64,000 bases of DNA from Novosphingobium sp. 28-62-57 (GTDB taxonomy: Bacteria; Pseudomonadota; Alphaproteobacteria; Sphingomonadales; Sphingomonadaceae). Each line of letters starts with the position of its first letter. Positions within the stretch are counted from its first letter, which is position 1. The stretch lies in contig NCGO01000001.1 in the NCBI GenBank assembly GCA_002256985.1, positions 620,001 to 684,000 on the forward strand, written 5' to 3'. Below, one piece after another: positions 1-64,000 of this stretch. Made by a program: the position numbers and the translations under genes. Under the pieces are notes generated by a model. It was given only the letters and a program-made list of their open reading frames with translations. It did no database searches and was not told the origin of the DNA.

Positions 1-78
1 TCCATTGGCCGTTAAGCCCAACCGGCGCGTGAAACAAGGCCGCACAGCCTGTTCAAGCGGGCAGGTGCCGAACAAGGC

Positions 79-105
79 CCGGCGCGGATGACTTTGCCGC
101 GCCGG
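79..105 (-). terminator. Possible terminator after the host-attachment gene
   Basis: A 9-bp GC-rich inverted repeat (CCGGCGCGG / CCGCGCCGG, 9-nt loop) lies just beyond the stop of the minus-strand gene. Read on the minus strand it is followed by only a weak T-rich tract, so intrinsic termination is plausible but not certain. Nothing else is visible in bases 1-121. Confidence 0.45.
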
Positions 106-121
106 AACAGTGTTCGCATGC

Positions 122-526
122 TTACTTGCTGCGCAGGGCTGCGATGATCTGCGGGGGCTGGCGGTCCATGAAATCCTTGGCCAGTTCACCTATCACGGCA
201 TGTTCCACGGCTTTGCTGTAATGATGGCGCAGTTCGCCCAGAGTGCGCGGCGGCGCGATCACCACGAGCTGTTCGATCTTGTGGTCCTGCACCTGCCGGT
301 TCAGCCATTCGGCCACGGCAGCGGCGTGGGCGTCTTCATCGCGCTGGTTGCCCGATGGGTTGGCTGAGCTGGTGCCATGACGGTTGCCCGAACCGTGATT
401 GCTTTCAACCAGTTCCGGAGTGGCCATTTCGGTCAGTTCCGGCTCGGCTTCGGTCCCGCTGTTGCGCAGGATCTGCCAGTCTTCGCCATCGACAAGCGCG
501 ATGACGGCACCATGAGGGATCAACAT
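122..526 (-). CDS. Host-attachment family protein (baeRF / Host_attach)
   Basis: This 134-residue protein resembles the Host_attach family (first described as proteins needed for attachment to host cells; structurally an eRF1-like bacterial fold). Its biochemical role in free-living bacteria is unknown. The N-terminus (MLIPHGAVIALVDGEDWQIL) is the family's first beta strand, the middle is a polar low-complexity linker with SNHGSGNRHG, and the C-terminal half (QLVVIAPPRTLGELRHHYSK) is the conserved alpha/beta part. I chose the internal ATG at 526 over the longer frame to 589 because it starts at the conserved strand and has a GGAG about 10 nt upstream. It is divergent from recG and appears to be transcribed alone. 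It is probably cytoplasmic, as no signal peptide is visible. Confidence 0.85.
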   Translation of the reverse strand: MLIPHGAVIALVDGEDWQILRNSGTEAEPELTEMATPELVESNHGSGNRHGTSSANPSGNQRDEDAHAAAVAEWLNRQVQDHKIEQLVVIAPPRTLGELRHHYSKAVEHAVIGELAKDFMDRQPPQIIAALRSK

Positions 527-659
527 CGTGGGTAAACTCCTGTGATTGTGGCTTCTGAACGAACGAAGCGCCCAGTCGGGACCAATCACCTTGCGCTACG
601 TCAAATTGCCTTGATTTTCCGATGTGGCGAAACGCTCGCGCGCAGCCTATGTCGGCGGC

Positions 660-2717
660 ATGCGTCCCGATGTGCTCAATCCCCTGTTCGCCGAAACCGG
701 CAGCCTGAAAGGTGTGGGGCAGGGCTTGTCGCGCCCCTTGGAAAAGCTGGGGCTGGGGCGGGTGCGGGATATCGCCTACCACTTGCCCGAACGCTGGGTC
801 TTGCGCCGCGCGGTGGGCAATCTGGACGAGGCGGGTCTTGGCGAACAGATTGTCCTGCCGCTCACCCCACGCGAATACCGCCAACCTGCTGGGCGCGGGC
901 CATTCCGGGTCATGGCCGAGGATGCGGTCGGCAATTACGTGGCGCTCACCTATTTCGGCCGCGCGGCCTACAGCGGCAAAAAGCAGCTTCCCATCGGCGA
1001 AAAGCGCTGGGTGGCCGGGCGGCTCGATCAATATGGTCAGACCTGGCAGATGGTCCACCCCGATCACGTGAGCGAAGACAGCGCCGGGATGATCGGCCAG
1101 TTGACCGAGCCGGTCTATGCCCTGTCCGAAGGCCTGACGCAGAACCGCATTCAGGGCCTTGTACAACAGGCCCTGACGCATTTGCCCGACCTGCCCGAAT
1201 GGATCGAGCCGGGCCTTGCCGCGCGCAACGACTGGCCGCGCTGGCACGATGCCCTGCGTGCCGCGCACAAGGGCGAGGACAAGGCCGCGCGCGACCGGCT
1301 CGCTTATGACGAGCTGCTGGCCAACAGCCTTGCCCTGCTGCTGGTGCGCCAAAGCAACCGCGCCAAAAAAGGCACGCCGCTCCATGGCGACGGGCGCTTG
1401 CGGGCCAAGCTGAACCTGCCGTTCGAACTTACCGGAGCGCAAAAGCGCGCCATCGCCGAGATCGAAAGCGACGTGGCACAAGGCGCGCCGATGCTGCGGT
1501 TGCTGCAAGGCGATGTTGGATCAGGCAAAACAGCGGTGGCGCTCAACGCCATGCTGATCGCGGTAGAGGCCGGAGGTCAGGCCGCCTTGCTGGCCCCCAC
1601 CGAAATCCTCGCACGGCAACACGCCGAAACGCTGACGCGCATGGTCGCAGGAACCGGTGTGAACATCGCGCTACTGACTGGGCGGGACAAGGGCAGGGCG
1701 CGCGAATCGATCCTGATGGGCCTGCTTGATGGCAGCATCGACATCTGCGTTGGCACGCACGCGATCTTTCAGGACACGGTAGCCTATCGCAATCTGGCGC
1801 TGGTGGTGATCGACGAACAGCACCGCTTTGGTGTGGGTCAGAGGCTGATGTTGACGCAAAAGGCGCGGCGAACACCGCATTGTCTGGCGATGACCGCAAC
1901 GCCGATCCCGCGCACGCTGACGCTGGCCCAATATGGCGAAATGGACGTCTCGCGGCTCGATGAAATGCCACCGGGTCGGCAGGCGATTGATACGCGGGTC
2001 GTGGCGCAAGAGCGGTTGGACGACGTGATCGAAGGCATCGGTCGGCACATTGCCAAAGGTGCGCAGGCTTACTGGGTCTGTCCGATGGTCCACGAACAGG
2101 AAACGTCAGACATCGCCGCCGCCGAAGCGCGCCACGCGCTGTTGCAGGAACGTTTTGGCGACACCGTGGTCATGGTCCACGGCCAGTTACGGCCCGAGGC
2201 CAAGGATGCCGCGATGGAGCGCTTTGCCCGCGGCGATGCCAAGCTGCTGGTCGCAACCACGGTGATCGAAGTGGGCGTGGACGTACCCAACGCCACGCTG
2301 ATGGTCATCGAACAAGCCGAACGCTTCGGCCTTGCCCAGTTGCACCAGTTGCGCGGGCGGGTAGGGCGGGGCAGCCAGCAATCGACCTGCCTGCTGCTGC
2401 GCGGCGATGCGCTTTCCGAAACCGGGCGGGAACGCCTGGCGCTGATGCGTGAGACGCAGGACGGGTTCAGACTGGCCGAGGAAGACTTGCGGCTGCGGGG
2501 GGGCGGTGAACTGCTTGGCACCCGGCAATCGGGCGATACGCCCTTCAGGGTCGCCGATTTCGAACAGATCGCGCGGTTGCTGCCCTTGGCGCACGATGAT
2601 GCGCGGCTGCTGATGGAGCGCGACGGCGGCCTGTCATCTCCACGCGGGGAGGCGGCGCGGCTGCTGCTCTATCTGTTCGAACGCGATTGGGGCGTGCAAT
2701 TGCTGCGGGGTGGCTGA
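660..2717 (+). CDS. recG: ATP-dependent DNA helicase RecG
   Basis: RecG is a monomeric superfamily 2 helicase that remodels stalled replication forks and branch-migrates Holliday junctions. The product is about 685 residues, normal for the family. An N-terminal wedge/OB region comes first (KGVGQGLSRPLEKLGLGRVR and DIAYHLPERW), then helicase domain 1 with Walker A GDVGSGKTAVAL and the DEQH box (VVIDEQHRFGVGQR), then motif III TATPIPRTL, and domain 2 with VATTVIEVGVDVPNA and QLRGRVGRG. The C-terminal RecG-type region (LRLRGGGELLGTRQSG) is present. The ATG at 660 begins the conserved N-terminus; the frame extends 12 codons further upstream without a good ribosome site. A strong hairpin terminator follows. 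Confidence 0.97.
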   Translation: MRPDVLNPLFAETGSLKGVGQGLSRPLEKLGLGRVRDIAYHLPERWVLRRAVGNLDEAGLGEQIVLPLTPREYRQPAGRGPFRVMAEDAVGNYVALTYFGRAAYSGKKQLPIGEKRWVAGRLDQYGQTWQMVHPDHVSEDSAGMIGQLTEPVYALSEGLTQNRIQGLVQQALTHLPDLPEWIEPGLAARNDWPRWHDALRAAHKGEDKAARDRLAYDELLANSLALLLVRQSNRAKKGTPLHGDGRLRAKLNLPFELTGAQKRAIAEIESDVAQGAPMLRLLQGDVGSGKTAVALNAMLIAVEAGGQAALLAPTEILARQHAETLTRMVAGTGVNIALLTGRDKGRARESILMGLLDGSIDICVGTHAIFQDTVAYRNLALVVIDEQHRFGVGQRLMLTQKARRTPHCLAMTATPIPRTLTLAQYGEMDVSRLDEMPPGRQAIDTRVVAQERLDDVIEGIGRHIAKGAQAYWVCPMVHEQETSDIAAAEARHALLQERFGDTVVMVHGQLRPEAKDAAMERFARGDAKLLVATTVIEVGVDVPNATLMVIEQAERFGLAQLHQLRGRVGRGSQQSTCLLLRGDALSETGRERLALMRETQDGFRLAEEDLRLRGGGELLGTRQSGDTPFRVADFEQIARLLPLAHDDARLLMERDGGLSSPRGEAARLLLYLFERDWGVQLLRGG

Positions 2718-2727
2718 ATGCAGCGAA

Positions 2728-2758
2728 GGGCGGCACCGAACATGGTGCCGCCCCTTTT
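2728..2758 (+). terminator. Rho-independent terminator of recG
   Basis: A perfect 10-bp stem (GGGCGGCACC / GGTGCCGCCC) with a 6-nt loop is followed by CTTTT. It sits 11 bases after the recG stop. It may also act against the convergent gene, which ends only 10 bases further on. Confidence 0.85.
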
Positions 2759-2767
2759 GCGGTAATC

Positions 2768-3334
2768 TCAGTTTGCAGCCGTTGGTGCCGCGCTCTTGGT
2801 AGCATCGGCAAATTGCTGGGCGGTCATGCCCATGAACAGGCCGGTTGCACCCTTGCCCACGGCCGTGCGGGGCAACTTGACCTTGGTGGTGCCAGTATCA
2901 AGAATGAAGTCGGCCTCAGCCACTTCGCTAATCTTGCCCAGCACGGTCGTGCCGTCAGAGGCATGGACCGGCGCATCAACCACGATCGCCGCTGCCAAAG
3001 CTTCCTTGGCCGCAGCCGCAGCCTTTTCGGCGGCTTCATCGAGTTGCACCTTGGTCAGGCCAAGCACCGGGCCCTTCGGACTGGTGCCCAGCGCCGACAG
3101 CGCCAGCGTGGCGGTGTTCTTGCCGGTATCGATCACGAAATTGGGGGCCGCAATGCTCTTGATCGTGCCCACTTCGGCACCGGCAGCATCATACACCATG
3201 GCACCGACCGCTGGCGTCGTCGCGGCAGGTGCAGCGGTTGCAGGCGTGGGGGCTGCGGCCTGCTGAGCAATTGCGGGCGTGGCAAGTGGAGTTGCGGCCA
3301 CAAGCAAAGAAATCGTCAGGGTACGCAGTTTCAC
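2768..3334 (-). CDS. Secreted protein with two PRC-barrel-like repeats
   Basis: I do not recognise a named family. The 188-residue product begins with a clear signal peptide (MKLRTLTISLLVAATPLATP, cleavage near AIAQQA), so it is probably periplasmic. After an Ala/Pro/Thr-rich stretch there are two copies of a similar module. Copy 1 runs from GAMVYDAAGAEVGTI through NFVIDTGKNTATL to GLTKVQLDEA; copy 2 from APVHASDGTTVLGKI through DFILDTGTTKVKLPR to GMTAQQFADA. The V-x-D-x-x-G-x-x-(V/L)-G-x-I pattern recalls PRC-barrel repeats. A Lys/Ala-rich helix (EAAEKAAAAAKEALAAA) joins them. It is convergent with recG and alone on its strand. Confidence 0.75.
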   Translation of the reverse strand: MKLRTLTISLLVAATPLATPAIAQQAAAPTPATAAPAATTPAVGAMVYDAAGAEVGTIKSIAAPNFVIDTGKNTATLALSALGTSPKGPVLGLTKVQLDEAAEKAAAAAKEALAAAIVVDAPVHASDGTTVLGKISEVAEADFILDTGTTKVKLPRTAVGKGATGLFMGMTAQQFADATKSAAPTAAN

Positions 3335-3567
3335 GGATGGGGGTTTCCTGTCCAGTTAATGGGATAACCCCGCAAAGGTCAGGAAAATTCCGCATCAGCG
3401 AAAGGGTCTTTGCGCTCTTCGCGAAGGAATATGCGGTGAATTGAATGACTTGTGCATAAGCTGCGATGAATGGAGCCGGGTATCAATCGCAAATCGCAAT
3501 CGGATTGTAGGCATTAACGTTCAAGCTTCAAATGCTGTGGTGTGGCGGGACGCTCCCCGGAAAAAAA

Positions 3568-3742
3568 GAGAGTTTTCGCGCAGAGAGCGCAAAGGACGCA
3601 GAGACACAGAGATGAAGCGTTGGACCGCAGGTCCAGCTACTCTCTTGCTTTTGCGAAAAACGCGGCGTCCGGCTTCGTGAAACGGCTTCGCCGATGCAGC
3701 AACATCTGCGCGCCCTCTGCGCCCTCTGCGCGAAACCCTTTT
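3568..3742 (+). repeat. Copy 1 of a ~180-bp dispersed inverted-repeat element (family A)
   Basis: A left arm of TTTCGCGCAGAG and GGACGCAGAGACACAGAGAT is answered by a right arm rich in CTCTGCG and ending CTGCGCGAAACCC. The core holds TTGCGAAAAACGC, TTCGTGAAACGGCTTCG and a small palindrome GGACCGCAGGTCC. The same arms and core recur near 9.2 kb (opposite orientation), 17.3 kb and, shortened, 30.4 kb. No transposase is encoded. It accounts for most of the stretch between the secreted protein and tRNA-Pro; the remaining bases 3335-3567 hold no convincing gene. Confidence 0.8.
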
Positions 3743-3838
3743 TCTTCTTGATGAAGCGCAGAACCCACGGCGCAAAAAAACCGCCAAACAAAAAGAGCGA
3801 CCCGCAGGCCGCTCTCATTATCACCGCGAAGGGTGAAG

Positions 3839-3915
3839 TGGTCGGGGAAAGAGGATTCGAACCTCCGGCCCCTGCCTCCCGAAGACAGTGCTCTACCAGG
3901 CTGAGCTATTCCCCG
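3839..3915 (-). tRNA. tRNA-Pro (anticodon CGG)
   Basis: The minus strand folds as a 77-nt cloverleaf with encoded CCA. The acceptor arm begins CGGGGAA, the D arm contains AGCTCAGCCTGGTAGAGC, and the anticodon stem-loop CTGTC-TTCGGGA-GGCAG puts CGG at positions 34-36 (bases 3879-3881). The T arm is GGAGGTTCGAATCCTC. It reads CCG proline codons. Confidence 0.95.
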
Positions 3916-4055
3916 ACCGATCCGCCAGCTGGTTTCCCAGCCGCGAGGCAGGCGCGCCCTATACGAGGCGCTGCCGGGACTGGCAAGCAGGTTGGGGCAA
4001 GTTTTTTCCAACCGCAGTTTTGCGCGTTTGGGCCATGCCGGATAGAAGCAGAGCG

Positions 4056-5000
4056 ATGTCCAGTCATGCCGATTCCGCCCGCCATCCCGAATGGCAGTAC
4101 CTCGATCTGATGCGCCATATCTGGCAGCACGGGGATGAGCGCGTTGACCGGACCGGCGTTGGCACACGCTCCGTGTTCGGCGCGCAATTGCGCTTTGACC
4201 TGTCAGATGGGCGCATGCCGCTGCTGACCACCAAGCGCGTGTTCTGGAAGACCGCCACGCGCGAGTTTCTGTGGTTCCTCACCGGTGACACCAACATTCG
4301 CAACCTATGCGCGCAGGGCGTGGAGATCTGGACGGACTGGCCGCTCGCCCGCTATCGCAAGGCAACAGGCGATGATATCTCGCGCGCCGATTTCTCCGCC
4401 CGCATTGTGGCAGACGAAGCTTTCGCGCAAAGTTGGGGCGATCTTGGCCCGGTCTATGGCAAGCAGTGGGTCAATTGGCCGGTCTATGAAGCGGCGGGTG
4501 AGGGCCTTTTCCGCCAGCGCGCGCAGGGCGTCAATCAGGTGGCCGATGTCGTCCACTCGCTGCGGAACAATCCGGGCAGCCGCCGCCATATCGTCGAAGG
4601 GTGGAACGTGGCCGAGCTGGACCAGATGGCGCTGCCGCCCTGCCACAAGACCTACCAGTTCCACGTCAGCGGCAACCGGCTCAATGGCCTGCTCTATCAG
4701 CGCAGCTGCGATGTGGCACTGGGACTGCCGTTCAACTTGTGGGGCGCGGCGCTGTTCATCCGCCTGCTGGCCCAGCAATGCGATCTTGAGCCGGGTGAAC
4801 TGGTGTGGATGGGTGGCGATACGCATCTCTATCTCAATCACGCGGAACTGGTCGAAGCGCAACTTTTGCGGGAACCGGAAGGCAATCCGCGCCTTGCCCT
4901 GTTGCGCCGTCCCGAGGATATCTTCGGCTATCGGATCGAGGATTTCGAAGTGTCCGGATATGCGCCTCAGGGCCAGTTGAGCGCACCGGTTGCCGTCTGA
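4056..5000 (+). CDS. thyA: Thymidylate synthase
   Basis: ThyA methylates dUMP to dTMP using 5,10-methylenetetrahydrofolate. Family signatures are DRTGVGTRSVFG (dUMP-phosphate arginine), the catalytic cysteine in LPPCHKTYQFHV, SCDVALGLPFN and GGDTHLYLNH. At 314 residues it is longer than the 264-residue E. coli enzyme because of extra sequence between TDWPLARYR and GDLGPVYGKQW; this longer layout is seen in other ThyA proteins. The start is placed at ATG 4056, where the conserved part begins; an in-frame ATG at 4035 is an alternative and neither has a strong Shine-Dalgarno. No dihydrofolate reductase gene follows; the next genes form the bkd operon. Confidence 0.96.
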   Translation: MSSHADSARHPEWQYLDLMRHIWQHGDERVDRTGVGTRSVFGAQLRFDLSDGRMPLLTTKRVFWKTATREFLWFLTGDTNIRNLCAQGVEIWTDWPLARYRKATGDDISRADFSARIVADEAFAQSWGDLGPVYGKQWVNWPVYEAAGEGLFRQRAQGVNQVADVVHSLRNNPGSRRHIVEGWNVAELDQMALPPCHKTYQFHVSGNRLNGLLYQRSCDVALGLPFNLWGAALFIRLLAQQCDLEPGELVWMGGDTHLYLNHAELVEAQLLREPEGNPRLALLRRPEDIFGYRIEDFEVSGYAPQGQLSAPVAV

Positions 5001-5008
5001 AACTGTGA

Positions 5009-5046
5009 TTGACTCGCAAAGCTGTGTGAAATAAAATAACACACAG
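5009..5046 (+). promoter_or_regulatory. bkd operon promoter with overlapping palindromic operator
   Basis: TTGACT (5009-5014) is separated by exactly 17 bp from TAAAAT (5032-5037), a strong sigma-70-type promoter. A 7-bp inverted repeat, CTGTGTG (5022-5028) and CACACAG (5040-5046) around an A/T spacer, covers the -10 box. Its position suggests a repressor site. Which regulator binds is not visible, as no regulator gene is adjacent. Confidence 0.7.
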
Positions 5047-5127
5047 TTATAATTTAACACTCGCTCGGCTTTTGCATTTGCATAGGCACCTGCGGGTGGT
5101 GGAGAGTCAGATGCAGGCGTTCCCAAG

Positions 5128-6417
5128 ATGAGCGAAACCGCGCGTGGCAACCTGCCGCAGCTGGCGCTCCATGTGCCGGAACCGAAATTCCGGCCGGGGG
5201 ACAAGGTCGATTATTCGCACCTGACGATACCTCCCGCTGGTGCGCAGCCACGACCGGATGAGCAATGCTCGGCGGCCGAAACGCACCCGCTGTGTCTCGA
5301 TTTGGTGCGCGTGCTGGGTGAGGATCATCACGCTGTCGGTCCGTGGGATCCAAAGCTCGATGCCGAAACACTACGCCGGATGCTACGCACGATGGCGCTC
5401 ACCCGCGCCTTCGATGACCGGATGTATCGCGGGCAGCGGCAGGGCAAGACCAGCTTCTACATGAAGTGCACCGGTGAGGAGGCGACCTCGGTCGCTCCCG
5501 CCATGGCGCTGGCCAATGATGACATGGTCTTCCCCAGCTATCGCCAGCAGGGCATCCTTATCGCGCGCGGCTATCCGATGGTCGACATGATCAACCAGAT
5601 CTATTCGAATCGAGCCGACAAGCTGAAGGGCCGCCAGCTGCCGATCATGTATTCGGCCCGCGAGGCTTCGTTCTTTTCGATCAGCGGCAACCTCGCCACG
5701 CAATATCCGCAAGCCGTGGGTTGGGCCATGGCGAGTGCGATCAAGGGCGACAGCCGGATCGCCGCCACCTGGATTGGTGAGGGGTCTACCGCTGAGGGCG
5801 ATTTCCATTCCGCCATGACGTTCGCCGCGGTTTACAACGCGCCGGTCATCTTCAACGTCGTCAACAACCAGTGGGCGATTTCCAGCTTTTCAGGTTTTGC
5901 CGGGGCCGAGCGGACAACCTTCGCCGCGCGCGCCATCGGCTATGGCATCGCCGGCATCCGCGTTGACGGCAACGATCCGCTGGCTGTTTTTGCCGCAACG
6001 CAGTGGGCGGCCAACCGCGCAAGGTCCAACGCCGGGCCGACACTGATTGAGCACTTTACCTATCGCGCCGAAGGGCACTCCACCTCGGACGATCCGGGCC
6101 AATACCGCTCGGCGCACGAACGCGAGGAATGGCCGCTCGGCGATCCGATCAACCGCCTCAAACTGCACCTCATCGCGCTGGGTGAATGGTCCGAAGCGCA
6201 GCAGGCGGACATGGACCGCGAACTGATGGAACAGGTTAAGGCTGCGACCAAGGAGGCCGAGAAGAACGGCATTCTGGGCCACGGCCTGCACCACCCGTTC
6301 CGCACGATGTTCGAGGACGTGTTCGAGGAATTGCCCTGGCACCTGAAAGAACAGAGCGCGCAGGCCATTCATGAGCGCCGCGTCAAATGGCCCGACTGGA
6401 AGGAGGATGAGGCGTGA
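5128..6417 (+). CDS. bkdA1: Branched-chain 2-oxoacid dehydrogenase E1 alpha subunit
   Basis: This is the thiamine-diphosphate-binding alpha subunit of the E1 component, which decarboxylates the 2-oxoacids of Val, Leu and Ile. The TPP/Mg motif appears as IGEGSTAEGDFH followed about 25 residues on by NVVNNQWAISS (GEG replaces the common GDG). The phosphorylation-loop-like segment YRAEGHSTSDDPGQYR near residue 310 and the substrate-region segment GEEATSVAPAMAL are also present. The 429-residue length, with an N-terminal extension before the dehydrogenase core, fits bacterial BkdA1. It is the first gene of the operon, behind the promoter/operator ending about 80 bp upstream. A repeat-filled gap of 160 bp separates it from bkdA2. 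Confidence 0.93.
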   Translation: MSETARGNLPQLALHVPEPKFRPGDKVDYSHLTIPPAGAQPRPDEQCSAAETHPLCLDLVRVLGEDHHAVGPWDPKLDAETLRRMLRTMALTRAFDDRMYRGQRQGKTSFYMKCTGEEATSVAPAMALANDDMVFPSYRQQGILIARGYPMVDMINQIYSNRADKLKGRQLPIMYSAREASFFSISGNLATQYPQAVGWAMASAIKGDSRIAATWIGEGSTAEGDFHSAMTFAAVYNAPVIFNVVNNQWAISSFSGFAGAERTTFAARAIGYGIAGIRVDGNDPLAVFAATQWAANRARSNAGPTLIEHFTYRAEGHSTSDDPGQYRSAHEREEWPLGDPINRLKLHLIALGEWSEAQQADMDRELMEQVKAATKEAEKNGILGHGLHHPFRTMFEDVFEELPWHLKEQSAQAIHERRVKWPDWKEDEA

Positions 6418-6433
6418 CTTACGCCGCCAGATC

Positions 6434-6574
6434 CCCCCTCCTCTTCAGAGGAGGGGCAGTGAGACTTGGGACTGCGCAGCAGGCCCTAGTCGCAGCGGGG
6501 TGGTGTCTTTTCTGGCCCCAAAACTTCCGCGTGGTTCCACCACCCCCAACCCCCTCCTCTAAAGAGGAGGGGGT
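6434..6574 (+). repeat. Family C palindromic repeat between bkdA1 and bkdA2
   Basis: Two palindromes built on CCCCTCCTCT / AGAGGAGGGG lie at about 6434-6457 and 6550-6573. The right-hand one is preceded by CCACCACCCCCAA. The same arms, including the CCACCA..CCCCAA flank, occur inside rnr at 33304-33432. The 11-bp stem at 6550-6573 ends 4 nt before the bkdA2 ATG, so its 3' arm is also the bkdA2 ribosome binding site. Confidence 0.85.
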
Positions 6575-6577
6575 ACA

Positions 6578-7606
6578 ATGACCGAGTCACCGACCCGCCG
6601 CCTAAACATGATCGAGGCGATCAACGATGCGCTCGACATCATGATGGAACGCGATCCCGATGTTGTCGTGATGGGCGAGGACGTGGGCTACTTCGGCGGC
6701 GTGTTCCGCGCGACGGCGGGCCTGCAGAGGAAGCATGGCAAGACTCGCGTGTTCGACACGCCGATCAGCGAATGCGGGATCATCGGTGTTGCCGTGGGCA
6801 TGGGCGCCTATGGCCTTCGGCCCGTGCCCGAAATCCAGTTTGCCGACTATATCTACCCCGGCCTTGATCAGCTCGTTTCCGAGGCGGCGCGGCTGCGCTA
6901 TCGCTCAGCGGGCGAATTCATCGCCCCGATCACGGTGCGATCTCCGTTCGGCGGCGGTATCTTCGGCGGGCAGACGCACAGCCAGAGCCCCGAGGCGCTG
7001 TTCACGCACGTGTCGGGCATCAAGACGGTCATCCCCGCAACCCCATACGACGCCAAAGGCCTGCTGATCGCCGCGATTGAGGACAACGACCCGGTCATCT
7101 TCTTCGAGCCCAAACGCATCTACAACGGCCCGTTCAACGGCTATTATGACAAGCCGGTTGAGCCTTGGGCCAAACATGCCGACAGCGCTGTGCCGGAGGG
7201 CCATTACACCATCCCGCTGGGCAAGGCGCGGACCGTGCGCGAAGGGGACGCCTTCACCGTGCTCGCCTATGGCACGATGGTCCACGTTGCCGCCGCCGTC
7301 TGCGCCGAAAAGGGCGTCGATGCCGAAATCATCGACTTGCGCACACTGGTTCCGCTCGACATCGCGGCTGTGGAAAAGTCTGTGCAAAAGACCGGCAAAT
7401 GTCTGATCGTCCACGAAGCCACGCGCACTTGCGGCTTTGGCGCAGAGCTATCCGCGCTGGTGCAGGAGCGCTGCTTCTACCACCTCGAAGCCCCGATCGA
7501 GCGCGTCACCGGCTTTGACACGCCTTATCCTCACAGCCTCGAATGGGCCTATTTCCCCGGCCCGGTCCGCATCGGCGAGGCCATCGACCGTCTGATGAAA
7601 GCCTGA
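6578..7606 (+). CDS. bkdA2: Branched-chain 2-oxoacid dehydrogenase E1 beta subunit
   Basis: The beta subunit pairs with BkdA1 in an alpha2-beta2 E1. It shows the transketolase pyrimidine-domain start (MIEAINDALDIMMERDPDVV), the MGEDVGYFGGVFRAT cofactor segment, PVPEIQFADYIYPGLDQ, and a C-terminal domain with EIIDLRTLVPLD and RVTGFDTPYP. Length is 342 residues, close to other E1 beta chains. The start ATG follows an unusually strong purine tract (GAGGAGG, 7 nt away) that is the 3' arm of a family C repeat hairpin, so its translation may depend on melting that hairpin. bkdB begins 3 nt after the stop. Confidence 0.95.
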   Translation: MTESPTRRLNMIEAINDALDIMMERDPDVVVMGEDVGYFGGVFRATAGLQRKHGKTRVFDTPISECGIIGVAVGMGAYGLRPVPEIQFADYIYPGLDQLVSEAARLRYRSAGEFIAPITVRSPFGGGIFGGQTHSQSPEALFTHVSGIKTVIPATPYDAKGLLIAAIEDNDPVIFFEPKRIYNGPFNGYYDKPVEPWAKHADSAVPEGHYTIPLGKARTVREGDAFTVLAYGTMVHVAAAVCAEKGVDAEIIDLRTLVPLDIAAVEKSVQKTGKCLIVHEATRTCGFGAELSALVQERCFYHLEAPIERVTGFDTPYPHSLEWAYFPGPVRIGEAIDRLMKA

Positions 7607-7609
7607 CTC

Positions 7610-8908
7610 ATGGCAACTTACACATTCCGCTTGCCCGACATTGGTGAGGGCATCGCCGAGGCCGAAATCGTCGCCTGGCACGTGGCCATAGGCGATACCG
7701 TCGAAGAGGACGGTCGCCTTGCCGACATGATGACCGACAAGGTCACGGTCGAAATGGAAAGCCCGGTGACGGGCAGAGTCGTTTCGATTGCAGGCGAGGT
7801 GGGCGATATCGTCGCCATCGGCTCGGCGCTGGTGGTGATCGAGACGGTGGGGGAGGGGGAGGGTCCTTCGACAGGCTCAGGACGAGCGGAGGAGATGGAA
7901 ATTGCCACACCTCAAGAGCCGTTCGTGTCGAGCGAAGTCGAGACACCGCGTCTCGCACCAGCGCCAAGCGCTACAACAACCCCGCCCAAACGTGTCTCGA
8001 CTTCGCTCGACACGAACGGAACTGGGGGCAGGGATGCCAAAATCCTCGCCAGCCCCGCCGTCCGCCAGCGCGCGCGTGATCTGGGCGTTGATCTGGCCGA
8101 AGTCCGCCCATCCGAAGAAGGCCGCATCCGCCACGCCGATCTCGACCAGTTCCTCGCCTACAACGCCACAGGCGGCTACCGTTCGGCAAGCTCTGAGCGC
8201 GGTGACGAAGTGATCAAGGTCATCGGCCTGCGCCGCCGCATTGCCGAAAACATGGCCGCGTCAAAGCGCCACATCCCGCACTTCTCCTATGTCGAAGAAT
8301 GCGATGTGACCGCGCTCGAAGCCATGCGAGAGCAGTTGAACGCCAACCGTGGTGACAAGCCCAAACTCACCCTGCTGCCGCTGCTGATCACCGCGATCTG
8401 CCGCACAGTGCCGCAATACCCGATGATCAACGCGCGCTATGACGATGAGGCGGGCGTGGTCACCCGCTATGGCGCGATCCACCTTGGCATGGCGGCACAG
8501 ACGTCTGCGGGGCTCATGGTCCCGGTGATCCGCAACGCGCAAGGTTTGAACCTGTGGCAGCTCGCCCGCGAGATCGGCCGGCTTGCGGAAGCAGCCCGCA
8601 GCGGCGGCGCCAAGCCGGACGAACTGACCGGCTCAACGCTCACCATCACCTCGCTTGGACCGCTCGGTGGCGTGGCGACGACGCCTGTCATCAACCGGCC
8701 CGAAGTTGCCATCATCGGCCCCAATCGCATTGTCGAGCGTCCGATGTTCGTGCCCGACAGCATGGGCGGTGAACGGATCGAAAAGCGCAAACTGATGAAT
8801 ATCTCGATCAGTTGCGATCATCGCGTGGTCGATGGGCATGATGCTGCCAGCTTCGTTCAGGCGATGAAAAAACTGATCGAAACGCCGGTCTTGCTGCTGG
8901 CAGATTGA
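7610..8908 (+). CDS. bkdB: Branched-chain 2-oxoacid dehydrogenase E2 (dihydrolipoyl acyltransferase)
   Basis: E2 transfers the acyl group from E1 to CoA through a swinging lipoyl arm. The order is: lipoyl domain (residues 1-80, lipoyl lysine in MMTDKVTVEMES), a linker, the peripheral-subunit-binding domain (KILASPAVRQRARDLGVD to RIRHADLDQF), and the acyltransferase core ending in the catalytic CDHRVVDGHDAA. The linker (residues about 85-140) is not the usual Ala/Pro type. It is encoded by dispersed repeat DNA read in frame, giving GPSTGSGRAEE, EPFVSSEVETPR and KRVSTSLDTNG. The operon carries no E3 of its own; lpdA at 37 kb is the visible candidate. Lipoylation would need lipA. Confidence 0.94.
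   Translation: MATYTFRLPDIGEGIAEAEIVAWHVAIGDTVEEDGRLADMMTDKVTVEMESPVTGRVVSIAGEVGDIVAIGSALVVIETVGEGEGPSTGSGRAEEMEIATPQEPFVSSEVETPRLAPAPSATTTPPKRVSTSLDTNGTGGRDAKILASPAVRQRARDLGVDLAEVRPSEEGRIRHADLDQFLAYNATGGYRSASSERGDEVIKVIGLRRRIAENMAASKRHIPHFSYVEECDVTALEAMREQLNANRGDKPKLTLLPLLITAICRTVPQYPMINARYDDEAGVVTRYGAIHLGMAAQTSAGLMVPVIRNAQGLNLWQLAREIGRLAEAARSGGAKPDELTGSTLTITSLGPLGGVATTPVINRPEVAIIGPNRIVERPMFVPDSMGGERIEKRKLMNISISCDHRVVDGHDAASFVQAMKKLIETPVLLLAD
7865..8019 (+). repeat. Dispersed repeats inside the bkdB linker (family D)
   Basis: A perfect 28-bp inverted repeat (CCGTTCGTGTCGAGCGAAGT.. at 7919-7946 and its complement at 7992-8019) surrounds a 45-bp spacer. It is preceded by a second unit, CCTTCGACAGGCTCAGGACG, at 7865. 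The same 28-mer occurs singly at 34567-34594 outside any gene. All frames remain open through the bkdB reading frame. Confidence 0.85.
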
Positions 8909-8968
8909 AGAGCGCGCGCCAAGGTGCGCAGAAATTTGCTGGCCTTGCAAAATGCTGCACGAACAGCG

Positions 8969-8995
8969 TTGACAGCCTGCAAACTCTGCCATAGA
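8969..8995 (+). promoter_or_regulatory. Promoter of the first tRNA-Asp gene
   Basis: TTGACA (8969-8974) precedes a CATAGA-type -10 region (8990-8995) 21 bases ahead of the tRNA. The same TTGACAGCCT and TGCCATAGAGGCG segments stand at the same distances upstream of the second tRNA-Asp copy, which supports a conserved promoter. The 15-bp spacing is short, so the exact -10 assignment may be off by a few bases. Confidence 0.6.
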
Positions 8996-9015
8996 GGCGG
9001 CGCTCCCAAGGGTGA

Positions 9016-9092
9016 GCGGGTGTAGCTCAGTTGGTTAGAGTATCGGCCTGTCACGCCGAGGGTCGCGGGTTCAAGTCCCGTCACTCGCGCCA
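9016..9092 (+). tRNA. tRNA-Asp (anticodon GTC), copy 1
   Basis: A 77-nt cloverleaf with encoded CCA. The acceptor stem is GCGGGTG / CACTCGC, the anticodon arm is CGGCC-TGTCACG-CCG with GTC, and the T arm is CGCGGGTTCAAGTCCCG. The second copy about 440 bp downstream has the same sequence. Confidence 0.96.
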
Positions 9093-9106
9093 TTGGGAAG
9101 ATGATC

Positions 9107-9130
9107 AAGGCGCCTTCGGGCGCCTTTTTC
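9107..9130 (+). terminator. Terminator after tRNA-Asp copy 1
   Basis: The stem AAGGCGCC / GGCGCCTT with a TTCG tetraloop is followed by TTTC. It lies 15 nt beyond the tRNA and is a textbook intrinsic terminator. Confidence 0.9.
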
Positions 9131-9177
9131 TTTGCTGACCGCGAGCTCGTCCAATCGTCACGCATCAACAAATAAGA

Positions 9178-9355
9178 ATTTCGCGCAGAGACCGCGGAGG
9201 ACGCAGAGAAGAAAGGAGTCTGGAGTGGCGGCGAAGCCGTTTCCAGTATCTGGTCGCAGCGTTTTTTGCGAGGTCATCGGTACAAGCGGATATTAGGTCC
9301 AGCGCGTCATCTCTGCGCCTCTGCGTCCTCCGCGATCTCTGCGCGAACCCCTTTT
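9178..9355 (-). repeat. Copy 2 of the ~180-bp family A element, inverted
   Basis: The arms TTTCGCGCAGAGACC and GGACGCAGAGA pair with CTCTGCGCCTCTGCGTCC and CTCTGCGCGAA. Read on the minus strand, the core contains CTCGCAAAAAACGC and AAACGGCTTCGCCG, matching copies 1 and 3. It sits between the two tRNA-Asp genes; apart from this and the terminator, bases 9093-9408 carry no gene. Confidence 0.8.
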
Positions 9356-9408
9356 CCTTGCCCGTAAAGCGCACCGCCACTGTGGAAAAATAGCCCACCT
9401 CAGCCCCG

Positions 9409-9435
9409 TTGACAGCCTTACTCACCTGCCATAGA
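9409..9435 (+). promoter_or_regulatory. Promoter of the second tRNA-Asp gene
   Basis: TTGACAGCCT (from 9409) and TGCCATAGAGG duplicate the promoter of copy 1 at the same spacing. This shows that the promoter was copied together with the tRNA. Confidence 0.6.
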
Positions 9436-9456
9436 GGCGCGGCTCCCAAGGTACAC

Positions 9457-9533
9457 GCGGGTGTAGCTCAGTTGGTTAGAGTATCGGCCTGTCACGCCGA
9501 GGGTCGCGGGTTCAAGTCCCGTCACTCGCGCCA
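9457..9533 (+). tRNA. tRNA-Asp (anticodon GTC), copy 2
   Basis: Same 77-nt sequence as copy 1, including the encoded CCA and GTC anticodon. The matching upstream bases (promoter and GCTCCCAAGG leader) indicate a local duplication. The DUF2842 gene ends convergently 47 bases downstream. Confidence 0.96.
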
Positions 9534-9579
9534 CCTTGGGAATTTCTGACAGCAGTGGCGGGTCAAACAGCGCGGGGCA

Positions 9580-9810
9580 TCAGCCCCAGCGCCCGGTCTC
9601 CATCCAGATCAGGAAACGCCGCAGCGGCAACAGCCACGCAATCCCCAAGATGATGTAGACCAGCGTCTGCACCAGCACATGCAGGCTGCCGATCCACGCC
9701 GATGCCGAAGCCGCTGCAAAGACATAGACGCACAGCGCCAGCACCAGCGCAATGATGCCGATCGGCTTGCGCCAGGTGGGCCGCCAATCGGGCTTTTCAG
9801 GCTGTGTCAC
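9580..9810 (-). CDS. DUF2842 small membrane protein
   Basis: A 76-residue inner-membrane protein resembling the alphaproteobacterial DUF2842 family, whose function is unknown. The basic N-terminus (RPTWRKP) is followed by two hydrophobic spans, IGIIALVLALCVYVFAAASA and LHVLVQTLVYIILGIAWLLP, and the family-typical C-terminus RRFLIWMETGRWG. I place the start at GTG 9810 because it overlaps the stop of the upstream cyclo-ligase gene as GTGA, with GGGAG about 8 nt before it. The ATG five codons upstream (9825) is an alternative. Translation is probably coupled to the cyclo-ligase gene. Confidence 0.82.
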   Translation of the reverse strand: MTQPEKPDWRPTWRKPIGIIALVLALCVYVFAAASASAWIGSLHVLVQTLVYIILGIAWLLPLRRFLIWMETGRWG

Positions 9811-10394
9811 GCTGGCTGCTCCCATGGGCCGTAGATTCGCGTCGGCGTTACCACGGCATGCAGCGGTCGGTCATGCGCCTCACAGGGCAGGTCTTCGATA
9901 AGCTGGCAATCCCACGCCAGCCCGATCGGGCGCACGTCGGGATGCGCCTCAAGCCAGCGGTCATAATGCCCGCCCCCCTGGCCAAGCCGCGCGCCATCGG
10001 CGCTAAAGCCGACCAGCGGCACAAACAGCACATCAGGCACTACCGCAGGAGCGCTGGCAGCAGGCTGGACAATGCCCTTCCACGGTCCCGGCTCAAGCAG
10101 ATCATCCACCCAGGGCGACGACCATTCACGAAAGACCATTGGCGCGCTCCGACCCTCGAACCACGGCAAGGCGATCTTGTGCCCGGCTTCGTGGAAAAAC
10201 TGGGCGTAGGCGGTGGCGGGAGCTTCTGCGGGGCCTGCCAGATAGACGCCGACAACCGCATCCTGCGGCACCAGCGCGACCACCGGCGAAGGCGGGCGCT
10301 TGAACATCAGGGCCATCACGCGCGGATCGATGGAGGCAACGTGGTCCTTGCGCCGCGCTCTTAATGTGGTGCGCAGCGCATTCTTGGCTTCCAC
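9807..10394 (-). CDS. 5-formyltetrahydrofolate cyclo-ligase
   Basis: This enzyme converts 5-formyl-THF to 5,10-methenyl-THF with ATP, recycling a folate that inhibits other enzymes. The signatures are KNALRTTLRARRKDH at the N-terminus, the nucleotide/folate site ADGARLGQGGGHYDR, and PLHAVVTP near the end. The likely start is GTG 10394 (VEAKNALR), preceded by GGAG 6 nt upstream; the open frame runs on to 10442 but into the 6S RNA. Length from the GTG is 195 residues, typical for the family. It lies directly downstream of 6S RNA, the same order as E. coli zapA-ssrS-fau, so it is probably co-transcribed with the RNA. Confidence 0.93.
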   Translation of the reverse strand: MEAKNALRTTLRARRKDHVASIDPRVMALMFKRPPSPVVALVPQDAVVGVYLAGPAEAPATAYAQFFHEAGHKIALPWFEGRSAPMVFREWSSPWVDDLLEPGPWKGIVQPAASAPAVVPDVLFVPLVGFSADGARLGQGGGHYDRWLEAHPDVRPIGLAWDCQLIEDLPCEAHDRPLHAVVTPTRIYGPWEQPA

Positions 10395-10426
10395 GCGATG
10401 CTCCGGTCTTGGTAAAACAGGGGAGG

Positions 10427-10590
10427 GTGACGGGCCCACCATGGGTCGTTAGCTCGGAAAATCCTCTGACGCCTCGACGTCAGGTGGGGACCGCTTGCCC
10501 GGGACCAGGATCCCAGACAGGGGCAGCCCCCTTGGATTGCTTATAGCCTCAGGGATGTTCATGCGGCTCGTGCCGGGCAGATCCCGTCAC
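10427..10590 (-). ncRNA. ssrS: 6S RNA
   Basis: The spacer between zapA and the cyclo-ligase gene folds as 6S RNA on the minus strand. The ends form an 8-bp closing stem, GTGACGGG (10583-10590) with CCCGTCAC (10427-10434). The centre is a long interrupted hairpin with TGCCC/GGGCA and GGGA-TCCTGG-TCCC. A short CTGACG/CGTCAG hairpin lies on the 3' side of the central bubble. The predicted length, 164 nt, and position fit the family. 6S RNA mimics an open promoter and sequesters sigma-70 RNA polymerase in stationary phase. The call rests on structure and synteny, not on a covariance search. Confidence 0.82.
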
Positions 10591-10597
10591 GTCCTAG

Positions 10598-10942
10598 TTA
10601 AGCACTCACCGGGCCTTGCTCAAGGGCTATCGCGAGTTTTTCAAGCCGCTCGGCCAGAGCGATGACGCGATCAACGGTCTGATCATCAGCCAATGGCGCA
10701 TCGCCTGTGCTTTCAACCACCGGTTCTGCGGTGGCAGCAGGCGCATTGCGGTGCGCATCGTGCAATTCGTCGGCGAGCATCAGCGCGGCGAACAGCAAGG
10801 TGCGCGTCTCGCTCTGCCCGCGTCCGACATTGCGCGCCCGCTCATCGATCATGCGGCCCAGCATTTCCACATGCGGCTCTTCACCATCGGCACACGATAC
10901 CGTGAAGGGCCGCCCGCCGATGTCCAATGTCAGATTGCTCAT
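10598..10942 (-). CDS. zapA: Cell division protein ZapA
   Basis: ZapA binds and bundles FtsZ at midcell. The 114-residue product has the ZapA globular head (MSNLTLDIGGRPFTVSCADG, then LGRMIDERARNVGRG and TRTLLFAALMLADELHD) and a C-terminal coiled coil (VDRVIALAERLEKLAIALEQ). The ATG at 10942 begins exactly at the conserved strand; the frame extends 15 codons further without family similarity. It ends 8 bases upstream of the 6S RNA, so the 6S promoter probably overlaps its last codons. A small coiled-coil gene lies immediately upstream. Confidence 0.9.
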   Translation of the reverse strand: MSNLTLDIGGRPFTVSCADGEEPHVEMLGRMIDERARNVGRGQSETRTLLFAALMLADELHDAHRNAPAATAEPVVESTGDAPLADDQTVDRVIALAERLEKLAIALEQGPVSA

Positions 10943-10955
10943 TTGGCCAAAACGC

Positions 10956-11162
10956 TCACTTGGGAAGTCCTGCCAGCAACAGATCAAGCTGGCGCAGTTC
11001 CTGCGCCACGCTGTCTTTCAGCCTGCGATGACGCACTTTGAGAAGCGCAAGCTCCTCAACCGTTTCACCGCCCCTGCTTTCCTGTGCCGAAACCGCCCCT
11101 TCGACCCGCGCAAGCGCCTGCTCAAGCCGGTCCAAAGCGGCGCCAAGTCCCTCTGTCGCCAT
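10956..11162 (-). CDS. Small coiled-coil protein upstream of zapA
   Basis: I do not recognise a named family. The 68-residue product is predicted to be almost entirely helical, with heptad-like spacing in LGAALDRLEQALARVEGAV and VEELALLKVRHRRLKDSVAQ. It begins 13 bases upstream of zapA on the same strand, so a division-related role, perhaps as a ZapB-like partner, is an inference from location only. The start ATG 11162 is preferred because an upstream in-frame extension (MLRTGSFVLACAP) is short and out of character. The 237-bp divergent region toward tkt should hold promoters for both directions. Confidence 0.75.
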   Translation of the reverse strand: MATEGLGAALDRLEQALARVEGAVSAQESRGGETVEELALLKVRHRRLKDSVAQELRQLDLLLAGLPK

Positions 11163-11399
11163 GGGAGCACAAGCTAACACAAAGCTGCCCGTGCGCAACA
11201 CCGCCTGCGCATTCTGCCGGGGAAATTGGCCAACGATTCGTATGTCTTGTGCGCGTGCAGCAAAGAAGCGTGCCCACAGCCTTGACCCTTGCCCCTGCTG
11301 TGACCAAAGAGACCCCGCCCCGAATCAGAGTATATCGTGGCCCGCGTCGTTCGATCAGACAGCCGTTCGGTCGCAAAAAGGGAAGGGCTTACTTCAAGC

Positions 11400-13370
11400 A
11401 TGACACGCGATTCATCCGTGCTGGCACCCATGGCCAACGCGATCCGTGCACTCTCCATGGACGCTGTTCAGGCCGCCAACTCCGGGCATCCCGGCATGCC
11501 GATGGGCATGGCCGATGTGGCCACCGTGTTGTGGACGCAATTCCTGAAGCACGATCCTTCGGCCCCTGACTGGTCAGACCGTGATCGCTTCATCCTGTCG
11601 GCCGGTCACGGCTCGATGCTGATCTATGCGCTGCTGCATCTGTCGGGCTACGATAGCCCGACGATGGAAGACATCCGCAACTTCCGCCAGTTAAACAGCG
11701 TTTGCGCCGGGCACCCGGAAAACTTCCTGATCCCCGGCGTTGAAAGCACCACCGGACCGCTGGGGCAGGGCCTTGCCATGGCCGTGGGCTTTGCGATGGC
11801 CGAACGCCATCTGAACGCGCATTTCGGTGATGATCTGGTCGATCACAAGACCTGGGTGATCGCCGGGGACGGCTGCCTGATGGAAGGCATCAACCACGAA
11901 GCGGTGGGCCTTGCCGGTACGCTCAAGCTTGGCCGCCTCAATGTGCTGTGGGACGATAACAAGATCACCATTGATGGTGATACTTCGCTGTCGACCACCG
12001 AAGACATCCTTGGCCGCTATACCGCCTCGGGCTGGCACGTCACCACTTGTGACGGCCACGACTTTGCCGATATCGCGCGTGCTTTGTCAGAAGCAGAAGC
12101 CGATCCGCGCCCGTCGCTGGTCGCCTGCCGCACGGTGATCGGCAAAGGCGCGCCCAACAAGCAGGGCGGCCACAACGTCCACGGGTCGCCGCTGGGCGCA
12201 GACGAAATCGCCGCCGCGCGCGAATATCTGGGCTGGACGGCCGCACCATTTGAAGTGCCCGCCGATATCCTCGCCAACTGGCGCTCTTCGGCAGAGGCAG
12301 GCAAATCTGCCCACGCTGCCTGGGCCGCACGCGCGGCTGCCAATCCCAAGGCTGCCGAATTGGCCCGCCGGATGGCCGGCGATCTGCCCGCAGGCGATGA
12401 AGGCAAGAACGAATACTTCGACAGCCTGATCGCCAAACCGCCCAAGGTCGCCACCCGCAAGTCCAGCGAAATGGCGCTCGAAGCGCTGACCGCCGTGATC
12501 CCCGAAATGGTCGGCGGTTCGGCGGACCTTACCGGGTCAAACAACACGAAGACCAAATCGACCACGCCGTTCACGCCTGCCAGCTACGATGGCCGCTATG
12601 TCTATTATGGCATCCGCGAATTCGGCATGGCCGCTGCGATGAATGGCATGGCGCTGCATGGCGGGATCATTCCCTATGGCGGCACATTCCTGATCTTCTC
12701 GGACTATTGCCGCAACGCCATCCGCCTTTCAGCCCTGCAGCATCAGCGCGTGATCTATGTGCTCACGCACGATTCCATCGGCCTTGGCGAAGATGGGCCG
12801 ACGCATCAACCGGTCGAGCACGTCATGTCCTTGCGCATGATCCCGAACTTGCTTGTGTTCCGCCCCGCCGATGCCATCGAAACGGCTGAGGCATGGACGC
12901 TGGCGCTGGCCAACAAGCACCGGCCATCGGTGCTGGCACTGACGCGTCAGAACCTTGCGCCGGTGCGTTTCGACAAGGATTTCAAGAGCGCTCGCGGGGC
13001 CTACCGCCTGGTCAGCGCTACGGCCACGCGCAAAGTCGTGCTGCTGGCTACCGGTTCGGAAGTCGGCGTGGCCAACGATGTTGCCACAGCGCTCGAAGCG
13101 CAGGGCATCGGCACCGATATCGTCTCGCTCCCCTGTTGGGAACTTTTCGAGGAGCAGGACGCTGCCTATAAGGCTGATCTGCTTCCGGCAGACGTCTTGA
13201 AGGTCTCGATCGAAGCCGGCGTCACGCTGGGCTGGCAGAAGTATGTCGGCGATGGCCTGACCATCGGCATCGACACATTCGGCGCTTCGGCCCCGATTGA
13301 CGCCCTCTATGACCATTTCGGTCTCACGGCGGAAAAGATTGTCCCGCAAATCCTCGCGCGGGTATCGTAA
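11400..13370 (+). CDS. tkt: Transketolase
   Basis: Transketolase moves two-carbon units between sugar phosphates with thiamine diphosphate (pentose phosphate and Calvin-type reactions). The product is 656 residues. The N-terminus has MANAIRALSMDAVQAANSGH and GMPMGMADVATVLW, the TPP region has GPLGQGLAMAVGFA and AGDGCLMEGINHEAVGLAG followed by WDDNKITIDG, and the pyrimidine domain has THDSIGLGEDGPTHQPVEH. The start at ATG 11400 matches the family; a GTG at 11337 would add 21 unrelated residues. gap follows after 21 bp and the two probably form an operon with the MOSC gene and pgk. Confidence 0.97.
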   Translation: MTRDSSVLAPMANAIRALSMDAVQAANSGHPGMPMGMADVATVLWTQFLKHDPSAPDWSDRDRFILSAGHGSMLIYALLHLSGYDSPTMEDIRNFRQLNSVCAGHPENFLIPGVESTTGPLGQGLAMAVGFAMAERHLNAHFGDDLVDHKTWVIAGDGCLMEGINHEAVGLAGTLKLGRLNVLWDDNKITIDGDTSLSTTEDILGRYTASGWHVTTCDGHDFADIARALSEAEADPRPSLVACRTVIGKGAPNKQGGHNVHGSPLGADEIAAAREYLGWTAAPFEVPADILANWRSSAEAGKSAHAAWAARAAANPKAAELARRMAGDLPAGDEGKNEYFDSLIAKPPKVATRKSSEMALEALTAVIPEMVGGSADLTGSNNTKTKSTTPFTPASYDGRYVYYGIREFGMAAAMNGMALHGGIIPYGGTFLIFSDYCRNAIRLSALQHQRVIYVLTHDSIGLGEDGPTHQPVEHVMSLRMIPNLLVFRPADAIETAEAWTLALANKHRPSVLALTRQNLAPVRFDKDFKSARGAYRLVSATATRKVVLLATGSEVGVANDVATALEAQGIGTDIVSLPCWELFEEQDAAYKADLLPADVLKVSIEAGVTLGWQKYVGDGLTIGIDTFGASAPIDALYDHFGLTAEKIVPQILARVS

Positions 13371-13391
13371 TCACACAGGAGTTGAACTGAC

Positions 13392-14399
13392 ATGGCAATC
13401 AAGGTTGCGATCAACGGTTTCGGGCGCATCGGGCGCAATGTGGCGCGCGCCATCCTCGAACGGCCCGATTGCGGCCTTGAACTGGTCTCGATCAACGATC
13501 TGGCCGACGCCAAGGCCAATGCTCTGCTGTTCAAGCGTGACAGCGTCCACGGTGCCTTTGCAGGCGACGTGTCGGTCGATGGCAGCGACATGATCGTCAA
13601 CGGCAAGCGCATTCAGGTTACCGCCGAAAAGGACCCTGCCAACCTGCCACACGCCGCCAACGGCATCGACATCGCGCTCGAATGCACCGGCTTCTTCGTT
13701 GATCGCGCAGGCGGCCAGAAGCACCTCGATGCAGGCGCCAAGCGCGTGCTGATCTCGGCCCCGGCCAAGGGCGTTGACCTCACCGTCGTGTTCGGCGTGA
13801 ACCATGACAAGCTGTCCGCCGATCACCTGATCGTGTCGAACGCATCGTGCACCACCAACTGCCTCGCGCCGCTGGCCAAGGTCCTGCACGAAGCCATCGG
13901 CATCGAGCGTGGCCTGATGACCACGATCCACTCGTACACCAACGACCAGAAGATCCTCGACCAGATCCACAAGGACCCGCGCCGCGCCCGCGCTGCTGCG
14001 ATGAACATGATCCCCACCAGCACCGGCGCTGCCGTGGCCGTGGGCGAAGTTCTGCCGGACCTGAAGGGCAAGCTCGATGGCTCGTCGATCCGCGTCCCCA
14101 CGCCGAACGTCTCGGTCGTGGACCTGACCTTCACGCCCAAGCGCGACACCACGGTCGAAGAAGTCAACGGCCTGCTCAAGGCTGCCGCCGAAGGCCCGCT
14201 GAAGGGCGTGCTGGGCTACACAGAAGAGCTGCTGGTCTCGATCGACTTCAACCACGATCCGCACTCGTCGACCATCGACAGCCTTGAAACCGCTGTGCTC
14301 GAAGGCAAGCTGGTGCGCGTGCTGTCGTGGTATGACAACGAATGGGGCTTCTCCAACCGCATGCTCGACACTGCAGGCGCGATGGCGAAGTTTCTGTAA
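13392..14399 (+). CDS. gap: Glyceraldehyde-3-phosphate dehydrogenase, type I
   Basis: GAPDH oxidises glyceraldehyde-3-phosphate to 1,3-bisphosphoglycerate. The 335-residue product shows the Rossmann start [16 protein letters not shown], the cofactor-specificity segment [15 protein letters not shown] with an Asp typical of NAD-linked enzymes, the active-site [26 protein letters not shown] and the C-terminal [15 protein letters not shown] good AGGAG lies before the ATG. It belongs to the tkt-gap-MOSC-pgk cluster. Confidence 0.97.
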
Positions 14400-14410
14400 G
14401 GAACGCTGAC

Positions 14411-14881
14411 ATGAACGGGCGTCTTGGTGGCATTGCACGGCACGAAAAGTCGCGCGGGGCCATTGAGACGCTCGATCACGTTTCCGTCACCTGCGAGCGC
14501 GGGGTTGAAGGCAATGGCCGGGGGCGGATTGCGCCGGGCAAGTCTGGTCGCCGCCAGATCTCGCTGATCGAGGCGGAAAGCTGGGCGGCGGCCCTCGCGG
14601 AACTTTCGCCTGCGTCCGACCATGACCTGCCCTGGCACGTGCGCCGCGCCAATCTGCTGGTGCAGGGTGTGCGCTTGCCGCGTGAGCCGGGCAAAGTCAT
14701 CGCCATCGGCAAAAGCTTGCGCATCGAAGTAACCTGCGAATGCGATCCGTGTTTTCGCATGGACGAAATCCAGCCCGGCCTGAAAAGCGCACTCCTGCCC
14801 GATTGGCGCGGTGGTGTGCTCGGTCGGGTCCTGACCGACGGTGACATTGCCGTGGGCGACGAAGTGAGGATCGAGGAATGA
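14411..14881 (+). CDS. MOSC-domain protein between gap and pgk
   Basis: A 156-residue stand-alone MOSC domain (the fold at the C-terminus of molybdenum cofactor sulfurases). Visible features are [34 protein letters not shown] and the conserved cysteine region [14 protein letters not shown], then [13 protein letters not shown] and [13 protein letters not shown]. The CDPC cysteine is the likely sulfur-carrying or ligand residue by family analogy. Its substrate is unknown. It starts 11 bases after gap, and its stop overlaps the pgk start as ATGA, so it is translationally coupled to a glycolytic gene although nothing links the domain to glycolysis. Confidence 0.85.
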
Positions 14882-16065
14882 GCTTCAAGACACTTGATGA
14901 TCTGGGCGACCTGACCGGCAAGACCGTGCTGGTGCGTGAAGACCTCAACGTACCCATGGCCGATGGCGTAGTCACCGATGACACCCGCCTGCGCGCCACG
15001 GTCGCCACACTGTGCGAACTGGCCGACAAAGGCGCCAAGGTCCTCGTCCTTGCCCACTTTGGCCGTCCCAAGGGTCAGCCCTCGGAGGAGTTTTCGCTGA
15101 ACAAGCTGGCCGCACCGCTGTCCCACGTGCTGGGCCGCCCGGTTAGCTATATCGACTGGGAAGGGGACAAAGCCGCCATTGCCGCGCTCGCCCCCGGTGC
15201 CATCGCCGTCCTCGAAAACACCCGCTTCTTCGGCGGCGAGGAGAAGAACGATCCCGCCGTGGTCGCACGCTTCGCCAGCCTCGGCGACATCTACGTCAAC
15301 GATGCCTTCTCCGCCGCGCACCGCGCGCACGCTTCGACCGAGGGGTTGGCCCATGCCCTTCCGTCCTACGCAGGCCGCGCGATGGAAGCCGAACTCAAGG
15401 CATTGCAAAAGGCCCTGGGCGAACCCGAACGCCCGGTTGCAGCCGTTGTCGGCGGGGCCAAGGTTTCGACCAAGCTCGACGTGCTCAAGCACCTCGTCAC
15501 CAAAGTCGATCACCTGATCATCGGCGGCGGCATGGCCAATACGTTCCTCGCCGCGCGCGGCGTGAATGTCGGCAAATCGCTGTGCGAGCATGACCTGACC
15601 GGCACCGCCGAGGAAATCCTCGACAATGCCGACAAGGCTGGATGCACCGTGCACCTTCCTTACGATGTCGTCGTTTCAAAGGAATTCGCCGCCAACCCGC
15701 CCAGCCTGCGCACCTGCAATGTGCACGAAGTGGCCGCAGACGAGATGATCCTCGATGTTGGCCCGGCAGCGGTCGAAGCTTTGGCCGATGCCCTCAAGAC
15801 CTGTCGCACGCTGGTGTGGAACGGCCCGATGGGCGCGTTTGAAACCGAACCTTTCGATACGGCCACCGTCGCACTTGCGAAGACCGCCGCTGCGCTGACC
15901 AAGGAAGGCTCGCTCGTATCGGTTGCGGGCGGCGGCGATACCGTCGCTGCGCTCAATCACGCAGGCGTGGCGGGCGATTTCTCCTATGTCTCCACCGCAG
16001 GCGGGGCTTTCCTTGAATGGATGGAAGGCAAAGTGCTTCCAGGCGTTGCTGCGCTCGAAGCATAA
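14878..16065 (+). CDS. pgk: Phosphoglycerate kinase
   Basis: Pgk transfers the phosphate of 1,3-bisphosphoglycerate to ADP. The 395-residue product has [52 protein letters not shown], the hinge/nucleotide segment [14 protein letters not shown] and the C-terminal [13 protein letters not shown] with [14 protein letters not shown]. Start ATG 14878 overlaps the upstream MOSC stop. It follows gap in the pathway and in the operon. A hairpin terminator lies 77 bases beyond the stop. Confidence 0.97.
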
Positions 16066-16119
16066 AAAATTGAAGGGCGCGTGTTGCACTGCGGCACGCG
16101 CTCCTTTAAGGGATGTATC

Positions 16120-16198
16120 CGCATAGGAATGCGCCTCCCCCGACGCTCGCCAAACACGCTGAGCGTCTTTTTATGGCGCATTTGCGCATAGGTATGCG
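16120..16198. promoter_or_regulatory. Twin palindromes flanking a terminator upstream of fba
   Basis: Two near-identical palindromes, CGCATAGGAATGCG (16120-16133) and CGCATAGGTATGCG (16185-16198), are spaced 65 bp start to start, about six helical turns. The second lies 42 bp before the fba ATG. Their symmetry and spacing suggest operator sites for a dimeric regulator that could loop DNA. Which regulator is unknown. Confidence 0.45.
16142..16172 (+). terminator. Terminator between pgk and fba
   Basis: A 7-bp stem GACGCTC / GAGCGTC with a 12-nt loop is followed by TTTTTA. It separates the tkt-gap-MOSC-pgk cluster from fba and implies that fba has its own promoter. Confidence 0.75.
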
Positions 16199-16239
16199 GA
16201 ACCGGAATTCCGGGCCTTCCGCCAGAACAGGACGGGCTG

Positions 16240-17145
16240 ATGAACACGACCGAAATGACCGCCAAGATGGCCTCCGGCAACGGCTTCATTGCCGCCCTCG
16301 ATCAGTCGGGCGGCTCCACGCCCAAGGCACTGGCAGGCTACGGCGTCACCGAAGATGCCTGGACCACCGAAGAGGAAATGTTCGGCCTGATCCACGAAAT
16401 GCGCGCCCGCATCATCCGGTCCGATGTGTTCCACGGTGACAAGGTCATCGGCGCGATCCTGTTTGAACGCACGATGGATGGCACCGTCGATGGCAAGCCG
16501 GTTCCTGCCGCGCTGATCGAAAAGGGCGTCGTGCCCTTCATCAAGATCGACAAGGGCCTGGAAGACGAAGTGAACGGCGTCCAGCTGATGAAGCCGATGC
16601 CAACGCTCGATGCCCTGCTGACCCGCGCAAAGGCCATGGGCGTCTATGGCACCAAGGAGCGCTCGGTCATCAACTCGGCCAACCAGGAAGGCATCGCCGC
16701 CGTGGTTGCCCAGCAGTTCGAAGTCGGCATGCAGGTCCTCAGCCACGGCATGATGCCGATCATCGAACCCGAAGTGAACATCAAGAGCGCCACCCGCGCC
16801 GAATGCGACATCATCCTGCGCGATGAAATCCTGAAAGCACTCGATGCCCTGCCCGAAGGCACGCAGGTCATGCTCAAGCTCTCGCTCCCGGTCGCGCCTT
16901 GCACGTTCGATCCGCTGGTCAATCACCCCAAGGTGCTGCGCGTCGTCGCGCTGTCCGGCGGCTTCAAGCGCCCCGAGGCTTGTGTCGAACTGGCCAAGAA
17001 CACCGGCATCATCGCCAGCTTCAGCCGCGCCCTGCTCGAAGACTTGCGCCACCAGATGACCGATGCGGAATTTGATGCTGCACTTGGCGCTGCCATCGAC
17101 GAAATCTACACCGGCTCGACGCAGAAGACGCTCGTCGCCGCATAA
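16240..17145 (+). CDS. Fructose-bisphosphate aldolase, class I
   Basis: Class I aldolases cleave fructose-1,6-bisphosphate through a lysine Schiff base without metal. The 301-residue product has the family's GNGFIAALDQSGGSTPKAL near the N-terminus, a substrate segment FIKIDKGLEDEVNGVQLM, EPEVNIKSATRAECD, the likely Schiff-base lysine in VMLKLSLPVAP, and RVVALSGGFKRPEACVEL. It resembles the bacterial class I enzymes of the Staphylococcus Fda type rather than archaeal DhnA-type proteins. Start ATG 16240 has AGGACGGG upstream. It is separated from pgk by a terminator and twin palindromes, which suggests independent regulation. Confidence 0.93.
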   Translation: MNTTEMTAKMASGNGFIAALDQSGGSTPKALAGYGVTEDAWTTEEEMFGLIHEMRARIIRSDVFHGDKVIGAILFERTMDGTVDGKPVPAALIEKGVVPFIKIDKGLEDEVNGVQLMKPMPTLDALLTRAKAMGVYGTKERSVINSANQEGIAAVVAQQFEVGMQVLSHGMMPIIEPEVNIKSATRAECDIILRDEILKALDALPEGTQVMLKLSLPVAPCTFDPLVNHPKVLRVVALSGGFKRPEACVELAKNTGIIASFSRALLEDLRHQMTDAEFDAALGAAIDEIYTGSTQKTLVAA

Positions 17146-17173
17146 CCTGCCCGTTTGGAGAGGACGGAAAGGC

Positions 17174-17210
17174 CGCCCCGCCACCAGCACAGCTGGGGCG
17201 GGGCGTTTTA
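17174..17210 (+). terminator. Rho-independent terminator of fba
   Basis: A 9-bp stem CGCCCCGCC / GGCGGGGCG around a 14-nt loop is followed by TTTTA. It lies 28 bases after the fba stop. Confidence 0.88.
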
Positions 17211-17243
17211 TTTTGGCGAAGAGTTTGACCGAGGCCGAAAGAA

Positions 17244-17424
17244 TGTTTCGCGCAGAGACCGCGAAGGACGCAGAGACGCAGAGATGGAGCGTTTGGCCGT
17301 AAGGCCATCTCTCACTCTCGTCCTTGCGAAAAACGCAGCGGCTGAATTCGTGAAGCGGCTCCGCCGCAGCCACAACCTCTCTGCGTCTCTCCTTCCTCTG
17401 CGCCCTCTGCGCGAAACTCTTTCT
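17244..17424 (+). repeat. Copy 3 of the ~180-bp family A element
   Basis: The left arm TTTCGCGCAGAGACCGCGAA continues into GGACGCAGAGACGCAGAGAT, and the right arm runs CTCTGCGTCTC to CTCTGCGCGAAACTC. The core holds CCTTGCGAAAAACGCAGCG and TTCGTGAAGCGGCTCCGCCG, closely matching copy 1. It fills the gap between fba and thiE and is open in the thiE frame, which artificially lengthens that open frame. The rest of 17146-17511 holds only the fba terminator. Confidence 0.85.
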
Positions 17425-17511
17425 CTTGAATTAAGCGCCGCTTGCAACCCCCACAACCAAGGCAGGGCGTTTTGCTTGCAGCAGGCCATCCGCGCCGATA
17501 AGGCCGCGTCC

Positions 17512-18156
17512 ATGGCCAAGCTTTCCTCCGAACTCTATCTGATCTCCCCGCTCGATGTTTCCGGCACTTTCCCCGAACGTCTCGCCCGCGCGCTCGATGC
17601 AGGTCCGGTCGCCGCTTTCCAGTTCCGGGTTAAGGGCATCGATGAACACGCCGCAGCCACGCTCGCCGAACCGCTGCAGCGCATTTGCGCCGACCGTGAT
17701 GTGGCCTTCATCGTCAACGATTCGATCAGCCTTGCCAAACGCCTCGGTGCCGATGGCGTCCACCTCGGGCAGGACGATGGCGACGTTAAGGACGCGCGCG
17801 AACGGCTCGGCCGCAACGCGCAAATCGGCGTCACCTGCCACGATAGCCGCCACATGGCGATGGACGCGGGCGATCAGGGGGCAGACTATGTCGCGTTCGG
17901 CGCGTTCTTCCCGTCCAGCACCAAGGAAACCAAACACGTCGCCGGGCTCGACTTGCTCGAATGGTGGCAATCAATCTTCGAACTGCCCTGCGTCGCCATC
18001 GGCGGCATCACCCCGGCCAATTGCCCCCCGCTAATTCAAGCGGGCGCCGATTTCCTCGCGGTCAGCAACGCGGTGTGGAATGGCGATGAAGCCGCCAATG
18101 TCGCGGCCTTTTTCGAAGCCATCCGCGCCAATCCGCGAGTCACCCCTGACGATTGA
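17512..18156 (+). CDS. thiE: Thiamine-phosphate synthase
   Basis: ThiE joins HMP-pyrophosphate and the thiazole phosphate to give thiamine phosphate. The 214-residue TIM-barrel product has FQFRVKGIDEHAAATLAEPL, VAFIVNDSISLAKRLGADGV, HLGQDDGDVKDARERLG, the phosphate-binding GADYVAFGAFFPSSTKET and CVAIGGITPANCPPLIQAGA. I placed the start at ATG 17512 since everything upstream in the same frame is repeat element. I looked for a TPP riboswitch upstream and saw none. No other thi gene is adjacent. Its C-terminus sits about 100 bp before the OPT transporter. Confidence 0.9.
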   Translation: MAKLSSELYLISPLDVSGTFPERLARALDAGPVAAFQFRVKGIDEHAAATLAEPLQRICADRDVAFIVNDSISLAKRLGADGVHLGQDDGDVKDARERLGRNAQIGVTCHDSRHMAMDAGDQGADYVAFGAFFPSSTKETKHVAGLDLLEWWQSIFELPCVAIGGITPANCPPLIQAGADFLAVSNAVWNGDEAANVAAFFEAIRANPRVTPDD

Positions 18157-18258
18157 TCGTGGGGACATGGGCAGGGGGTAACCGTTGCGCGCTGCTCTGC
18201 TTTCCACCACCGTTCTATCGTGCCACACACGACGCCGGTCGAACATCACGGAGCAGGC

Positions 18259-20208
18259 ATGAGCGGTATTGCATCACCCAGAGAATTGACGCTGCGCGGC
18301 GTTATCCTCGGCGCGATCCTCACGGTCGTGTTCACCGCTGCCAATGTCTATCTCGGCCTGCGCATCGGCCTGACTTTCGCCACATCGATCCCCGCCGCTG
18401 TCATCTCGATGGCGGTGCTGCGCGCGTTTTCCGGCACGACCATTCAGGAAAACAACATCGTTCAGACAATCGCCAGCTCTGCCGGCACGCTCTCGGCCAT
18501 CGTCTTCGTGCTGCCGGGTCTGGTCATGGTCGGATGGTGGGCGGATTTCCCCTATTGGGAATCGGTCGCCGTCATCGCGGTCGGCGGCATTCTGGGCGTG
18601 ATGTATTCTGTGCCGCTGCGCCGCGCATTGGTCACTGGGTCGGACTTGCCCTATCCCGAAGGCGTCGCCGCTGCCGAAGTGCTCAAGGTCGGCGCTGGCG
18701 TCGGCGGGGCTGAGGAGAACCGCAAGGGCCTTGCCGCCGTCACCGCCGGTGGCCTGCTCGCCGCACTCTACCCCTTGCTGGCCAAGATGAAGCTGGCGGC
18801 CGAAGAAGTGGGCGGCGCGTTCAAGGTCGGCTCGGGCGGCACGATGCTGTTCGGCGGCCTGTCGCTGGCGCTGGTGGGTGTCGGCCATCTGGTCGGCCTC
18901 GCCGTCGGCATTGCCATGCTGATCGGCATCGTCATCAGCTTTGGCGTGCTGCTGCCACAACTCACCGCAGGCGGCATCCCCGCAGACACCGAGCTTGCCG
19001 AATATGTCGGCACCGTTTTCCGCCAGAAAATCCGCTTCATCGGCGCAGGCACCATCGGCATTGCCGCGATCTGGACGCTGTTGCGCGTGATCGGCCCCAT
19101 CGTGCGCGGTGTGACTGCTGCTATCGCCGCCAATGCATCGCGCAAGAGCGGCGGCAACGAAAGCCTCGACATTACCGAGCGCGACATTCCCATCGGCATC
19201 GTCGGCGGCACGATTCTGGCGTCGATGATCCCCATCGCTTTGTTGCTCGCCGATTTCGCTGTCGGCGGCCCGGTTGCAAATGCGCTCGGCCTGACGCTGC
19301 TGGCATCGGTCGTCTACGTGCTGATTGCAGGCGTCGTGATCGCATCGGTCTGCGGCTATATGGCCGGCCTGATCGGCGCATCGAACAGCCCAATTTCCGG
19401 CGTCGGAATCCTCGCCGCGCTCGGCATTTCACTGCTCCTGCTCGGCCTATTCGGACAGAGCGGCAGCGAGGAGGATACCAAGGCCCTCGTCGCCTTTGCG
19501 CTGTTCGTCACCGCCATCGTCTTTGGCGTGGCCACCATTTCCAACGACAATCTGCAAGACCTCAAGACCGGCCAGTTGGTCGGGGCAACGCCATGGCGTC
19601 AGCAAGTCGCGCTGATCCTCGGCGTGCTGTTCGGCGCGCTGGTGATCCCGCCGATCCTCGATCTGCTCAATTCCACGTTCGGCTTTCAGGGCGCGCCCGG
19701 GGCGGGGGAGAATGCGCTGTCGGCCCCACAAGCCTCGCTGATCTCGGCCATCGCACAGGGCGTGTTGGGCGGCAGCCTCGATTGGGGCCTCGTCGGCCTT
19801 GGCGCGGCCATCGGCGCGGGCGTGATCGCGGTCGATGAACTGCTCAAACGTTCGGGCAAAGGCTCGCTCCCGCCACTTGCGGTCGGCATGGGCATGTATC
19901 TGCCGACGCAGGTCACGATGATGGTCATTCTCGGCACCGTGCTCGGCCACCTGTATAACCGCTGGGCCGCGCGCCAATCCGCGCCCGAATTTGCCGAACG
20001 CATGGGCGTGCTTACCGCCACCGGCCTGATCGTGGGCGACAGCCTGTTCAACATCGCCTTTGCCGCCATCGTTGCCGGCACCGACAATCCCGAAGCGCTG
20101 GCCGTGGTCGAAGATTTCCCGGCCAGCCTTCCTTTGGGCGTGGCCGCATTTGCCGGAATTATCGCCTACGCATACTGGCGGATGCGACGCGACAGCGCGT
20201 CAGTTTAG
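18259..20208 (+). CDS. OPT-family oligopeptide transporter
   Basis: A 649-residue polytopic inner-membrane protein of the OPT family, which imports oligopeptides or metal chelates with protons. It has roughly 14-16 hydrophobic spans. The family signatures include ELTLRGVILGAILTVVFTAA, NVYLGLRIGLTFATSIPAAV near the N-terminus, a conserved NNIVQTIASSAG segment, LPYPEGVAAAEVLKVG, and GLIGASNSPISGVG in the second half. The start ATG 18259 has GGAG 6 nt upstream; the frame extends 13 codons earlier. Substrate cannot be read from sequence. Its last bases overlap the convergent secreted-protein gene. Confidence 0.9.
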   Translation: MSGIASPRELTLRGVILGAILTVVFTAANVYLGLRIGLTFATSIPAAVISMAVLRAFSGTTIQENNIVQTIASSAGTLSAIVFVLPGLVMVGWWADFPYWESVAVIAVGGILGVMYSVPLRRALVTGSDLPYPEGVAAAEVLKVGAGVGGAEENRKGLAAVTAGGLLAALYPLLAKMKLAAEEVGGAFKVGSGGTMLFGGLSLALVGVGHLVGLAVGIAMLIGIVISFGVLLPQLTAGGIPADTELAEYVGTVFRQKIRFIGAGTIGIAAIWTLLRVIGPIVRGVTAAIAANASRKSGGNESLDITERDIPIGIVGGTILASMIPIALLLADFAVGGPVANALGLTLLASVVYVLIAGVVIASVCGYMAGLIGASNSPISGVGILAALGISLLLLGLFGQSGSEEDTKALVAFALFVTAIVFGVATISNDNLQDLKTGQLVGATPWRQQVALILGVLFGALVIPPILDLLNSTFGFQGAPGAGENALSAPQASLISAIAQGVLGGSLDWGLVGLGAAIGAGVIAVDELLKRSGKGSLPPLAVGMGMYLPTQVTMMVILGTVLGHLYNRWAARQSAPEFAERMGVLTATGLIVGDSLFNIAFAAIVAGTDNPEALAVVEDFPASLPLGVAAFAGIIAYAYWRMRRDSASV

Positions 20209-20582
20209 CCCGGTGTAGCGATCCTGATCGGGCCAGCGTGAACGCAACGCAGGCCCAGCGGCTTATCGTCCGCCGCCAGTTCGCGCAGAATTTCCTCGCC
20301 ATCCATGACAAAGCGCCGCCCGGCAAAAACCCCGCTGGTCAGCGTCAGCCGGTCGGCCAAGCGCAGATACGATCCGGTCGTCCCATCGGGTGCCACATAG
20401 CTCGAATCTGCAATAGCCTCGAACCCCAGCTCAGGCTTTTCGACCGCCAGCGTATTGGCGTCCCCTGGAATTTCGCAGGTCCACGGCCCTTTCTGCACAG
20501 TCATCAGCTTTCCGCCCGGCACGGCCTGGGCGGTGCTGGCAATGAACAGCATGGCGATGGCAGCAAGGGTCCTGTGTGTCAT
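20205..20582 (-). CDS. Secreted protein of unknown function
   Basis: I do not recognise a family. The 125-residue product has a signal peptide (MTHRTLAAIAMLFIASTAQA, cleaved before VPGGK). The mature part contains two cysteines, GPWTCEIPGD and LGLRCVHAG, that could form a disulfide in the periplasm, and a beta-rich stretch (GTTGSYLRLADRLTLTSGVF, GRRFVMDGEEILREL). The much longer open frame reaching 21188 on this strand is the antisense shadow of efp; this ATG is the first with a credible N-terminus. It overlaps the end of the OPT gene by 4 bases and is divergent from efp. Confidence 0.75.
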   Translation of the reverse strand: MTHRTLAAIAMLFIASTAQAVPGGKLMTVQKGPWTCEIPGDANTLAVEKPELGFEAIADSSYVAPDGTTGSYLRLADRLTLTSGVFAGRRFVMDGEEILRELAADDKPLGLRCVHAGPIRIATPG

Positions 20583-20690
20583 GCCTTGCGCGCTAGCATG
20601 CCTGCCCCGTTTCAGGCAATCGCGCTTGAAGCAACCGGTTTGGTCGGCTAAGGGCCGCGCTTCCCTACTCACGGTAAGGCTCTTTCCATC

Positions 20691-21254
20691 ATGAAGATCA
20701 GCGGCGTGGACATCCGTCCGGGCAATATCCTGGAATACGAAAAGGGCATCTGGAAGGTCGCCAAGACCCAGCATACCCAGCCCGGCAAGGGCGGTGCCTT
20801 CATGCAGGTCGAGATGAAGAATCTCATCGATGGCCGCAAGACGAACGTCCGCTTCCGCAGCCAGGACACGATCGAGCGCGTCCGCCTCGACACCAAGGAC
20901 TTCCAGTTCCTCTATGCGGAGGGCGATGATCTGGTGTTCATGGACGTCGAAAACTACGATCAGATCACGCTGCCCAGCGATCTTCTCGGCGATGCCGCCG
21001 CGTTTCTGCAGGATGGCATGACCGTGCTGCTCGAAATGTATGATGACCGCCCGATTTCGGTGCAGCTGCCCGATCAGGTCGAAGCCACCATCGTCGAAGC
21101 CGATGCCGTGGTGAAGGGCCAGACCGCCTCGTCGTCCTACAAGCCCGCGATCCTCGACAACGGCGTGCGCGTCATGGTGCCGCCGCATATCGGCAGCGGC
21201 ACGCGCATCATCGTTGACGTTTACGAACGCACTTATGTCGGCAAGGTGGGCTGA
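20691..21254 (+). CDS. efp: Elongation factor P
   Basis: EF-P binds between the P and E sites and relieves ribosome stalling on polyproline. The 187-residue product has all three domains: a KOW-like domain 1 ([20 protein letters not shown]), two OB domains, and the C-terminal signature [20 protein letters not shown]. The tip of domain 1 ([15 protein letters not shown]) keeps the lysine that is modified in E. coli; no modification genes (epmA/epmB) are nearby. suhB starts 4 bases after the stop, so the two are probably co-transcribed. Its promoter must lie in the short divergent region upstream. Confidence 0.97.
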
Positions 21255-21258
21255 TTAG

Positions 21259-22083
21259 ATGGCAGCCATTTCAGGCCTGATGCGCGTGATCGAACGCGCG
21301 GCGCGCAAGGCGGGCGGCCGCCTGCGCCGCGACTTTGGCGAGATCGAGCATCTTCAGGTCAGCAAGAAAGGCCCGGCAGACTTCGTCTCAAAGGCCGATC
21401 AGCATTCCGAACGTACACTGTGGGACGAACTGCGCGTGGCCCGTCCGGGCTGGGGCTTCCTGATGGAAGAAGGCGGCGAGATTCCGGGCGAAGAGGGCAA
21501 GCCCCGCTTCATCATCGATCCCTTGGATGGCACCACCAATTTCCTCCACGGCATCCCGCACTTTGCCATCTCCATCGCGGTGCAGGAACCAAAGCTTGAT
21601 GGTTCGGGCTGGGGCGATGTTACCGCGGCACTGGTCTATCAGCCGATCACCGACGAGAGCTTCTGGGCCGAAAAGGCACAAGGCGCATGGTTGCAGGACC
21701 GCCGCCTGCGCGTCTCGGCGCGCCGCCACATGGACGAAGCGCTGATCGCCACCGGCATTCCCTTTGCGGGCCGCGGTGACATCAACGAATGGACACGCAT
21801 CTACGCCGAACTCGGCCCCCGCATCGCCGGGATCCGCCGCTTTGGTGTCGCTTCCCTCGATCTCGCATGGGTTGCCGCCGGGCGCTTCGATGGCTTCTGG
21901 GAAAGCGGCCTCTATCCGTGGGATACGGCTGCAGGCTGCCTGCTGGTGCGTGAAGCGGGCGGGTTCGTCTCGGACTACAAGGGCCGCTCGCAGCCGATCT
22001 GCGACGAAACCGTCCTTGCCGGAAACGATGCGCTGCATTCAAAGCTTCACAAGTTGCTGGTCGGCGCGCTTCGTAACGCTTGA
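21259..22083 (+). CDS. suhB: Inositol-1-monophosphatase family protein SuhB
   Basis: SuhB-type enzymes are Mg-dependent sugar/inositol phosphate phosphatases; in E. coli SuhB also takes part in rRNA transcription antitermination. The 274-residue product has the metal site FLMEEGGEIPG, the signature IIDPLDGTTNFLHGIPHFAI and the C-terminal motif WESGLYPWDTAAGCLLVREA. It follows efp after 4 bases, an arrangement that suggests co-transcription. tRNA-Leu lies 40 bases downstream. Confidence 0.93.
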   Translation: MAAISGLMRVIERAARKAGGRLRRDFGEIEHLQVSKKGPADFVSKADQHSERTLWDELRVARPGWGFLMEEGGEIPGEEGKPRFIIDPLDGTTNFLHGIPHFAISIAVQEPKLDGSGWGDVTAALVYQPITDESFWAEKAQGAWLQDRRLRVSARRHMDEALIATGIPFAGRGDINEWTRIYAELGPRIAGIRRFGVASLDLAWVAAGRFDGFWESGLYPWDTAAGCLLVREAGGFVSDYKGRSQPICDETVLAGNDALHSKLHKLLVGALRNA

Positions 22084-22123
22084 CCGATTGCGATGGCACT
22101 GGCTAAGGGCCGTGCCATCGCAT

Positions 22124-22207
22124 GCCCCTGTGGCGGAATGGTAGACGCGAACGACTCAAAATCGTTTGTAGCAATACGTGCCCGTTCGAGTCGGGCCAGG
22201 GGCACCA
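22124..22207 (+). tRNA. tRNA-Leu (anticodon CAA)
   Basis: An 84-nt class II tRNA with encoded CCA. The acceptor stem is GCCCCTG / CAGGGGC. The anticodon arm AACGA-CTCAAAA-TCGTT gives CAA, reading UUG. A variable arm follows, then the T arm CCCGTTCGAGTCGGG. It lies between suhB and a convergent gene. Confidence 0.94.
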
Positions 22208-22211
22208 TTTC

Positions 22212-22730
22212 CTATTCCGGCTTTTCCGAACCGGAACGCGCCGCCGATTGCGCGGCCAGCGCTTCGATCTGCGCCGATGTGGGCACGACTGGCCCTTGCG
22301 CCATGCGCTTACGCTTTTCGGCTTCTAGCATCTTCAAATAGGCCGCGCGCTGGGCCGGAGTCATGTGGGCGAGAGCAGCCTGATCGACTTCGACGATGAT
22401 TGGCGATGGGCTGATCGTCATGTCTGCGGGCACAAATCCGCCTCCATCGCCGCCGCCGCTATCATCCATCGGCGCATCGAAGCGATCGTGAAAGCCGTTC
22501 GGTTTGAACTGCTTGGTCTTTTCGCTGCGCTTGTCCACCAGCTTCTTGGGGCCAAACTTCTTCTGCTCGGCCCGCTTCAACTCAGCCTCCTGCTGACTTT
22601 TGGCGATGGCCTGCTGCGTCTCGCCATCGGCAAACAGCGCAATCATGACCGAAATCGCCAGCGTCAGCGCTGCGAAGTGCCGATACATTTTTGGCTCAAT
22701 GCCAAGAAGCAGGGATGATCTGCGGGCCAT
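22212..22730 (-). CDS. Single-pass or secreted protein of unknown function
   Basis: No named family recognised. The product (172 residues, or 158 from the internal ATG at 22688) has one hydrophobic segment near the start (FAALTLAISVMIALFA) that could be a signal peptide or anchor. A charged helix follows, QQEAELKRAEQKKFGPKK, then a glycine-rich stretch (DDSGGGDGGGFVPAD) and a helix MTPAQRAAYLKMLEAEKRKR. I cannot decide the start: neither has a clear ribosome site, although MYRHFAALTL from 22688 gives the better signal-peptide shape. It is divergent from radA and ends 5 bases after tRNA-Leu. Confidence 0.65.
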   Translation of the reverse strand: MARRSSLLLGIEPKMYRHFAALTLAISVMIALFADGETQQAIAKSQQEAELKRAEQKKFGPKKLVDKRSEKTKQFKPNGFHDRFDAPMDDSGGGDGGGFVPADMTISPSPIIVEVDQAALAHMTPAQRAAYLKMLEAEKRKRMAQGPVVPTSAQIEALAAQSAARSGSEKPE

Positions 22731-22848
22731 TGCGCCTGATCATAGTCAATGGACGTTAAGGATGCTGCCAGCCTTCATGGTTAGGAAATTGCTACCAAAT
22801 CGGCGGAACCCAGCTTGCGTTCCACCTATGTTCTGGTAATCGGTGGGC

Positions 22849-24216
22849 ATGGCCAAACCCAAACGCCGCTATGTCTGTCAGGCCTGTGGCAGCGTCTCGA
22901 ACCGCTGGCAGGGCCAGTGTGCTGATTGCAGCGAATGGAATACGCTGGTCGAAGAAGCGCCCGAAACGATCTTCTCGGCCAAGCATGATCTGTCGAGCGG
23001 GGGCCGCCGCGTCGCCTTCGTCAACCTGAATGAACCTGTCACGCTGCCGCAACGCCGCACCACCGGCATTGCCGAATTTGACCGTGCGCTGGGCGGCGGC
23101 CTCGTGCCCGGTTGCGCGATCCTGATGGGCGGTGATCCCGGCATCGGCAAGTCCACGCTGCTGCTGCAGGCTTCTGCCAAAGTCGCGATGTCGGGCGGCT
23201 CGGCCGTCTACATCAGCGGAGAGGAAGCGTCTGACCAGATCCGCCTGCGCGCGGATCGTCTGGGGCTGGGCCAGGCTCCGATTCAGCTCGCTGCTGCCAC
23301 GTCGGTGCGCGATATCCTGACCACGCTGGGCACGATGCCCACGCCCGATCTGCTTGTGATCGATTCGATCCAGACCATGCACTCCGATCAGATCGAAGGC
23401 GCGCCCGGCACGGTCAGCCAGGTCCGCGGCTGCGCTTTCGAACTGATCCGCTATGCCAAGGAAACCGGCGTTTCGCTGGTTCTCGTCGGCCACGTGACCA
23501 AGGACGGCTCAATCGCCGGCCCACGCGTGCTGGAACACATGGTCGATGTGGTGATGAGCTTCGAAGGCGAACGCAGCCACCAGTACCGCATCCTGCGCGC
23601 GATCAAGAACCGCTTTGGCGCGGTCGATGAAATCGGCGTCTTCGCAATGGCCGGGGCCGGATTGGAAGAGGTCGGCAATCCCTCGCTGCTGTTCCTGTCT
23701 GGCCGCGAAGATCAGGTTCCGGGCAGCGCCGTGTTCCCTGCGCTCGAAGGCACAAGGCCCGTTCTGGTCGAAATTCAGGCGCTCACCGTCCGCCTTGCCA
23801 GCGGCGCAACCCCGCGCCGCGCCGTCGTGGGTTGGGATTCGGGCCGTCTGGCCATGCTGCTGGCCGTGCTCGAAGCGCGCTGCGGGCTCAATTTCTCCAC
23901 CGCCGAAGTCTATCTCAATGTTGCAGGCGGCTACCGGTTGACCGATCCTGCCGCAGACTTGGCCGTTGCCGCCGCGCTGGTTTCGGCCCTGTCGGATCGA
24001 CCGCTGCCGCCTGCTTCAATCTGGTTTGGCGAAATCTCGCTGGCCGGTGAAGTCCGCCCGGTGGCCCACACCCCGGTCCGCCTGCGCGAAGCGGCCAAAC
24101 TCGGCTTCAAGCTGGGCTGCGGGCCTGAGGCGGGGGCCGAAAAAGTCGAAGGCCTGCGCTATTCGCCGCTCCGCCTGCTCCCAAATCTGATTGACCGCAT
24201 AATGGGCGGGTCATAG
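22849..24216 (+). CDS. radA: DNA repair protein RadA
   Basis: RadA/Sms is a RecA-like hexameric helicase that extends recombination intermediates. From ATG 22849 it is 455 residues. Order: a C4 zinc finger (CQACG ... CADCS, residues 10-30), RecA-like ATPase with Walker A GGDPGIGKSTLLL and Walker B DLLVIDSIQT, the RadA-specific KNRFG motif (AIKNRFGAVDEIGVFAMA), and a C-terminal Lon-protease-like domain (GLNFSTAEVYLNVAGGYRLT). The earlier in-frame GTG adds only two residues. cvpA follows 13 bp downstream and is likely in the same operon. Confidence 0.96.
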   Translation: MAKPKRRYVCQACGSVSNRWQGQCADCSEWNTLVEEAPETIFSAKHDLSSGGRRVAFVNLNEPVTLPQRRTTGIAEFDRALGGGLVPGCAILMGGDPGIGKSTLLLQASAKVAMSGGSAVYISGEEASDQIRLRADRLGLGQAPIQLAAATSVRDILTTLGTMPTPDLLVIDSIQTMHSDQIEGAPGTVSQVRGCAFELIRYAKETGVSLVLVGHVTKDGSIAGPRVLEHMVDVVMSFEGERSHQYRILRAIKNRFGAVDEIGVFAMAGAGLEEVGNPSLLFLSGREDQVPGSAVFPALEGTRPVLVEIQALTVRLASGATPRRAVVGWDSGRLAMLLAVLEARCGLNFSTAEVYLNVAGGYRLTDPAADLAVAAALVSALSDRPLPPASIWFGEISLAGEVRPVAHTPVRLREAAKLGFKLGCGPEAGAEKVEGLRYSPLRLLPNLIDRIMGGS

Positions 24217-24229
24217 GACCTCGCAGGAC

Positions 24230-24784
24230 ATGACCGGTTTTGATTATGTAGTCCTGATCCTTGTCGGCATCGGTGCCGTCGGCGGCTTCCTGCGCGGGTT
24301 CGTCGAAGAAGTCCTGTCGCTTGCCGCTTGGTGTCTGGCCTTGCTGGCCGTGCATTACCTCCACGAAGACCTGACCGTCTGGCTCTCCGCCCATTTGCCG
24401 ACCGAGACGGGCGCGGGCGTGCTGGCTTTCGTGCTGCTGTTGCTCGGGCCCTACATTGCCACCCGCATGATCGCGCGCCGCATGGGCAGTGCCAGTCGCG
24501 ATTCGGTGGTTGGCCCAATCGATCGCCTGCTGGGGTTCGGCTTTGGCGCGCTGAAGGGCTTCATCATTGTCGTGCTGGGCTATTCGATCACGGTGTTCGG
24601 CTATGATCTGGCGTGGGGTGCAGATGGCCGCCCGCAATGGATCACGCAGGCCCGCACCTATCCGCTCCTCAATGCCGCCAGCGAAGAACTGCTCACGCTG
24701 ATCTCCGAACGGCGCGAGCAGGCCGCAGACCAAGCGCGTGAGGCGGCCCGCACCAAGGCCCGCAAACAAGTGCTGGGCGATTGA
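24230..24784 (+). CDS. cvpA: CvpA family membrane protein
   Basis: A 184-residue inner-membrane protein of the CvpA family, first linked to colicin V production and more generally to envelope stress and biofilm traits; its molecular function is unsettled. Four hydrophobic spans are visible: YVVLILVGIGAVGGFLRGF, LAAWCLALLAVHYL, GVLAFVLLLLGPYIATRMI and FGFGALKGFIIVVLGYSITV. The family's R-G-x-x-(R/E) start (GGFLRGFVEEVLS) and DRLLGFGFGALKG are present. The C-terminus is a charged cytoplasmic helix. It sits in a radA-cvpA-scaffold gene run. Confidence 0.88.
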   Translation: MTGFDYVVLILVGIGAVGGFLRGFVEEVLSLAAWCLALLAVHYLHEDLTVWLSAHLPTETGAGVLAFVLLLLGPYIATRMIARRMGSASRDSVVGPIDRLLGFGFGALKGFIIVVLGYSITVFGYDLAWGADGRPQWITQARTYPLLNAASEELLTLISERREQAADQAREAARTKARKQVLGD

Positions 24785-24785
24785 A

Positions 24786-25223
24786 TTGAGCGCGGGTGTC
24801 TCGAACGCGGGAAGGGGGCTCTACACGCCTGAAGTGCTGGCCGCAGCGATGGAGCTTGCCGCCTTCCCCTGGCGCGATGATCTGCCCTACACCGGCACGG
24901 CCCGCTCCCGCAGTTGCGGCAGCACGCTCGATCTGGCGCTCGAAACCGATGCAACCGGCGCAATCACTGCGCTGGGCTTGCGCCCACACGCTTGCGCCAT
25001 TGGTCAGGCCGCCGCCGCCCAATTCGTGCGCGGCGCAAAAGGCCAAACCCGCGCCGCCATCGCCCAAGCGCGCGCCAGCCTTGCGCTCTGGCTTGCAGGT
25101 GATGGTGCGCAGCCTGATTGGCCGGGCCTCGCCCTGCTCGATCCGGCCCGCGCTTATCCTGCGCGCCATGGCGCAATCCTGCTGGCATGGGATGCCGCGC
25201 TTGCTGCCCTGCCTACAGACTGA
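24786..25223 (+). CDS. NifU/IscU-like iron-sulfur scaffold homologue
   Basis: The 145-residue product resembles the IscU/NifU N-terminal scaffold family used in Fe-S assembly: LYTPEVLAAAMELAAFPWRD, then ARSRSCGSTLDLALETDATG with one cysteine where IscU has its first ligand, then LRPHACAIGQAAAAQFVRGA with a second. A third scaffold cysteine is not obvious, so it may be a divergent sphingomonad version with altered cluster binding. No ATG is available at the N-terminus; I use TTG 24786, one base after the cvpA stop, with a GTG at 24798 as an alternative. No isc or suf gene is adjacent. Confidence 0.7.
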   Translation: MSAGVSNAGRGLYTPEVLAAAMELAAFPWRDDLPYTGTARSRSCGSTLDLALETDATGAITALGLRPHACAIGQAAAAQFVRGAKGQTRAAIAQARASLALWLAGDGAQPDWPGLALLDPARAYPARHGAILLAWDAALAALPTD

Positions 25224-25257
25224 CGAGATAGCGTTGATACGCATAGAAACATCGCCT

Positions 25258-25344
25258 CGTCATTGCGAGGTGACGAAGTCGCCGAAGCAATCCAGAGTCC
25301 GCACAGGGCCGCTCTAGATTGCTTCGCTACGCTCGCAATGACGA
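25258..25344. repeat. Family B palindromic repeat, copy 1
   Basis: The arms CGTCATTGCGAG.. and ..CTCGCAATGACG are inverted, with internal GAAGCAATCCAGAG and CTCTAGATTGCTTCG also pairing, about 87 bp in all. Copy 2 is at 32000-32076. It lies between the scaffold gene and the transporter. The rest of the gap to 25483 holds no recognisable gene. Confidence 0.8.
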
Positions 25345-25483
25345 CAAGGCAGGGCACGTGTTGGCAAGCGACATAAGCCCCCGCACTCGGGCCTCGCAGA
25401 ATGAACAAAGGCAGGGCTTGCCGTCAGGCCAAGCGGTTGGCTACAGCACGCAGCAACAAAGCATGGTCCGGGGGAATTTTGGC

Positions 25484-27112
25484 GTGACTGCAACGGTGTC
25501 GAGCGAACATAAGATCGAGCCGAGTGCATCGGACATACGGCTTGTCATTGCCGCCAGTTCCGCCGGTACCGTGTTCGAATGGTACGATTTCTTCATCTAC
25601 GGCACGCTGGCCGCCATCATCGGCAAAACCTTTTTCCCGTCTGACAATGCCACCTTGCAGGTCCTGCTTGTCTGGGCCGGTTTTGCGGTCGGCTTCGGCT
25701 TTCGCCCCTTGGGCGCCATCCTGTTCGGCTATCTGGGGGACAAGCTGGGCCGCAAATACACGTTCCTCGTCACCGTCACGCTGATGGGCATCGCCACGGC
25801 CGGGGTCGGCCTGATCCCCTCGGCAGAAAGCATCGGCCTGTTCGCGCCCGCCATCGTCCTGCTGCTGCGCGTGCTCCAAGGCCTGGCGCTGGGCGGAGAA
25901 TATGGCGGCGCGGCGATCTATGTGGCTGAGCACGCTCCGGGCGGCAGGCGCGGTTATTACACCAGCTATATTCAGGCCAGCGTCGTCGGCGGCTTCGTGC
26001 TCAGCCTGATCGTCGTGCTCTCTAGCAAAGGCTTGATGAGCGACGCAGTCTGGCAAAGTTGGGGCTGGCGCGTGCCCTTCCTGCTCAGCATCGTGCTGCT
26101 GGCCATTTCGCTGTGGATGCGGCTGAGGCTGTCGGAAAGCCCGGTGTTCAAGGCGATGAAGGAAAGCGGCGAGCTGGCCGGAAACCCCTTTGTCGAAAGC
26201 TTTACCTACCCCGGCAACAAGCGCCGCATCTTCATTGCGCTGTTCGGCATTGCCGCAGGGCTGACAGTGATCTGGTACACCGCCATGTTCACCAGCCTCG
26301 GCTTCCTCAAATCAGCAGCGCGGATGGACGATACCTGGGCCGAGATCATCATCGGCATCGGCGGGGCCATCGGCATGACATTCTATCTGATCGCAGGTGC
26401 TTGGTCGGACCGGGTCGGGCGCAAAAAGCCGATCGTGATCGGCTATGCGCTCACGCTGCTGCTGCTGTTCCCCACCTTCTGGCTGCTCGGGTCTGCCGCC
26501 AATCCCGAACTCGCAGCGGCCGCACAGCGCAATCCGGTGGTCGTGGCCGGGCCAGACTGCAATTACAGCCCCTTTGCTTCCGAACAATCCAGCAACTGCG
26601 CCCGGCTCCTGTCCGATCTTTCCGCCTCGGGCATCAGCTACCAGCTTGATACCGCCCCCAGCTTCACCGCCACTGTCGGCGGCGCACCGATGGCGATCGC
26701 CACCTATCCGTGGACGGAAAAAGCCGCCGTGCGGATCAAGGCGTTGCAGGCCGATCTTTCGGCCCACGGCTATGACTTTGCCAAAGTGAAGCCCTCGGCG
26801 GGCAGACTGGCGCTAGTCCTTGTCGCGCTTGCCCTGCTGATGGCCATGTCCGGCGCCACTTATGGCCCAGTCGCTGCGCTGCTGTCGGAAATGTTCCCAC
26901 CGCGCATCCGCTACAGCTCGATGTCGATCCCCTACCACCTTGGCACCGGCTATTTCGGCGGCTTTCTGCCGCTGATTTCCAGCTATATCGTGGCCCGCAC
27001 CGGCGATCCCTATGCAGGGCTCTGGTACACGTGGGTCGTCGTCCTGGTCGCGTTCCTCGTGGCGATCTGGGGCCTGAAGCCGGGACTGGCGACTGACTTT
27101 GCCGACGACTGA
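25484..27112 (+). CDS. MFS transporter, metabolite:H+ symporter (MHS) type
   Basis: A 12-span major facilitator of the MHS type (relatives transport proline/betaine, shikimate or dicarboxylates). The N-terminus AASSAGTVFEWYDFFIYGTL and the loop GYLGDKLGRKYTFLVTVTLM are typical, with LRVLQGLALGGEYGGAAIYV after. The start is placed at GTG 25484 because GGGGA lies 9 nt upstream; ATG 25463 adds seven residues without a ribosome site. An unusual feature is a roughly 100-residue hydrophilic insert after the eighth or ninth span, containing CNYSPFASEQSSNC, so a disulfide-bearing periplasmic domain is likely. The 3' end overlaps alr by 14 bases. Substrate is unknown. Confidence 0.88.
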   Translation: MTATVSSEHKIEPSASDIRLVIAASSAGTVFEWYDFFIYGTLAAIIGKTFFPSDNATLQVLLVWAGFAVGFGFRPLGAILFGYLGDKLGRKYTFLVTVTLMGIATAGVGLIPSAESIGLFAPAIVLLLRVLQGLALGGEYGGAAIYVAEHAPGGRRGYYTSYIQASVVGGFVLSLIVVLSSKGLMSDAVWQSWGWRVPFLLSIVLLAISLWMRLRLSESPVFKAMKESGELAGNPFVESFTYPGNKRRIFIALFGIAAGLTVIWYTAMFTSLGFLKSAARMDDTWAEIIIGIGGAIGMTFYLIAGAWSDRVGRKKPIVIGYALTLLLLFPTFWLLGSAANPELAAAAQRNPVVVAGPDCNYSPFASEQSSNCARLLSDLSASGISYQLDTAPSFTATVGGAPMAIATYPWTEKAAVRIKALQADLSAHGYDFAKVKPSAGRLALVLVALALLMAMSGATYGPVAALLSEMFPPRIRYSSMSIPYHLGTGYFGGFLPLISSYIVARTGDPYAGLWYTWVVVLVAFLVAIWGLKPGLATDFADD

Positions 27113-28163
27113 AATCAAAGCGCCGCCCGCCACCCTGCGCCTCTCGCTCGATAGCGCAGCGCTGGCGGCAAACTGGCGCGCGCTCGATGCGCTGTCGGGC
27201 ACGGCTGCCGCTGGCGCTGCGGTAAAAGCCAATGCCTATGGCCTCGGCGCCGCCCGCGTCGTGCCGCTCCTTGCCGCAGCCGGGTGTCGCGATTTCTTCG
27301 TGGCGCACTGGTCGGAAGTGCCAGCGCTTCTACCGCACGTTCCGGCAGAGCGCATAGCTGTGCTGCACGGCCCCGTTAACCGTGACGAGGCCGACTTTGC
27401 CCGCAGCACCGGCACGCGGCCCGTGCTCAACAGCCTGTCCCAGATCCAGCTCTGGGCGCAATCGGGCGGCGGCCCCTGCCATCTGATGGTCGATACCGGC
27501 ATGAACCGCCTCGGGCTCGAACTTTGCCATCTGGCAGACCCGGCGATTGCAGCACTCGATATCGATATCTGCATGAGCCACCTTGCCAGCGCGGACGAGG
27601 ACGTTGCGCAGAACGAGGCCCAACGCCTGCGCTTTGCCGATGTGCGCGCTGCCATCGCCGCACGCCGCTACAGCTTTGCCAACAGCGCCGGCATAGCTCT
27701 GGGCGCGGCCTTTCATGCGGATCTCACCCGGCCCGGCATTGCGCTCTACGGTGGCATCGTCCGTCCCGAACTGGCAGGCGTCATTCAACCCGTGGCCCGG
27801 CCCGAGGCCATGGTCCTGCAAGTCCGCCAGCTTCAGCCCAGCGACAAGGTCGGCTACAACGCCCTGTTCACCGCAACTGCGCCGATGCGGGTGGGCGTGC
27901 TCTCGCTCGGCTATGCCGATGGCTACTTGCGCTGCTGGACGGGCAAGGGCCGCTTTTCATGGCAAGGCCGCAGCATTCCGACGCTGGGCCGCGTTTCGAT
28001 GGATCTGACCATAGTGGATCTGTCCGATTGCCCCGATTGTGCGGAGGGTGATTGGCTGGCGGCGGACTATGATCTGCCCCTTGCGGCGCAGCAAACCGGG
28101 CTTTCACAATATGAATTGCTCACCCTGATGGGCCAAAGATTTTCACGTCAATCTGGTTCTTAA
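27099..28163 (+). CDS. alr: Alanine racemase
   Basis: Alr interconverts L- and D-alanine with PLP, supplying D-Ala for peptidoglycan. The 354-residue product has the PLP lysine in GAAVKANAYGLGAARV, the substrate/PLP segments HLMVDTGMNRLGLE, MSHLASADEDV, RPGIALYGGI and the C-terminal tyrosine motif KVGYNALFTA. The only plausible start is TTG 27099 inside the end of the MFS gene; no ATG occurs before the conserved N-terminus. The 14-base overlap suggests translational coupling to the transporter. Confidence 0.92.
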   Translation: MPTTEIKAPPATLRLSLDSAALAANWRALDALSGTAAAGAAVKANAYGLGAARVVPLLAAAGCRDFFVAHWSEVPALLPHVPAERIAVLHGPVNRDEADFARSTGTRPVLNSLSQIQLWAQSGGGPCHLMVDTGMNRLGLELCHLADPAIAALDIDICMSHLASADEDVAQNEAQRLRFADVRAAIAARRYSFANSAGIALGAAFHADLTRPGIALYGGIVRPELAGVIQPVARPEAMVLQVRQLQPSDKVGYNALFTATAPMRVGVLSLGYADGYLRCWTGKGRFSWQGRSIPTLGRVSMDLTIVDLSDCPDCAEGDWLAADYDLPLAAQQTGLSQYELLTLMGQRFSRQSGS

Positions 28164-28241
28164 CGGTACTTGTTAAGATATGTTGCGCCGCACATACTGC
28201 ACGTGCTAATACATAGCAACGTCGCAGTAGGAAGCCATACC

Positions 28242-28802
28242 ATGGCCAGTGAATCCAAGAATGGCGGCACGGTTATAATCAAGAAATACGCTAACCGGCG
28301 CCTCTATAACACCAGCACATCGAGCTACATCACGCTCGACCATCTCGCGCAGATGGTGAAGGAAAACGTCGACTTCAAAGTCCTCGATGCCAAGACGGGT
28401 GCCGATCTCACGCACGCGATCCTGACTCAGATCATCATGGACGAAGAAGCCGCGGGCGAGCAGATGCTGCCCACCAACTTCCTGCGTCAGTTGATCTCGA
28501 TGTATGGCAATTCGATGCAGGCTTTCCTGCCCAGCTATCTCGAAGCCTCGATGGACCATTTCCGCGAAAACCAGGCCAAGATGCGCAAAGCGATCGAGGA
28601 AAGCCTCGGCGCCAACCCGCTCGCCCAGATTGCCCAGCGCAACATGGAAATGTTCAAGGCTGCCGCCGCCGCGTTTGTGCCTGCATCTCCAGCCCAGGCT
28701 CCGGCCGAACAGGCACCTGTCAGCGCCGAAGCTGATGATCTCGATGCCCTGCGCAAACAGATGGCCGAAATGCAAAAGAAGCTGGATCAGCTTTCCAGCT
28801 GA
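28242..28802 (+). CDS. phaR: Polyhydroxyalkanoate synthesis repressor PhaR
   Basis: PhaR represses phasin genes and binds PHA granules, linking polymer storage to gene expression. The 186-residue product has the PHB_acc_N DNA-binding domain (VIIKKYANRRLYNTSTSSYI, then TLDHLAQMVKENVDFKVLDA) and a PHB_acc domain (NFLRQLISMYGNSMQAFLPS, EASMDHFRENQAKMRKAIEE). An Ala/Pro linker leads to a C-terminal coiled coil (LDALRKQMAEMQKKLDQL). ATG 28242 has AGGAAG 7 nt upstream. No PHA synthase or phasin gene is in the window. Confidence 0.92.
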   Translation: MASESKNGGTVIIKKYANRRLYNTSTSSYITLDHLAQMVKENVDFKVLDAKTGADLTHAILTQIIMDEEAAGEQMLPTNFLRQLISMYGNSMQAFLPSYLEASMDHFRENQAKMRKAIEESLGANPLAQIAQRNMEMFKAAAAAFVPASPAQAPAEQAPVSAEADDLDALRKQMAEMQKKLDQLSS

Positions 28803-28810
28803 TTTGAACC

Positions 28811-28837
28811 CCGCAATGCCCACGCCGGGCATTGCGG
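28811..28837 (+). terminator. Hairpin after phaR
   Basis: A perfect 11-bp stem CCGCAATGCCC / GGGCATTGCGG with a 5-nt loop starts 8 bases after the phaR stop. The downstream tract TCATGGCTTTT is only partly T-rich, so it could be an imperfect terminator. Confidence 0.6.
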
Positions 28838-28868
28838 TCATGGCTTTTGCGCTTTAACGCGCAAACCC

Positions 28869-30416
28869 ATGAACCAGCCAGCCATAAAGCACGCGCTCAA
28901 CGTAAAGCGCGCCGAAGACTTCGCCCAGTGGTATCAAGCCGTGATCGCCGAGGCCGAACTGGCCGAGGAATCCGGCGTCCGCGGCTGCATGGTCATCCGC
29001 CCGTGGGGCTATGGCATCTGGGAACGCATCCAGAAACTGATGGACGCGCAGATCAAGGATGCTGGCGTCGAAAACTGCTACTTCCCGCTGTTCATCCCGC
29101 TGTCCTACTTCGCCAAAGAGGCTGAGCACGTCGAAGGCTTTGCCAAGGAAATGGCGGTCGTCACCCACCACCGCCTGATTTCTGACGGGAAGGGCGGGTT
29201 GACGCCCGATCCCGAAGCCAAGCTAGAAGAACCGCTGGTCGTGCGCCCCACGTCTGAAACCGTGATCGGCGCAGCCATGGCGCGCTGGGTGCAATCGTGG
29301 CGTGATTTGCCGCTGATGGTCAACCAATGGGCCAATGTCGTGCGCTGGGAAATGCGCACGCGCATGTTCCTGCGCACCAGCGAATTCCTCTGGCAGGAAG
29401 GCCACACCGCCCACGCCGATCAGGCCGATGCTATGGCCGAAACCCTGCGCGCGCTCGAAATGTACCGCGCCTTTGCCGAAGGCCCGCTCGCCATGCCGGT
29501 CATCGCCGGGCCCAAGCCCGAGAATGAGCGCTTCCCCGGCGCGGTTGAGACCTTCTCGATCGAGGCGATGATGCAGGATGGCAAGGCGCTGCAGGCCGGC
29601 ACCTCGCACTACCTCGGCACCACGTTCGCACAGGCCGCCGGCATCCGCTATCAGGACAAGGAAGGCCAGCAGGCGCTCGCCCACACCACCTCATGGGGCG
29701 TCTCCACCCGCCTGATCGGCGGCGTGATCATGACGCACGGCGATGACGATGGCTTGCGCGTGCCCCCGCAGATCGCCCCGCAGCAGATCGTCATCCTCCC
29801 CATGCTGCGCGACAATGACGGCGATGATGCGCTGCTCGCCTATTGCGAAGAAATCCGCGCCGCCCTGTCCAAACAGAGTGCCTTCGGCGAACGTATCCGC
29901 GTCCTGCTCGACAAGCGCCCCGGCAAGGCCACGCAAAAGCGCTGGGCCTGGGTCAAGAAGGGCGTCCCGCTGATCCTCGAAATCGGCGGCCGCGATGCCG
30001 AAGGCGGTCAGGTTTCGGCCCTGCGCCGCGATCAGCTCTGGCGGCTTGACGCCAAGCCAAACTTCGTCGGCCAGTCGAAAGAAGCCTTCATCGCCAGCGC
30101 CGCGTCCGAACTCGAAGCCATCCAGACCGCGCTCCACGAAGCAGCCCGCGCCCGCCGCGATGCCCAGATCGAGCGTGGCGTGACCGATCTCGACGGCCTG
30201 AAAGCCTACTTCGCCGAGGGCAACAAGCATCCGGGCTGGGTCGAAATGGGCTGGTCCAAGCCCACCGGTTCCGCGCTCGATGCCGTCGTCGAACAGCTCA
30301 AGGCGCTCAAACTCACCATCCGCAACACGCCTTTGAACGCACCCATGCCCACCGGCACTTGCCCCTTCACCGGCGCGCCTGCGACCGAAACCATCCTGAT
30401 CGCCCGCTCGTATTGA
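28869..30416 (+). CDS. proS: Prolyl-tRNA synthetase, eukaryote/archaeal type
   Basis: ProRS charges tRNA-Pro. The 515-residue product starts almost directly with the class II core (KRAEDFAQWYQAVIAEAELA, RGCMVIRPWGYGIWERIQKL) and has motif 2 NQWANVVRWEMRTRMFLRTS and the TRLIGGVIMTHGDDDG motif 3 region. The editing (INS) domain of the E. coli type is missing, and there is an extra C-terminal domain (HPGWVEMGWSKP, CPFTGAPATE), both typical of the eukaryote/archaeal type. It therefore probably lacks cis-editing of Ala-tRNA-Pro. Start ATG 28869 follows the phaR hairpin; no clear Shine-Dalgarno is seen. Confidence 0.95.
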   Translation: MNQPAIKHALNVKRAEDFAQWYQAVIAEAELAEESGVRGCMVIRPWGYGIWERIQKLMDAQIKDAGVENCYFPLFIPLSYFAKEAEHVEGFAKEMAVVTHHRLISDGKGGLTPDPEAKLEEPLVVRPTSETVIGAAMARWVQSWRDLPLMVNQWANVVRWEMRTRMFLRTSEFLWQEGHTAHADQADAMAETLRALEMYRAFAEGPLAMPVIAGPKPENERFPGAVETFSIEAMMQDGKALQAGTSHYLGTTFAQAAGIRYQDKEGQQALAHTTSWGVSTRLIGGVIMTHGDDDGLRVPPQIAPQQIVILPMLRDNDGDDALLAYCEEIRAALSKQSAFGERIRVLLDKRPGKATQKRWAWVKKGVPLILEIGGRDAEGGQVSALRRDQLWRLDAKPNFVGQSKEAFIASAASELEAIQTALHEAARARRDAQIERGVTDLDGLKAYFAEGNKHPGWVEMGWSKPTGSALDAVVEQLKALKLTIRNTPLNAPMPTGTCPFTGAPATETILIARSY

Positions 30417-30420
30417 AGTT

Positions 30421-30545
30421 GTTTCGCGCGGAGACGCGGAGACGCGGAGAAGGGCAGGATAAATGATGCTGCCCTGTGGCAAGGCCGTCATTCTCTCCTG
30501 CCATTACTCCCTTTTCTCCGCGCCTCCGCGTCTCTGCGCGCATTC
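30421..30545 (+). repeat. Copy 4 of family A, shortened and diverged
   Basis: The left arm TTTCGCGCGGAGACGCGGAG and the right arm CTCCGCGCCTCCGCGTCTCT followed by GCGCG form the same inverted structure as the other three copies. The internal TTGCGAAAAACGC core is missing and the element is only about 125 bp. It fills most of the gap between proS and the peptidase gene. Confidence 0.7.
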
Positions 30546-30649
30546 ATCTTTTTCGCCCCAGCGCGCCCAGACCTCAGAATCCCATTGGCCGTCCACCCTT
30601 TTTGTCGGGGGGGCTTGGCGGTTGGCGCAGGCCGGTTAAGGTCCACCGC

Positions 30650-31984
30650 ATGAGAACCATCCTCGCCCTGATCCCGCTCCTCGCCTCCACCGCCGCTTAT
30701 GCCGCGCCCGAGGATGCCATTTCCGAAGCCCGCCTGCGCGCTGATGTGGAAAAGCTGGTCAGCTTCGGCACCCGCCACACGCTGTCCTCGCAAACCGATC
30801 CCAAACGCGGCATCGGCGCAGCCCGCACTTGGGCAGAAAGCGAATTCCGCAAGACCAGCGCGGCTTGCGGCAATTGCCTTGAGATCGTCCTGCCCGAAAC
30901 CGTCGTCACCGGCGACCGCGTCCCTGCGCCGACCCGCCTCGTCAATGTCGTCGCCATCCAGCGCGGCACCGAACGCCCGAACGAAGTCGTGATCGTCCAA
31001 GGCCATATCGACAGCCGCGTCTCAAACATTCTCGATGCCACCAGCGACGCTCCCGGCGCAAACGACAACGCCTCGGGCACCGCGCTCGTCCTCGAAGCGG
31101 CCCGCGCCCTCAGCCGCGAGAAATTCCCCACCACCGTGGTCTATGCCGCCCTGTCGGGCGAAGAACAGGGCCTGCTCGGCGGCAAATTGCTGGCAGATTA
31201 TGCGACCGCCCAAGGCTGGACCGTCAAGGCCGTTCTGAACAACGATATCGTCGGCGGCTCCACCGGCTCTGACGGCTATCGCGACAACGCCAATGTCCGC
31301 GTCCTGTCCGAAGCCCTCCGCGCCGATTCCACCGATGCCCTGCGCGCCCAGATGCGCCGCTTTGGGGGTGAGAACGACAGCCCCTCGCGCAACATCTCCC
31401 GCTGGGTGGCAAAACTTGCCGAAGCCGACACCGCCAAAGGCCTCGCCGTCCGCCAGATCTGGCGCGCTGACCGGATGGGCCGGGGCGGAGACCAGCTGCC
31501 GTTCTCTGACAAGGGCTATCCCGCCGTCCGCTTTACCGTGGCGGTCGAAGATTACGAACACCAACATCAGGACTTGCGCACCGAAGGCGGCGTCAAATTC
31601 GGCGATACGGTCGACGAAATGGACTTCCCCTACCTCGCCAAAGTCACCCGGCTCAACGTGCGCGCATTGGCCAAACTCGCCCGCACGCCCATGCCGCCCG
31701 CCCCGGTGGTGAAGGGCGCGGTCAAGCCCAGCACCGATATCGAATGGCAGCCCGTCCCCGGCGCGGTCCGCTACAGCTTGTGGCAGCGCCGCACCGATGC
31801 GCCGATGTGGCAAACCAAACTGCTCGAAACCGCCGACACCAAAGCCAGCCTTCCCGGCGTCCGCGCCGATGATTGGCTGTTCGGCGTCAACGCAGTCGCG
31901 GCAGACGGCTCGGAAAGCCCCATCGCTTCGGCCGTCCCTGGCGGCCAGTTCGCGCCGCTAATCTCGGCAATTGCCAAGCCTTGA
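30650..31984 (+). CDS. Secreted M28-family zinc aminopeptidase
   Basis: A 444-residue exported peptidase. A signal peptide (MRTILALIPLLASTAAYAAP) precedes the M28 catalytic domain. The metal ligands are visible in VQGHIDSR, GANDNASGTALVLEA, SGEEQGLLGGKLL (catalytic Glu-Glu), NNDIVGG and the late histidine of EDYEHQHQ. The C-terminal 90 residues (IEWQPVPGAVRYSLWQRRTD to VAADGSESPIASA) look like a fibronectin-III-type beta domain. It probably trims peptides in the periplasm or outside the cell. The ATG at 30650 is chosen for the signal peptide; the open frame runs upstream through repeat DNA. Flanked by repeat elements on both sides. Confidence 0.88.
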   Translation: MRTILALIPLLASTAAYAAPEDAISEARLRADVEKLVSFGTRHTLSSQTDPKRGIGAARTWAESEFRKTSAACGNCLEIVLPETVVTGDRVPAPTRLVNVVAIQRGTERPNEVVIVQGHIDSRVSNILDATSDAPGANDNASGTALVLEAARALSREKFPTTVVYAALSGEEQGLLGGKLLADYATAQGWTVKAVLNNDIVGGSTGSDGYRDNANVRVLSEALRADSTDALRAQMRRFGGENDSPSRNISRWVAKLAEADTAKGLAVRQIWRADRMGRGGDQLPFSDKGYPAVRFTVAVEDYEHQHQDLRTEGGVKFGDTVDEMDFPYLAKVTRLNVRALAKLARTPMPPAPVVKGAVKPSTDIEWQPVPGAVRYSLWQRRTDAPMWQTKLLETADTKASLPGVRADDWLFGVNAVAADGSESPIASAVPGGQFAPLISAIAKP

Positions 31985-31999
31985 TCTCACCCACCCATT

Positions 32000-32076
32000 C
32001 GTCATTGCGAGCGAAGCGAAGCAATCCAGAGTCGCCCCACACAGCACTGGATTGCCTCGCTTCGCTCGCAATGACG
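32000..32076. repeat. Family B palindromic repeat, copy 2
   Basis: CGTCATTGCGAGCGAAGCGA and its inverted partner TCGCTTCGCTCGCAATGACG surround AGCAATCCAGAG..ACTGGATTGCC. It is a tighter version of the element at 25258-25344. It lies between the M28 peptidase gene and rnr. Confidence 0.85.
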
Positions 32077-32122
32077 ATAACATGGCGCCCAATTGCTTGC
32101 CTTGGCGGCCTATAACGCCCAC

Positions 32123-34555
32123 ATGCCAACGATGACAAAACTCCGTTTTCCCCAAGGCCTCCCCACGCGCCAGCAGGTGCTAGATTTCATCGCCCAGTCC
32201 GATGAACCGGCCGGAAAACGCGAAATGGCCAAGGCCTTTGGCCTCAAAGGCACAGAGAAGATCGCGCTCAAGGCCTTGCTCAAGGACATGGCCGACGAAG
32301 GCCTGATCGATGGCAACCGCAGCGCCTTTCACGCCATGGGCGGCGTGCCCAAAGTCACCGTCCTGCGCATTGTCGAGATTGACGAGGGCGAACCCATCGC
32401 CGTGCCCGACAGCTGGCAGCCCGATGATGCCAGCCCGCCACCCCGCATCCGCGTGATCGAACCGCGCGGCAAAGTGCGGGATCGCACCGCTGCCCTTCGC
32501 ACCGGTGACCGCGTGCTGGCCCGCACCGAAGAAGCGGGCAAAGGCTGGATCGCCCACCCGATGAAAAAGCTTCAGGGCGGCGAAGAGCAGATGATGGGCG
32601 TCGTCGAACTCGACGCCACTGGCAAAGGCTGGCTCGCCCCGGTCGACAAGCGCGTGCGCAACGCCGTGCCGATCTCCGATCTTGGCGGCGCGGAAAAGGG
32701 CCAGCTGGTCCTGGCCGAACCCAATGGCCGCTCCCCGCGCGCAGGCATGAAAGTCGTCGCCGTTCTGGGCGATCCCCTGGCCCCGCGCGCGTTCAGCCTG
32801 ATCGCCATTCACAAACACGGCATCCCCTTCGTTTTCCCCGAAGGCGCGGTGACACAGGCCGAACTGGCCGCCAAATTGCCGCTCAGCGAAGACACCCGCG
32901 AAGACCTGCGCCATCTGCCCATCGTCGCCATCGATCCGGCCGATGCGCGCGACCATGACGATGCGATCTGGGCCGAACCCGACGGGGAAGGGGGCTTCAA
33001 AGCCCTCGTTGCCATTGCCGATGTCAGCTTCTACGTCCGCCCCGGCAGCGAGACTGACCGCGAAGCGCGCAAGCGCGGCAATTCGGTCTATTTCCCCGAT
33101 CGCGTTGTGCCGATGCTGCCCGAAGTGCTCAGCGCCGATGTCTGCTCGCTCAAATCCGGCGCAGACCGCGCTGCCATGGCCTGCCACCTGACCATCGACA
33201 GTTCCGGCCACATCAAGAATTGGCGCTTCACCCGCGCGATTGTGCGCATCGCCGAAGTCATCGCCTATGAAGAGGCGCAGCGGCGGATTGATGAAACAGG
33301 TGGCCACCACTCCCCAACCCCCTCCTCTGAAGAGGAGGGGGAGCAGAAGATAAAAGCCCCCTCCTCTTCAGAGGAACGTGGGCATCCTTCAATAGCCCCC
33401 TCCTCTTTAGAGGAGGGGGTTGGGGGTGGTGGCGGAGCCGTAAACATCTCCGTCCTCCAAAACCTCTGGTCCGCGTGGAAACTGCTCGAAAAAGCCCGCC
33501 ACGCCCGCGATCCGCTAAATCTCGACCTGCCCGAACGCCGCGTCGTGCTGAACAGCGAGGGCAAGATCGCCGAAATCGCCATCCGCGAACGGCTCGATGC
33601 GCACCGCGTGGTTGAAGACTTCATGATCGCGGCCAATGTCGCCGCCGCCAAGGCGCTCGAAGCCAAAGTCGCGCCGGTCGTCTATCGCATCCACGAACCG
33701 CCAAGCCGCGAAAAGCTGACGGCGCTGAAAGACTACCTTGCCACTTTCGACAAGAAGCTGTCGCTGGGGCAGGTCATCACCCCATCGCTGTTCAACCGCA
33801 TGTTGAAAGACATCGCGGATGAAGCGGAAAAGGCGCTGATCATGGAAGCCGTCCTGCGCAGCCAGACTCAGGCCTATTACGGCCCGCGCAATGCCGGGCA
33901 CTTCGGTCTCGCGCTTGGCTCCTATGCCCATTTCACCTCGCCGATCCGCCGCTATTCGGACTTGTTGGTCCACCGCGCACTCGTCGATGCCTATGGACTG
34001 GAGCAACCCCGCCCCAAGGCCGATCTGCCCGCCACCTCCGGCCTGTCAGACCGGGACCGCGCCGATCTCGCCCGCGTGTCTGAAGCGCTGAGCAATGCCG
34101 AACGCCGCGCGATGGAGGCCGAGCGCGATACCATCGACCGCTATGTGGCGGCGTGGCTTTCCGGCAAGGTAGGCGAAGTGTTCGACACACGCGTTACCGG
34201 CGTGCAGAAATTCGGCCTGTTCGCCACGATCATCGGCCTTGGCGGCGATGGCCTCGTGCCCATTTCCACATTGGGTGCAGAGCGCTTCAATTATGATGAA
34301 AAGGCCCAGCGCCTTATTGGCGAACTGTCTGGAGAAGAATTCGTCATGGGCCAGATCCTAAAACTGCGCCTCGCCGAAGCCAACCCGCTGACCGGCGCGC
34401 TCAAGTTCGAACCCGTCGACGTAGCCGAAGGCGTCCAGCGAATCGAACGCCGCGGCGGCGCAAGGACTGATCACAAGGCCCGCCGACAAGGCCAATTCAC
34501 CGCCGGAAAACGCGGCCGCCCCTCCAACATTCGCCATCAGGGTCGCAAAAAGTAG
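32123..34555 (+). CDS. rnr: Ribonuclease R with an in-frame repeat insertion
   Basis: RNase R is a processive 3'-5' exoribonuclease that degrades structured RNA. The 810-residue product has an N-terminal helix-turn-helix-like region, cold-shock domains (GKGWIAHPMKKL, GKGWLAPVDKRV), the RNB catalytic domain with IDPADARDHDDAIW, IADVSFYVRPGSETDREARK and YAHFTSPIRRYSDLLVHRAL, an S1 domain (GEVFDTRVTGVQKFGLFATI) and a basic C-terminal tail. Within the RNB domain, residues about 392-440 (ETGGHHSPTPSSEEE to LEEGVGGGGGAV) are low-complexity and encoded by family C repeat DNA. The frame stays open, so the insertion probably forms a flexible surface loop. ATG 32123 is used; 32132 is an alternative. 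Confidence 0.95.
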   Translation: MPTMTKLRFPQGLPTRQQVLDFIAQSDEPAGKREMAKAFGLKGTEKIALKALLKDMADEGLIDGNRSAFHAMGGVPKVTVLRIVEIDEGEPIAVPDSWQPDDASPPPRIRVIEPRGKVRDRTAALRTGDRVLARTEEAGKGWIAHPMKKLQGGEEQMMGVVELDATGKGWLAPVDKRVRNAVPISDLGGAEKGQLVLAEPNGRSPRAGMKVVAVLGDPLAPRAFSLIAIHKHGIPFVFPEGAVTQAELAAKLPLSEDTREDLRHLPIVAIDPADARDHDDAIWAEPDGEGGFKALVAIADVSFYVRPGSETDREARKRGNSVYFPDRVVPMLPEVLSADVCSLKSGADRAAMACHLTIDSSGHIKNWRFTRAIVRIAEVIAYEEAQRRIDETGGHHSPTPSSEEEGEQKIKAPSSSEERGHPSIAPSSLEEGVGGGGGAVNISVLQNLWSAWKLLEKARHARDPLNLDLPERRVVLNSEGKIAEIAIRERLDAHRVVEDFMIAANVAAAKALEAKVAPVVYRIHEPPSREKLTALKDYLATFDKKLSLGQVITPSLFNRMLKDIADEAEKALIMEAVLRSQTQAYYGPRNAGHFGLALGSYAHFTSPIRRYSDLLVHRALVDAYGLEQPRPKADLPATSGLSDRDRADLARVSEALSNAERRAMEAERDTIDRYVAAWLSGKVGEVFDTRVTGVQKFGLFATIIGLGGDGLVPISTLGAERFNYDEKAQRLIGELSGEEFVMGQILKLRLAEANPLTGALKFEPVDVAEGVQRIERRGGARTDHKARRQGQFTAGKRGRPSNIRHQGRKK
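33304..33432 (+). repeat. Family C repeat inserted in rnr
   Basis: The outer arms CCACCACTCCCCAACCCCCT.. (33304-33328) and ..GGGGGTTGGGGGTGGTGG (to 33432) are inverted and enclose three palindromes of the CCCCTCCTCT / AGAGGAGGGG type. The span is 129 bp, divisible by three, and has no stop codon in the rnr frame. The same arms are found between bkdA1 and bkdA2. Confidence 0.88.
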
Positions 34556-34566
34556 CATTCTGTAAC

Positions 34567-34775
34567 CCGTTCGTGTCGAGCGAAGTCGAGACACTGACGG
34601 TGATTTCATCCCCCCTCCCGCCTGCGGGAGGGGCCGGGGGAGGGCGTGTTGCACTACCCACTGTCGGGAAAAAACCATCTGTCTTTCCCGCGCAGGCGGG
34701 AATCCAGCACTCCAAAAACATCGTCGCATCGCGACGTCCTTTTCAAATCCACTGGATTCCCGCCTGCGCGGGAAT
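34567..34775. repeat. Cluster of three dispersed repeats after rnr
   Basis: The rnr-uspA gap is nearly all repeat DNA. First comes a single 28-bp family D unit (34567-34594) identical to the bkdB copies. Next is a CCCCTCCCGCCTGCGGGAGG palindrome (about 34607-34632). Third is an inverted pair, TTCCCGCGCAGGCGGGAATC (from 34685) and GGATTCCCGCCTGCGCGGGA (to about 34774). No gene or clear terminator is seen; the palindromes could terminate both convergent transcripts. Confidence 0.8.
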
Positions 34776-34783
34776 GGCGAAGA

Positions 34784-35242
34784 TCAGCTAAACCGGTCGA
34801 TCTCTTCATCCGAGATAGCACCCGGCACAATCATCAGCGGGCAGGGCAATTGCCCGGCAATCCCGGCAAAGTGCGTGACCAGCGGGCCGGGCGAGCTCCC
34901 TCCCGCAGCGCCCAGCACCAGCGCGGAAATCTCCGGGTGCTCACCCAGATATTCGCGCACCACTTTCGGCCCATCGCCCTGCCGCACCGAAATCACAGGA
35001 GTCAGGCCCGATTCGCTTGCAAGGCTACCCGCGGCTGACATCGCCAGCACTTCGGCCCTGTCGCGGGTCTCCTGTTCCATCGTGGCCTGAACGCCGCCGA
35101 ACGCCACAAACTGCTGGCGCGGGACCAGCGCGAGGATATGGACCGCCCCCCCGGTACGCACTGCACGCCGCGATGCAAAGCGCAGCGCACCCTTGGCCTC
35201 GTCGGTCTCGTCCATGATGACCATATAGATACGTTGAGGCAT
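34784..35242 (-). CDS. Universal stress protein (UspA) family
   Basis: A 152-residue single-domain UspA-like protein. The N-terminal strand YMVIMDETDEAKGALRFASR carries the family Asp of the nucleotide site. The C-terminal LVLGAAGGSSPGPLVTHFAG approximates the ATP-binding G-2x-G-9x-G(S/T) motif, and CPLMIVPG is the last strand. It probably binds ATP and acts in stress survival, but the target is unknown. The ATG at 35242 is chosen because the upstream part of the frame looks non-coding. It is divergent from pdhC across about 170 bp that should contain both promoters. Confidence 0.87.
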   Translation of the reverse strand: MPQRIYMVIMDETDEAKGALRFASRRAVRTGGAVHILALVPRQQFVAFGGVQATMEQETRDRAEVLAMSAAGSLASESGLTPVISVRQGDGPKVVREYLGEHPEISALVLGAAGGSSPGPLVTHFAGIAGQLPCPLMIVPGAISDEEIDRFS

Positions 35243-35414
35243 GGGATTGATCCTTCCGCATGCGTGATATCGGCAAATTCGTATGCGGTGCAAGCGCCAA
35301 GCCACTTGACCCGACGCGCCATGCTGGTGAAATGGGCGGGACAAAAGATGCAGGAAAGGTTTCCGCTACGGCAGCCCTTTTTTCCTGCGCCTCAGGACAC
35401 GGAACCAGATACCC

Positions 35415-36698
35415 ATGCCCATCGCGATCAAGATGCCAGCGCTTTCCCCGACGATGGAGGAAGGCACCCTGTCAAAGTGGCTTATCAAGGTGGGTGATAA
35501 AGTCTCCTCTGGTGACATCATGGCCGAGATCGAAACCGACAAGGCAACGATGGAATTTGAAGCGGTTGACGAAGGCACCGTCGTTTCGATTGACGTGTCC
35601 GAGGGCAGCGAAGGCGTGAAGGTCGGCACCGTGATCGCAACGATCATGGGTGAAGACGAAGATGCCAGCGCGCCTGCGCCCGCTGCCGCCCCGGCTCCTG
35701 CCGCCAAAGCCGCCGAACCTGCGCCTGCGGCAAAGGTTGAGGCTGCTCCCGCCGCCGCACCGGCTCCGGCTTCGTCTCCAGCGCCCAAGGGTGACCGCGT
35801 GATTGCCAGCCCACTGGCCAAGCGTATTGCGGCTGACAAGGGCGTGGACCTTTCTGCCGTGGCGGGCTCTGGCCCGAACGGCCGCATCGTCCGCGCCGAT
35901 GTTGAAGGGGCCAAGCCTGCTGTGGCCGTGGCCGCGCCTGCCGCCGCCGCCGCGCCCGCTGCTGCACCAGTCGCCGCTCCGGCTCCGGCTGCAATCCCGG
36001 ACTTCGGCATCCCGTATGAGGCGACGAAGCTGAACAACGTGCGCAAGACTATCGCGCGCCGCCTGACCGAGGCGAAGCAGACGATCCCGCACATTTACCT
36101 CACCGTGGATATCCAGCTCGATGCGCTGCTCAAGCTGCGCGGCCAGTTGAACAAGGCGCTGGAGGCTCAGGGCGTTAAGCTTTCGGTTAACGACCTGATT
36201 ATCAAGGCTCTGGCCAAGGCGCTGGTGCAAGTGCCCAAGTGCAATGTCAGCTTTGCGGGCGATGAACTGCGCACCTATAGCCGCGCCGACATATCGGTCG
36301 CCGTGGCTGCGCCTTCGGGCCTGATCACGCCGATCATCGTTGATGCCGGAGCGAAATCCGTCTCGGCCATCGCCACCGAGATGAAAGCGCTGGCCGGCAA
36401 AGCGCGCGAGGGCAAGCTACAGCCGCACGAATATCAGGGCGGCACCGCCTCGCTTTCCAACCTTGGCATGTTCGGCATCAAGAGCTTCGATGCGGTGATC
36501 AACCCGCCCCAGGCGATGATCATGGCGGTCGGCGCGGGCGAGCAGCGGCCCTATGTGGTTGACGGCGCCCTGGGCATCGCCACGGTCATGTCGGCCACCG
36601 GCAGCTTTGACCACCGCGCGATTGACGGGGCAGACGGGGCCGAACTGATGCAGGTATTCAAGGCCTTGATCGAAAACCCGCTGGGTCTGGTAGCCTGA
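35415..36698 (+). CDS. pdhC: Pyruvate dehydrogenase complex E2 (dihydrolipoyl acetyltransferase)
   Basis: E2 forms the core of the pyruvate dehydrogenase complex and transfers acetyl groups to CoA. The product is 427 residues: one lipoyl domain (lysine in [15 protein letters not shown]), an Ala/Pro/Lys linker (residues about 83-130), a peripheral-subunit-binding domain ([20 protein letters not shown]), a second Ala/Pro linker and the catalytic domain ending in [16 protein letters not shown]. The catalytic motif is DHRAIDG rather than DHRVVDG, as in alphaproteobacterial PDH E2. No E1 genes are adjacent; they must lie elsewhere. It shares the operon with a thioesterase gene and lpdA. Confidence 0.95.
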
Positions 36699-36720
36699 TC
36701 CTAGTTGCAGGGGCATAGCG

Positions 36721-37107
36721 ATGGCTGATCCGCTACCACAAGGCGAACCGGCCATCCGCATCACAGCTATGCCTGCTGATGCCAATCCCGCCGGTGACAT
36801 CTTTGGTGGGTGGTTGATGGCGCAAATGGATATGGCCGCAGGGATCGTTGCGGCGCGCAGGGCCAAGGGCCGCGCTGCGACGATTGCGGTGGAAGGCATG
36901 TCCTTTCATCACCCGGTCCACATCGGTGACGAAGTGTCCGTTTATGCCCGGCTTGCCAAGGCCGGGCGCACTTCGATGACCATTGATGTCGAAACCTGGC
37001 GGCGTGCCCGGACTGGCGAAGACCGTCAGAAAGTGACCGAGGCCCGTTTCTTCTTTGTCGCAATTGACGACGAACGCAAACCGCGGCCATTGCCGCAGAC
37101 AGACTGA
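36721..37107 (+). CDS. Acyl-CoA thioesterase, YciA type
   Basis: A 128-residue hotdog-fold thioesterase. The hallmark is AMPADANPAGDIFGGWLMAQ with the catalytic Asp, followed by MDMAAGIVAARRAKGRAATI and the core segment GMSFHHPVHIGDEVSVYARL. The family hydrolyses short- to long-chain acyl-CoAs. It is placed 22 bases after pdhC and 13 before lpdA, so it is co-expressed with enzymes that make acetyl-CoA. A role in relieving CoA trapping is an inference from this context. Confidence 0.9.
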   Translation: MADPLPQGEPAIRITAMPADANPAGDIFGGWLMAQMDMAAGIVAARRAKGRAATIAVEGMSFHHPVHIGDEVSVYARLAKAGRTSMTIDVETWRRARTGEDRQKVTEARFFFVAIDDERKPRPLPQTD

Positions 37108-37120
37108 CAGGAGCATTTGC

Positions 37121-38545
37121 GTGGCTGATCAATACGACGTCATCATTCTCGGTTCTGGCCCCGGTGGCTATGTCGCAGCGATCCGCTGCGCGCAGTTGGG
37201 CCTCAAGACCGCGATTGTGGAGCGTGAGAATCTGGGCGGCATCTGCCTCAACTGGGGCTGCATCCCGACCAAGGCGCTGCTGCGCTCGGCCGAAGTGCTG
37301 AACCACATGAAGCACGCCGCTTCCTACGGTCTGGCCGCAGACAACATCCGGGCCGATCTGGATGCGGTGGTCAAACGCTCGCGCGGGGTGGCCAAGCAGC
37401 TCAATCAGGGCGTGACGCACCTGATGAAGAAGAACAAGATCACCGTGCACATGGGCAATGGCGTGCTGAAGAGCGCGACGAGCGTCGAAGTGACCGGCGG
37501 CGCAGATGGCAAAGGGGGCACCGAGACGATTTCGGCCAAGCACGTGATCGTCGCCACCGGCGCGCGTGCGCGCGAATTGCCCTTTGCCAAGGCCGATGGT
37601 GAGCGGGTGTGGACTTATCGCCACGCCATGACGCCCAAGGAACTGCCAGCTAAGCTGCTGGTCATCGGATCGGGCGCGATTGGTATCGAATTTGCCAGCT
37701 TCTACAATGACATGGGTTCGGACGTTACGGTCGTCGAAATGATGGACCGGGTCGTGCCGGTCGAGGATGCTGACGTATCGGCCTTCCTTGAAAAGGCGCT
37801 GACCAAGCAGGGCATGACCATCATGACCGGCGCGGGTGTTGAAAACCTCGCCGTTTCTGCCTCGGGCGTGAAGGCGAAGATCAAGGGTAAGGACGGCAAA
37901 GTTGCCGAGAGCGAATTCAGCCATGTGATCGTGGCGGTCGGCATCGTGCCGAACACCGAGAACATCGGCCTTGAAGCGCTGAAAGTCACCGCAGATCGCG
38001 GGTTCATCACCATCGATGGTTACGGCCGCACCAATGTGAAGGGTCTGTGGGCCATCGGCGACGTGACGCCGGGGCCATGGCTTGCGCACAAGGCCAGCCA
38101 CGAAGGCGTGATCGCTGCCGAGGCCATCGCCGCGGAACTGGGCAACAAGGACGTCCACCCGCACCCGATGGACCGCATGAACATCCCCGGCTGCACCTAC
38201 TGCCACCCCCAGATTGCCAGCGTCGGCCTGACCGAGGCAAAGGCGAAGGAAGCGGGTTACACCGTGAAGGCCGGAACCTTCCCGTTCATCGGCAATGGCA
38301 AAGCGATTGCTTTGGGCGAGCCCGAAGGCTTTGTGAAAACTGTGTTCGACGCCAAGACTGGAGAGTTGCTGGGCGCGCACATGATCGGCGCGGAAGTGAC
38401 CGAAATGATCCAGGGCTACGTCATCGGCAGGACGCTGGAGACGACCGAGGCCGAACTGATGCACACCGTGTTCCCGCACCCGACCATCAGCGAATCCATG
38501 CACGAAAGCGTGCTGGCCGCGTTCGGACGCGCGATCCACATCTGA
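37121..38545 (+). CDS. lpdA: Dihydrolipoyl dehydrogenase (E3)
   Basis: E3 reoxidises dihydrolipoyl groups on E2 and passes electrons to NAD. The 474-residue product has the FAD-binding start YDVIILGSGPGGYVAAIRCA, the redox disulfide GGICLNWGCIPTKALL, the NAD-binding LLVIGSGAIGIEFASFYNDM, the second FAD motif GLWAIGDVTPGPWLAHKASH, and the interface motif HTVFPHPTISESMHESV with the catalytic His-Glu. The start is GTG 37121, with AGGAG 7 nt upstream. It is the only E3 gene in view, so it may serve both PDH and the bkd complex. A terminator lies 44 bases downstream. Confidence 0.96.
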   Translation: MADQYDVIILGSGPGGYVAAIRCAQLGLKTAIVERENLGGICLNWGCIPTKALLRSAEVLNHMKHAASYGLAADNIRADLDAVVKRSRGVAKQLNQGVTHLMKKNKITVHMGNGVLKSATSVEVTGGADGKGGTETISAKHVIVATGARARELPFAKADGERVWTYRHAMTPKELPAKLLVIGSGAIGIEFASFYNDMGSDVTVVEMMDRVVPVEDADVSAFLEKALTKQGMTIMTGAGVENLAVSASGVKAKIKGKDGKVAESEFSHVIVAVGIVPNTENIGLEALKVTADRGFITIDGYGRTNVKGLWAIGDVTPGPWLAHKASHEGVIAAEAIAAELGNKDVHPHPMDRMNIPGCTYCHPQIASVGLTEAKAKEAGYTVKAGTFPFIGNGKAIALGEPEGFVKTVFDAKTGELLGAHMIGAEVTEMIQGYVIGRTLETTEAELMHTVFPHPTISESMHESVLAAFGRAIHI

Positions 38546-38588
38546 TATCTGAAGTTTGGCCGCCAAACCTTTGGCGAACAACAACAAA

Positions 38589-38618
38589 GCGCGGATGGGG
38601 CAACCTGTCCGCGTTTTT
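38589..38618 (+). terminator. Terminator of the pdhC-thioesterase-lpdA operon
   Basis: The stem CGCGGA / TCCGCG with a 12-nt loop is followed by TTTTT. It closes the operon and marks the start of the accessory patch. Confidence 0.85.
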
Positions 38619-38622
38619 GTTC

Positions 38623-38868
38623 ATGGCTTGGCCAAGCCAAATTTGGGCGAATCATGCGTTGTCAGTGACTTGTGCAGAGTTCGTTGATGAAGTTGAATCA
38701 GCGGTTATGCACCGCGTGACGCAGTTGCATGGTGTTGAGCTTCACGATGTCAAAAAGCCTCTGACGGTTGCAGATTTGCAGCGTGTAGGAAAATGGTTTT
38801 GCGCTCTGCCCGGATCAGCGCGGACCATCTTTGCAATCGGCAGGCCGTCACCCGATTTGGGCGTTTGA
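38623..38868 (+). CDS. Doubtful small open frame in the accessory patch
   Basis: An 81-codon frame starting MAWPSQIWANHALSVTCAEF and ending GRPSPDLGV. No family is recognised and there is no convincing ribosome site (the start lies in the tail of the terminator). It is in the same frame as the following HGG-motif gene, separated by one TGA and 45 bases, so a decayed longer gene is possible. The A/T-richer composition differs from the flanking genes. I list it at low confidence because nothing better occupies this stretch. Confidence 0.25.
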   Translation: MAWPSQIWANHALSVTCAEFVDEVESAVMHRVTQLHGVELHDVKKPLTVADLQRVGKWFCALPGSARTIFAIGRPSPDLGV

Positions 38869-38913
38869 AGGTTTCGAAGTGCAACCCCTGCCCCAAGAAG
38901 ACCCTGCTTCCCC

Positions 38914-39138
38914 GTGCGGCGAACCACATTCAGGGCATCGATCCTGCCGGTAGCAACGGCTTGCCAATCCCCGGCAGTCAACGGCGCAAAGCGATGCCGA
39001 ATGCACGGCGGCAAGGGAATCGGCGCACCCGAGGGCAACCGTAACGCATGGAGGTATGGCAGGCGCTCTGCCTACATATCGGCAGCAGTTCGATACATGC
39101 GAGAGCTTGCGCAGCAGGTGCGGGAAATGGATCGCTAG
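38914..39138 (+). CDS. HGG-motif small protein (GAPxGNRNAW)
   Basis: The 74-residue frame carries a motif I recognise from small proteins scattered in alphaproteobacterial genomes and prophages: CQSPAVNGAKRCRMHGGKGI, then GAPEGNRNAWRYGRRSA. Typical members have (K/R)RCRMHGG and GAPxGNxNAxKHG, so this copy is intact through the core. Its function is unknown; two cysteines and a histidine could bind metal. The start is GTG 38914, since a TGA closes the frame just upstream. It is convergent with the membrane-protein gene. Low GC and a location beside tRNA-Ser suggest acquired DNA. Confidence 0.6.
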   Translation: MRRTTFRASILPVATACQSPAVNGAKRCRMHGGKGIGAPEGNRNAWRYGRRSAYISAAVRYMRELAQQVREMDR

Positions 39139-39728
39139 TTTTGATCGCGATCCCGAAATTTCTGGATTGCGATCCACCCATAGGCGGCGCTCATTGCACC
39201 GCTCCCGACGAGCCAAAGCCAGTTCACGAACGTTTGCGGCATTTCAGAAAGGCAGGCAACGAATATACCAGTGCTAACGATGAAAACGGAAATGATCATG
39301 CGCCATGGCAACATCGATCGCGCCAGCTTCTTCGATTCCGCAAGTGGGCGGGGCGGAACCACATCCGGCCTGCCCTTAACAAGTCGCCGAGGTGCGAAGC
39401 TGGCCCACATTATGCGGGCAACTACAAGCGCGACCGCACCCCAAATCGAAACGTCCTCAGTCCATTCTCCGACATCGAACAAATCTTTAGCGATCATACC
39501 TAAGGCAATTATCAGGAAAACGGCTGCGACGGTTTTCCATGTGCCCTTGCGGCCTGCAACTGATTGCCACTGAGCGACCAGCTCTTGATATTCCGGTTCG
39601 GAGACGAATTTCCCGCCAGCGGTCCGCCCCGCATAAAACAGATAACCATCCTCGTGCGGCACGAATTGCTTGGAAAACGCTGCTGTTGCGTCGAACAATG
39701 TGACCACCCCCCGCAAAGCTGGAACCAA
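39135..39728 (-). CDS. Membrane protein of unknown function
   Basis: No family recognised. The 197-codon frame encodes an N-terminal soluble part (YLFYAGRTAGGKFVSEPEYQ) and four likely membrane spans: TVAAVFLIIALGMIAKDLF, SIWGAVALVVARIMWASF, RMIISVFIVSTGIFVACL and WLWLVGSGAMSAAYGWIA. The starting codon in the longest frame is TTG (39728); GTG 39707 is an alternative. The segment after the first helices, FAPRRLVKGRPDVVPPRPLA, is basic and Pro-rich. Base composition is less GC-rich than the flanking housekeeping genes. It may belong to an acquired patch with the HGG protein. Confidence 0.6.
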   Translation of the reverse strand: MVPALRGVVTLFDATAAFSKQFVPHEDGYLFYAGRTAGGKFVSEPEYQELVAQWQSVAGRKGTWKTVAAVFLIIALGMIAKDLFDVGEWTEDVSIWGAVALVVARIMWASFAPRRLVKGRPDVVPPRPLAESKKLARSMLPWRMIISVFIVSTGIFVACLSEMPQTFVNWLWLVGSGAMSAAYGWIAIQKFRDRDQN

Positions 39729-40108
39729 ATCTTAGATCACTGTTAGCAAATCAAATCTGAGTTTGAATGCTTGATCTTGAGTTGATGGAAATTGCTTTTT
39801 TCACAATGGCTTGCTGGTGAACCAACTCAGAAATGAACGGCAAATATGATGTCGGTCATTTTTGACTGAGAAGCTGCCAGCTCTCGAAACCCGCACAAAC
39901 CAGCCATCTCCAGCCGCGATTTGTCGCGTAGGGTGTGTATCGAACTACACCCGCACGAGCCGGGCAAGTGGCCCGATCTGGCCTGCCCGATCTGCAAAAC
40001 CGTTCCAGCGACATTGTGAAGCATAGCGCCTAGCGCCCAATCTATCGGGGGGCCATTATGGGAACGGAGCCCCCATATTGAAAAAGCGTCAATAAAATCA
40101 ATGGAAAT
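39729..40108. other. 380-bp spacer without a gene beside tRNA-Ser
   Basis: I see no convincing open frame, RNA or repeat of the window's families here. The left half is A/T-rich (TTGATGGAAATTGC and ATGGCTTGCTGG type sequence). The right half contains short GC-rich inverted pieces such as GGCCCGATCTGGCC. It separates the accessory patch from the tRNA-Ser gene. Confidence 0.5.
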
Positions 40109-40198
40109 TGGCGGACAGGGTGGGATTCGAACCCACGGTGAGCTTGCACCCACGGCGGTTTTCAAGACCGCTGCCTTAAACCACTCGGCCACCTGTCC
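40109..40198 (-). tRNA. tRNA-Ser (anticodon TGA)
   Basis: A 90-nt class II tRNA on the minus strand with encoded CCA. The acceptor stem is GGACAGG / CCTGTCC, the D arm begins TGGCCGAGTGG, and the anticodon arm CGGTC-TTGAAAA-CCG gives TGA. A long variable arm (GTGGGTGCAAGCTCACC) precedes the T arm GTGGGTTCGAATCCCAC. Its 3' end faces the accessory patch, the usual orientation for integration at tRNA genes. Confidence 0.94.
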
Positions 40199-40314
40199 GC
40201 GCTTTGCCTGCCTGATGCCGCTGGGCGGCTCGGGAGAACGGTTCGCCGTTAGCGCTTTCTGTTTCGGACGCAAAGGGGATTCCCATCGGTGTTGAACCGT
40301 GCGAGACCGGAAAG

Positions 40315-41361
40315 ATGGAAATGTTGAGAAAAAAACCGTGGTTGCGGCTCGCCGGTGTTGTGGCGATGGTCCTGTTTGCGGGCGGGCCTGCCGTGGGCCA
40401 GGTGGACACGCAAGAGCGCGGGTTTCAGGGATATTTGCAGTTGCTAGCGGCGCGGGGGCGGGCCGAAGGTGTGCGCGAGGCGACGATTTCGGCAATGACA
40501 CAAGGGTTGACGCTCAATCCGCGCGTGATCCAGCTGGACCGGGCGCAGCCGGGTTCTTCGACAGGGACGATCCCGGCGTTTGAGCCGTACAAGCGCAAGC
40601 ATGTGGACGCATCGCGCATTGCGCGCGGGCGGCGGCAGTTTGCGGCGGCTTCCGGGCAGATTGGCGCGATTGAGCGGCGCTATGGCGTGCCCGGCCCGAT
40701 CATGCTGGCGATCTGGGGGCATGAGACGGATTACGGCGGCTATACCGGTGATTTCGATCTGGCCCGGTCGCTGGCCACGCTCGCCTATGAAGGGCGGCGG
40801 CGCGAATTGTTTGCCGACGAATTTGTGGCGGCGATGAAAATGGTGGACCGGGGTGTGCCGCGGTCAAAACTGGTGGGCAGCTGGGCCGGGGCCTTTGGCA
40901 ATCCGCAGTTCCTGCCGTCGGTCTATCTGCGTGTGGCGGCTGATGGTGATGGCGATGGTTTTGCCGATATCTGGACCAATCGCACCGATACGCTGGCGTC
41001 GATCGCCAACTATTTCCGCGATGCCGGATGGCGCACTGGGCAGCCGTGGGGCGTGGCGGTGAGCGTGCCGGACGGGCTGGACCGGGGGAGCCTGGGCACA
41101 ACGATGGTCAGCCCGCGCTGCCCGCGCGTGTTTGATCGGCATTCTGGCTGGAAGACGATGGCCGAGTGGCGCGCGCTGGGAATTGTGCCGAAATCGGGCG
41201 CTTGGCCTGCGGACAATGTGATGGCCAGCCTGCTGGAACCGGACGGGCGAGGCAAGACAGCCTATCTGCTAACCGGAAATTATAGGGTTATCCTCGATTA
41301 CAACTGCTCGAACTTTTACGCTCTGTCCGTGGGACTTCTTGCAGATGAGATCAGCCGCTAA
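40315..41361 (+). CDS. mltB: Lytic murein transglycosylase, MltB type
   Basis: MltB-like enzymes cleave peptidoglycan with formation of 1,6-anhydro-MurNAc. The 348-residue product has a signal peptide (KPWLRLAGVVAMVLFAGGPA, cleaved near VGQVD) without a lipobox, so it is probably soluble in the periplasm. The catalytic glutamate is in LAIWGHETDYGGYTG. SWAGAFGNPQFLPSVYLRVA and DGDGDGFADIWTNRTDTLAS complete the domain. The frame overlaps the start of rlpA by 17 bases, and the two act in the same process (septal peptidoglycan). ATG 40315 has GGAAAG upstream. Confidence 0.9.
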   Translation: MEMLRKKPWLRLAGVVAMVLFAGGPAVGQVDTQERGFQGYLQLLAARGRAEGVREATISAMTQGLTLNPRVIQLDRAQPGSSTGTIPAFEPYKRKHVDASRIARGRRQFAAASGQIGAIERRYGVPGPIMLAIWGHETDYGGYTGDFDLARSLATLAYEGRRRELFADEFVAAMKMVDRGVPRSKLVGSWAGAFGNPQFLPSVYLRVAADGDGDGFADIWTNRTDTLASIANYFRDAGWRTGQPWGVAVSVPDGLDRGSLGTTMVSPRCPRVFDRHSGWKTMAEWRALGIVPKSGAWPADNVMASLLEPDGRGKTAYLLTGNYRVILDYNCSNFYALSVGLLADEISR

Positions 41362-42367
41362 TGTAACCGCGATGGCCGCGACCCTGCTTCTGGCAGCCTG
41401 TGGTGGCGCAGATGCCCGGGTTTCAGGGCCTTCTCCGGCCCTTACCGAGACGCAGATGCGCGGGCCCGCCGGGGACTATCCGATGGTTCTGGGCGCGCCA
41501 TTCGTGGTCGATGGGGTGACTTATACCCCTGCTGACACGATGAATTATGATTCGGTGGGCTATGCGCAGATGGCCGATGGCGCAGGGGTGAGCGGGTCGC
41601 ACCGGACTTTGCCTCTGCCAAGCTACGTCGAAGTGACCTCGCTGGAGAGTGGCCGAACGATTCTGGTGCGCCTGACCGAGCGTGGGCCGATGCAGGGCAG
41701 TGATCTGATTGCGCTTTCGCCCGGGGCATGGACGCAATTGGGATTGCCCGCCGGATCACGCATGCCGGTGCGGGTGCGCCGCACCAATCCGCCCGAGACC
41801 GAACGGACGCAATTGCGCGCCGGGGGCCAAGTGCCTGCGCGGATGGATACGCCGCCGGGATTGCTCACCGCGCTGAAGCGCAAGCTGGGCCTTGCGGTAA
41901 CGCCGGTTGCTGCGGTGGTGCCGGCTTCTGGCCCTGCGCCAGTTGCGCCGGTGGTGAAGCCTGAGCCAGCACCGCCGGCAAAGGCCAAGGTTGCTGAGGC
42001 TCCGGTGCCCAAGCCGACGCCTGCGCCCAAACCAAAGCCAGCGCCTACTCCTTCGCCGACACCTGCTCCGACTTTGGCGCCTACTCCGGCACCAACGCCC
42101 AAGCCAACCCCCGCACCTGCCCCGAAGCCAGCACCGGCCGCGCAGGCTGCTGTGTCATCAGCAGGGCTTTATGTGCAAGCCGGGGCCTATTCCGACAAGG
42201 CGCGGGCCGAAACCGTGGCGAAGACCATCAGCGGATCAGTTTCGCAAGCGGGCCGCGTGTGGCGGGTGCGCACCGGACCGCACAAGGACCGTGGACAAGC
42301 CGACGCAGCGCTGGCGAAGGTGCGCGCGGCGGGCTATGCCGATGCCCGGGTCGTGACCGCGCCATGA
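41345..42367 (+). CDS. rlpA: RlpA-like septal lipoprotein with SPOR domain
   Basis: RlpA is a septal-ring lipoprotein; in Pseudomonas it is a lytic transglycosylase acting on naked glycans. The 340-residue product has a lipobox (MAATLLLAACGGADA), a double-psi beta-barrel (MNYDSVGYAQMADGAGVSGS, VTSLESGRTILVRLTERGPM), a long Pro/Lys/Thr linker of PTPAPKPKPAPTP type (residues about 200-265) and a C-terminal SPOR domain (GLYVQAGAYSDKARAETVAK) that should bind denuded septal peptidoglycan. The start ATG 41345 lies inside the end of mltB. The short catalytic-site region looks diverged from the P. aeruginosa enzyme, so activity is not certain. Confidence 0.88.
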   Translation: MRSAANVTAMAATLLLAACGGADARVSGPSPALTETQMRGPAGDYPMVLGAPFVVDGVTYTPADTMNYDSVGYAQMADGAGVSGSHRTLPLPSYVEVTSLESGRTILVRLTERGPMQGSDLIALSPGAWTQLGLPAGSRMPVRVRRTNPPETERTQLRAGGQVPARMDTPPGLLTALKRKLGLAVTPVAAVVPASGPAPVAPVVKPEPAPPAKAKVAEAPVPKPTPAPKPKPAPTPSPTPAPTLAPTPAPTPKPTPAPAPKPAPAAQAAVSSAGLYVQAGAYSDKARAETVAKTISGSVSQAGRVWRVRTGPHKDRGQADAALAKVRAAGYADARVVTAP

Positions 42368-42408
42368 TGTGAGCCGCGCGGGCGGCCCGGCTTAGCCGGG
42401 GACGATGA

Positions 42409-43599
42409 TTGCGCGCGAGAGGTTTGACAGTTCTGGCAGTGGTCGCGGCAGGCTTTGCGCCGGTCAATGCGGCAGCGCCTGTGGCGGCGGGCTCTGTAGC
42501 AGGTGTGGACATGGCCATGGCCGCCATGCCGCAGATCGATGCGCCGATTGCACTGCTGGTCGATGTGGGATCGGGCCGCGTGCTCTATGCCCGCGATGTT
42601 CACCGCCGGTTCGTGCCGGCCTCGATCACCAAGATCATGACGAGCTATGTTGCGTTTGACCTGATCACCAAGGGCAAGCTGCGGCTGGATCAACGCATGC
42701 CGATGCGGCCCGAGACTTTCAAGCAATGGCACCGGGTGGGCAGCACAATGTTTCTGCCCGCCGATTCCCAGGCCAGCGTGGCCGAACTGATCGAGGGGAT
42801 CGTGACCGTATCGGCCAACGATGCCTGTGTGGTGCTGGCCGAGGGTGCGGTGGGCTCCGTCCCCGCGTTCACGAAGCTGATGAACGATGCGGCGGCAGAA
42901 CTGGGCATGCGCGACAGCCATTTCAACACGCCCAACGGGTGGATGGATGAAGGGCAGACCTATGTGACCGCCGCCGATCTGGCCACGTTGAGCGGCGCAT
43001 TGATGACGCGGTTTCCCGAGCTGTACCGCCAGTTCTATGGCCATGCCGGGATGACCTGGGGCGGAATTTCGCAGCCAAATCACAACCCGCTCTATGGCTA
43101 TGTCGAAGGGGCCGATGGGGTGAAGACCGGGTTCACCAACGAGGCCGGGTACGGTTTTGTGGGATCAGCGCAGCGCAATGGGCGGCGGCTGGTGATGGTG
43201 CTGGGCGGGTATGACCGGCCAAATTTGCGGGCCAAGCAATCGCGTGAGTTGATCGAATGGGGCTTTGCGATGTGGGACGCGCAGCCGCTCTTTGCCAAGG
43301 GGGCGGAGGTGGGGAGCGCGGTGGTGCAAGGCGGTGCCGCGCGCGAAGTGCCGCTGCTGGCCCCGCGCGACCTGAGCGTGACGGTGCCGCGCGGGGCCAA
43401 GGCTGCCTATAGCCTGAGCGTGCGCTATAAGGGGCCGTTGAAAGCGCCGATCGCCAAAGGCGAGACGGTGGGCAGCCTGCTGGTGCGCGTGCCGGGTGAG
43501 GCGGTGCATGTGCTCCCGCTGGTGGCAGGCGCCGATGTGGCCAAAGGCGGGATGCTGGACCGGCTGCGCGATGGGGCGCTGGGGCTGGTGGGCCTATGA
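42409..43599 (+). CDS. dac: D-alanyl-D-alanine carboxypeptidase (PBP5/6 family)
   Basis: Class C low-molecular-weight penicillin-binding protein that trims the terminal D-Ala of peptidoglycan stem peptides. Catalytic motifs are SxxK in VPASITKIMTSY, SxN in TVSANDACVV and KTG in GVKTGFTNEAGYGFVG. A signal peptide (GLTVLAVVAAGFAPVNAAAP) leads the 396-residue product, and the C-terminal domain (VTVPRGAKAAYSLSVRYKGP) is the PBP5 beta domain. No in-frame ATG exists; TTG 42409 has GGGGA upstream. An ATG four bases earlier is out of frame. It overlaps tmk by 4 bases. Confidence 0.9.
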   Translation: MRARGLTVLAVVAAGFAPVNAAAPVAAGSVAGVDMAMAAMPQIDAPIALLVDVGSGRVLYARDVHRRFVPASITKIMTSYVAFDLITKGKLRLDQRMPMRPETFKQWHRVGSTMFLPADSQASVAELIEGIVTVSANDACVVLAEGAVGSVPAFTKLMNDAAAELGMRDSHFNTPNGWMDEGQTYVTAADLATLSGALMTRFPELYRQFYGHAGMTWGGISQPNHNPLYGYVEGADGVKTGFTNEAGYGFVGSAQRNGRRLVMVLGGYDRPNLRAKQSRELIEWGFAMWDAQPLFAKGAEVGSAVVQGGAAREVPLLAPRDLSVTVPRGAKAAYSLSVRYKGPLKAPIAKGETVGSLLVRVPGEAVHVLPLVAGADVAKGGMLDRLRDGALGLVGL

Positions 43600-44210
43600 G
43601 TGGCAGGTTTATTGCGCTGGAAGGCGGCGAGGGCGTGGGCAAATCCACGCAAGGCCGGATGCTGGCCGAAGCCTTGCGCGCGCGCGGGATCGAGGTGGTG
43701 ACCACGCGCGAACCGGGCGGGACCGCCGGGGCCGAGGCGATCCGTGCGATGCTGCTTTCCACCGAAGGCGAGGGCTGGGGGCCGCGCGCCGAGGCGCTGT
43801 TGTTCGCAGCGGCGCGGGCGGATCATGTCGAAAAGCTGATCCGGCCTGCCGTGGCACGCGGAGCGTGGGTGGTATGTGACCGTTATGTGGACAGCAGCCG
43901 TGCCTATCAGGGCGGGGGCGGCGGCCTCTCGGACGATGACGTCATGACGCTGCACCGGATTGGCAGTGAGGCGCTTTTGCCTGACGTCACTGTGCTGCTG
44001 ACGGTTGCGCCCGAGGTTTCGGCGGCGCGGCTGGCCTTGCGTGATGGCGATGCTGCGGATCGGATCGGCGGGCGCGGGGCAGACTATCATGCGCGGGTGG
44101 CCGCGGCGTTTCGGCGCTTTGCAGAGGCGGAGCCGGGGCGCTTTGTGGTGATTGATGCCGAGGGCACGCCGGACGATGTGCATGCGCGGATCATGGCAGC
44201 GCTATCATGA
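43596..44210 (+). CDS. tmk: Thymidylate kinase
   Basis: Tmk phosphorylates dTMP to dTDP. The 204-residue product has the P-loop ALEGGEGVGKSTQG, the dTMP-binding TTREPGGTAGAEAIRAMLLS, and VVCDRYVDSSRAYQGGGGGL. It starts ATGA-overlapped with the dac stop and ends ATGA-overlapped with holB. The tmk-holB pair is a common bacterial arrangement. Confidence 0.95.
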   Translation: MSGRFIALEGGEGVGKSTQGRMLAEALRARGIEVVTTREPGGTAGAEAIRAMLLSTEGEGWGPRAEALLFAAARADHVEKLIRPAVARGAWVVCDRYVDSSRAYQGGGGGLSDDDVMTLHRIGSEALLPDVTVLLTVAPEVSAARLALRDGDAADRIGGRGADYHARVAAAFRRFAEAEPGRFVVIDAEGTPDDVHARIMAALS

Positions 44211-45163
44211 TCGGGCATGAAGAAGCATGGCAAGCCTGGCGCGCGGCGATGGCGGGCGAGCGGATGCACCATGGCTGGCTGCTGGCGGGCCGCGAGGGGC
44301 TGGGCAAGGCCAGCTTTGCGCGGGCTGCGGCGGCGGAACTTGTGGCCGAACCGGGCGTGCCGCAACCGGCGGTGGAAGCGCATCCCGATATCCTCGTCTT
44401 GTCCCCGCTCCCGTCCAGCGATGACGAGGCGAAGAAGCGCGATGAGGGCAAGCCTTATCAGCTGAAGCGGAACATTTCGGTCGATCAGGTGCGCGCCTTG
44501 CAGCGGCGGTTGAACACGCGGCCGACACTGGGCGCGCGGCGGGCGGTGATCATTGATTCGGCTGATTTGCTGGAGAAAAGCGCGGTCAATGCGCTGCTCA
44601 AGAGTTTGGAGGAGCCGCCGCAGGGGACGTTCTTCCTGCTGGTGGTCCATGCGCTGGGGCGCTTGCTGCCGACAGTGCGATCACGCTGCCTGATCGTGCG
44701 GTTTCACCCATTGAGCGATGCGGATGTGGCGCGCGCGCTCGATCTGGCCGCGCCTGAGCTTGATGCTGAAACGCGGCGCGCGGCGCTGGCGGTGGCGGGC
44801 GGATCGCCGGGGGCGGCGCTGGCCTTTGCCGAGCAGGATCTGGGGCGGGCACAGGCAGTCTATGAAAAGCTGATCGCGCAGGGAGATGCAGACCTTGCCT
44901 TGCGCGGGGCACTGGCGGGGGCGATTGGCACGCGGCCTGACCGGGAACGGCTGGGCGCGGCGATCGAGGCGGCGCGGATGACCGTGGTGCGCACGCTTGA
45001 TACGGTCGATGATGCCGGGAAACTGCGATTGGTGCAGGCGCATGCCCGTTTGGTCAGGCTGGCAGGTGAAGCGCCGATCTACAATTTTGATGTGGGGATG
45101 CTGGCGATGGAAATCGGCTCCTTGCTGGCAGCCGCCGCGCCGCCTAGGGAAGGGGTGCGATAA
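44207..45163 (+). CDS. holB: DNA polymerase III subunit delta'
   Basis: Delta' is the stator of the clamp loader. The 318-residue product opens with HEEAWQAWRAAMAGERMHHG and a degenerate P-loop GREGLGKASFARA. The AAA+ core includes RRAVIIDSADLLEKSAVNAL and LLKSLEEPPQGTFFLLVVHA, with the sensor region LPTVRSRCLIVRFHPL. The zinc-binding cysteines of E. coli HolB are not apparent in the corresponding region. It overlaps tmk by 4 bases and sits 64 bases before metG. Confidence 0.9.
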   Translation: MIGHEEAWQAWRAAMAGERMHHGWLLAGREGLGKASFARAAAAELVAEPGVPQPAVEAHPDILVLSPLPSSDDEAKKRDEGKPYQLKRNISVDQVRALQRRLNTRPTLGARRAVIIDSADLLEKSAVNALLKSLEEPPQGTFFLLVVHALGRLLPTVRSRCLIVRFHPLSDADVARALDLAAPELDAETRRAALAVAGGSPGAALAFAEQDLGRAQAVYEKLIAQGDADLALRGALAGAIGTRPDRERLGAAIEAARMTVVRTLDTVDDAGKLRLVQAHARLVRLAGEAPIYNFDVGMLAMEIGSLLAAAAPPREGVR

Positions 45164-45227
45164 GCGCTCTGCAGCGATTTATGGCCAGCAATATCTTGCC
45201 AGCGATTTCTTGAAAGTGAAAGGCCCT

Positions 45228-46793
45228 ATGGGCGAACCTTATTACATCACCACCGCCATTTCCTATCCCAATGGCAAACCGCACATCGGCCACGCCTATG
45301 AAGCGATTGCCGCCGATGTGATTGCGCGGTTCCAGCGGGCAATGGGGCGCGATGTGCGGTTCCAGACCGGGACTGATGAGCACGGCTTGAAGATGGCACA
45401 GAAAGCGCGCGAGCTGGGCGTGACGCCGCGTGAGCTTTCGGATGAAATGTCATCGTATTTCATACAGATGTGCGATGAATTGAATGTATCGTATGATGTA
45501 TTCATCCGCACGACTGAACCGCGCCACCATGAATCGGTGCAGGAGTTGTGGCGGCGAATGGAGGCCAATGGCGATCTCTATCTGGATCGCTACGAAGGCT
45601 GGTATTCGGTGCGCGACGAGGCTTTCTATGATGAAAGCGAACTGGTGGCAGGTGAGGGGGGCGAGAAGCTTTCGCCACAGGGCACGCCGGTGGAATGGAC
45701 GGTTGAAGGCAGCTGGTTCTTCAGGCTTTCGAAGTATGCCGAACCGCTGCTGAAGCTCTATGAAGAGCATCCCGAATTCGTGCAGCCCGACAGCCGCCGC
45801 AACGAAGTGGCGCGCTTTGTCGAAGGGGGCTTGCGCGATCTTTCGGTTTCGCGGACCAGCTTTGACTGGGGGATCAAGGTTCCGGGCAGCGATGGGCACG
45901 TGATGTATGTCTGGGTCGATGCCCTGACGAATTATATCACCGGCCTTGGCTATCCTGATGAAGGCGGCGATTTTTCGAGGTATTGGCCCGCGAACCTGCA
46001 CTTGATTGGCAAGGATATCGTGCGGTTCCACACGGTCTACTGGCCTGCGTTCCTGATGAGCGCGGGGCTGGCAGTGCCACGCCAAGTGTTCGGCCACGGC
46101 TTCCTGCTGAACCGGGGGCAGAAGGAATCGAAGTCGCTCGGCAATGTCACCGACCCGCTGGCACTGGCCGAGCGGTTCGGCGTGGACCCGCTGCGCTATT
46201 TCCTGATGCGCGAAGTGGCTTTCGGACAGGATGGCTCCTACTCGCCAGAGGCCATCGTGATGCGTTGTAATGCCGAACTGGCGAACAGTTACGGCAATCT
46301 GGTGCAGCGCACATTATCCATGATCTTCAAGAACATGGATGGTGAACTTGGCACGTTTTCGACCACCGAGGCCGATGATGCGCTGCTGGCGACCGTGTTC
46401 ACAGCCTGCCGCGAGGAATTGCCGCGCGAGTTTGAGGCGCTGAACTTCTCAGGCGGGATCGAAGCTTGGATGCGGGCCGTGTTTGCCTGCAACGCCTATG
46501 TCGATGAACAGGCACCGTGGGCGCTGCGCAAGACCGATCCTGAGCGGATGAAATCCGTGTTGCTGACGCTGTTCATGGCGATCCGCGATCTGACCATTGC
46601 CATTGCTCCCGTGGTGCCAAGTTCGGCGTCCAAGGTGCTGGATCAATTGGGAATTGCAGCCGATGCGCGTGGCTTTGACGCTCTGACAGACGCCGATTGG
46701 TACATGGCGCGCGTGGCGACGGGTGAGCGTCTGGCGCAGCCGGTGCCGGCCTTCCCGCGCCTGGAACTGCCCGAGGAGAGCGCATCGGCATGA
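45228..46793 (+). CDS. metG: Methionyl-tRNA synthetase
   Basis: MetRS charges both initiator and elongator tRNA-Met. The product is 521 residues. The class I HIGH motif is PNGKPHIGHAYEAI, and the KMSKS motif is GQKESKSLGNV. The connecting region lacks the four-cysteine zinc knuckle of E. coli MetRS (EAFYDESELVAGEGGEK instead), and there is no C-terminal tRNA-binding (EMAP-like) domain, consistent with the short zinc-free type. The start is ATG 45228; the frame continues upstream but out of the family. Its stop overlaps tatD. Confidence 0.95.
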   Translation: MGEPYYITTAISYPNGKPHIGHAYEAIAADVIARFQRAMGRDVRFQTGTDEHGLKMAQKARELGVTPRELSDEMSSYFIQMCDELNVSYDVFIRTTEPRHHESVQELWRRMEANGDLYLDRYEGWYSVRDEAFYDESELVAGEGGEKLSPQGTPVEWTVEGSWFFRLSKYAEPLLKLYEEHPEFVQPDSRRNEVARFVEGGLRDLSVSRTSFDWGIKVPGSDGHVMYVWVDALTNYITGLGYPDEGGDFSRYWPANLHLIGKDIVRFHTVYWPAFLMSAGLAVPRQVFGHGFLLNRGQKESKSLGNVTDPLALAERFGVDPLRYFLMREVAFGQDGSYSPEAIVMRCNAELANSYGNLVQRTLSMIFKNMDGELGTFSTTEADDALLATVFTACREELPREFEALNFSGGIEAWMRAVFACNAYVDEQAPWALRKTDPERMKSVLLTLFMAIRDLTIAIAPVVPSSASKVLDQLGIAADARGFDALTDADWYMARVATGERLAQPVPAFPRLELPEESASA

Positions 46794-47569
46794 TGCTGAT
46801 CGATTCCCACTGCCACCTGAACTACAAGGGACTTGTCGAAGATCAGGCACAAGTGCTTGATCGCGCGCGTGAAAGCGGGGTGCGCGGGTTCCTCAACATC
46901 TCCACCCGGCAGAGCGAATGGGCCGCCATTGTGGCCACGGCAGAGCGCGAAAGCGATGTCTGGGCGAGCGTCGGCATTCACCCGCATGAGGCTGATGGCC
47001 ATGCCGATCTGGGCGAAGCCGTGCTGCTGGAAGCTGCCGCGCATCCGCGCGTGATCGGGATTGGCGAGACAGGGCTGGATTATTTCTACGACCATTCGGA
47101 CCGGCAGGTGCAGCAGGACCTGTTCCGCATGCATATCCGCGTGGCGCGCGAAACCGGATTGCCCTTGATCATCCACACCCGCGATGCCGAGGACGATACG
47201 ACGCGGATCATTGCCGAGGAGATGGAGCAGGGGGCCTTTCCGGCGCTGATCCACTGCTTCACGGCATCGGCCCCGTTTGCTGCACGGATGCTGGAGCTGG
47301 GGCTTTCCATTTCGCTTTCAGGCATCGTGACATTCAAGAACGCCAAGGACTTGCAGAGTATAGCTGGCGAACTTCCTGAAGATCGTCTGCTGGTGGAGAC
47401 CGATGCCCCGTTCCTCGCGCCGGTGCCGCATCGGGGCAAGACTTGCGAGCCTGCCTTTGTGGCTGATACTTGCGGATTCGTTGCGTCTTTGCGCGGGACG
47501 AGCAAGGAAGCGCTGGCCGATGCGACGGGGGCCAACTTCTTCCGCTTGTTTACCAAGGCTGCGCTGTGA
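46790..47569 (+). CDS. tatD: TatD-family metal-dependent DNase
   Basis: TatD proteins are TIM-barrel hydrolases with 3'-5' DNase activity. The 259-residue product has the first metal motif LIDSHCHLNYKGL, the glutamate strand IGETGLDYFYDHSDRQVQQD, LPLIIHTRDAEDDT, ALIHCFTASAPFA and the final aspartate LLVETDAPFLAPVPHRGKTC. It overlaps metG by 4 bases; either of two consecutive ATGs may be used. The metallo-beta-lactamase gene follows at 10 bases. Confidence 0.93.
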   Translation: MMLIDSHCHLNYKGLVEDQAQVLDRARESGVRGFLNISTRQSEWAAIVATAERESDVWASVGIHPHEADGHADLGEAVLLEAAAHPRVIGIGETGLDYFYDHSDRQVQQDLFRMHIRVARETGLPLIIHTRDAEDDTTRIIAEEMEQGAFPALIHCFTASAPFAARMLELGLSISLSGIVTFKNAKDLQSIAGELPEDRLLVETDAPFLAPVPHRGKTCEPAFVADTCGFVASLRGTSKEALADATGANFFRLFTKAAL

Positions 47570-47579
47570 AGGCCGGGCG

Positions 47580-48347
47580 GTGAAGCTGACAATTCTGGGG
47601 TCCGGCACATCGACCGGAGTGCCGCGCATCGGCAACGACTGGGGCGATTGCGACCCGACCGAACCGCGCAACCGGCGCACGCGCGTGTCGATCATGGTCG
47701 AGGGCGAGGATGGCAGCCGCTTGCTGGTGGATACGCCGACCGACCTGCGCCACCAGTTTCTGGCCTGCGGGATTGACCGGGTGGATGGCGTGGTGTGGAC
47801 GCATGACCATGCCGACCATTGCCACGGCATCGATGACCTGCGGCCACTGCGCTATGGCCGCGCCGGGCCCATTCCTGGCTATGCCGCAGGCGAAACCGTG
47901 CGACGGCTGCGGCAGCGGTTTGGCTATGTCTTTGCGGGGCAACACGGCTATCACACCATCGTCGAACTCGACAATCTCGACCGCGTGCGGATGATTTGCG
48001 GGATCGGGATCGGGCATTGCCAGATGCCGCACGGCCCGGCGCAGTCCACCGCATTCCGGTTTGATCAGGCAGGGAAAACAATCGGTTACGCGACGGACTT
48101 CAGCGAGATTACCAGCGACATGATCGACCTGTTTTACAAGGTTGATGTGCTGGTCGTGGACTGCTTGCGCCGCACACCGCATCCGACGCATTCGCATCTG
48201 GGCATGGCGCTCGAACTGATTGAGGCAACGCGCGCAGGGCGTGGTATTTTGACGCATCTCGACAAGTCGATGGACTATCGGACGCTGTGCGGCGAAACGC
48301 CCGAGCATGTCGAACCGGCCTATGATGGCATGGAGATCATGGTGTGA
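47580..48347 (+). CDS. MBL-fold metallohydrolase, PhnP-like
   Basis: A 255-residue metallo-beta-lactamase-fold hydrolase. It begins with KLTILGSGTSTGVPRIGNDW, has the metal motif VVWTHDHADHCHGIDDLRPL, the second ligand set (IGHCQMPHGP, TIGYATDFSEIT) and a late histidine in PTHSHLGMALELIE. It resembles the PhnP phosphodiesterase group, but no phn genes are near, so its substrate is unknown. The start is GTG 47580, 10 bases after tatD. A metG-tatD-MBL order recurs in many proteobacteria. Its stop overlaps a tiny membrane-protein gene. Confidence 0.88.
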   Translation: MKLTILGSGTSTGVPRIGNDWGDCDPTEPRNRRTRVSIMVEGEDGSRLLVDTPTDLRHQFLACGIDRVDGVVWTHDHADHCHGIDDLRPLRYGRAGPIPGYAAGETVRRLRQRFGYVFAGQHGYHTIVELDNLDRVRMICGIGIGHCQMPHGPAQSTAFRFDQAGKTIGYATDFSEITSDMIDLFYKVDVLVVDCLRRTPHPTHSHLGMALELIEATRAGRGILTHLDKSMDYRTLCGETPEHVEPAYDGMEIMV

Positions 48348-48511
48348 CCGGCAACGATGTGGCGCAGATAATCGGCATCGCCATGGCCATGGTGCTGATC
48401 ATCGCCAATCTGCGCGGGAAACAGATCGGATTGAGCGAAGGGTTGCGCATGGGAGCGTTATGGGCGTTTCTGTTCGTGGCAGTGGCGCTGGTGTTTTCGG
48501 TGATCGGATGA
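48344..48511 (+). CDS. Tiny two-span membrane protein
   Basis: A 55-residue frame starting GTG 48344, overlapping the preceding stop as GTGA. It encodes VTGNDVAQIIGIAMAMVLII, a short basic loop (ANLRGKQIGLSEG) and a second hydrophobic span (MGALWAFLFVAVALVFSVIG). The overlap and the balanced two-helix design argue that it is real, although it is too small for routine gene finders. No function can be assigned; a membrane role alongside the MBL hydrolase is an inference from coupling. Confidence 0.65.
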   Translation: MTGNDVAQIIGIAMAMVLIIANLRGKQIGLSEGLRMGALWAFLFVAVALVFSVIG

Positions 48512-48625
48512 CGCTACGGCATCGCGACACCCGGCTTTAATTTACATAATACTTATTATCAATGCGAGTAGGCGGGGTGCAAGCATTGACTGCGAAGCCC
48601 CTTTCTGACTGGATGGATCACTGCG

Positions 48626-49399
48626 ATGGCAACGGCACCTGTCCCCAATCTTTCCCGGCTATTGGCGATCATGGCGCGCTTGCGCGATCCTGAGCGTGGC
48701 TGTGAATGGGACTGTGCGCAGACCTTTGCGACGATTGCACCGTATACCATTGAAGAAGCCTATGAGGTCGACGACGCGATTACGCGCGATGATATGGGCG
48801 CACTGAAAGAAGAGCTTGGCGACCTGCTGCTGCAAGTGGTGTTCCACGCGCGCATGGCCGAGGAGCTTGGGCTGTTTTCGTTCGACGATGTGGCTGCGGC
48901 AATTTCTGACAAGATGGAAGCCCGCCATCCGCATGTCTTCGGGGATGAAGCCGACGAAGGACAATCGCGCGAGGATCGCTGGGAAAGCGCCAAGTCTGCC
49001 GAACGGGCCGCCAAGGGCGCGCAAAGTGCCATGGACGGCGTGGCATTGGCGTTGCCGGCTTTGATGCGTGCTGAAAAGCTGCAGAAGCGCGCGGCGCGTC
49101 AGGGCTTTGACTGGCCCGGTGTGGAGGGTGCTACTGATAAAGTTATCGAGGAAATTGAAGAGCTTAGAGAGGCTTCTTCAGACGCCGAACGCACTGACGA
49201 AGCGGGCGATCTGCTATTTGCCACGGTGAATGTTGTGCGCAAATATGGCGTGGCACCCGAAGACGCCCTGCGCGCAGCAAATGCGAAATTCGAGCGGCGT
49301 TTCAAAGGCATGGAAGCGCTGGCCGATGGTCGATTTGCCACGCTCCCGCTCGATGAGCAGGAAGCGCTGTGGCAAGCGGTCAAGCGGTCAGAGCGGTAA
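48626..49399 (+). CDS. mazG: Nucleoside triphosphate pyrophosphohydrolase MazG
   Basis: MazG hydrolyses non-canonical NTPs to NMP and PPi (house-cleaning). The 257-residue product is the full two-domain form: RLLAIMARLRDPERGCEWDC and APYTIEEAYEVDDAI with the EExxE metal sites (GALKEELGDLLLQVVFHARM), then a second MazG domain (DKVIEEIEELREASSDAERT, DEAGDLLFATVNVVRKYG). It does not resemble a toxin-antitoxin gene despite the Maz name. It overlaps the 3' end of convergent hflX by 20 bases. Confidence 0.94.
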   Translation: MATAPVPNLSRLLAIMARLRDPERGCEWDCAQTFATIAPYTIEEAYEVDDAITRDDMGALKEELGDLLLQVVFHARMAEELGLFSFDDVAAAISDKMEARHPHVFGDEADEGQSREDRWESAKSAERAAKGAQSAMDGVALALPALMRAEKLQKRAARQGFDWPGVEGATDKVIEEIEELREASSDAERTDEAGDLLFATVNVVRKYGVAPEDALRAANAKFERRFKGMEALADGRFATLPLDEQEALWQAVKRSER

Positions 49400-50735
49400 A
49401 GCGTCCCAATTCGCGCGGCGTCAGGCGCACTTTGATGCGCATGGCGGGTTCGTTTTCCGTGTCAGCCACCTGATCTTCTTCAAGAATGTCGCCGTGGGCG
49501 TGAAGCCAGGCGAGGCGCTGACCATCGGACAGTGGCACCGTGAGTTCGAGCGTTTGTGCGCCGCCGGTCAGCATCAGGCCAAGGTGGTGGAGCAGGGTGT
49601 CAACGCCCTCACCCGTCAGCGCCGAAACCGGAACGACGGGAATTTCAGCCACTTTTGCGGCGATAATGTCGTGCCGCATGTCCTGCTCTTCCGGTGTGAG
49701 CAGGTCCCACTTGTTCCATGCCTCGATAACGGGGACGACTGGCCCCCCTTCCCCGTTGACGCCAAGATCGGCGAGGATCTGTTCGACTTCGGCCTTCTGT
49801 TCAGCCGTGGCGGGGTTGGCGACATCGCGGACGTGGACGATCACATCGGCGGCGGTCACTTCTTCGAGCGTGGCGCGGAAAGCGGCGACGAGCTGTGTTG
49901 GCAGTTCCGAGATGAAACCGACGGTATCGGACAGGATCGCCTTGTCCACGCCCGGCAAGCGGATGGCGCGCATGGTGGGATCGAGCGTGGCGAAAAGCAG
50001 GTCTTCCGCCATGACGTCAGCCCCGGTCAGGCGATTGAAAAGCGTGGATTTTCCGGCATTGGTATAGCCGACCAGCGCAATCACCGGCCATGGTGCGCGC
50101 TGGCGGCGTTCGCGGTGCAGGCCGCGGGTGCGGCGCACTTGTTCGAGCTCCTTGCGCAGACGTGACATGCGCGTGCGGATCTGGCGACGGTCCGCCTCGA
50201 TCTGGGTTTCACCGGGGCCGCCAAGGAAGCCGAAGCCGCCGCGTTGGCGTTCCAAGTGAGTCCATGACCGGACAAGACGCCCTGCCTGATAATCGAGATG
50301 GGCCAGTTCGACCTGCAACCGACCTTCGGCCGTGGCGGCGCGTTCCCCGAAGATTTCGAGGATGAGGCCGGTGCGGTCGATGACCTTGCGCTTGAGCTTG
50401 TCTTCCAGATTGCGCTGCTGGATGGCCGATAGCGCACCATCGATGATGACCAGTTCGGCGTCGGACTGGTTGCAGGCGACGCTGATACGCTCAACCTGCC
50501 CTTCCCCGAACAGGGTGGAGGGGCGCACCGCGCGGATCGGAAGGATAAAGGCATCGACCACTTCGATGCCGATGGCGCGGGCAAGCCCCTGCCCTTCTTC
50601 AAGCCGTGTTTCCGCGTCTGCGCCGAGGCCCCCTCCCCGCTGCTTGATATCGGGGAGGACGACGACGGCGCGCGCGCCACGGGTGACTTCACCGGCTATC
50701 TCGCCGGTATTGTTGCCAAATTCAAACGTGCTCAG
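49380..50735 (-). CDS. hflX: Ribosome-associated GTPase HflX
   Basis: HflX is a GTPase that splits stalled 70S ribosomes, especially after heat shock. The product is about 451 residues: N-terminal HflX domain ([55 protein letters not shown]), a coiled region ([20 protein letters not shown]) and the GTPase domain with P-loop [21 protein letters not shown] and EAWNKWDLL. The first ATG/GTG/TTG in frame (GTG 50561) would delete the first third of the conserved N-domain. The only initiator upstream is CTG 50735, overlapping the hfq stop as CTGA, so I use it. The hfq-hflX order is widely conserved. Confidence 0.9.
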
Positions 50736-51313
50736 GAATCCTCGCCATCCCAGTCGCCGGTGAGATCAACGTGACCGGCAGGCTGTATTGTTGAAACGGC
50801 ATGCTTGTAGGCGAGCTGGACATAGCCCTCACGCTCAAGCAGCATGCAGAAAAGATCGTAGGAAGCGACGCGGCCCTGCAGCATCACGCCGTTGACCAGG
50901 AACATCGTGACCTGCACGGCGGCATCGCGCACGCTGGACAGGAACACTTCCTGCAGCAGGCGCGCCTTCTTGCCGTTTTCTTCGCCGCCCGACTGGAAGT
51001 GGGCCACCGAAAGCTGAACGCCGGGCATGATCGTGGAGATCGCGTGCTTGTAGACCAGCTGTGACTGGCCATCGCGACGAAGCAGGATCGAGAAATTATC
51101 AAACCACGTGACGATGCCCTGCAGCTTTACGCCTTTCACGAGGAACATCGTGACCGGAATCTTGTTTTTGCGCAGGTGGTTGAGGAACAGGTCCTGAAGA
51201 TTCTGCCCTTTTCCGCCGCTGGGTCCGGTTGTGGGTGCTGGTGCCGGTGCTTCTTCAGCGGGGGCAGGTTCAGCTTTGGGCCGAGGGCGGGCAGTGAGCG
51301 TTTTTCCGGTCAT
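50732..51313 (-). CDS. hfq: RNA chaperone Hfq with two tandem Sm domains
   Basis: Hfq normally is an ~80-102-residue protein forming a homohexamer that pairs sRNAs with mRNAs. This 193-residue chain holds two complete Sm domains. Residues 1-35 are a Pro/Ala-rich extension. Domain 1 (36-98) has [28 protein letters not shown] and the Sm2 motif VYKHAISTI. Domain 2 (116-178) has [26 protein letters not shown] and AYKHAVSTI. Relative to E. coli, domain 1 keeps Q8, D9 and K31, while domain 2 has Met at the K31 position and a neutralised rim (RDAA against RRER; domain 1 RKNK). Both have Phe for Tyr25. Three chains could build a pseudo-hexamer. GGAG precedes the ATG. It sits between ntrX and hflX. 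Confidence 0.96.
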
Positions 51314-51493
51314 TTCTGGTGACTCCGTTTTCTATTGGCTTGGCCCCTTTAACGGGGCTTCGCGATCTGGCCTTCGTGCGCAAACACTCTGGCCGGGTTC
51401 GTCTTGAAGTTTAGGCCCCTGTGCCTGTCCCGTAAACATGGGAATTGCCACATGGTTCCGCCTTAATGCGTATTCACAGCGCGAAATGCAAGA

Positions 51494-52879
51494 TCAGTCC
51501 TCGTCGTCCTCATCCTTGCGATCCGCCATGCCGAGCAGCTTGAGTTTGCGGTGAAGCGCTGACCGCTCCATGCCGATGAAGCTGGCGGTTTTGGAGATAT
51601 TGCCGGAGAAACGGCGGATCTGGACCTTCAGATACTCACGCTCAAAGTTTTCGCGCGCCTCTCGCAAGGGCACGCCCATCAGCGTGGAACCGCCCGATTC
51701 GCCGCCGATGGGCGTGGCGACGATTTCGGATGGCAGCATATCGGCATCGATCCGTGCCAAACGATCCCGCGGGGCGAGAATCACTGTGCGTTCGACCACG
51801 TTCCGCAACTGGCGCACATTGCCGGGCCAATCATAGCTTTGCAGCGCGGCCATGGCTTCGGGCGAGACGGCGGGCGGGGTTACGCCCTGTTCGCTGGCGT
51901 GGCGGGTGAAGAAGTGATCGACCAGCGCGGGGATATCGTCGCGCCGGTCCATCAGCGAGGGGATGGCCACGGGCACGACGTTCAGCCGGTAATAGAGGTC
52001 TTCGCGGAAGCGACGTTCGGCGATTTCCTTTTCCAGCGGGCGCGAGGAGGAGGAAACGACCCGCACGTCCACGCGCAGCTGGCGGTGGCCACCGACGCGG
52101 GCGAAGGACTGCTCGGTCAGCACGCGCAAGATGCGCGCCTGGCTCGACGGCGGCATGTCGGAGACTTCATCGAGGAACAGCGTGCCGCCATCGGCCATTT
52201 CGAGCAGGCCGGTGCGCACCAGCTTGCCGTCGACTTCTTCGCCGAACAGTTCCTGTTCGAAGCGCTCGGGCGTGATGCGGGCGGAGTTTACCGTGACGAA
52301 GGCGTTTTGCGCGCGCGGGCTCCACGAATGGAGCAGGCGGGCGGCGACTTCCTTGCCCGAGCCGGCAGGCCCGGTGATCAGCAGACGGCTGCCGGTACTG
52401 GCCACGCGCTTCAAGGTGGCGCGCACCTGGTTGATGGCAGAGCTGTTGCCGGTGAATTCCTCGGCCATGGCAAAGCCTTGGCGCAGGCGCTGATTTTCGC
52501 GGCGCAGGCGTTCGGTTTCGGTGGCGCGTTCGACCAGCAGCAGCAGGCGTTCGGCCTCGAACGGCTTTTCGAGAAAGTCCATCGCGCCGCGGCTGATCGC
52601 GGAGACGGCGGTATCGATGTTGCCGTGGCCGGAGAAGATGATCACCGGCAGTTCGGGTTCGCGCTTCTTGATTTCGTCCAGCACTTCGAGCCCGTCCATC
52701 GGGCTGCCGTGGAGCCAGACATCGAGCAGCACGAGGCTGGGGCGGCGTTCATCGATGGCGGCGAGCGCTGAGGTGCTGTCAGCCGCGAGGCGGCAGCCAT
52801 AGCCTTCGTCAGACAATACGCCTGCGACCAGTTCGCGGATATCGCGTTCATCGTCCACGATGAGGATGTCGAGTGCCAT
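51494..52879 (-). CDS. ntrX: Response regulator NtrX lacking the GAFTGA loop
   Basis: NtrX is the partner of NtrY in nitrogen and redox control. The 461-residue product has a receiver domain with Asp53 (VLLDVWLHG) and the late FLEKPF lysine, an AAA+ domain with Walker A ITGPAGSGKEVAARL and Walker B GGTLFLDEV, and a Fis-type HTH (GNISKTASFIGMERSALHRK). Where sigma-54 activators have GAFTGA, this protein reads ELFGEEVDGKLVRTGLLEMA, so the sigma-54 contact loop is missing. It probably binds DNA and regulates without activating sigma-54 in the classical way. It ends in an acidic tail (DRKDEDDED). It begins 12 bases after ntrY. Confidence 0.94.
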   Translation of the reverse strand: MALDILIVDDERDIRELVAGVLSDEGYGCRLAADSTSALAAIDERRPSLVLLDVWLHGSPMDGLEVLDEIKKREPELPVIIFSGHGNIDTAVSAISRGAMDFLEKPFEAERLLLLVERATETERLRRENQRLRQGFAMAEEFTGNSSAINQVRATLKRVASTGSRLLITGPAGSGKEVAARLLHSWSPRAQNAFVTVNSARITPERFEQELFGEEVDGKLVRTGLLEMADGGTLFLDEVSDMPPSSQARILRVLTEQSFARVGGHRQLRVDVRVVSSSSRPLEKEIAERRFREDLYYRLNVVPVAIPSLMDRRDDIPALVDHFFTRHASEQGVTPPAVSPEAMAALQSYDWPGNVRQLRNVVERTVILAPRDRLARIDADMLPSEIVATPIGGESGGSTLMGVPLREARENFEREYLKVQIRRFSGNISKTASFIGMERSALHRKLKLLGMADRKDEDDED

Positions 52880-52891
52880 GGTGGGGTCCTG

Positions 52892-55120
52892 TCAGTCCTG
52901 TTCGGCGTAAGCGGGGGAAGTGGAAAGGGGATCGCGGGCAAAGCGCATCGTGACGCGGGTGCCGCCGCCGGGATCAGGCATGAAGGCCATTTCGCCGCCA
53001 TGCTCTTCAACGATCTTGTGCACGATGGCCAGGCCAAGGCCGGTGCCTTTCTCGCGCGTGGTCATATAGGGTTCGAGAATGCGGTCACGTTCGGCAGGCA
53101 GGCCGATGCCATTGTCGGTCACGCTGACCGTGATGGTCTGATGGTCGCCCGCCAGTGTAACGGCGATGCGCCCGCGGTAATCGACCTCTTCAGATTTCGC
53201 GCGCGCTTCAATGGCTTCGACTGCGTTCTTGAGAACATTCGTCATGACCTGGCCAAACTGGTGGCGATCACACTGGATTGGCATGGCCGGTTCATCACAG
53301 GCGAAGCTGAAATCGATCAGGGCGTGGGCGACTTCCTGCAGGAACAGCGATTGACGCACCAGATCGCTGGCGTCTTCGGCGCGGAACACCGGTTTGGGGA
53401 GGCGGGCGAAGGAGGAGAATTCGTCGACCATCTTGCGCAAGTCACCGACCTGCCGAATGATCGTGGCGGTCAATTCCTCGAACAGTTCGGGATCGTTTTC
53501 GATCTGGCGGCCATAGCGGCGGCGCAGACGTTCGGTCGCGAGTTGGATCGGGGTGAGCGGATTCTTGATTTCGTGCGCGATGCGGCGGGCGACATCGGAC
53601 CATGCGGCACGGCGCTGATCGAGCAACTGGCGGGTGATGTCTTCGAAGGTGATGACGTGGCCATTGCTGTCTTCGGCGACGCGCACGGCCAGCGTGCGCA
53701 AGTCTCCATCGAAGGGATGCTGGATCACGTGGCTGGGCTGCCCCGAGGTGACCAGTTGCGCAAAGATCGGCGAAAGATCGGCCAATGGCCTGCCAATCGG
53801 GCTGAGCGCGTCTTGCGGCACCAGCACGCGCAGGGCGGACGAGTTGATCAGCTGCACCGTGCCATCGCGCCCGATCGACAGGATGCCCGCGGTAATCGAT
53901 TCGAGCACGGCTTCGATGAAGGCGCGGCGCACTTCGAGCTGGGCGTTGGCGGAGACGAGGGCTTGGGTCTGGCCTTCAAGCTGCTGAGTCATGCGGTTGA
54001 AGGCGCGGGCGAGCATGCCGACTTCATCGGTGCCGCTGCTTTGCACCACGCGCATCGCAAAGTTGCCGCTGCCGATGGTGCGCGCGGCCGAGACGAGTTC
54101 GACCAGCGGGGCCACTTGCCGATCAGCAAAGCGCAGCGCTGCCCAGACGGCGACGGCGACGAGCGCGAGGCTGACACCGAATAGCAGCAGGTTGAAGCGC
54201 AGTTGGAGCGCTCTGGCCCGGGTGGTCAGCATGTCGTAGGATTTGAGGACGGTCTGCGCGCGCTCCCACTGTTCGAGGGCGAGCGCATTGGACGTGCGGG
54301 CGGCGTAGAGGTAGATGCCGCGCTGCTTGTCGACCGGGGTGATCGCCTCGATCCGTTCGGCAGAGGCGTTTACGACGACCATTTCGCCGGAATCGAGGCG
54401 CTTCAGGTCCTGATTGGTGACGCGTTGCTGGCGTTCGGACTTTTCGGGATCGACGATGGCGGCGGTGCGCAGCGAGCCATCTTGCATACGCTCCAGAATA
54501 GCGGATTCGTTCATCTTGCGGCCGAGGACCTGATAGGAATAGCCTTCGGCAAATTCGGTCGAGGTGATCGGGGCCTGATTGAGGTAATCGCGGATATCGC
54601 CGGCCATGGCGATGGTTTCATTGCCGACATCGCGCAGCTTATCCTCATAATAGCCGCGCGCCAGTTGGTTGGCGTTTTCGAGCATGCCGCGCGAATTGTC
54701 GGAGAACCAGAATTCGACGCCCGACTGGAACAGCAGTGAGGCAAAGACGACGACCAGCAGGGTCGGGATCGCGGCGATCAGCGAGAACAGCCAGACGAGG
54801 CGGACGTGGAGCCTGCCGCTGGAGCCCAGCACGCTGGAGGCGGCGCGGCGAATGGCCAGGCGGCGCCCCGCCAGCACCAGCAGGGCCATGGCCGGAACCA
54901 GTGTTCCGATCAGCAGGCTGGACGTGAGCCGGGATGGCAGGATCTGTCCCTGCGAGCTGCCGCCGGTCAGCGTTAGCCAACTGACCGAGAGCATCAGGAC
55001 GAGGATGGTGGATGCGGCAATTTCAAGCAGGAAGAACACGTTGGCGCGGCGCATGCCAAGGAGCATGCGGCGATACCAGCGCGGCATTCGGCGGACAGAG
55101 GCTTTGCCGACCTGTTGCAT
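52892..55120 (-). CDS. ntrY: Sensor histidine kinase NtrY
   Basis: NtrY is a membrane sensor kinase with NtrX as its target. The ~742-residue product has an N-terminal membrane region of several spans ([60 protein letters not shown]), a large periplasmic sensor part ([20 protein letters not shown]), a further span ([20 protein letters not shown]), HAMP, PAS ([20 protein letters not shown]), the H-box [20 protein letters not shown] and the ATPase motifs [16 protein letters not shown] and [20 protein letters not shown]. The start is uncertain: ATG 55150 and ATG 55120 both begin MQQ because of a 10-bp direct repeat; I use 55120. Confidence 0.94.
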
Positions 55121-55224
55121 AGTGGCTAAGTCACAACACCCCTGTTGCATAAATGCAAGAGGAAACCGACAGGTGCAGGTTCAGATTGGAGCAAACAGCC
55201 AAGGCCAAGCGGAAAACCGCGCAA

Positions 55225-56661
55225 TCAATCGTGCCGGGGCACATCATCGAGCGTAATTGCGAGATCAGACAGGCGTTTGCGCAAGGTGTTGCGGTTAATC
55301 CCCAGAATCTGGGCTGCGCGTAGCTGATTCCCGCCAGTCTGGCCCAGAACCTTCAGAAAGAGCGGGCGTTCAAAGGCGGCCAGCGCCGCGTCATAGACTG
55401 TGCCGGGCTGCGGTGCGTGCATGGCCATCCAATGATCGACCGCGCTGGCAAAATCCGAGGACGCGGCAGATACGGGGGCTTCGGCCAAGGATGACGGCAT
55501 GCCCTCAGCAGGCGCCAGCAGTGGTTCAATCGCCGATGCATCGATCATCTCTTCGCGCGCCAGCAGCGCAAGGCGATAGATGAAATTGCGCAATTCGCGC
55601 ACGTTTCCGCGCCATGGCAGGCGCGACAGCAGATCGGCCCCAGCCTGAGTCAACTGCCGGCGGGGCAGCCCTTCGGCGGCGGCCTTGGCCAGAAAATGGC
55701 GCGACAGGGCGGGAACATCGTCAGCCCGTTCGCGCAAGGGCGGCAGTTCGATGGGGACGACGGCAAGCCGATAGTAGAGGTCTTCGCGGAAGGTGCCCGC
55801 GGCAATCATCGGCAGCAGATCGCGGTTAGTGGCCGCCACAATGCGGCAATCGACCTTGATTTCGTCGCGCCCGCCGACGCGGCGGATGCGGCCTGATTGC
55901 AGCGCGCGCAACAGGCGGGTCTGCGCCTGCATCGGCATATCGCCGATTTCATCGAGGAACAGTGTGCCGCCACTGGCCTGTTCGAATTTGCCGATGGAGC
56001 GCGCGACAGCGCCGGTGAAGGCCCCGCGTTCATGCCCGAACAGTTCGCTTTCGATCAGTTCAGCCGGGATTGCGGCGGTGTTTACGGCAACGAATGGCCC
56101 GGTGCGGCGGTTGCCCAACTGGTGGATCGCCTCGGCCACAAGTTCCTTGCCGGTGCCGGATTCGCCAAGGATCAAGACGGTCAGATCGTTGCGCAATACG
56201 CGCGTGATCATGCGATAGACCGCCTGCATCGCCGCACTGCGCCCGACCAGCGGCAGACCTTCGGGCACGTCCTGCGGCTGATCCGGCTCGCTGGCCTCGG
56301 CCTTGCCAATGGCCTGCGTGACCGTGCGGATCAGTTCTTCGAGATCGAAGGGCTTGGGGAAATATTCAAACGCGCCGGTTTCACTTGCGCGCACGGCGGT
56401 ATCAAGCGTGTTCTGCGCCGACAGAATGATGATCGGCAGCGATGGATGCGCCGCCAGCACCGGCCCCAGCGTTTCGATGCCATCGCCATCGGTCAGCATC
56501 ACATCGGTGAGCAGCAGGCGGTACCTGTTTCCAGCAAGGAAACGGTCGCGCCCGGCGATGGAATCGCAGTGGTCCACTGCAAAACCTTCGGCTTCCAGGG
56601 CGGCGGTGATGACCATGGCAATCGAGGCGTCATCCTCGACCAGAAGCACGCGCTTGGTCAT
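55225..56661 (-). CDS. ntrC: Nitrogen regulation protein NtrC
   Basis: NtrC activates sigma-54 promoters of nitrogen-assimilation genes when phosphorylated. The 478-residue product has a receiver domain (VLLVEDDASIAMVITAAL, phospho-Asp53 in LLTDVMLTDGDG), an AAA+ domain with Walker A LGESGTGKELVAEAIHQL, an intact GAFTGA at residues 213-218, Walker B GGTLFLDEIGDM and RLPWRGNVRELRNF, and a Fis-type HTH (GGNQLRAAQILGINRNTLRK). The intact loop contrasts with NtrX. It overlaps ntrB by 4 bases and is followed by a 104-bp gap before ntrY. Confidence 0.95.
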   Translation of the reverse strand: MTKRVLLVEDDASIAMVITAALEAEGFAVDHCDSIAGRDRFLAGNRYRLLLTDVMLTDGDGIETLGPVLAAHPSLPIIILSAQNTLDTAVRASETGAFEYFPKPFDLEELIRTVTQAIGKAEASEPDQPQDVPEGLPLVGRSAAMQAVYRMITRVLRNDLTVLILGESGTGKELVAEAIHQLGNRRTGPFVAVNTAAIPAELIESELFGHERGAFTGAVARSIGKFEQASGGTLFLDEIGDMPMQAQTRLLRALQSGRIRRVGGRDEIKVDCRIVAATNRDLLPMIAAGTFREDLYYRLAVVPIELPPLRERADDVPALSRHFLAKAAAEGLPRRQLTQAGADLLSRLPWRGNVRELRNFIYRLALLAREEMIDASAIEPLLAPAEGMPSSLAEAPVSAASSDFASAVDHWMAMHAPQPGTVYDAALAAFERPLFLKVLGQTGGNQLRAAQILGINRNTLRKRLSDLAITLDDVPRHD

Positions 56662-57788
56662 GCCGGAGCGCCTTGCTGCACGGATCCTGCGACCGGCAGA
56701 TGGATGCGGAAATGGGTTAGCCCTTTGGCCTCATCCCGATCATGCGTGATGCGCCCGTTCATTTCGCGCACCAGCTTTTGCACCAGCGCAAGGCCAAGGC
56801 CCTGCCCGTTCTTCTTGCCGGTAACAAAGGGTTCGAAGATGTGATCGCGCAGATTGGGATCGATGCCGGGGCCATTGTCGGTCACGCGCAGTTCGATGGG
56901 CAGGCGCAGCGGCTTTCCCCCCGGCCCTGCGTGCAACTGGATGCCGCTGGCAAAGCGCGTGCGCACGGTGATGCGTGCAGCGGTGTGGTTCTGGCACGCC
57001 TCACGCGCATTGCTCATCAGGTTGAGCAAGACCTGCACCAGCGAATCCGGGTTGGCCATGATCGGCGGGAGCGAGGGATCGAACTCCTCCTCAATCGCCA
57101 CAGACGCGGGATGCGCGGCGGTCAGCACGGCTTGGGCACGGCGTACCGCTTCATGCAGATTGCACGGCTGGGCAGGTTCGGCGCTGCGGCGCGAGAGCGA
57201 CTGCATCTGATCGATCAGCTTGGCAATGCGATCAACCTCGGCGGTGATCAGGCCGGTCATCGCGCGGTCGCGTTCGGACAGTTTGCGGTCAAGCAGCTGC
57301 GCCGCGCCGCGAATGCCGGCCAGCGGGTTCTTGATTTCATGGGCCAGCACTTCGGGCGCGCGCAGGGCCACGCCCTCACCGCCCCCTGCCCCGCTGCCAT
57401 CGCCGGTCAGCGCTTCAACCCCGACGCCTTCGTGGAGCATCAGCAATTGCCAACCGGGGCAGTGGGTGATCGGGCTGGTCATCACATCGAACCGGCGCGG
57501 GGGCTGCCCCATGATGCGCACCCGCGCACCGCGCGCGAACAGTTGCGCTTCTCCATCAGCCAGACGCCCGAGGATCAGCGGCTCTTCAAAATCGAACAGT
57601 TCGGCCACGGATTTGCCGACGATGCGGCGATAGCTTTGCCCGATCAGCTGCTCGGCAGCGGGGTTGACCGTGGCCACCACAAGATCGGGATCAATCTGCA
57701 GCAGCGCGAGCGGCAGGCTGGCGACGACGCGCTTGGGATCAGGCTTCTGACCCGGTTCGGACCGCCGCCAATCAGGAAGCGCGATCAT
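56658..57788 (-). CDS. ntrB: Nitrogen regulation sensor kinase NtrB
   Basis: NtrB phosphorylates or dephosphorylates NtrC according to the PII state. The 376-residue cytoplasmic product has a PAS domain ([40 protein letters not shown]), the H-box [20 protein letters not shown], the N-box [18 protein letters not shown] and the G-boxes VTDNGPGID and [20 protein letters not shown]. No membrane span is visible. It overlaps dusB upstream and ntrC downstream by 4 bases each, so dusB-ntrB-ntrC is tightly coupled. Confidence 0.94.
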
Positions 57789-58834
57789 GCCGCGGCGCGC
57801 TGGCCAATGGCTTCTGCTGCCTCTGACTGGTGTTCGATAGCGCGGCCATAGAAATCGGCAAGGCTGGCCAGCACCGCCTTGGGATCATCGATGAAGTTGA
57901 CCTTGTTGCGGAAATCGGCCGAGCCGTGCAGGCCCTTGGTATACCAGCCCAGATGCTTGCGCGCCATGTTGACGCCGGTCACCGTGCCATAGTGTTCCTG
58001 CATGGCGTGGTAATGCTCCACGATCAGCGCGTATTGTTCGGGCAAGGTCGGGTCGGCGAGGCGCTCCCCGGAATCCAGCCAATGCATGATCTGGCCGAGC
58101 AGCCAGGGGCGGCCATAGGAGCCACGCCCGATCATCACGCCATCGGCACCGCTTTGCTCCACGGCCGTGGCAACGTCTTCGATGCTGCAGATATCGCCAT
58201 TGACGATGACGGGAATCGAAACCGCATCCTTGACCCGGCGGACGAAGGCCCAGTCGGCGCTGCCCTTGTAAAGCTGGTTGCGGGTGCGTCCGTGGACGGT
58301 GATCATCTTGGCGCCCAAGTCCTGCGCGATGCGGGCAAGTTCCGGAGCGTTGAGGCTATCATGGCACCAGCCCATGCGCATCTTGACCGTGACAGGCACG
58401 TTCACGGCCTTGACCGTGGCCGCGATCAGGCGGGTGGCGAGCGGGATATCGCGCATCAGTGCCGAGCCGGCATCGCCGTTCACCACTTTGCGTACCGGGC
58501 AGCCCATGTTGATATCGATGATGGCAGCGCCCTTGTCTTCCGACAGTTTGGCGGCTTCGGCCATCTGATCGGGCTCGCAACCGACCAGTTGCATCGACAC
58601 GGGCTCTTCGATCGGGTGCCACGCGGCTTTCTGGATCGACTGGCGCGTTTCGCGGATAGCTGCGGGGCTGGCGATCATCTCGGTCACGTTGAGGCCAGAG
58701 CCAAAGCGGCGCACGATGGTGCGGAACGGCAGGTCGGAAACGCCGGTCATCGGCGCAAGCACGACCGGACAATCGACGGTAACGGGGCCGACCTGAATGG
58801 GCTTGAGCTGGGGCGGAACGGGAACTTCGGACAT
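57785..58834 (-). CDS. dusB: tRNA-dihydrouridine synthase, DusB/NifR3 type
   Basis: Dus enzymes reduce uridine to dihydrouridine in tRNA with FMN and NADPH. The 349-residue product has [28 protein letters not shown], the substrate-loop cysteine motif [52 protein letters not shown] and the FMN phosphate site [14 protein letters not shown]. It is the nifR3 of the classic alphaproteobacterial nifR3-ntrB-ntrC operon and is its first gene here. ATG 58834 begins the family N-terminus; the longer open frame upstream is antisense to ispDF. Confidence 0.95.
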
Positions 58835-58935
58835 GGACGGTGATCTGCCTAAAAAACAGGCAGCGCATAGTCGATTGCGGGGGGCACGGCAAGACTGTTG
58901 CTCAGGGCGGGCAAGCGCTGGTAGAGGCGCGGGGA

Positions 58936-60120
58936 ATGGTCGCTTCCTCACCTTCCGAAAACGAACGTCACGCTGTTCGGGCTGCTGCCATCGTGGTGGC
59001 TGCGGGCAAGGGATTGCGCACAGGTGGCGCGGTGCCCAAGCAATTCGTCGTTTGGCGGGGCAAGCCGCTGGTGCGCCATTCGGTGGAAGCTCTGCTGCGC
59101 GCGGGGCTTTTGCCGGTGGTGGTGGCGATCCCTGAGGATTGGCGCGACGTGGCCGAGCAGGCCTTGGCGGGTCTGGTCGGCGTGCGGTTGGTGGCAGGTG
59201 GCGCGACGCGGCAGGAATCGGTGCTGGCGGCTTTAGAGGCGCTGGTTGATGATGCTCCTGCCAAAGTGCTGATCCACGATGCGGCCCGGCCCGGATTACC
59301 GCGGGCCGTGATCGACCGTCTGCTGGCTGCGCTCGATGACGGCGTGGCGGCGATTCCTGCTCTGCCCGTGGTGGACAGCGTGGTGCGCGGCGAAGCGGGC
59401 ACGATGCTGCATCCTGAATCGCGTGACGAATTGTATCGCGTGCAGACGCCGCAGGCCTTTGATTATGGTAAGATTCTGGCCGCGCACCGGGCATGGTCCG
59501 GGCAGCGCGATGCGGGCGACGATGCGCAGGTGGCGCGTGCGGCAGGCCATGCGGTCCTGCTGGTGGAAGGCGACGAAAGTTTGCGCAAGGTCACCTTTGC
59601 GGCCGATCTGGAGGAACAGGGCATGAGCGGTCACGTGCGCACCGGGATGGGCTTTGACGTGCACCGTCTGGCAAAGGGTGAGGAACTGTGGTTGTGCGGG
59701 GTGCTTGTTCCGCATGACAAGGGGCTGGCGGGCCATTCCGATGCCGATGTGGCCATTCACGCCTTGGTCGATGCCTTGCTGGGCGCACTGGCGGCAGGGG
59801 ACATTGGCGATCACTTTCCGCCGTCTGATCCGCAGTGGAAGGGGGCCTCGTCCGACCGCTTTCTGGCCCACGCCGCAAGCCTGGTGCGGACCGCTGGATT
59901 CGACATTGGCAATGTGGACGTAACGATAATCTGTGAAGCTCCGAAGATCGGTCCGCACAAGCTGGCCATGCGCACGGCGCTCGCCCGGATTCTCGGGATT
60001 GACACCGGCGCGGTATCGGTGAAGGCGACAACGACAGAGCGTCTGGGGACAACCGGACGGGGTGAAGGAATTGCGGCGCAAGCAGTGGCCACGATCATTC
60101 CCACTGGCCACCAGCAATGA
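58936..60120 (+). CDS. ispDF: Bifunctional IspD/IspF
   Basis: The fused enzyme carries two non-consecutive MEP-pathway steps. The N-terminal IspD half (residues about 1-225) makes CDP-ME from MEP and [43 protein letters not shown] and [17 protein letters not shown]. The C-terminal IspF half (about 235-394) makes MEc[58 protein letters not shown] and [20 protein letters not shown]. Zinc ligands Asp-x-His and a late His are present. Such fusions are usual in alpha- and epsilonproteobacteria. The ATG at 58936 has CGGGGA upstream. It is divergent from dusB. Confidence 0.96.
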
Positions 60121-60176
60121 CGGGTTCAGGCGATACCGTGTTCAAGAGCCCCGACGTGTTCAGGAGCATTAGGCAG

Positions 60177-60728
60177 ATGACAGCGTTTCGATCCACTTTT
60201 GTTGCCGCCGCCGCACTGGCGCTGTGTCAGGGACAATTGGCCCAAGCTGCAACCGCGGCTGAGGCGTGCATCAGCGAAAATGAAATGACCGGGCTGGTCG
60301 GGTTCGCTCTGCCATCGGCGCTGGATGGCGCGATGCGGGGGTGCAAGCCGCATCTTGCGACCACCGGCTATTTCGCGACGCGCGGAGGCGAGTTTCTGGA
60401 GCGCTATGCCGCGCGCAAGGATGCCAACTGGCCGATGGCCAAGTCTGCCTTCCTGAAGTTTGGCGGAAGCGGCGATGCCAAGATGAAGGATACCTTCTCC
60501 AAGCTTCCTGATGAGGCGGTCAAGCCCTTCGTCGAGGCGATGGTCAGCGAGATGGTGGGAAGCGAGATCAAGCCGGGCCAGTGCAAGGCGATTGAACGCG
60601 GTGTGCGCCTGCTCGCCCCGCTGCCGCCCGAAAACACCGCCGAGCTGGTGAGCTTCATTCTGACGATGGCGCCCGGTGCCAAGGGCAGCAAGGCGTCTGC
60701 TCTGCCGATCTGCAAGGCAGCGGATTGA
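60177..60728 (+). CDS. Secreted protein of unknown function
   Basis: No family recognised. From ATG 60177 (AGGAG 10 nt upstream) the product is 183 residues with a signal peptide ([20 protein letters not shown], cleaved near AQAAT). The mature part has three cysteines ([26 protein letters not shown], plus ICKAAD at the end), so disulfides are likely in the periplasm, and is predicted to be mostly helical. An earlier ATG at 60117 overlaps the ispDF stop but would bury the signal peptide. It sits between ispDF and the CinA-type gene in one transcription direction. Confidence 0.78.
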
Positions 60729-60732
60729 CCCG

Positions 60733-61236
60733 ATGGACAGTGTCCTGCCCAAAGTTATCGGCGATCTGGCGCGCCGGGTCATTGAAGAGAACGCCGCTAT
60801 TGGCCGCAAAGTGGCGGTTGCGGAAAGCTGCACCGGCGGGCTGGTTGCCGCAGCATTGACCGAAGTACCCGGCAGCTCGGCCGTGCTGGACCGCGGCTTT
60901 GTAACCTATTCCAACGAAGCCAAGCAAGAGATGCTGGGCGTTTCGGAAGACCTGATCGACACGTTTGGCGCGGTGTCGATTGCGGTGGCCTGGTCGATGG
61001 CGCAGGGTGCCTTGCGCAAATCGGGCGCGGATGTGGCTGTTGCCATCACCGGCGTGGCCGGGCCTGATGGGGGCTCAGATCAGAAGCCGGTGGGAACGGT
61101 GGTCTTTGCCTGCGCCAAGCGTGGCGAGGATCCCGAAGAGACCAACGCCGAACTCAAGCTGTTTGATACGGCGACCACCCGCGCCGATGTGCGGCTTCAG
61201 GCGACGTTGACCGCACTGGAGCTGCTGCTGCCGTAA
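60733..61236 (+). CDS. CinA C-terminal-type nicotinamide-nucleotide amidase (PncC)
   Basis: The 167-residue product is the stand-alone CinA C-terminal domain, which deamidates NMN to nicotinate mononucleotide in NAD recycling. The hallmark is [20 protein letters not shown] with the catalytic serine, followed by [20 protein letters not shown], the [16 protein letters not shown] helix and [20 protein letters not shown]. The N-terminal COG1058 domain of full CinA is absent. It starts 4 bases after the secreted-protein gene and overlaps convergent ratA by 40 bases. Confidence 0.92.
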
Positions 61237-61658
61237 AGCTGTTCGGCGCGCCGCTCAAACGCGGCGACCATCTTGCGGAAGGCAGCGTCGATGTATTGTC
61301 CGGCCAGCCTTTCGAAAATGGCGTTGCGGAACGTGAAATCCACCGTGAAACCGATAGTGCAGCCGCCATCGGCATTGGGGGTGAAGGTCCAGTCGTTCTC
61401 AAGCCGCTTTAGCGGGCCGTCGATATATTCAACCTTGATTTCGGACGGCCTGACCTTGTGCACGCGCGAGGTGAATTTCTCGCGCAGGGCGCTGAAGCCG
61501 ACCAGCATGTCGGCGATCATCTCATCCTCGGAATCCGACTTGATTCGCGTGCCGACGACCCAGGGGAGAAATTCGGCATAGCGACGCACGTCGGCGACCA
61601 GATCGAACATCTGCTCTGCCGACCACTGCAGCGTGCGGGTTTCAACGATGCGGGGCAA
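61197..61658 (-). CDS. RatA/COQ10-type START-domain protein
   Basis: A 153-residue polyketide cyclase/START-fold protein (RatA-like; eukaryotic COQ10 is a homologue that binds ubiquinone). Visible are [53 protein letters not shown] and [20 protein letters not shown]. In E. coli RatA has been described as an inhibitor of ribosome subunit association, but the quinone-binding role seems likelier in general. The name RatA does not by itself mean toxin here, as no ratB-like antitoxin is adjacent. It follows lipA by 2 bases and is probably in its operon. Confidence 0.88.
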
Positions 61659-61660
61659 GA

Positions 61661-62605
61661 TCAGCCCTGCACTTCGGCTTTCCGCGCTTCTCTTGCGAGC
61701 TGCTCGTCGCGGGCAGCGCGCATCGCGCGGAAATCGTCGCCAGCGTGATAGCTGGAGCGGGTCAGCGGGGTGGCGGCAACTTGCAGAAAGCCCTTGGCCC
61801 GGGCAATCGCGCCATAGGCTTCGAACGCTTTGGGCGTGACGAATTCCATGACTTTGGCGTGCTTGGGCGTGGGCTGCAGGTATTGGCCCATCGTCAGGAA
61901 ATCGATCTGGGCCGAGCGCATATCGTCCATCACCTGATGCACTTCGAGCCGTTCTTCACCAAGGCCGAGCATCACGCCCGACTTGGTGAAGATGCGCGGG
62001 TTGTGGCGCTTGACCTGTTCGAGCAGGCGCAGCGAGGCGTAATAGCGCGCGCCGGGGCGGATTGTGGGATAGAGGCGGGGCACGGTTTCGAGGTTGTGAT
62101 TGTACACATCGGGCCCGGCATCGACGATGGCTTCGACCGCCGATTCCGCCTTGTTGCGGAAATCGGGCGTCAGGATTTCGATCGTGGTGTCCGGCGTCAT
62201 TTCACGCAGGGCCTGGATGACCTTCACGAAGTGGCCCGCGCCGCCATCGGGCAGGTCATCGCGGTCAACCGAGGTGATGACGATGTGTTCGAGGCCGAGC
62301 TTGGCAGCCGCGGTGGCGACGTTCAACGGCTCCATCGGATCGACCGCGCGGGGCATCCCGGTCTTCACGTTGCAGAACGCACAGGCCCGGGTGCAGACGT
62401 CGCCGAGAATCATCACGGTGGCGTGCTTCTTGGTCCAGCATTCGCCGATGTTGGGGCAAGCCGCTTCTTCGCAAACGGTGTTCAGGCCAAGCTCGCGCAT
62501 CAGGGCGCGGGTTTCGCCGTAGCCTTTGCTGGTCGGCGCTTTGACGCGGATCCAGTCTGGCTTGCGTTGACGTTCCGGGCGGAGGTTTTGGGCCGTGTCG
62601 TTCAT
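61661..62605 (-). CDS. lipA: Lipoyl synthase
   Basis: LipA inserts two sulfurs into octanoyl groups on E2 and H proteins. It is a radical SAM enzyme with two 4Fe-4S clusters. The 314-residue product has the auxiliary-cluster motif [13 protein letters not shown], the radical SAM motif [13 protein letters not shown], and the C-terminal [10 protein letters not shown] with the serine that ligates the auxiliary cluster. Its targets in this window are BkdB and PdhC. ratA follows directly downstream. The short divergent gap to the carbonic-anhydrase gene must contain the promoter. Confidence 0.95.
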
Positions 62606-62671
62606 GCCGATCAGATAGGATGTTCCGTCGGCACTTGAAAGACCCTATCGTTGCGGCCATTAGCACAGGGT

Positions 62672-63322
62672 ATGACCCAAAAAACGCCAGAACTTGAACA
62701 CCTGCTTGCAGGATACCGCCGCTTTCGGGAAACCGGCTGGAACCGCAGGCTGGATCGCTGGCGGGCGCTGAACGAAGGGCAGGAGCCGCGCGTGATGGTG
62801 ATCGCCTGCTCTGACAGCCGAGTCGACCCGGCGCAGATCTTCGATGTTGATCCTGGAGAGATTTTTGTGGTGCGCAATGTGGCTGCGATGGTGCCGCCCT
62901 TTGAAACCGCGCCGGGCCACCACGGTGTTTCAGCCGCACTCGAATTTGCCGTGCAAGTGCTGAAAGTGAAGGAAGTCATGGTCATGGGCCATGGCATGTG
63001 CGGCGGTTGCAAGGCCGCTTTGACTCAAAGCCTGAAGGGCACGGCGCCGGGCGACGGCGGCTTCGTGACAGACTGGATCGCACTGCTTGATGATGTGCGT
63101 GAAGAAGTGGTGCGCACCCACGGCACCAAGGGGCGCGAGGCCGAGCAGGCCATGGAACTGGCCGGCGTGCGGCAGAGCATTGCCAACTTGCGGACTTTCC
63201 CGTTCGTGCAGCGCAAGGAGCATGACGGCGAATTGCAGCTGCGAGGCGCGTTCTTCTCGATCTCAGACGGTTTGCTCCATGTCCTCGACAAGCAGACTGG
63301 TGAGTTTGCACCGGCTGTTTGA
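62672..63322 (+). CDS. Beta-class carbonic anhydrase
   Basis: Beta carbonic anhydrases interconvert CO2 and bicarbonate. The 216-residue product has the zinc site MVIACSDSRVDPAQIF (Cys and Asp-Arg dyad), FVVRNVAAMVPPFE, GVSAALEFAVQVLKVKEVMV and the His/Cys ligands in MGHGMCGGCKAAL. The start is ATG 62672; an earlier in-frame start would add seven residues. It is divergent from lipA across 66 bp. A bidirectional hairpin terminator follows. Confidence 0.94.
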   Translation: MTQKTPELEHLLAGYRRFRETGWNRRLDRWRALNEGQEPRVMVIACSDSRVDPAQIFDVDPGEIFVVRNVAAMVPPFETAPGHHGVSAALEFAVQVLKVKEVMVMGHGMCGGCKAALTQSLKGTAPGDGGFVTDWIALLDDVREEVVRTHGTKGREAEQAMELAGVRQSIANLRTFPFVQRKEHDGELQLRGAFFSISDGLLHVLDKQTGEFAPAV

Positions 63323-63356
63323 GGCCACAAGGCACTGACGAAAGATCGGTAACACG

Positions 63357-63387
63357 AAAAAGGGCGGCCCGATGGGACCGCCCTTTT
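63357..63387. terminator. Terminator shared by carbonic anhydrase and the convergent gene
   Basis: AAAGGGCGG pairs with CCGCCCTTT around an 11-nt loop. There are A residues before and T residues after the stem, so it can work in both directions. It lies between two convergent genes. Confidence 0.88.
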
Positions 63388-63411
63388 CTGTTTAGCCGCT
63401 ATTGGCAGGCG

Positions 63412-64000
63412 TCAGGGACGGCCCTGCGTGGTGGCAAAGGCGGACCAGAGCCGTGCGAGGGCAGCGCGAGGGCCGGTGACCTGCGCAAAGCTGGCCTTGG
63501 CTTCCTCGAACTTGTCCTGATCCACTTGTGCAATGCCCAGGCGGGTCAGCGCGCGATCCTTGTCAATCGCACCCTTTTCGAGCGCCATCTTGTACATTTC
63601 CTCGGCCTTGGCCGGTTCATCATACGAGAGATAGGCATCGGCCATGGCGAGCGCGCTCTTGCCGTCCTTGCCGGCGCGAGCTTCGCGATCGAGACCGGGC
63701 AGCGAGGCCTTGTCAGCCGCGATACGACCCTTGGCCTGTGCCAGAGCATCAGACACGAAGGCATCGTTGGTCTTGAGCACACCGGCCTTTACGCCCATGT
63801 CGGCAACCTTGATCACTTCGCCCGGAAGGCGGCGCGGGTCGGCAGCTTCGATATATTCGACATATTCCCGTTCGACATACTTGGGATCGTTCTGGAACCC
63901 GCCCGAGCGCAGCAGCAAGCGGCCAAGATCGACCGATTCCTGATTGGTGAACGTGCCGAATTCCCGCACCAGCTGGGCAGCGCCGAGCCAGTTGAGCGCG
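63412..64000 (-). CDS. TPR-like protein, 3' part (runs off the window)
   Basis: The minus-strand frame enters from beyond the right edge and ends at 63412, so only the C-terminal ~196 residues are seen. They contain helical repeat-like segments, with one clear TPR-type helix pair (KSALAMADAYLSYDEPAKAE, EMYKMALEKGAIDKDRALTR), followed by LGIAQVDQDKFEEAKASFAQ. The visible part also has KYVEREYVEYIEAADPRRLP. The rest and the start are outside. It is probably a secreted or cytoplasmic tetratricopeptide protein, without an assigned function. Confidence 0.8.
   Translation of the reverse strand, partial: ALNWLGAAQLVREFGTFTNQESVDLGRLLLRSGGFQNDPKYVEREYVEYIEAADPRRLPGEVIKVADMGVKAGVLKTNDAFVSDALAQAKGRIAADKASLPGLDREARAGKDGKSALAMADAYLSYDEPAKAEEMYKMALEKGAIDKDRALTRLGIAQVDQDKFEEAKASFAQVTGPRAALARLWSAFATTQGRP

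What the first reader, a model, noticed from the sequence alone, without database searches (positions are those of the whole stretch)
50732..51313. Hfq with two diverged Sm domains in one chain
Seen directly: one 193-residue frame contains two full Hfq Sm domains (residues 36-98 and 116-178), each with its own YKHA motif. Known: canonical Hfq is a homohexamer of single-domain chains, with proximal, distal and rim RNA sites. Inference: the chain could build a pseudo-hexamer from three copies with alternating subunits, or a larger double ring. Domain 2 has lost the K31-equivalent (Met) and the basic rim (RDAA), while domain 1 keeps both (RKNK). The ring could thus have alternating active and altered sites, changing which sRNA or mRNA motifs it binds. 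I have a vague memory of tandem Hfq in sphingomonads but cannot verify it.
Basis: partly seen in the sequence, partly recalled or inferred. Interest (0 to 1): 0.85.

Follow-up and report, generated by a model that had tools for sequence, protein, structure and literature searches.

The report
Double-domain Hfq of sphingomonads
The gene is a real double version of the bacterial RNA-matchmaking protein Hfq, already reported from this group of bacteria; what stands out is that its two halves seem to have split the work, one half keeping the RNA-binding edge and the other carrying the acidic tail that normally restrains such an edge.

Summary
Confirmed: window 50732-51313 (-) encodes one 193-aa protein with two Hfq Sm domains, the genome's only hfq. 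It is not an artefact and not new: PMC2877685 (2010) reported two Sm-like domains in Zymomonas Hfq and six other Sphingomonadales and asked whether three chains make the ring; NCBIfam NF010691 models the tandem.

New here: 225 of 236 sampled genomes of the window's family have two Hfq matches; outside it no full-length tandem match appeared. A HflX tree fits one origin. In 128 of 128 distinct tandem proteins domain 1 gained Lys at E. coli position 28 and domain 2 has Met at 31; 49 of 49 single-domain proteins have Asn28/Lys31. The basic rim is intact in domain 1 (+5 in 128/128; domain 2 median +1); the acidic tail follows domain 2. Both keep the uridine pore. AlphaFold2 fixes the two domains relative to each other.

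In Caulobacter Hfq the short tail reaches the neighbouring subunit's rim. Best reading: a three-chain ring of alternating domains whose three active rims are each restrained by another chain's tail. The oligomer is unmeasured; a stacked double ring is not excluded. One subclade has lost the tail and, in part, the rim.

The parts
50732..51313 (-). tandem hfq, 193 aa plus stop
51209..51313 (-). N-terminal extension, residues 1-35, with TLTARPRP then Ala/Pro-rich; low model confidence
   Evidence: motif of this kind found upstream of domain 1 in 52 of 128 distinct tandem proteins by one regular expression; pLDDT about 48-64 per ten-residue block
51020..51208 (-). Sm domain 1, residues 36-98; Lys60 and Lys63 = E. 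coli 28 and 31; rim R48 K49 K51; YKH 88-90
50969..51019 (-). linker, residues 99-115, low model confidence
   Evidence: 17-25 residues between Pro64 of domain 1 and Leu7 of domain 2 in 128 proteins, median net charge 0
50780..50968 (-). Sm domain 2, residues 116-178; Asn141 and Met144 = E. coli 28 and 31; rim decayed; YKH 169-171; Gln177 = position 63
50735..50779 (-). acidic tail, residues 179-193 ([15 protein letters not shown])
   Evidence: tail net charge median -5.5, at or below -3 in 127 of 128
51494..52879 (-). ntrX, upstream neighbour
   Evidence: NF051870 739 bits, cut-off 600
49380..50561 (-). hflX, downstream neighbour; true start probably lies upstream, near the hfq stop
   Evidence: TIGR03156 425 bits, cut-off 216.75, matched only from profile position 36

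Best explanation
One hfq was duplicated head to tail in frame, once, within the family that holds the window's genus (Novosphingobium by named relatives). The product is the cell's only Hfq. Three chains most likely build one six-domain ring in which domains 1 and 2 alternate. All six positions keep the uridine pore and the main adenine contacts. The rim, which catalyses sRNA-mRNA annealing, is active only on the three domain-1 positions. The linker from each domain 1 runs over the neighbouring domain 2, whose rim has decayed. Each domain 2 sends an acidic tail to the rim of the domain 1 that follows it, so three rims are restrained by three tails instead of six by six. The distal lysines were redistributed: domain 1 carries two (28, 31), domain 2 none. 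Shown: sequence facts, their conservation, the trees. Inferred: ring composition, tail-to-rim contact, effect on RNA choice.
For: Own genome has no other Hfq. Position 28 is Lys in 128/128 domain 1, Asn in 128/128 domain 2 and Asn in 49/49 single-domain proteins; position 31 is Lys, Met and Lys; Gln8, Gly29, Leu32, Gly34, Gln52, Tyr55, Lys56, His57, Ser60 and Thr61 are invariant in both domains of all 128. Rim charge (16, 17, 19, 46a, 47) is +5 in 128/128 domain 1 and 49/49 singles, median +1 (range -2 to +4) in domain 2; tail median -5.5, linker median 0. Two AlphaFold2 models give pTM 0.74 and 0.82, where unplaced domains would give at most about 0.44 and 0.53 (own estimate). In Caulobacter Hfq, the nearest solved relative, the 15-aa tail of one chain contacts rim residues R18, K19, K21 of the adjacent chain (PMC6561178, passages). 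Both domains are under purifying selection: median dN/dS 0.09 and 0.19 over 1136 of 2701 pairs. In one clade of seven genomes (SH-aLRT 98, starred) the acidic tail is gone in 7/7 and the domain-1 rim is below +5 in 4/7.
Against: No oligomer was measured or modelled; the model tool gave no coordinates or inter-domain error, so which surfaces touch is unknown. No solved tandem Hfq turned up. Inter-domain covariation was underpowered (effective sequences 18) and picked out no known interface. Domain 2 evolves about twice as fast, which also fits a passive half. Two of the seven tail-less proteins have basic tails and one neighbour clade member keeps a full rim without a tail, so rim and tail are not strictly tied.
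Confidence: 0.6

Rival explanations
1. Six chains form two stacked rings, one of domain 1 and one of domain 2, joined by the linkers (a double ring of twelve Sm domains).
For: Linker of 17-25 residues is long enough in principle; each domain keeps its own ring-forming residues.
Against: The fixed placement of the two domains in both AlphaFold2 models fits side-by-side packing at least as well; a domain-2 ring would have no Lys31 and little rim; the tail would have to reach the other ring.
Confidence: 0.13
2. Domain 1 alone forms an ordinary hexamer; domain 2 is an appendage that modulates it or brings in partners.
For: Domain 1 looks like canonical Hfq (mean identity to singles about 0.80; domain 2 about 0.60-0.62); domain 2 evolves faster.
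Against: Pore residues Gln8, Lys56, His57 and the beta5 residues Ser60, Thr61 are invariant in domain 2 of 128/128, which a free appendage would not need; no member of the tandem clade in the HflX tree had gone back to one domain.
Confidence: 0.12
3. Alternating ring, but without special function: complementary loss after duplication simply locked the two halves together (neutral ratchet).
For: Rim lost in domain 2, tail absent from domain 1, both reciprocal and never reversed in the sample.
Against: The gain of Lys28 in domain 1 in 128/128 and strict conservation of Met31 in domain 2 look like selected, not decayed, sites, though not decisively: four of nine extra divergent proteins have Leu, Ala or Ser at 31.
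Confidence: 0.15

Closest known systems
Zymomonas mobilis Hfq, ZMO0347 (PMC2877685; 161 aa in strain ATCC 29191 per PMC4004385; passages seen)
   Same: Two Sm-like domains in one chain, same order of bacteria; paper proposes a three-chain ring as an open question.
   Different: Shorter, without the N-terminal extension of the window protein by its length; no residue-level comparison was made by me because its sequence was not fetched.
NCBIfam NF010691 / PRK14091.1, RNA chaperone Hfq (176 positions)
   Same: Full-length match above the curated cut-off; the family is the tandem form.
   Different: Nothing tested; the model carries no statement on architecture.
Caulobacter crescentus Hfq, PDB 6GWK (PMC6561178)
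   Same: Nearest solved relative of domain 1; acidic tail and basic rim.
   Different: One domain per chain, six identical rims and six tails.
Eukaryotic Sm/LSm hetero-heptamers (background from passages of PMC2877685)
   Same: A ring in which non-identical Sm domains hold fixed places, if the alternating ring is right.
   Different: Separate genes, seven positions; here one gene and an inferred six.

Membership tests
Hfq (Pfam PF17209) | Hfq Sm domain above the curated cut-off | tested here: met
   Two stretches, 181 bits against 27
Hfq (Pfam PF17209) | Conserved proximal pore YKH and Gln8 | tested here: met
   Invariant in both domains of 128/128 distinct tandem proteins; domain 1 has YKQ in 3 of the 7 divergent extra proteins
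Hfq (Pfam PF17209) | Homohexameric ring of single-domain chains | not testable with these tools
   Two domains per chain; oligomer not measured
Hfq (Pfam PF17209) | Binds sRNAs and promotes pairing | not testable with these tools
   No experiment; phenotypes of a tandem hfq mutant are known for Zymomonas (PMC2877685, passages)
Tandem Hfq NF010691 | Full-length match above 270 bits | tested here: met
   308.6 bits, residues 24-192
Hfq hexamer with acidic-tail autoinhibition (Caulobacter/E. coli type) | Basic rim plus acidic C-terminal tip in the same particle | tested here: met
   Rim on domain 1 and tail behind domain 2; contact itself not testable here
Eukaryotic-type hetero Sm ring | Non-identical Sm domains at fixed positions of one ring | not testable with these tools
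   Inferred only

The most novel reading that the evidence does not exclude
Sphingomonad Hfq is a bacterial, covalently fixed version of a hetero-Sm ring: domains 1 and 2 alternate, annealing rims exist only on domain 1, each restrained in trans by the tail of another chain's domain 2, and a reciprocal lysine change at distal positions 28 and 31 locks the order and sets up two kinds of mRNA-binding site in one ring.
Probability: 0.5. Interest if true: 0.68.

Novelty: already known. Interest (0 to 1): 0.42.

Why it matters
The object is known, but its division of labour seems not to be described in the papers that the searches reached (open-licence library only). If the alternating ring is right, nature has made a half-rim, half-tail Hfq: the number of rims and tails per ring, and which subunit's tail acts on which rim, can be tested without engineering linked subunits. 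It would also be a simple bacterial case for how Sm rings turn from identical to non-identical subunits, which happened in eukaryotes and cannot be replayed there.

Tried and rejected
Frameshift or assembly artefact: rejected. Foreign origin of domain 2: not favoured; domain 2 shares the extra residue 46a with the alphaproteobacterial singles, and Met24 (106 of 128) with domain 1 (100 of 128) and the family's single-domain proteins (8 of 9), against 0 of 40 other singles; the domain tree makes domain 1 and domain 2 each one group (100/97) but cannot place domain 2 firmly, as long branches meet. Tandem outside the family: class search 387 genomes, 6 over the cut-off, all in the family, best outside 147 bits; phylum search 397 genomes, 19 over the cut-off, all in the family, plus one family member at 261 bits, best outside 145.7 bits; the one order relative with two matches (G001) has a second fragment of 38 positions on another contig. 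Plasmids and phages: one Sphingomonas parapaucimobilis replicon of 880 kb with an hfq/hflX match over 83% of the query, not opened; the other matches listed look single-domain. Covariation between domains: inconclusive. Separate start of domain 2 inside the linker: in-frame ATG in 23, GTG in 24 and TTG in 42 of 74 linkers, not conserved, so not pursued; the window's linker has one GTG and no ATG or TTG among the codons printed. Structure search: single-domain Hfq chains only, no chain covering both domains among those listed. Rfam over the window: five tRNAs, nothing at hfq. Zymomonas papers PMC7546472 (no passage found), PMC9797736, PMC5770649: no statement on architecture in the passages seen.

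Full report
Observation. The window's minus strand 51313-50732 holds one 193-aa frame with two Hfq domains and a full match to the tandem-Hfq model NF010691. Upstream lie ntrB, ntrC, ntrY and ntrX and downstream hflX, all on the minus strand, with mazG convergent (ntrB and ntrC reach no NCBIfam cut-off and are named from best match and order). The genome has no other Hfq.

Prior art. PMC2877685 (passages by term search) states that Zymomonas mobilis Hfq has two Sm-like domains, that six other Sphingomonadales share this, and that structural work is needed to test whether three proteins form the ring. I found no later structural work in seven searches of an open-licence library, and no solved structure covering both domains. 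So the finding and its main hypothesis are in print.

Distribution. Of 297 genomes of the order, 236 belong to the window's family; 225 have two Hfq matches and 11 one, the latter in 7 of the family's 51 genera. Of 61 genomes in other families, 59 have one match, one has none, and one (G001) has a second fragment. The class search (387 genomes) and the phylum search (397) found no tandem-length match outside the family; the best outside scores were 147.0 and 145.7 bits against 261-316 bits for the tandem members in those lists. Those lists print only the best rows, but they are sorted by score.

Origin. In a quick HflX tree of 74 rows (45 of the tandem loci held, all 11 family singles, 18 other singles) tandem is one clade, SH-aLRT 90, not starred, and the state changes once; the root is weak. 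The singles of the family fall outside the tandem clade. In a domain tree of 72 rows domain 1 and domain 2 each form one group (100/97), which means that the duplication came before the radiation. Met24 unites both domains with the family's own singles.

Division of labour. Of 139 loci with both domains (4 of them copies of the window's gene) 10 duplicates and one partial were dropped, leaving 128 distinct proteins, set against 9 distinct family singles and 40 other distinct singles. Position 28: Lys in 128/128 domain 1, Asn in 128/128 domain 2 and 49/49 singles. Position 31: Lys 128/128, Met 128/128, Lys 49/49. Position 63: Met or Val in domain 1, Gln in 128/128 domain 2. Trp38 is kept in domain 1 and lost in domain 2. 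Pore and adenine-pocket residues are kept in both. Rim charge is +5 in all domain 1 and all singles, and median +1 in domain 2; the tail behind domain 2 has median charge -5.5 and the linker 0. Nine further proteins from one genus were read later: Lys28 in domain 1 and Asn28 in domain 2 hold in 9/9; position 31 is basic in domain 1 (Lys or Arg) and non-basic in domain 2 (Met 5, Ala 2, Leu 1, Ser 1) in 9/9; Gln63 fails in 4/9. Residue numbers before position 28 in domain 2 of these nine may be shifted by small gaps and are not used.

Roles of these sites, from passages in papers: the R16A rim change nearly abolishes sRNA-mRNA chimeras and K31A reduces them to 28% in E. coli (PMC12262471, 12 of 44 places); the Lys31 backbone binds the A-site phosphate and the Asn28 backbone helps to form a pocket for the third base (PMC8121710). 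Both of these backbone contacts could survive a side-chain change, so the RNA effect of 28/31 is open.

Structure. AlphaFold2 gives canonical Hfq folds for both domains: mean pLDDT 84, pTM 0.74 for the window protein; 87, pTM 0.82 for a 57%-identical relative. Simple ceilings for two unplaced domains are about 0.44 and 0.53, so the two domains have a fixed mutual placement in the models; the surfaces are not known to me. In Caulobacter Hfq (PMC6561178, 12 of 21 places) the acidic tip of one chain's 15-aa tail contacts rim residues R18, K19 and K21 of the adjacent chain, equal to positions 16, 17 and 19 here. A linker of 17-25 residues starting at the same point therefore leads naturally to the neighbour's first helix, and the tail of domain 2 to the rim of the next domain 1. 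This is the core of the alternating-ring reading, and it is inference.

Natural exception. Seven genomes of one genus form one clade (SH-aLRT 98, starred) with a short tandem Hfq whose acidic tail is gone (net charge -1 to +1 in 7/7) and whose domain-1 rim is below +5 in 4/7; 128/128 others have both a rim of +5 and a negative tail. This fits a tail that serves the rim, but it is one clade, and three members keep +5 without a tail.

Verdict. Real, sole, conserved, already known; the split of rim and tail and the reciprocal change at 28/31 appear undescribed in what I could search. Interest 0.42.

Noticed in passing
   Followed up: partly
window 50561-50734, minus strand: hflX shows no ATG, GTG or TTG at its conserved N-terminus just behind the hfq stop; the first such start (GTG, 50561) misses the first 35 positions of TIGR03156. 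A CTG or other unusual start is possible.
   Followed up: partly
L206 (1 of the loci): A tandem hfq whose domain 1 is split between two frames in an assembly of 86% completeness; sequencing error is possible. Described only.
   Followed up: no
window 51209-51313, minus strand: N-terminal extension with a (R/K)TL(S/T)ARP-like motif in 52 of 128 tandem proteins, in Novosphingobium and Erythrobacteraceae members; absent in the Sphingomonas, Sphingobium and Sphingopyxis rows examined.
   Followed up: partly
window 9016-9089 and 9457-9530: Two tRNA genes with the same score and length about 440 bases apart; sequences not compared.
   Followed up: no
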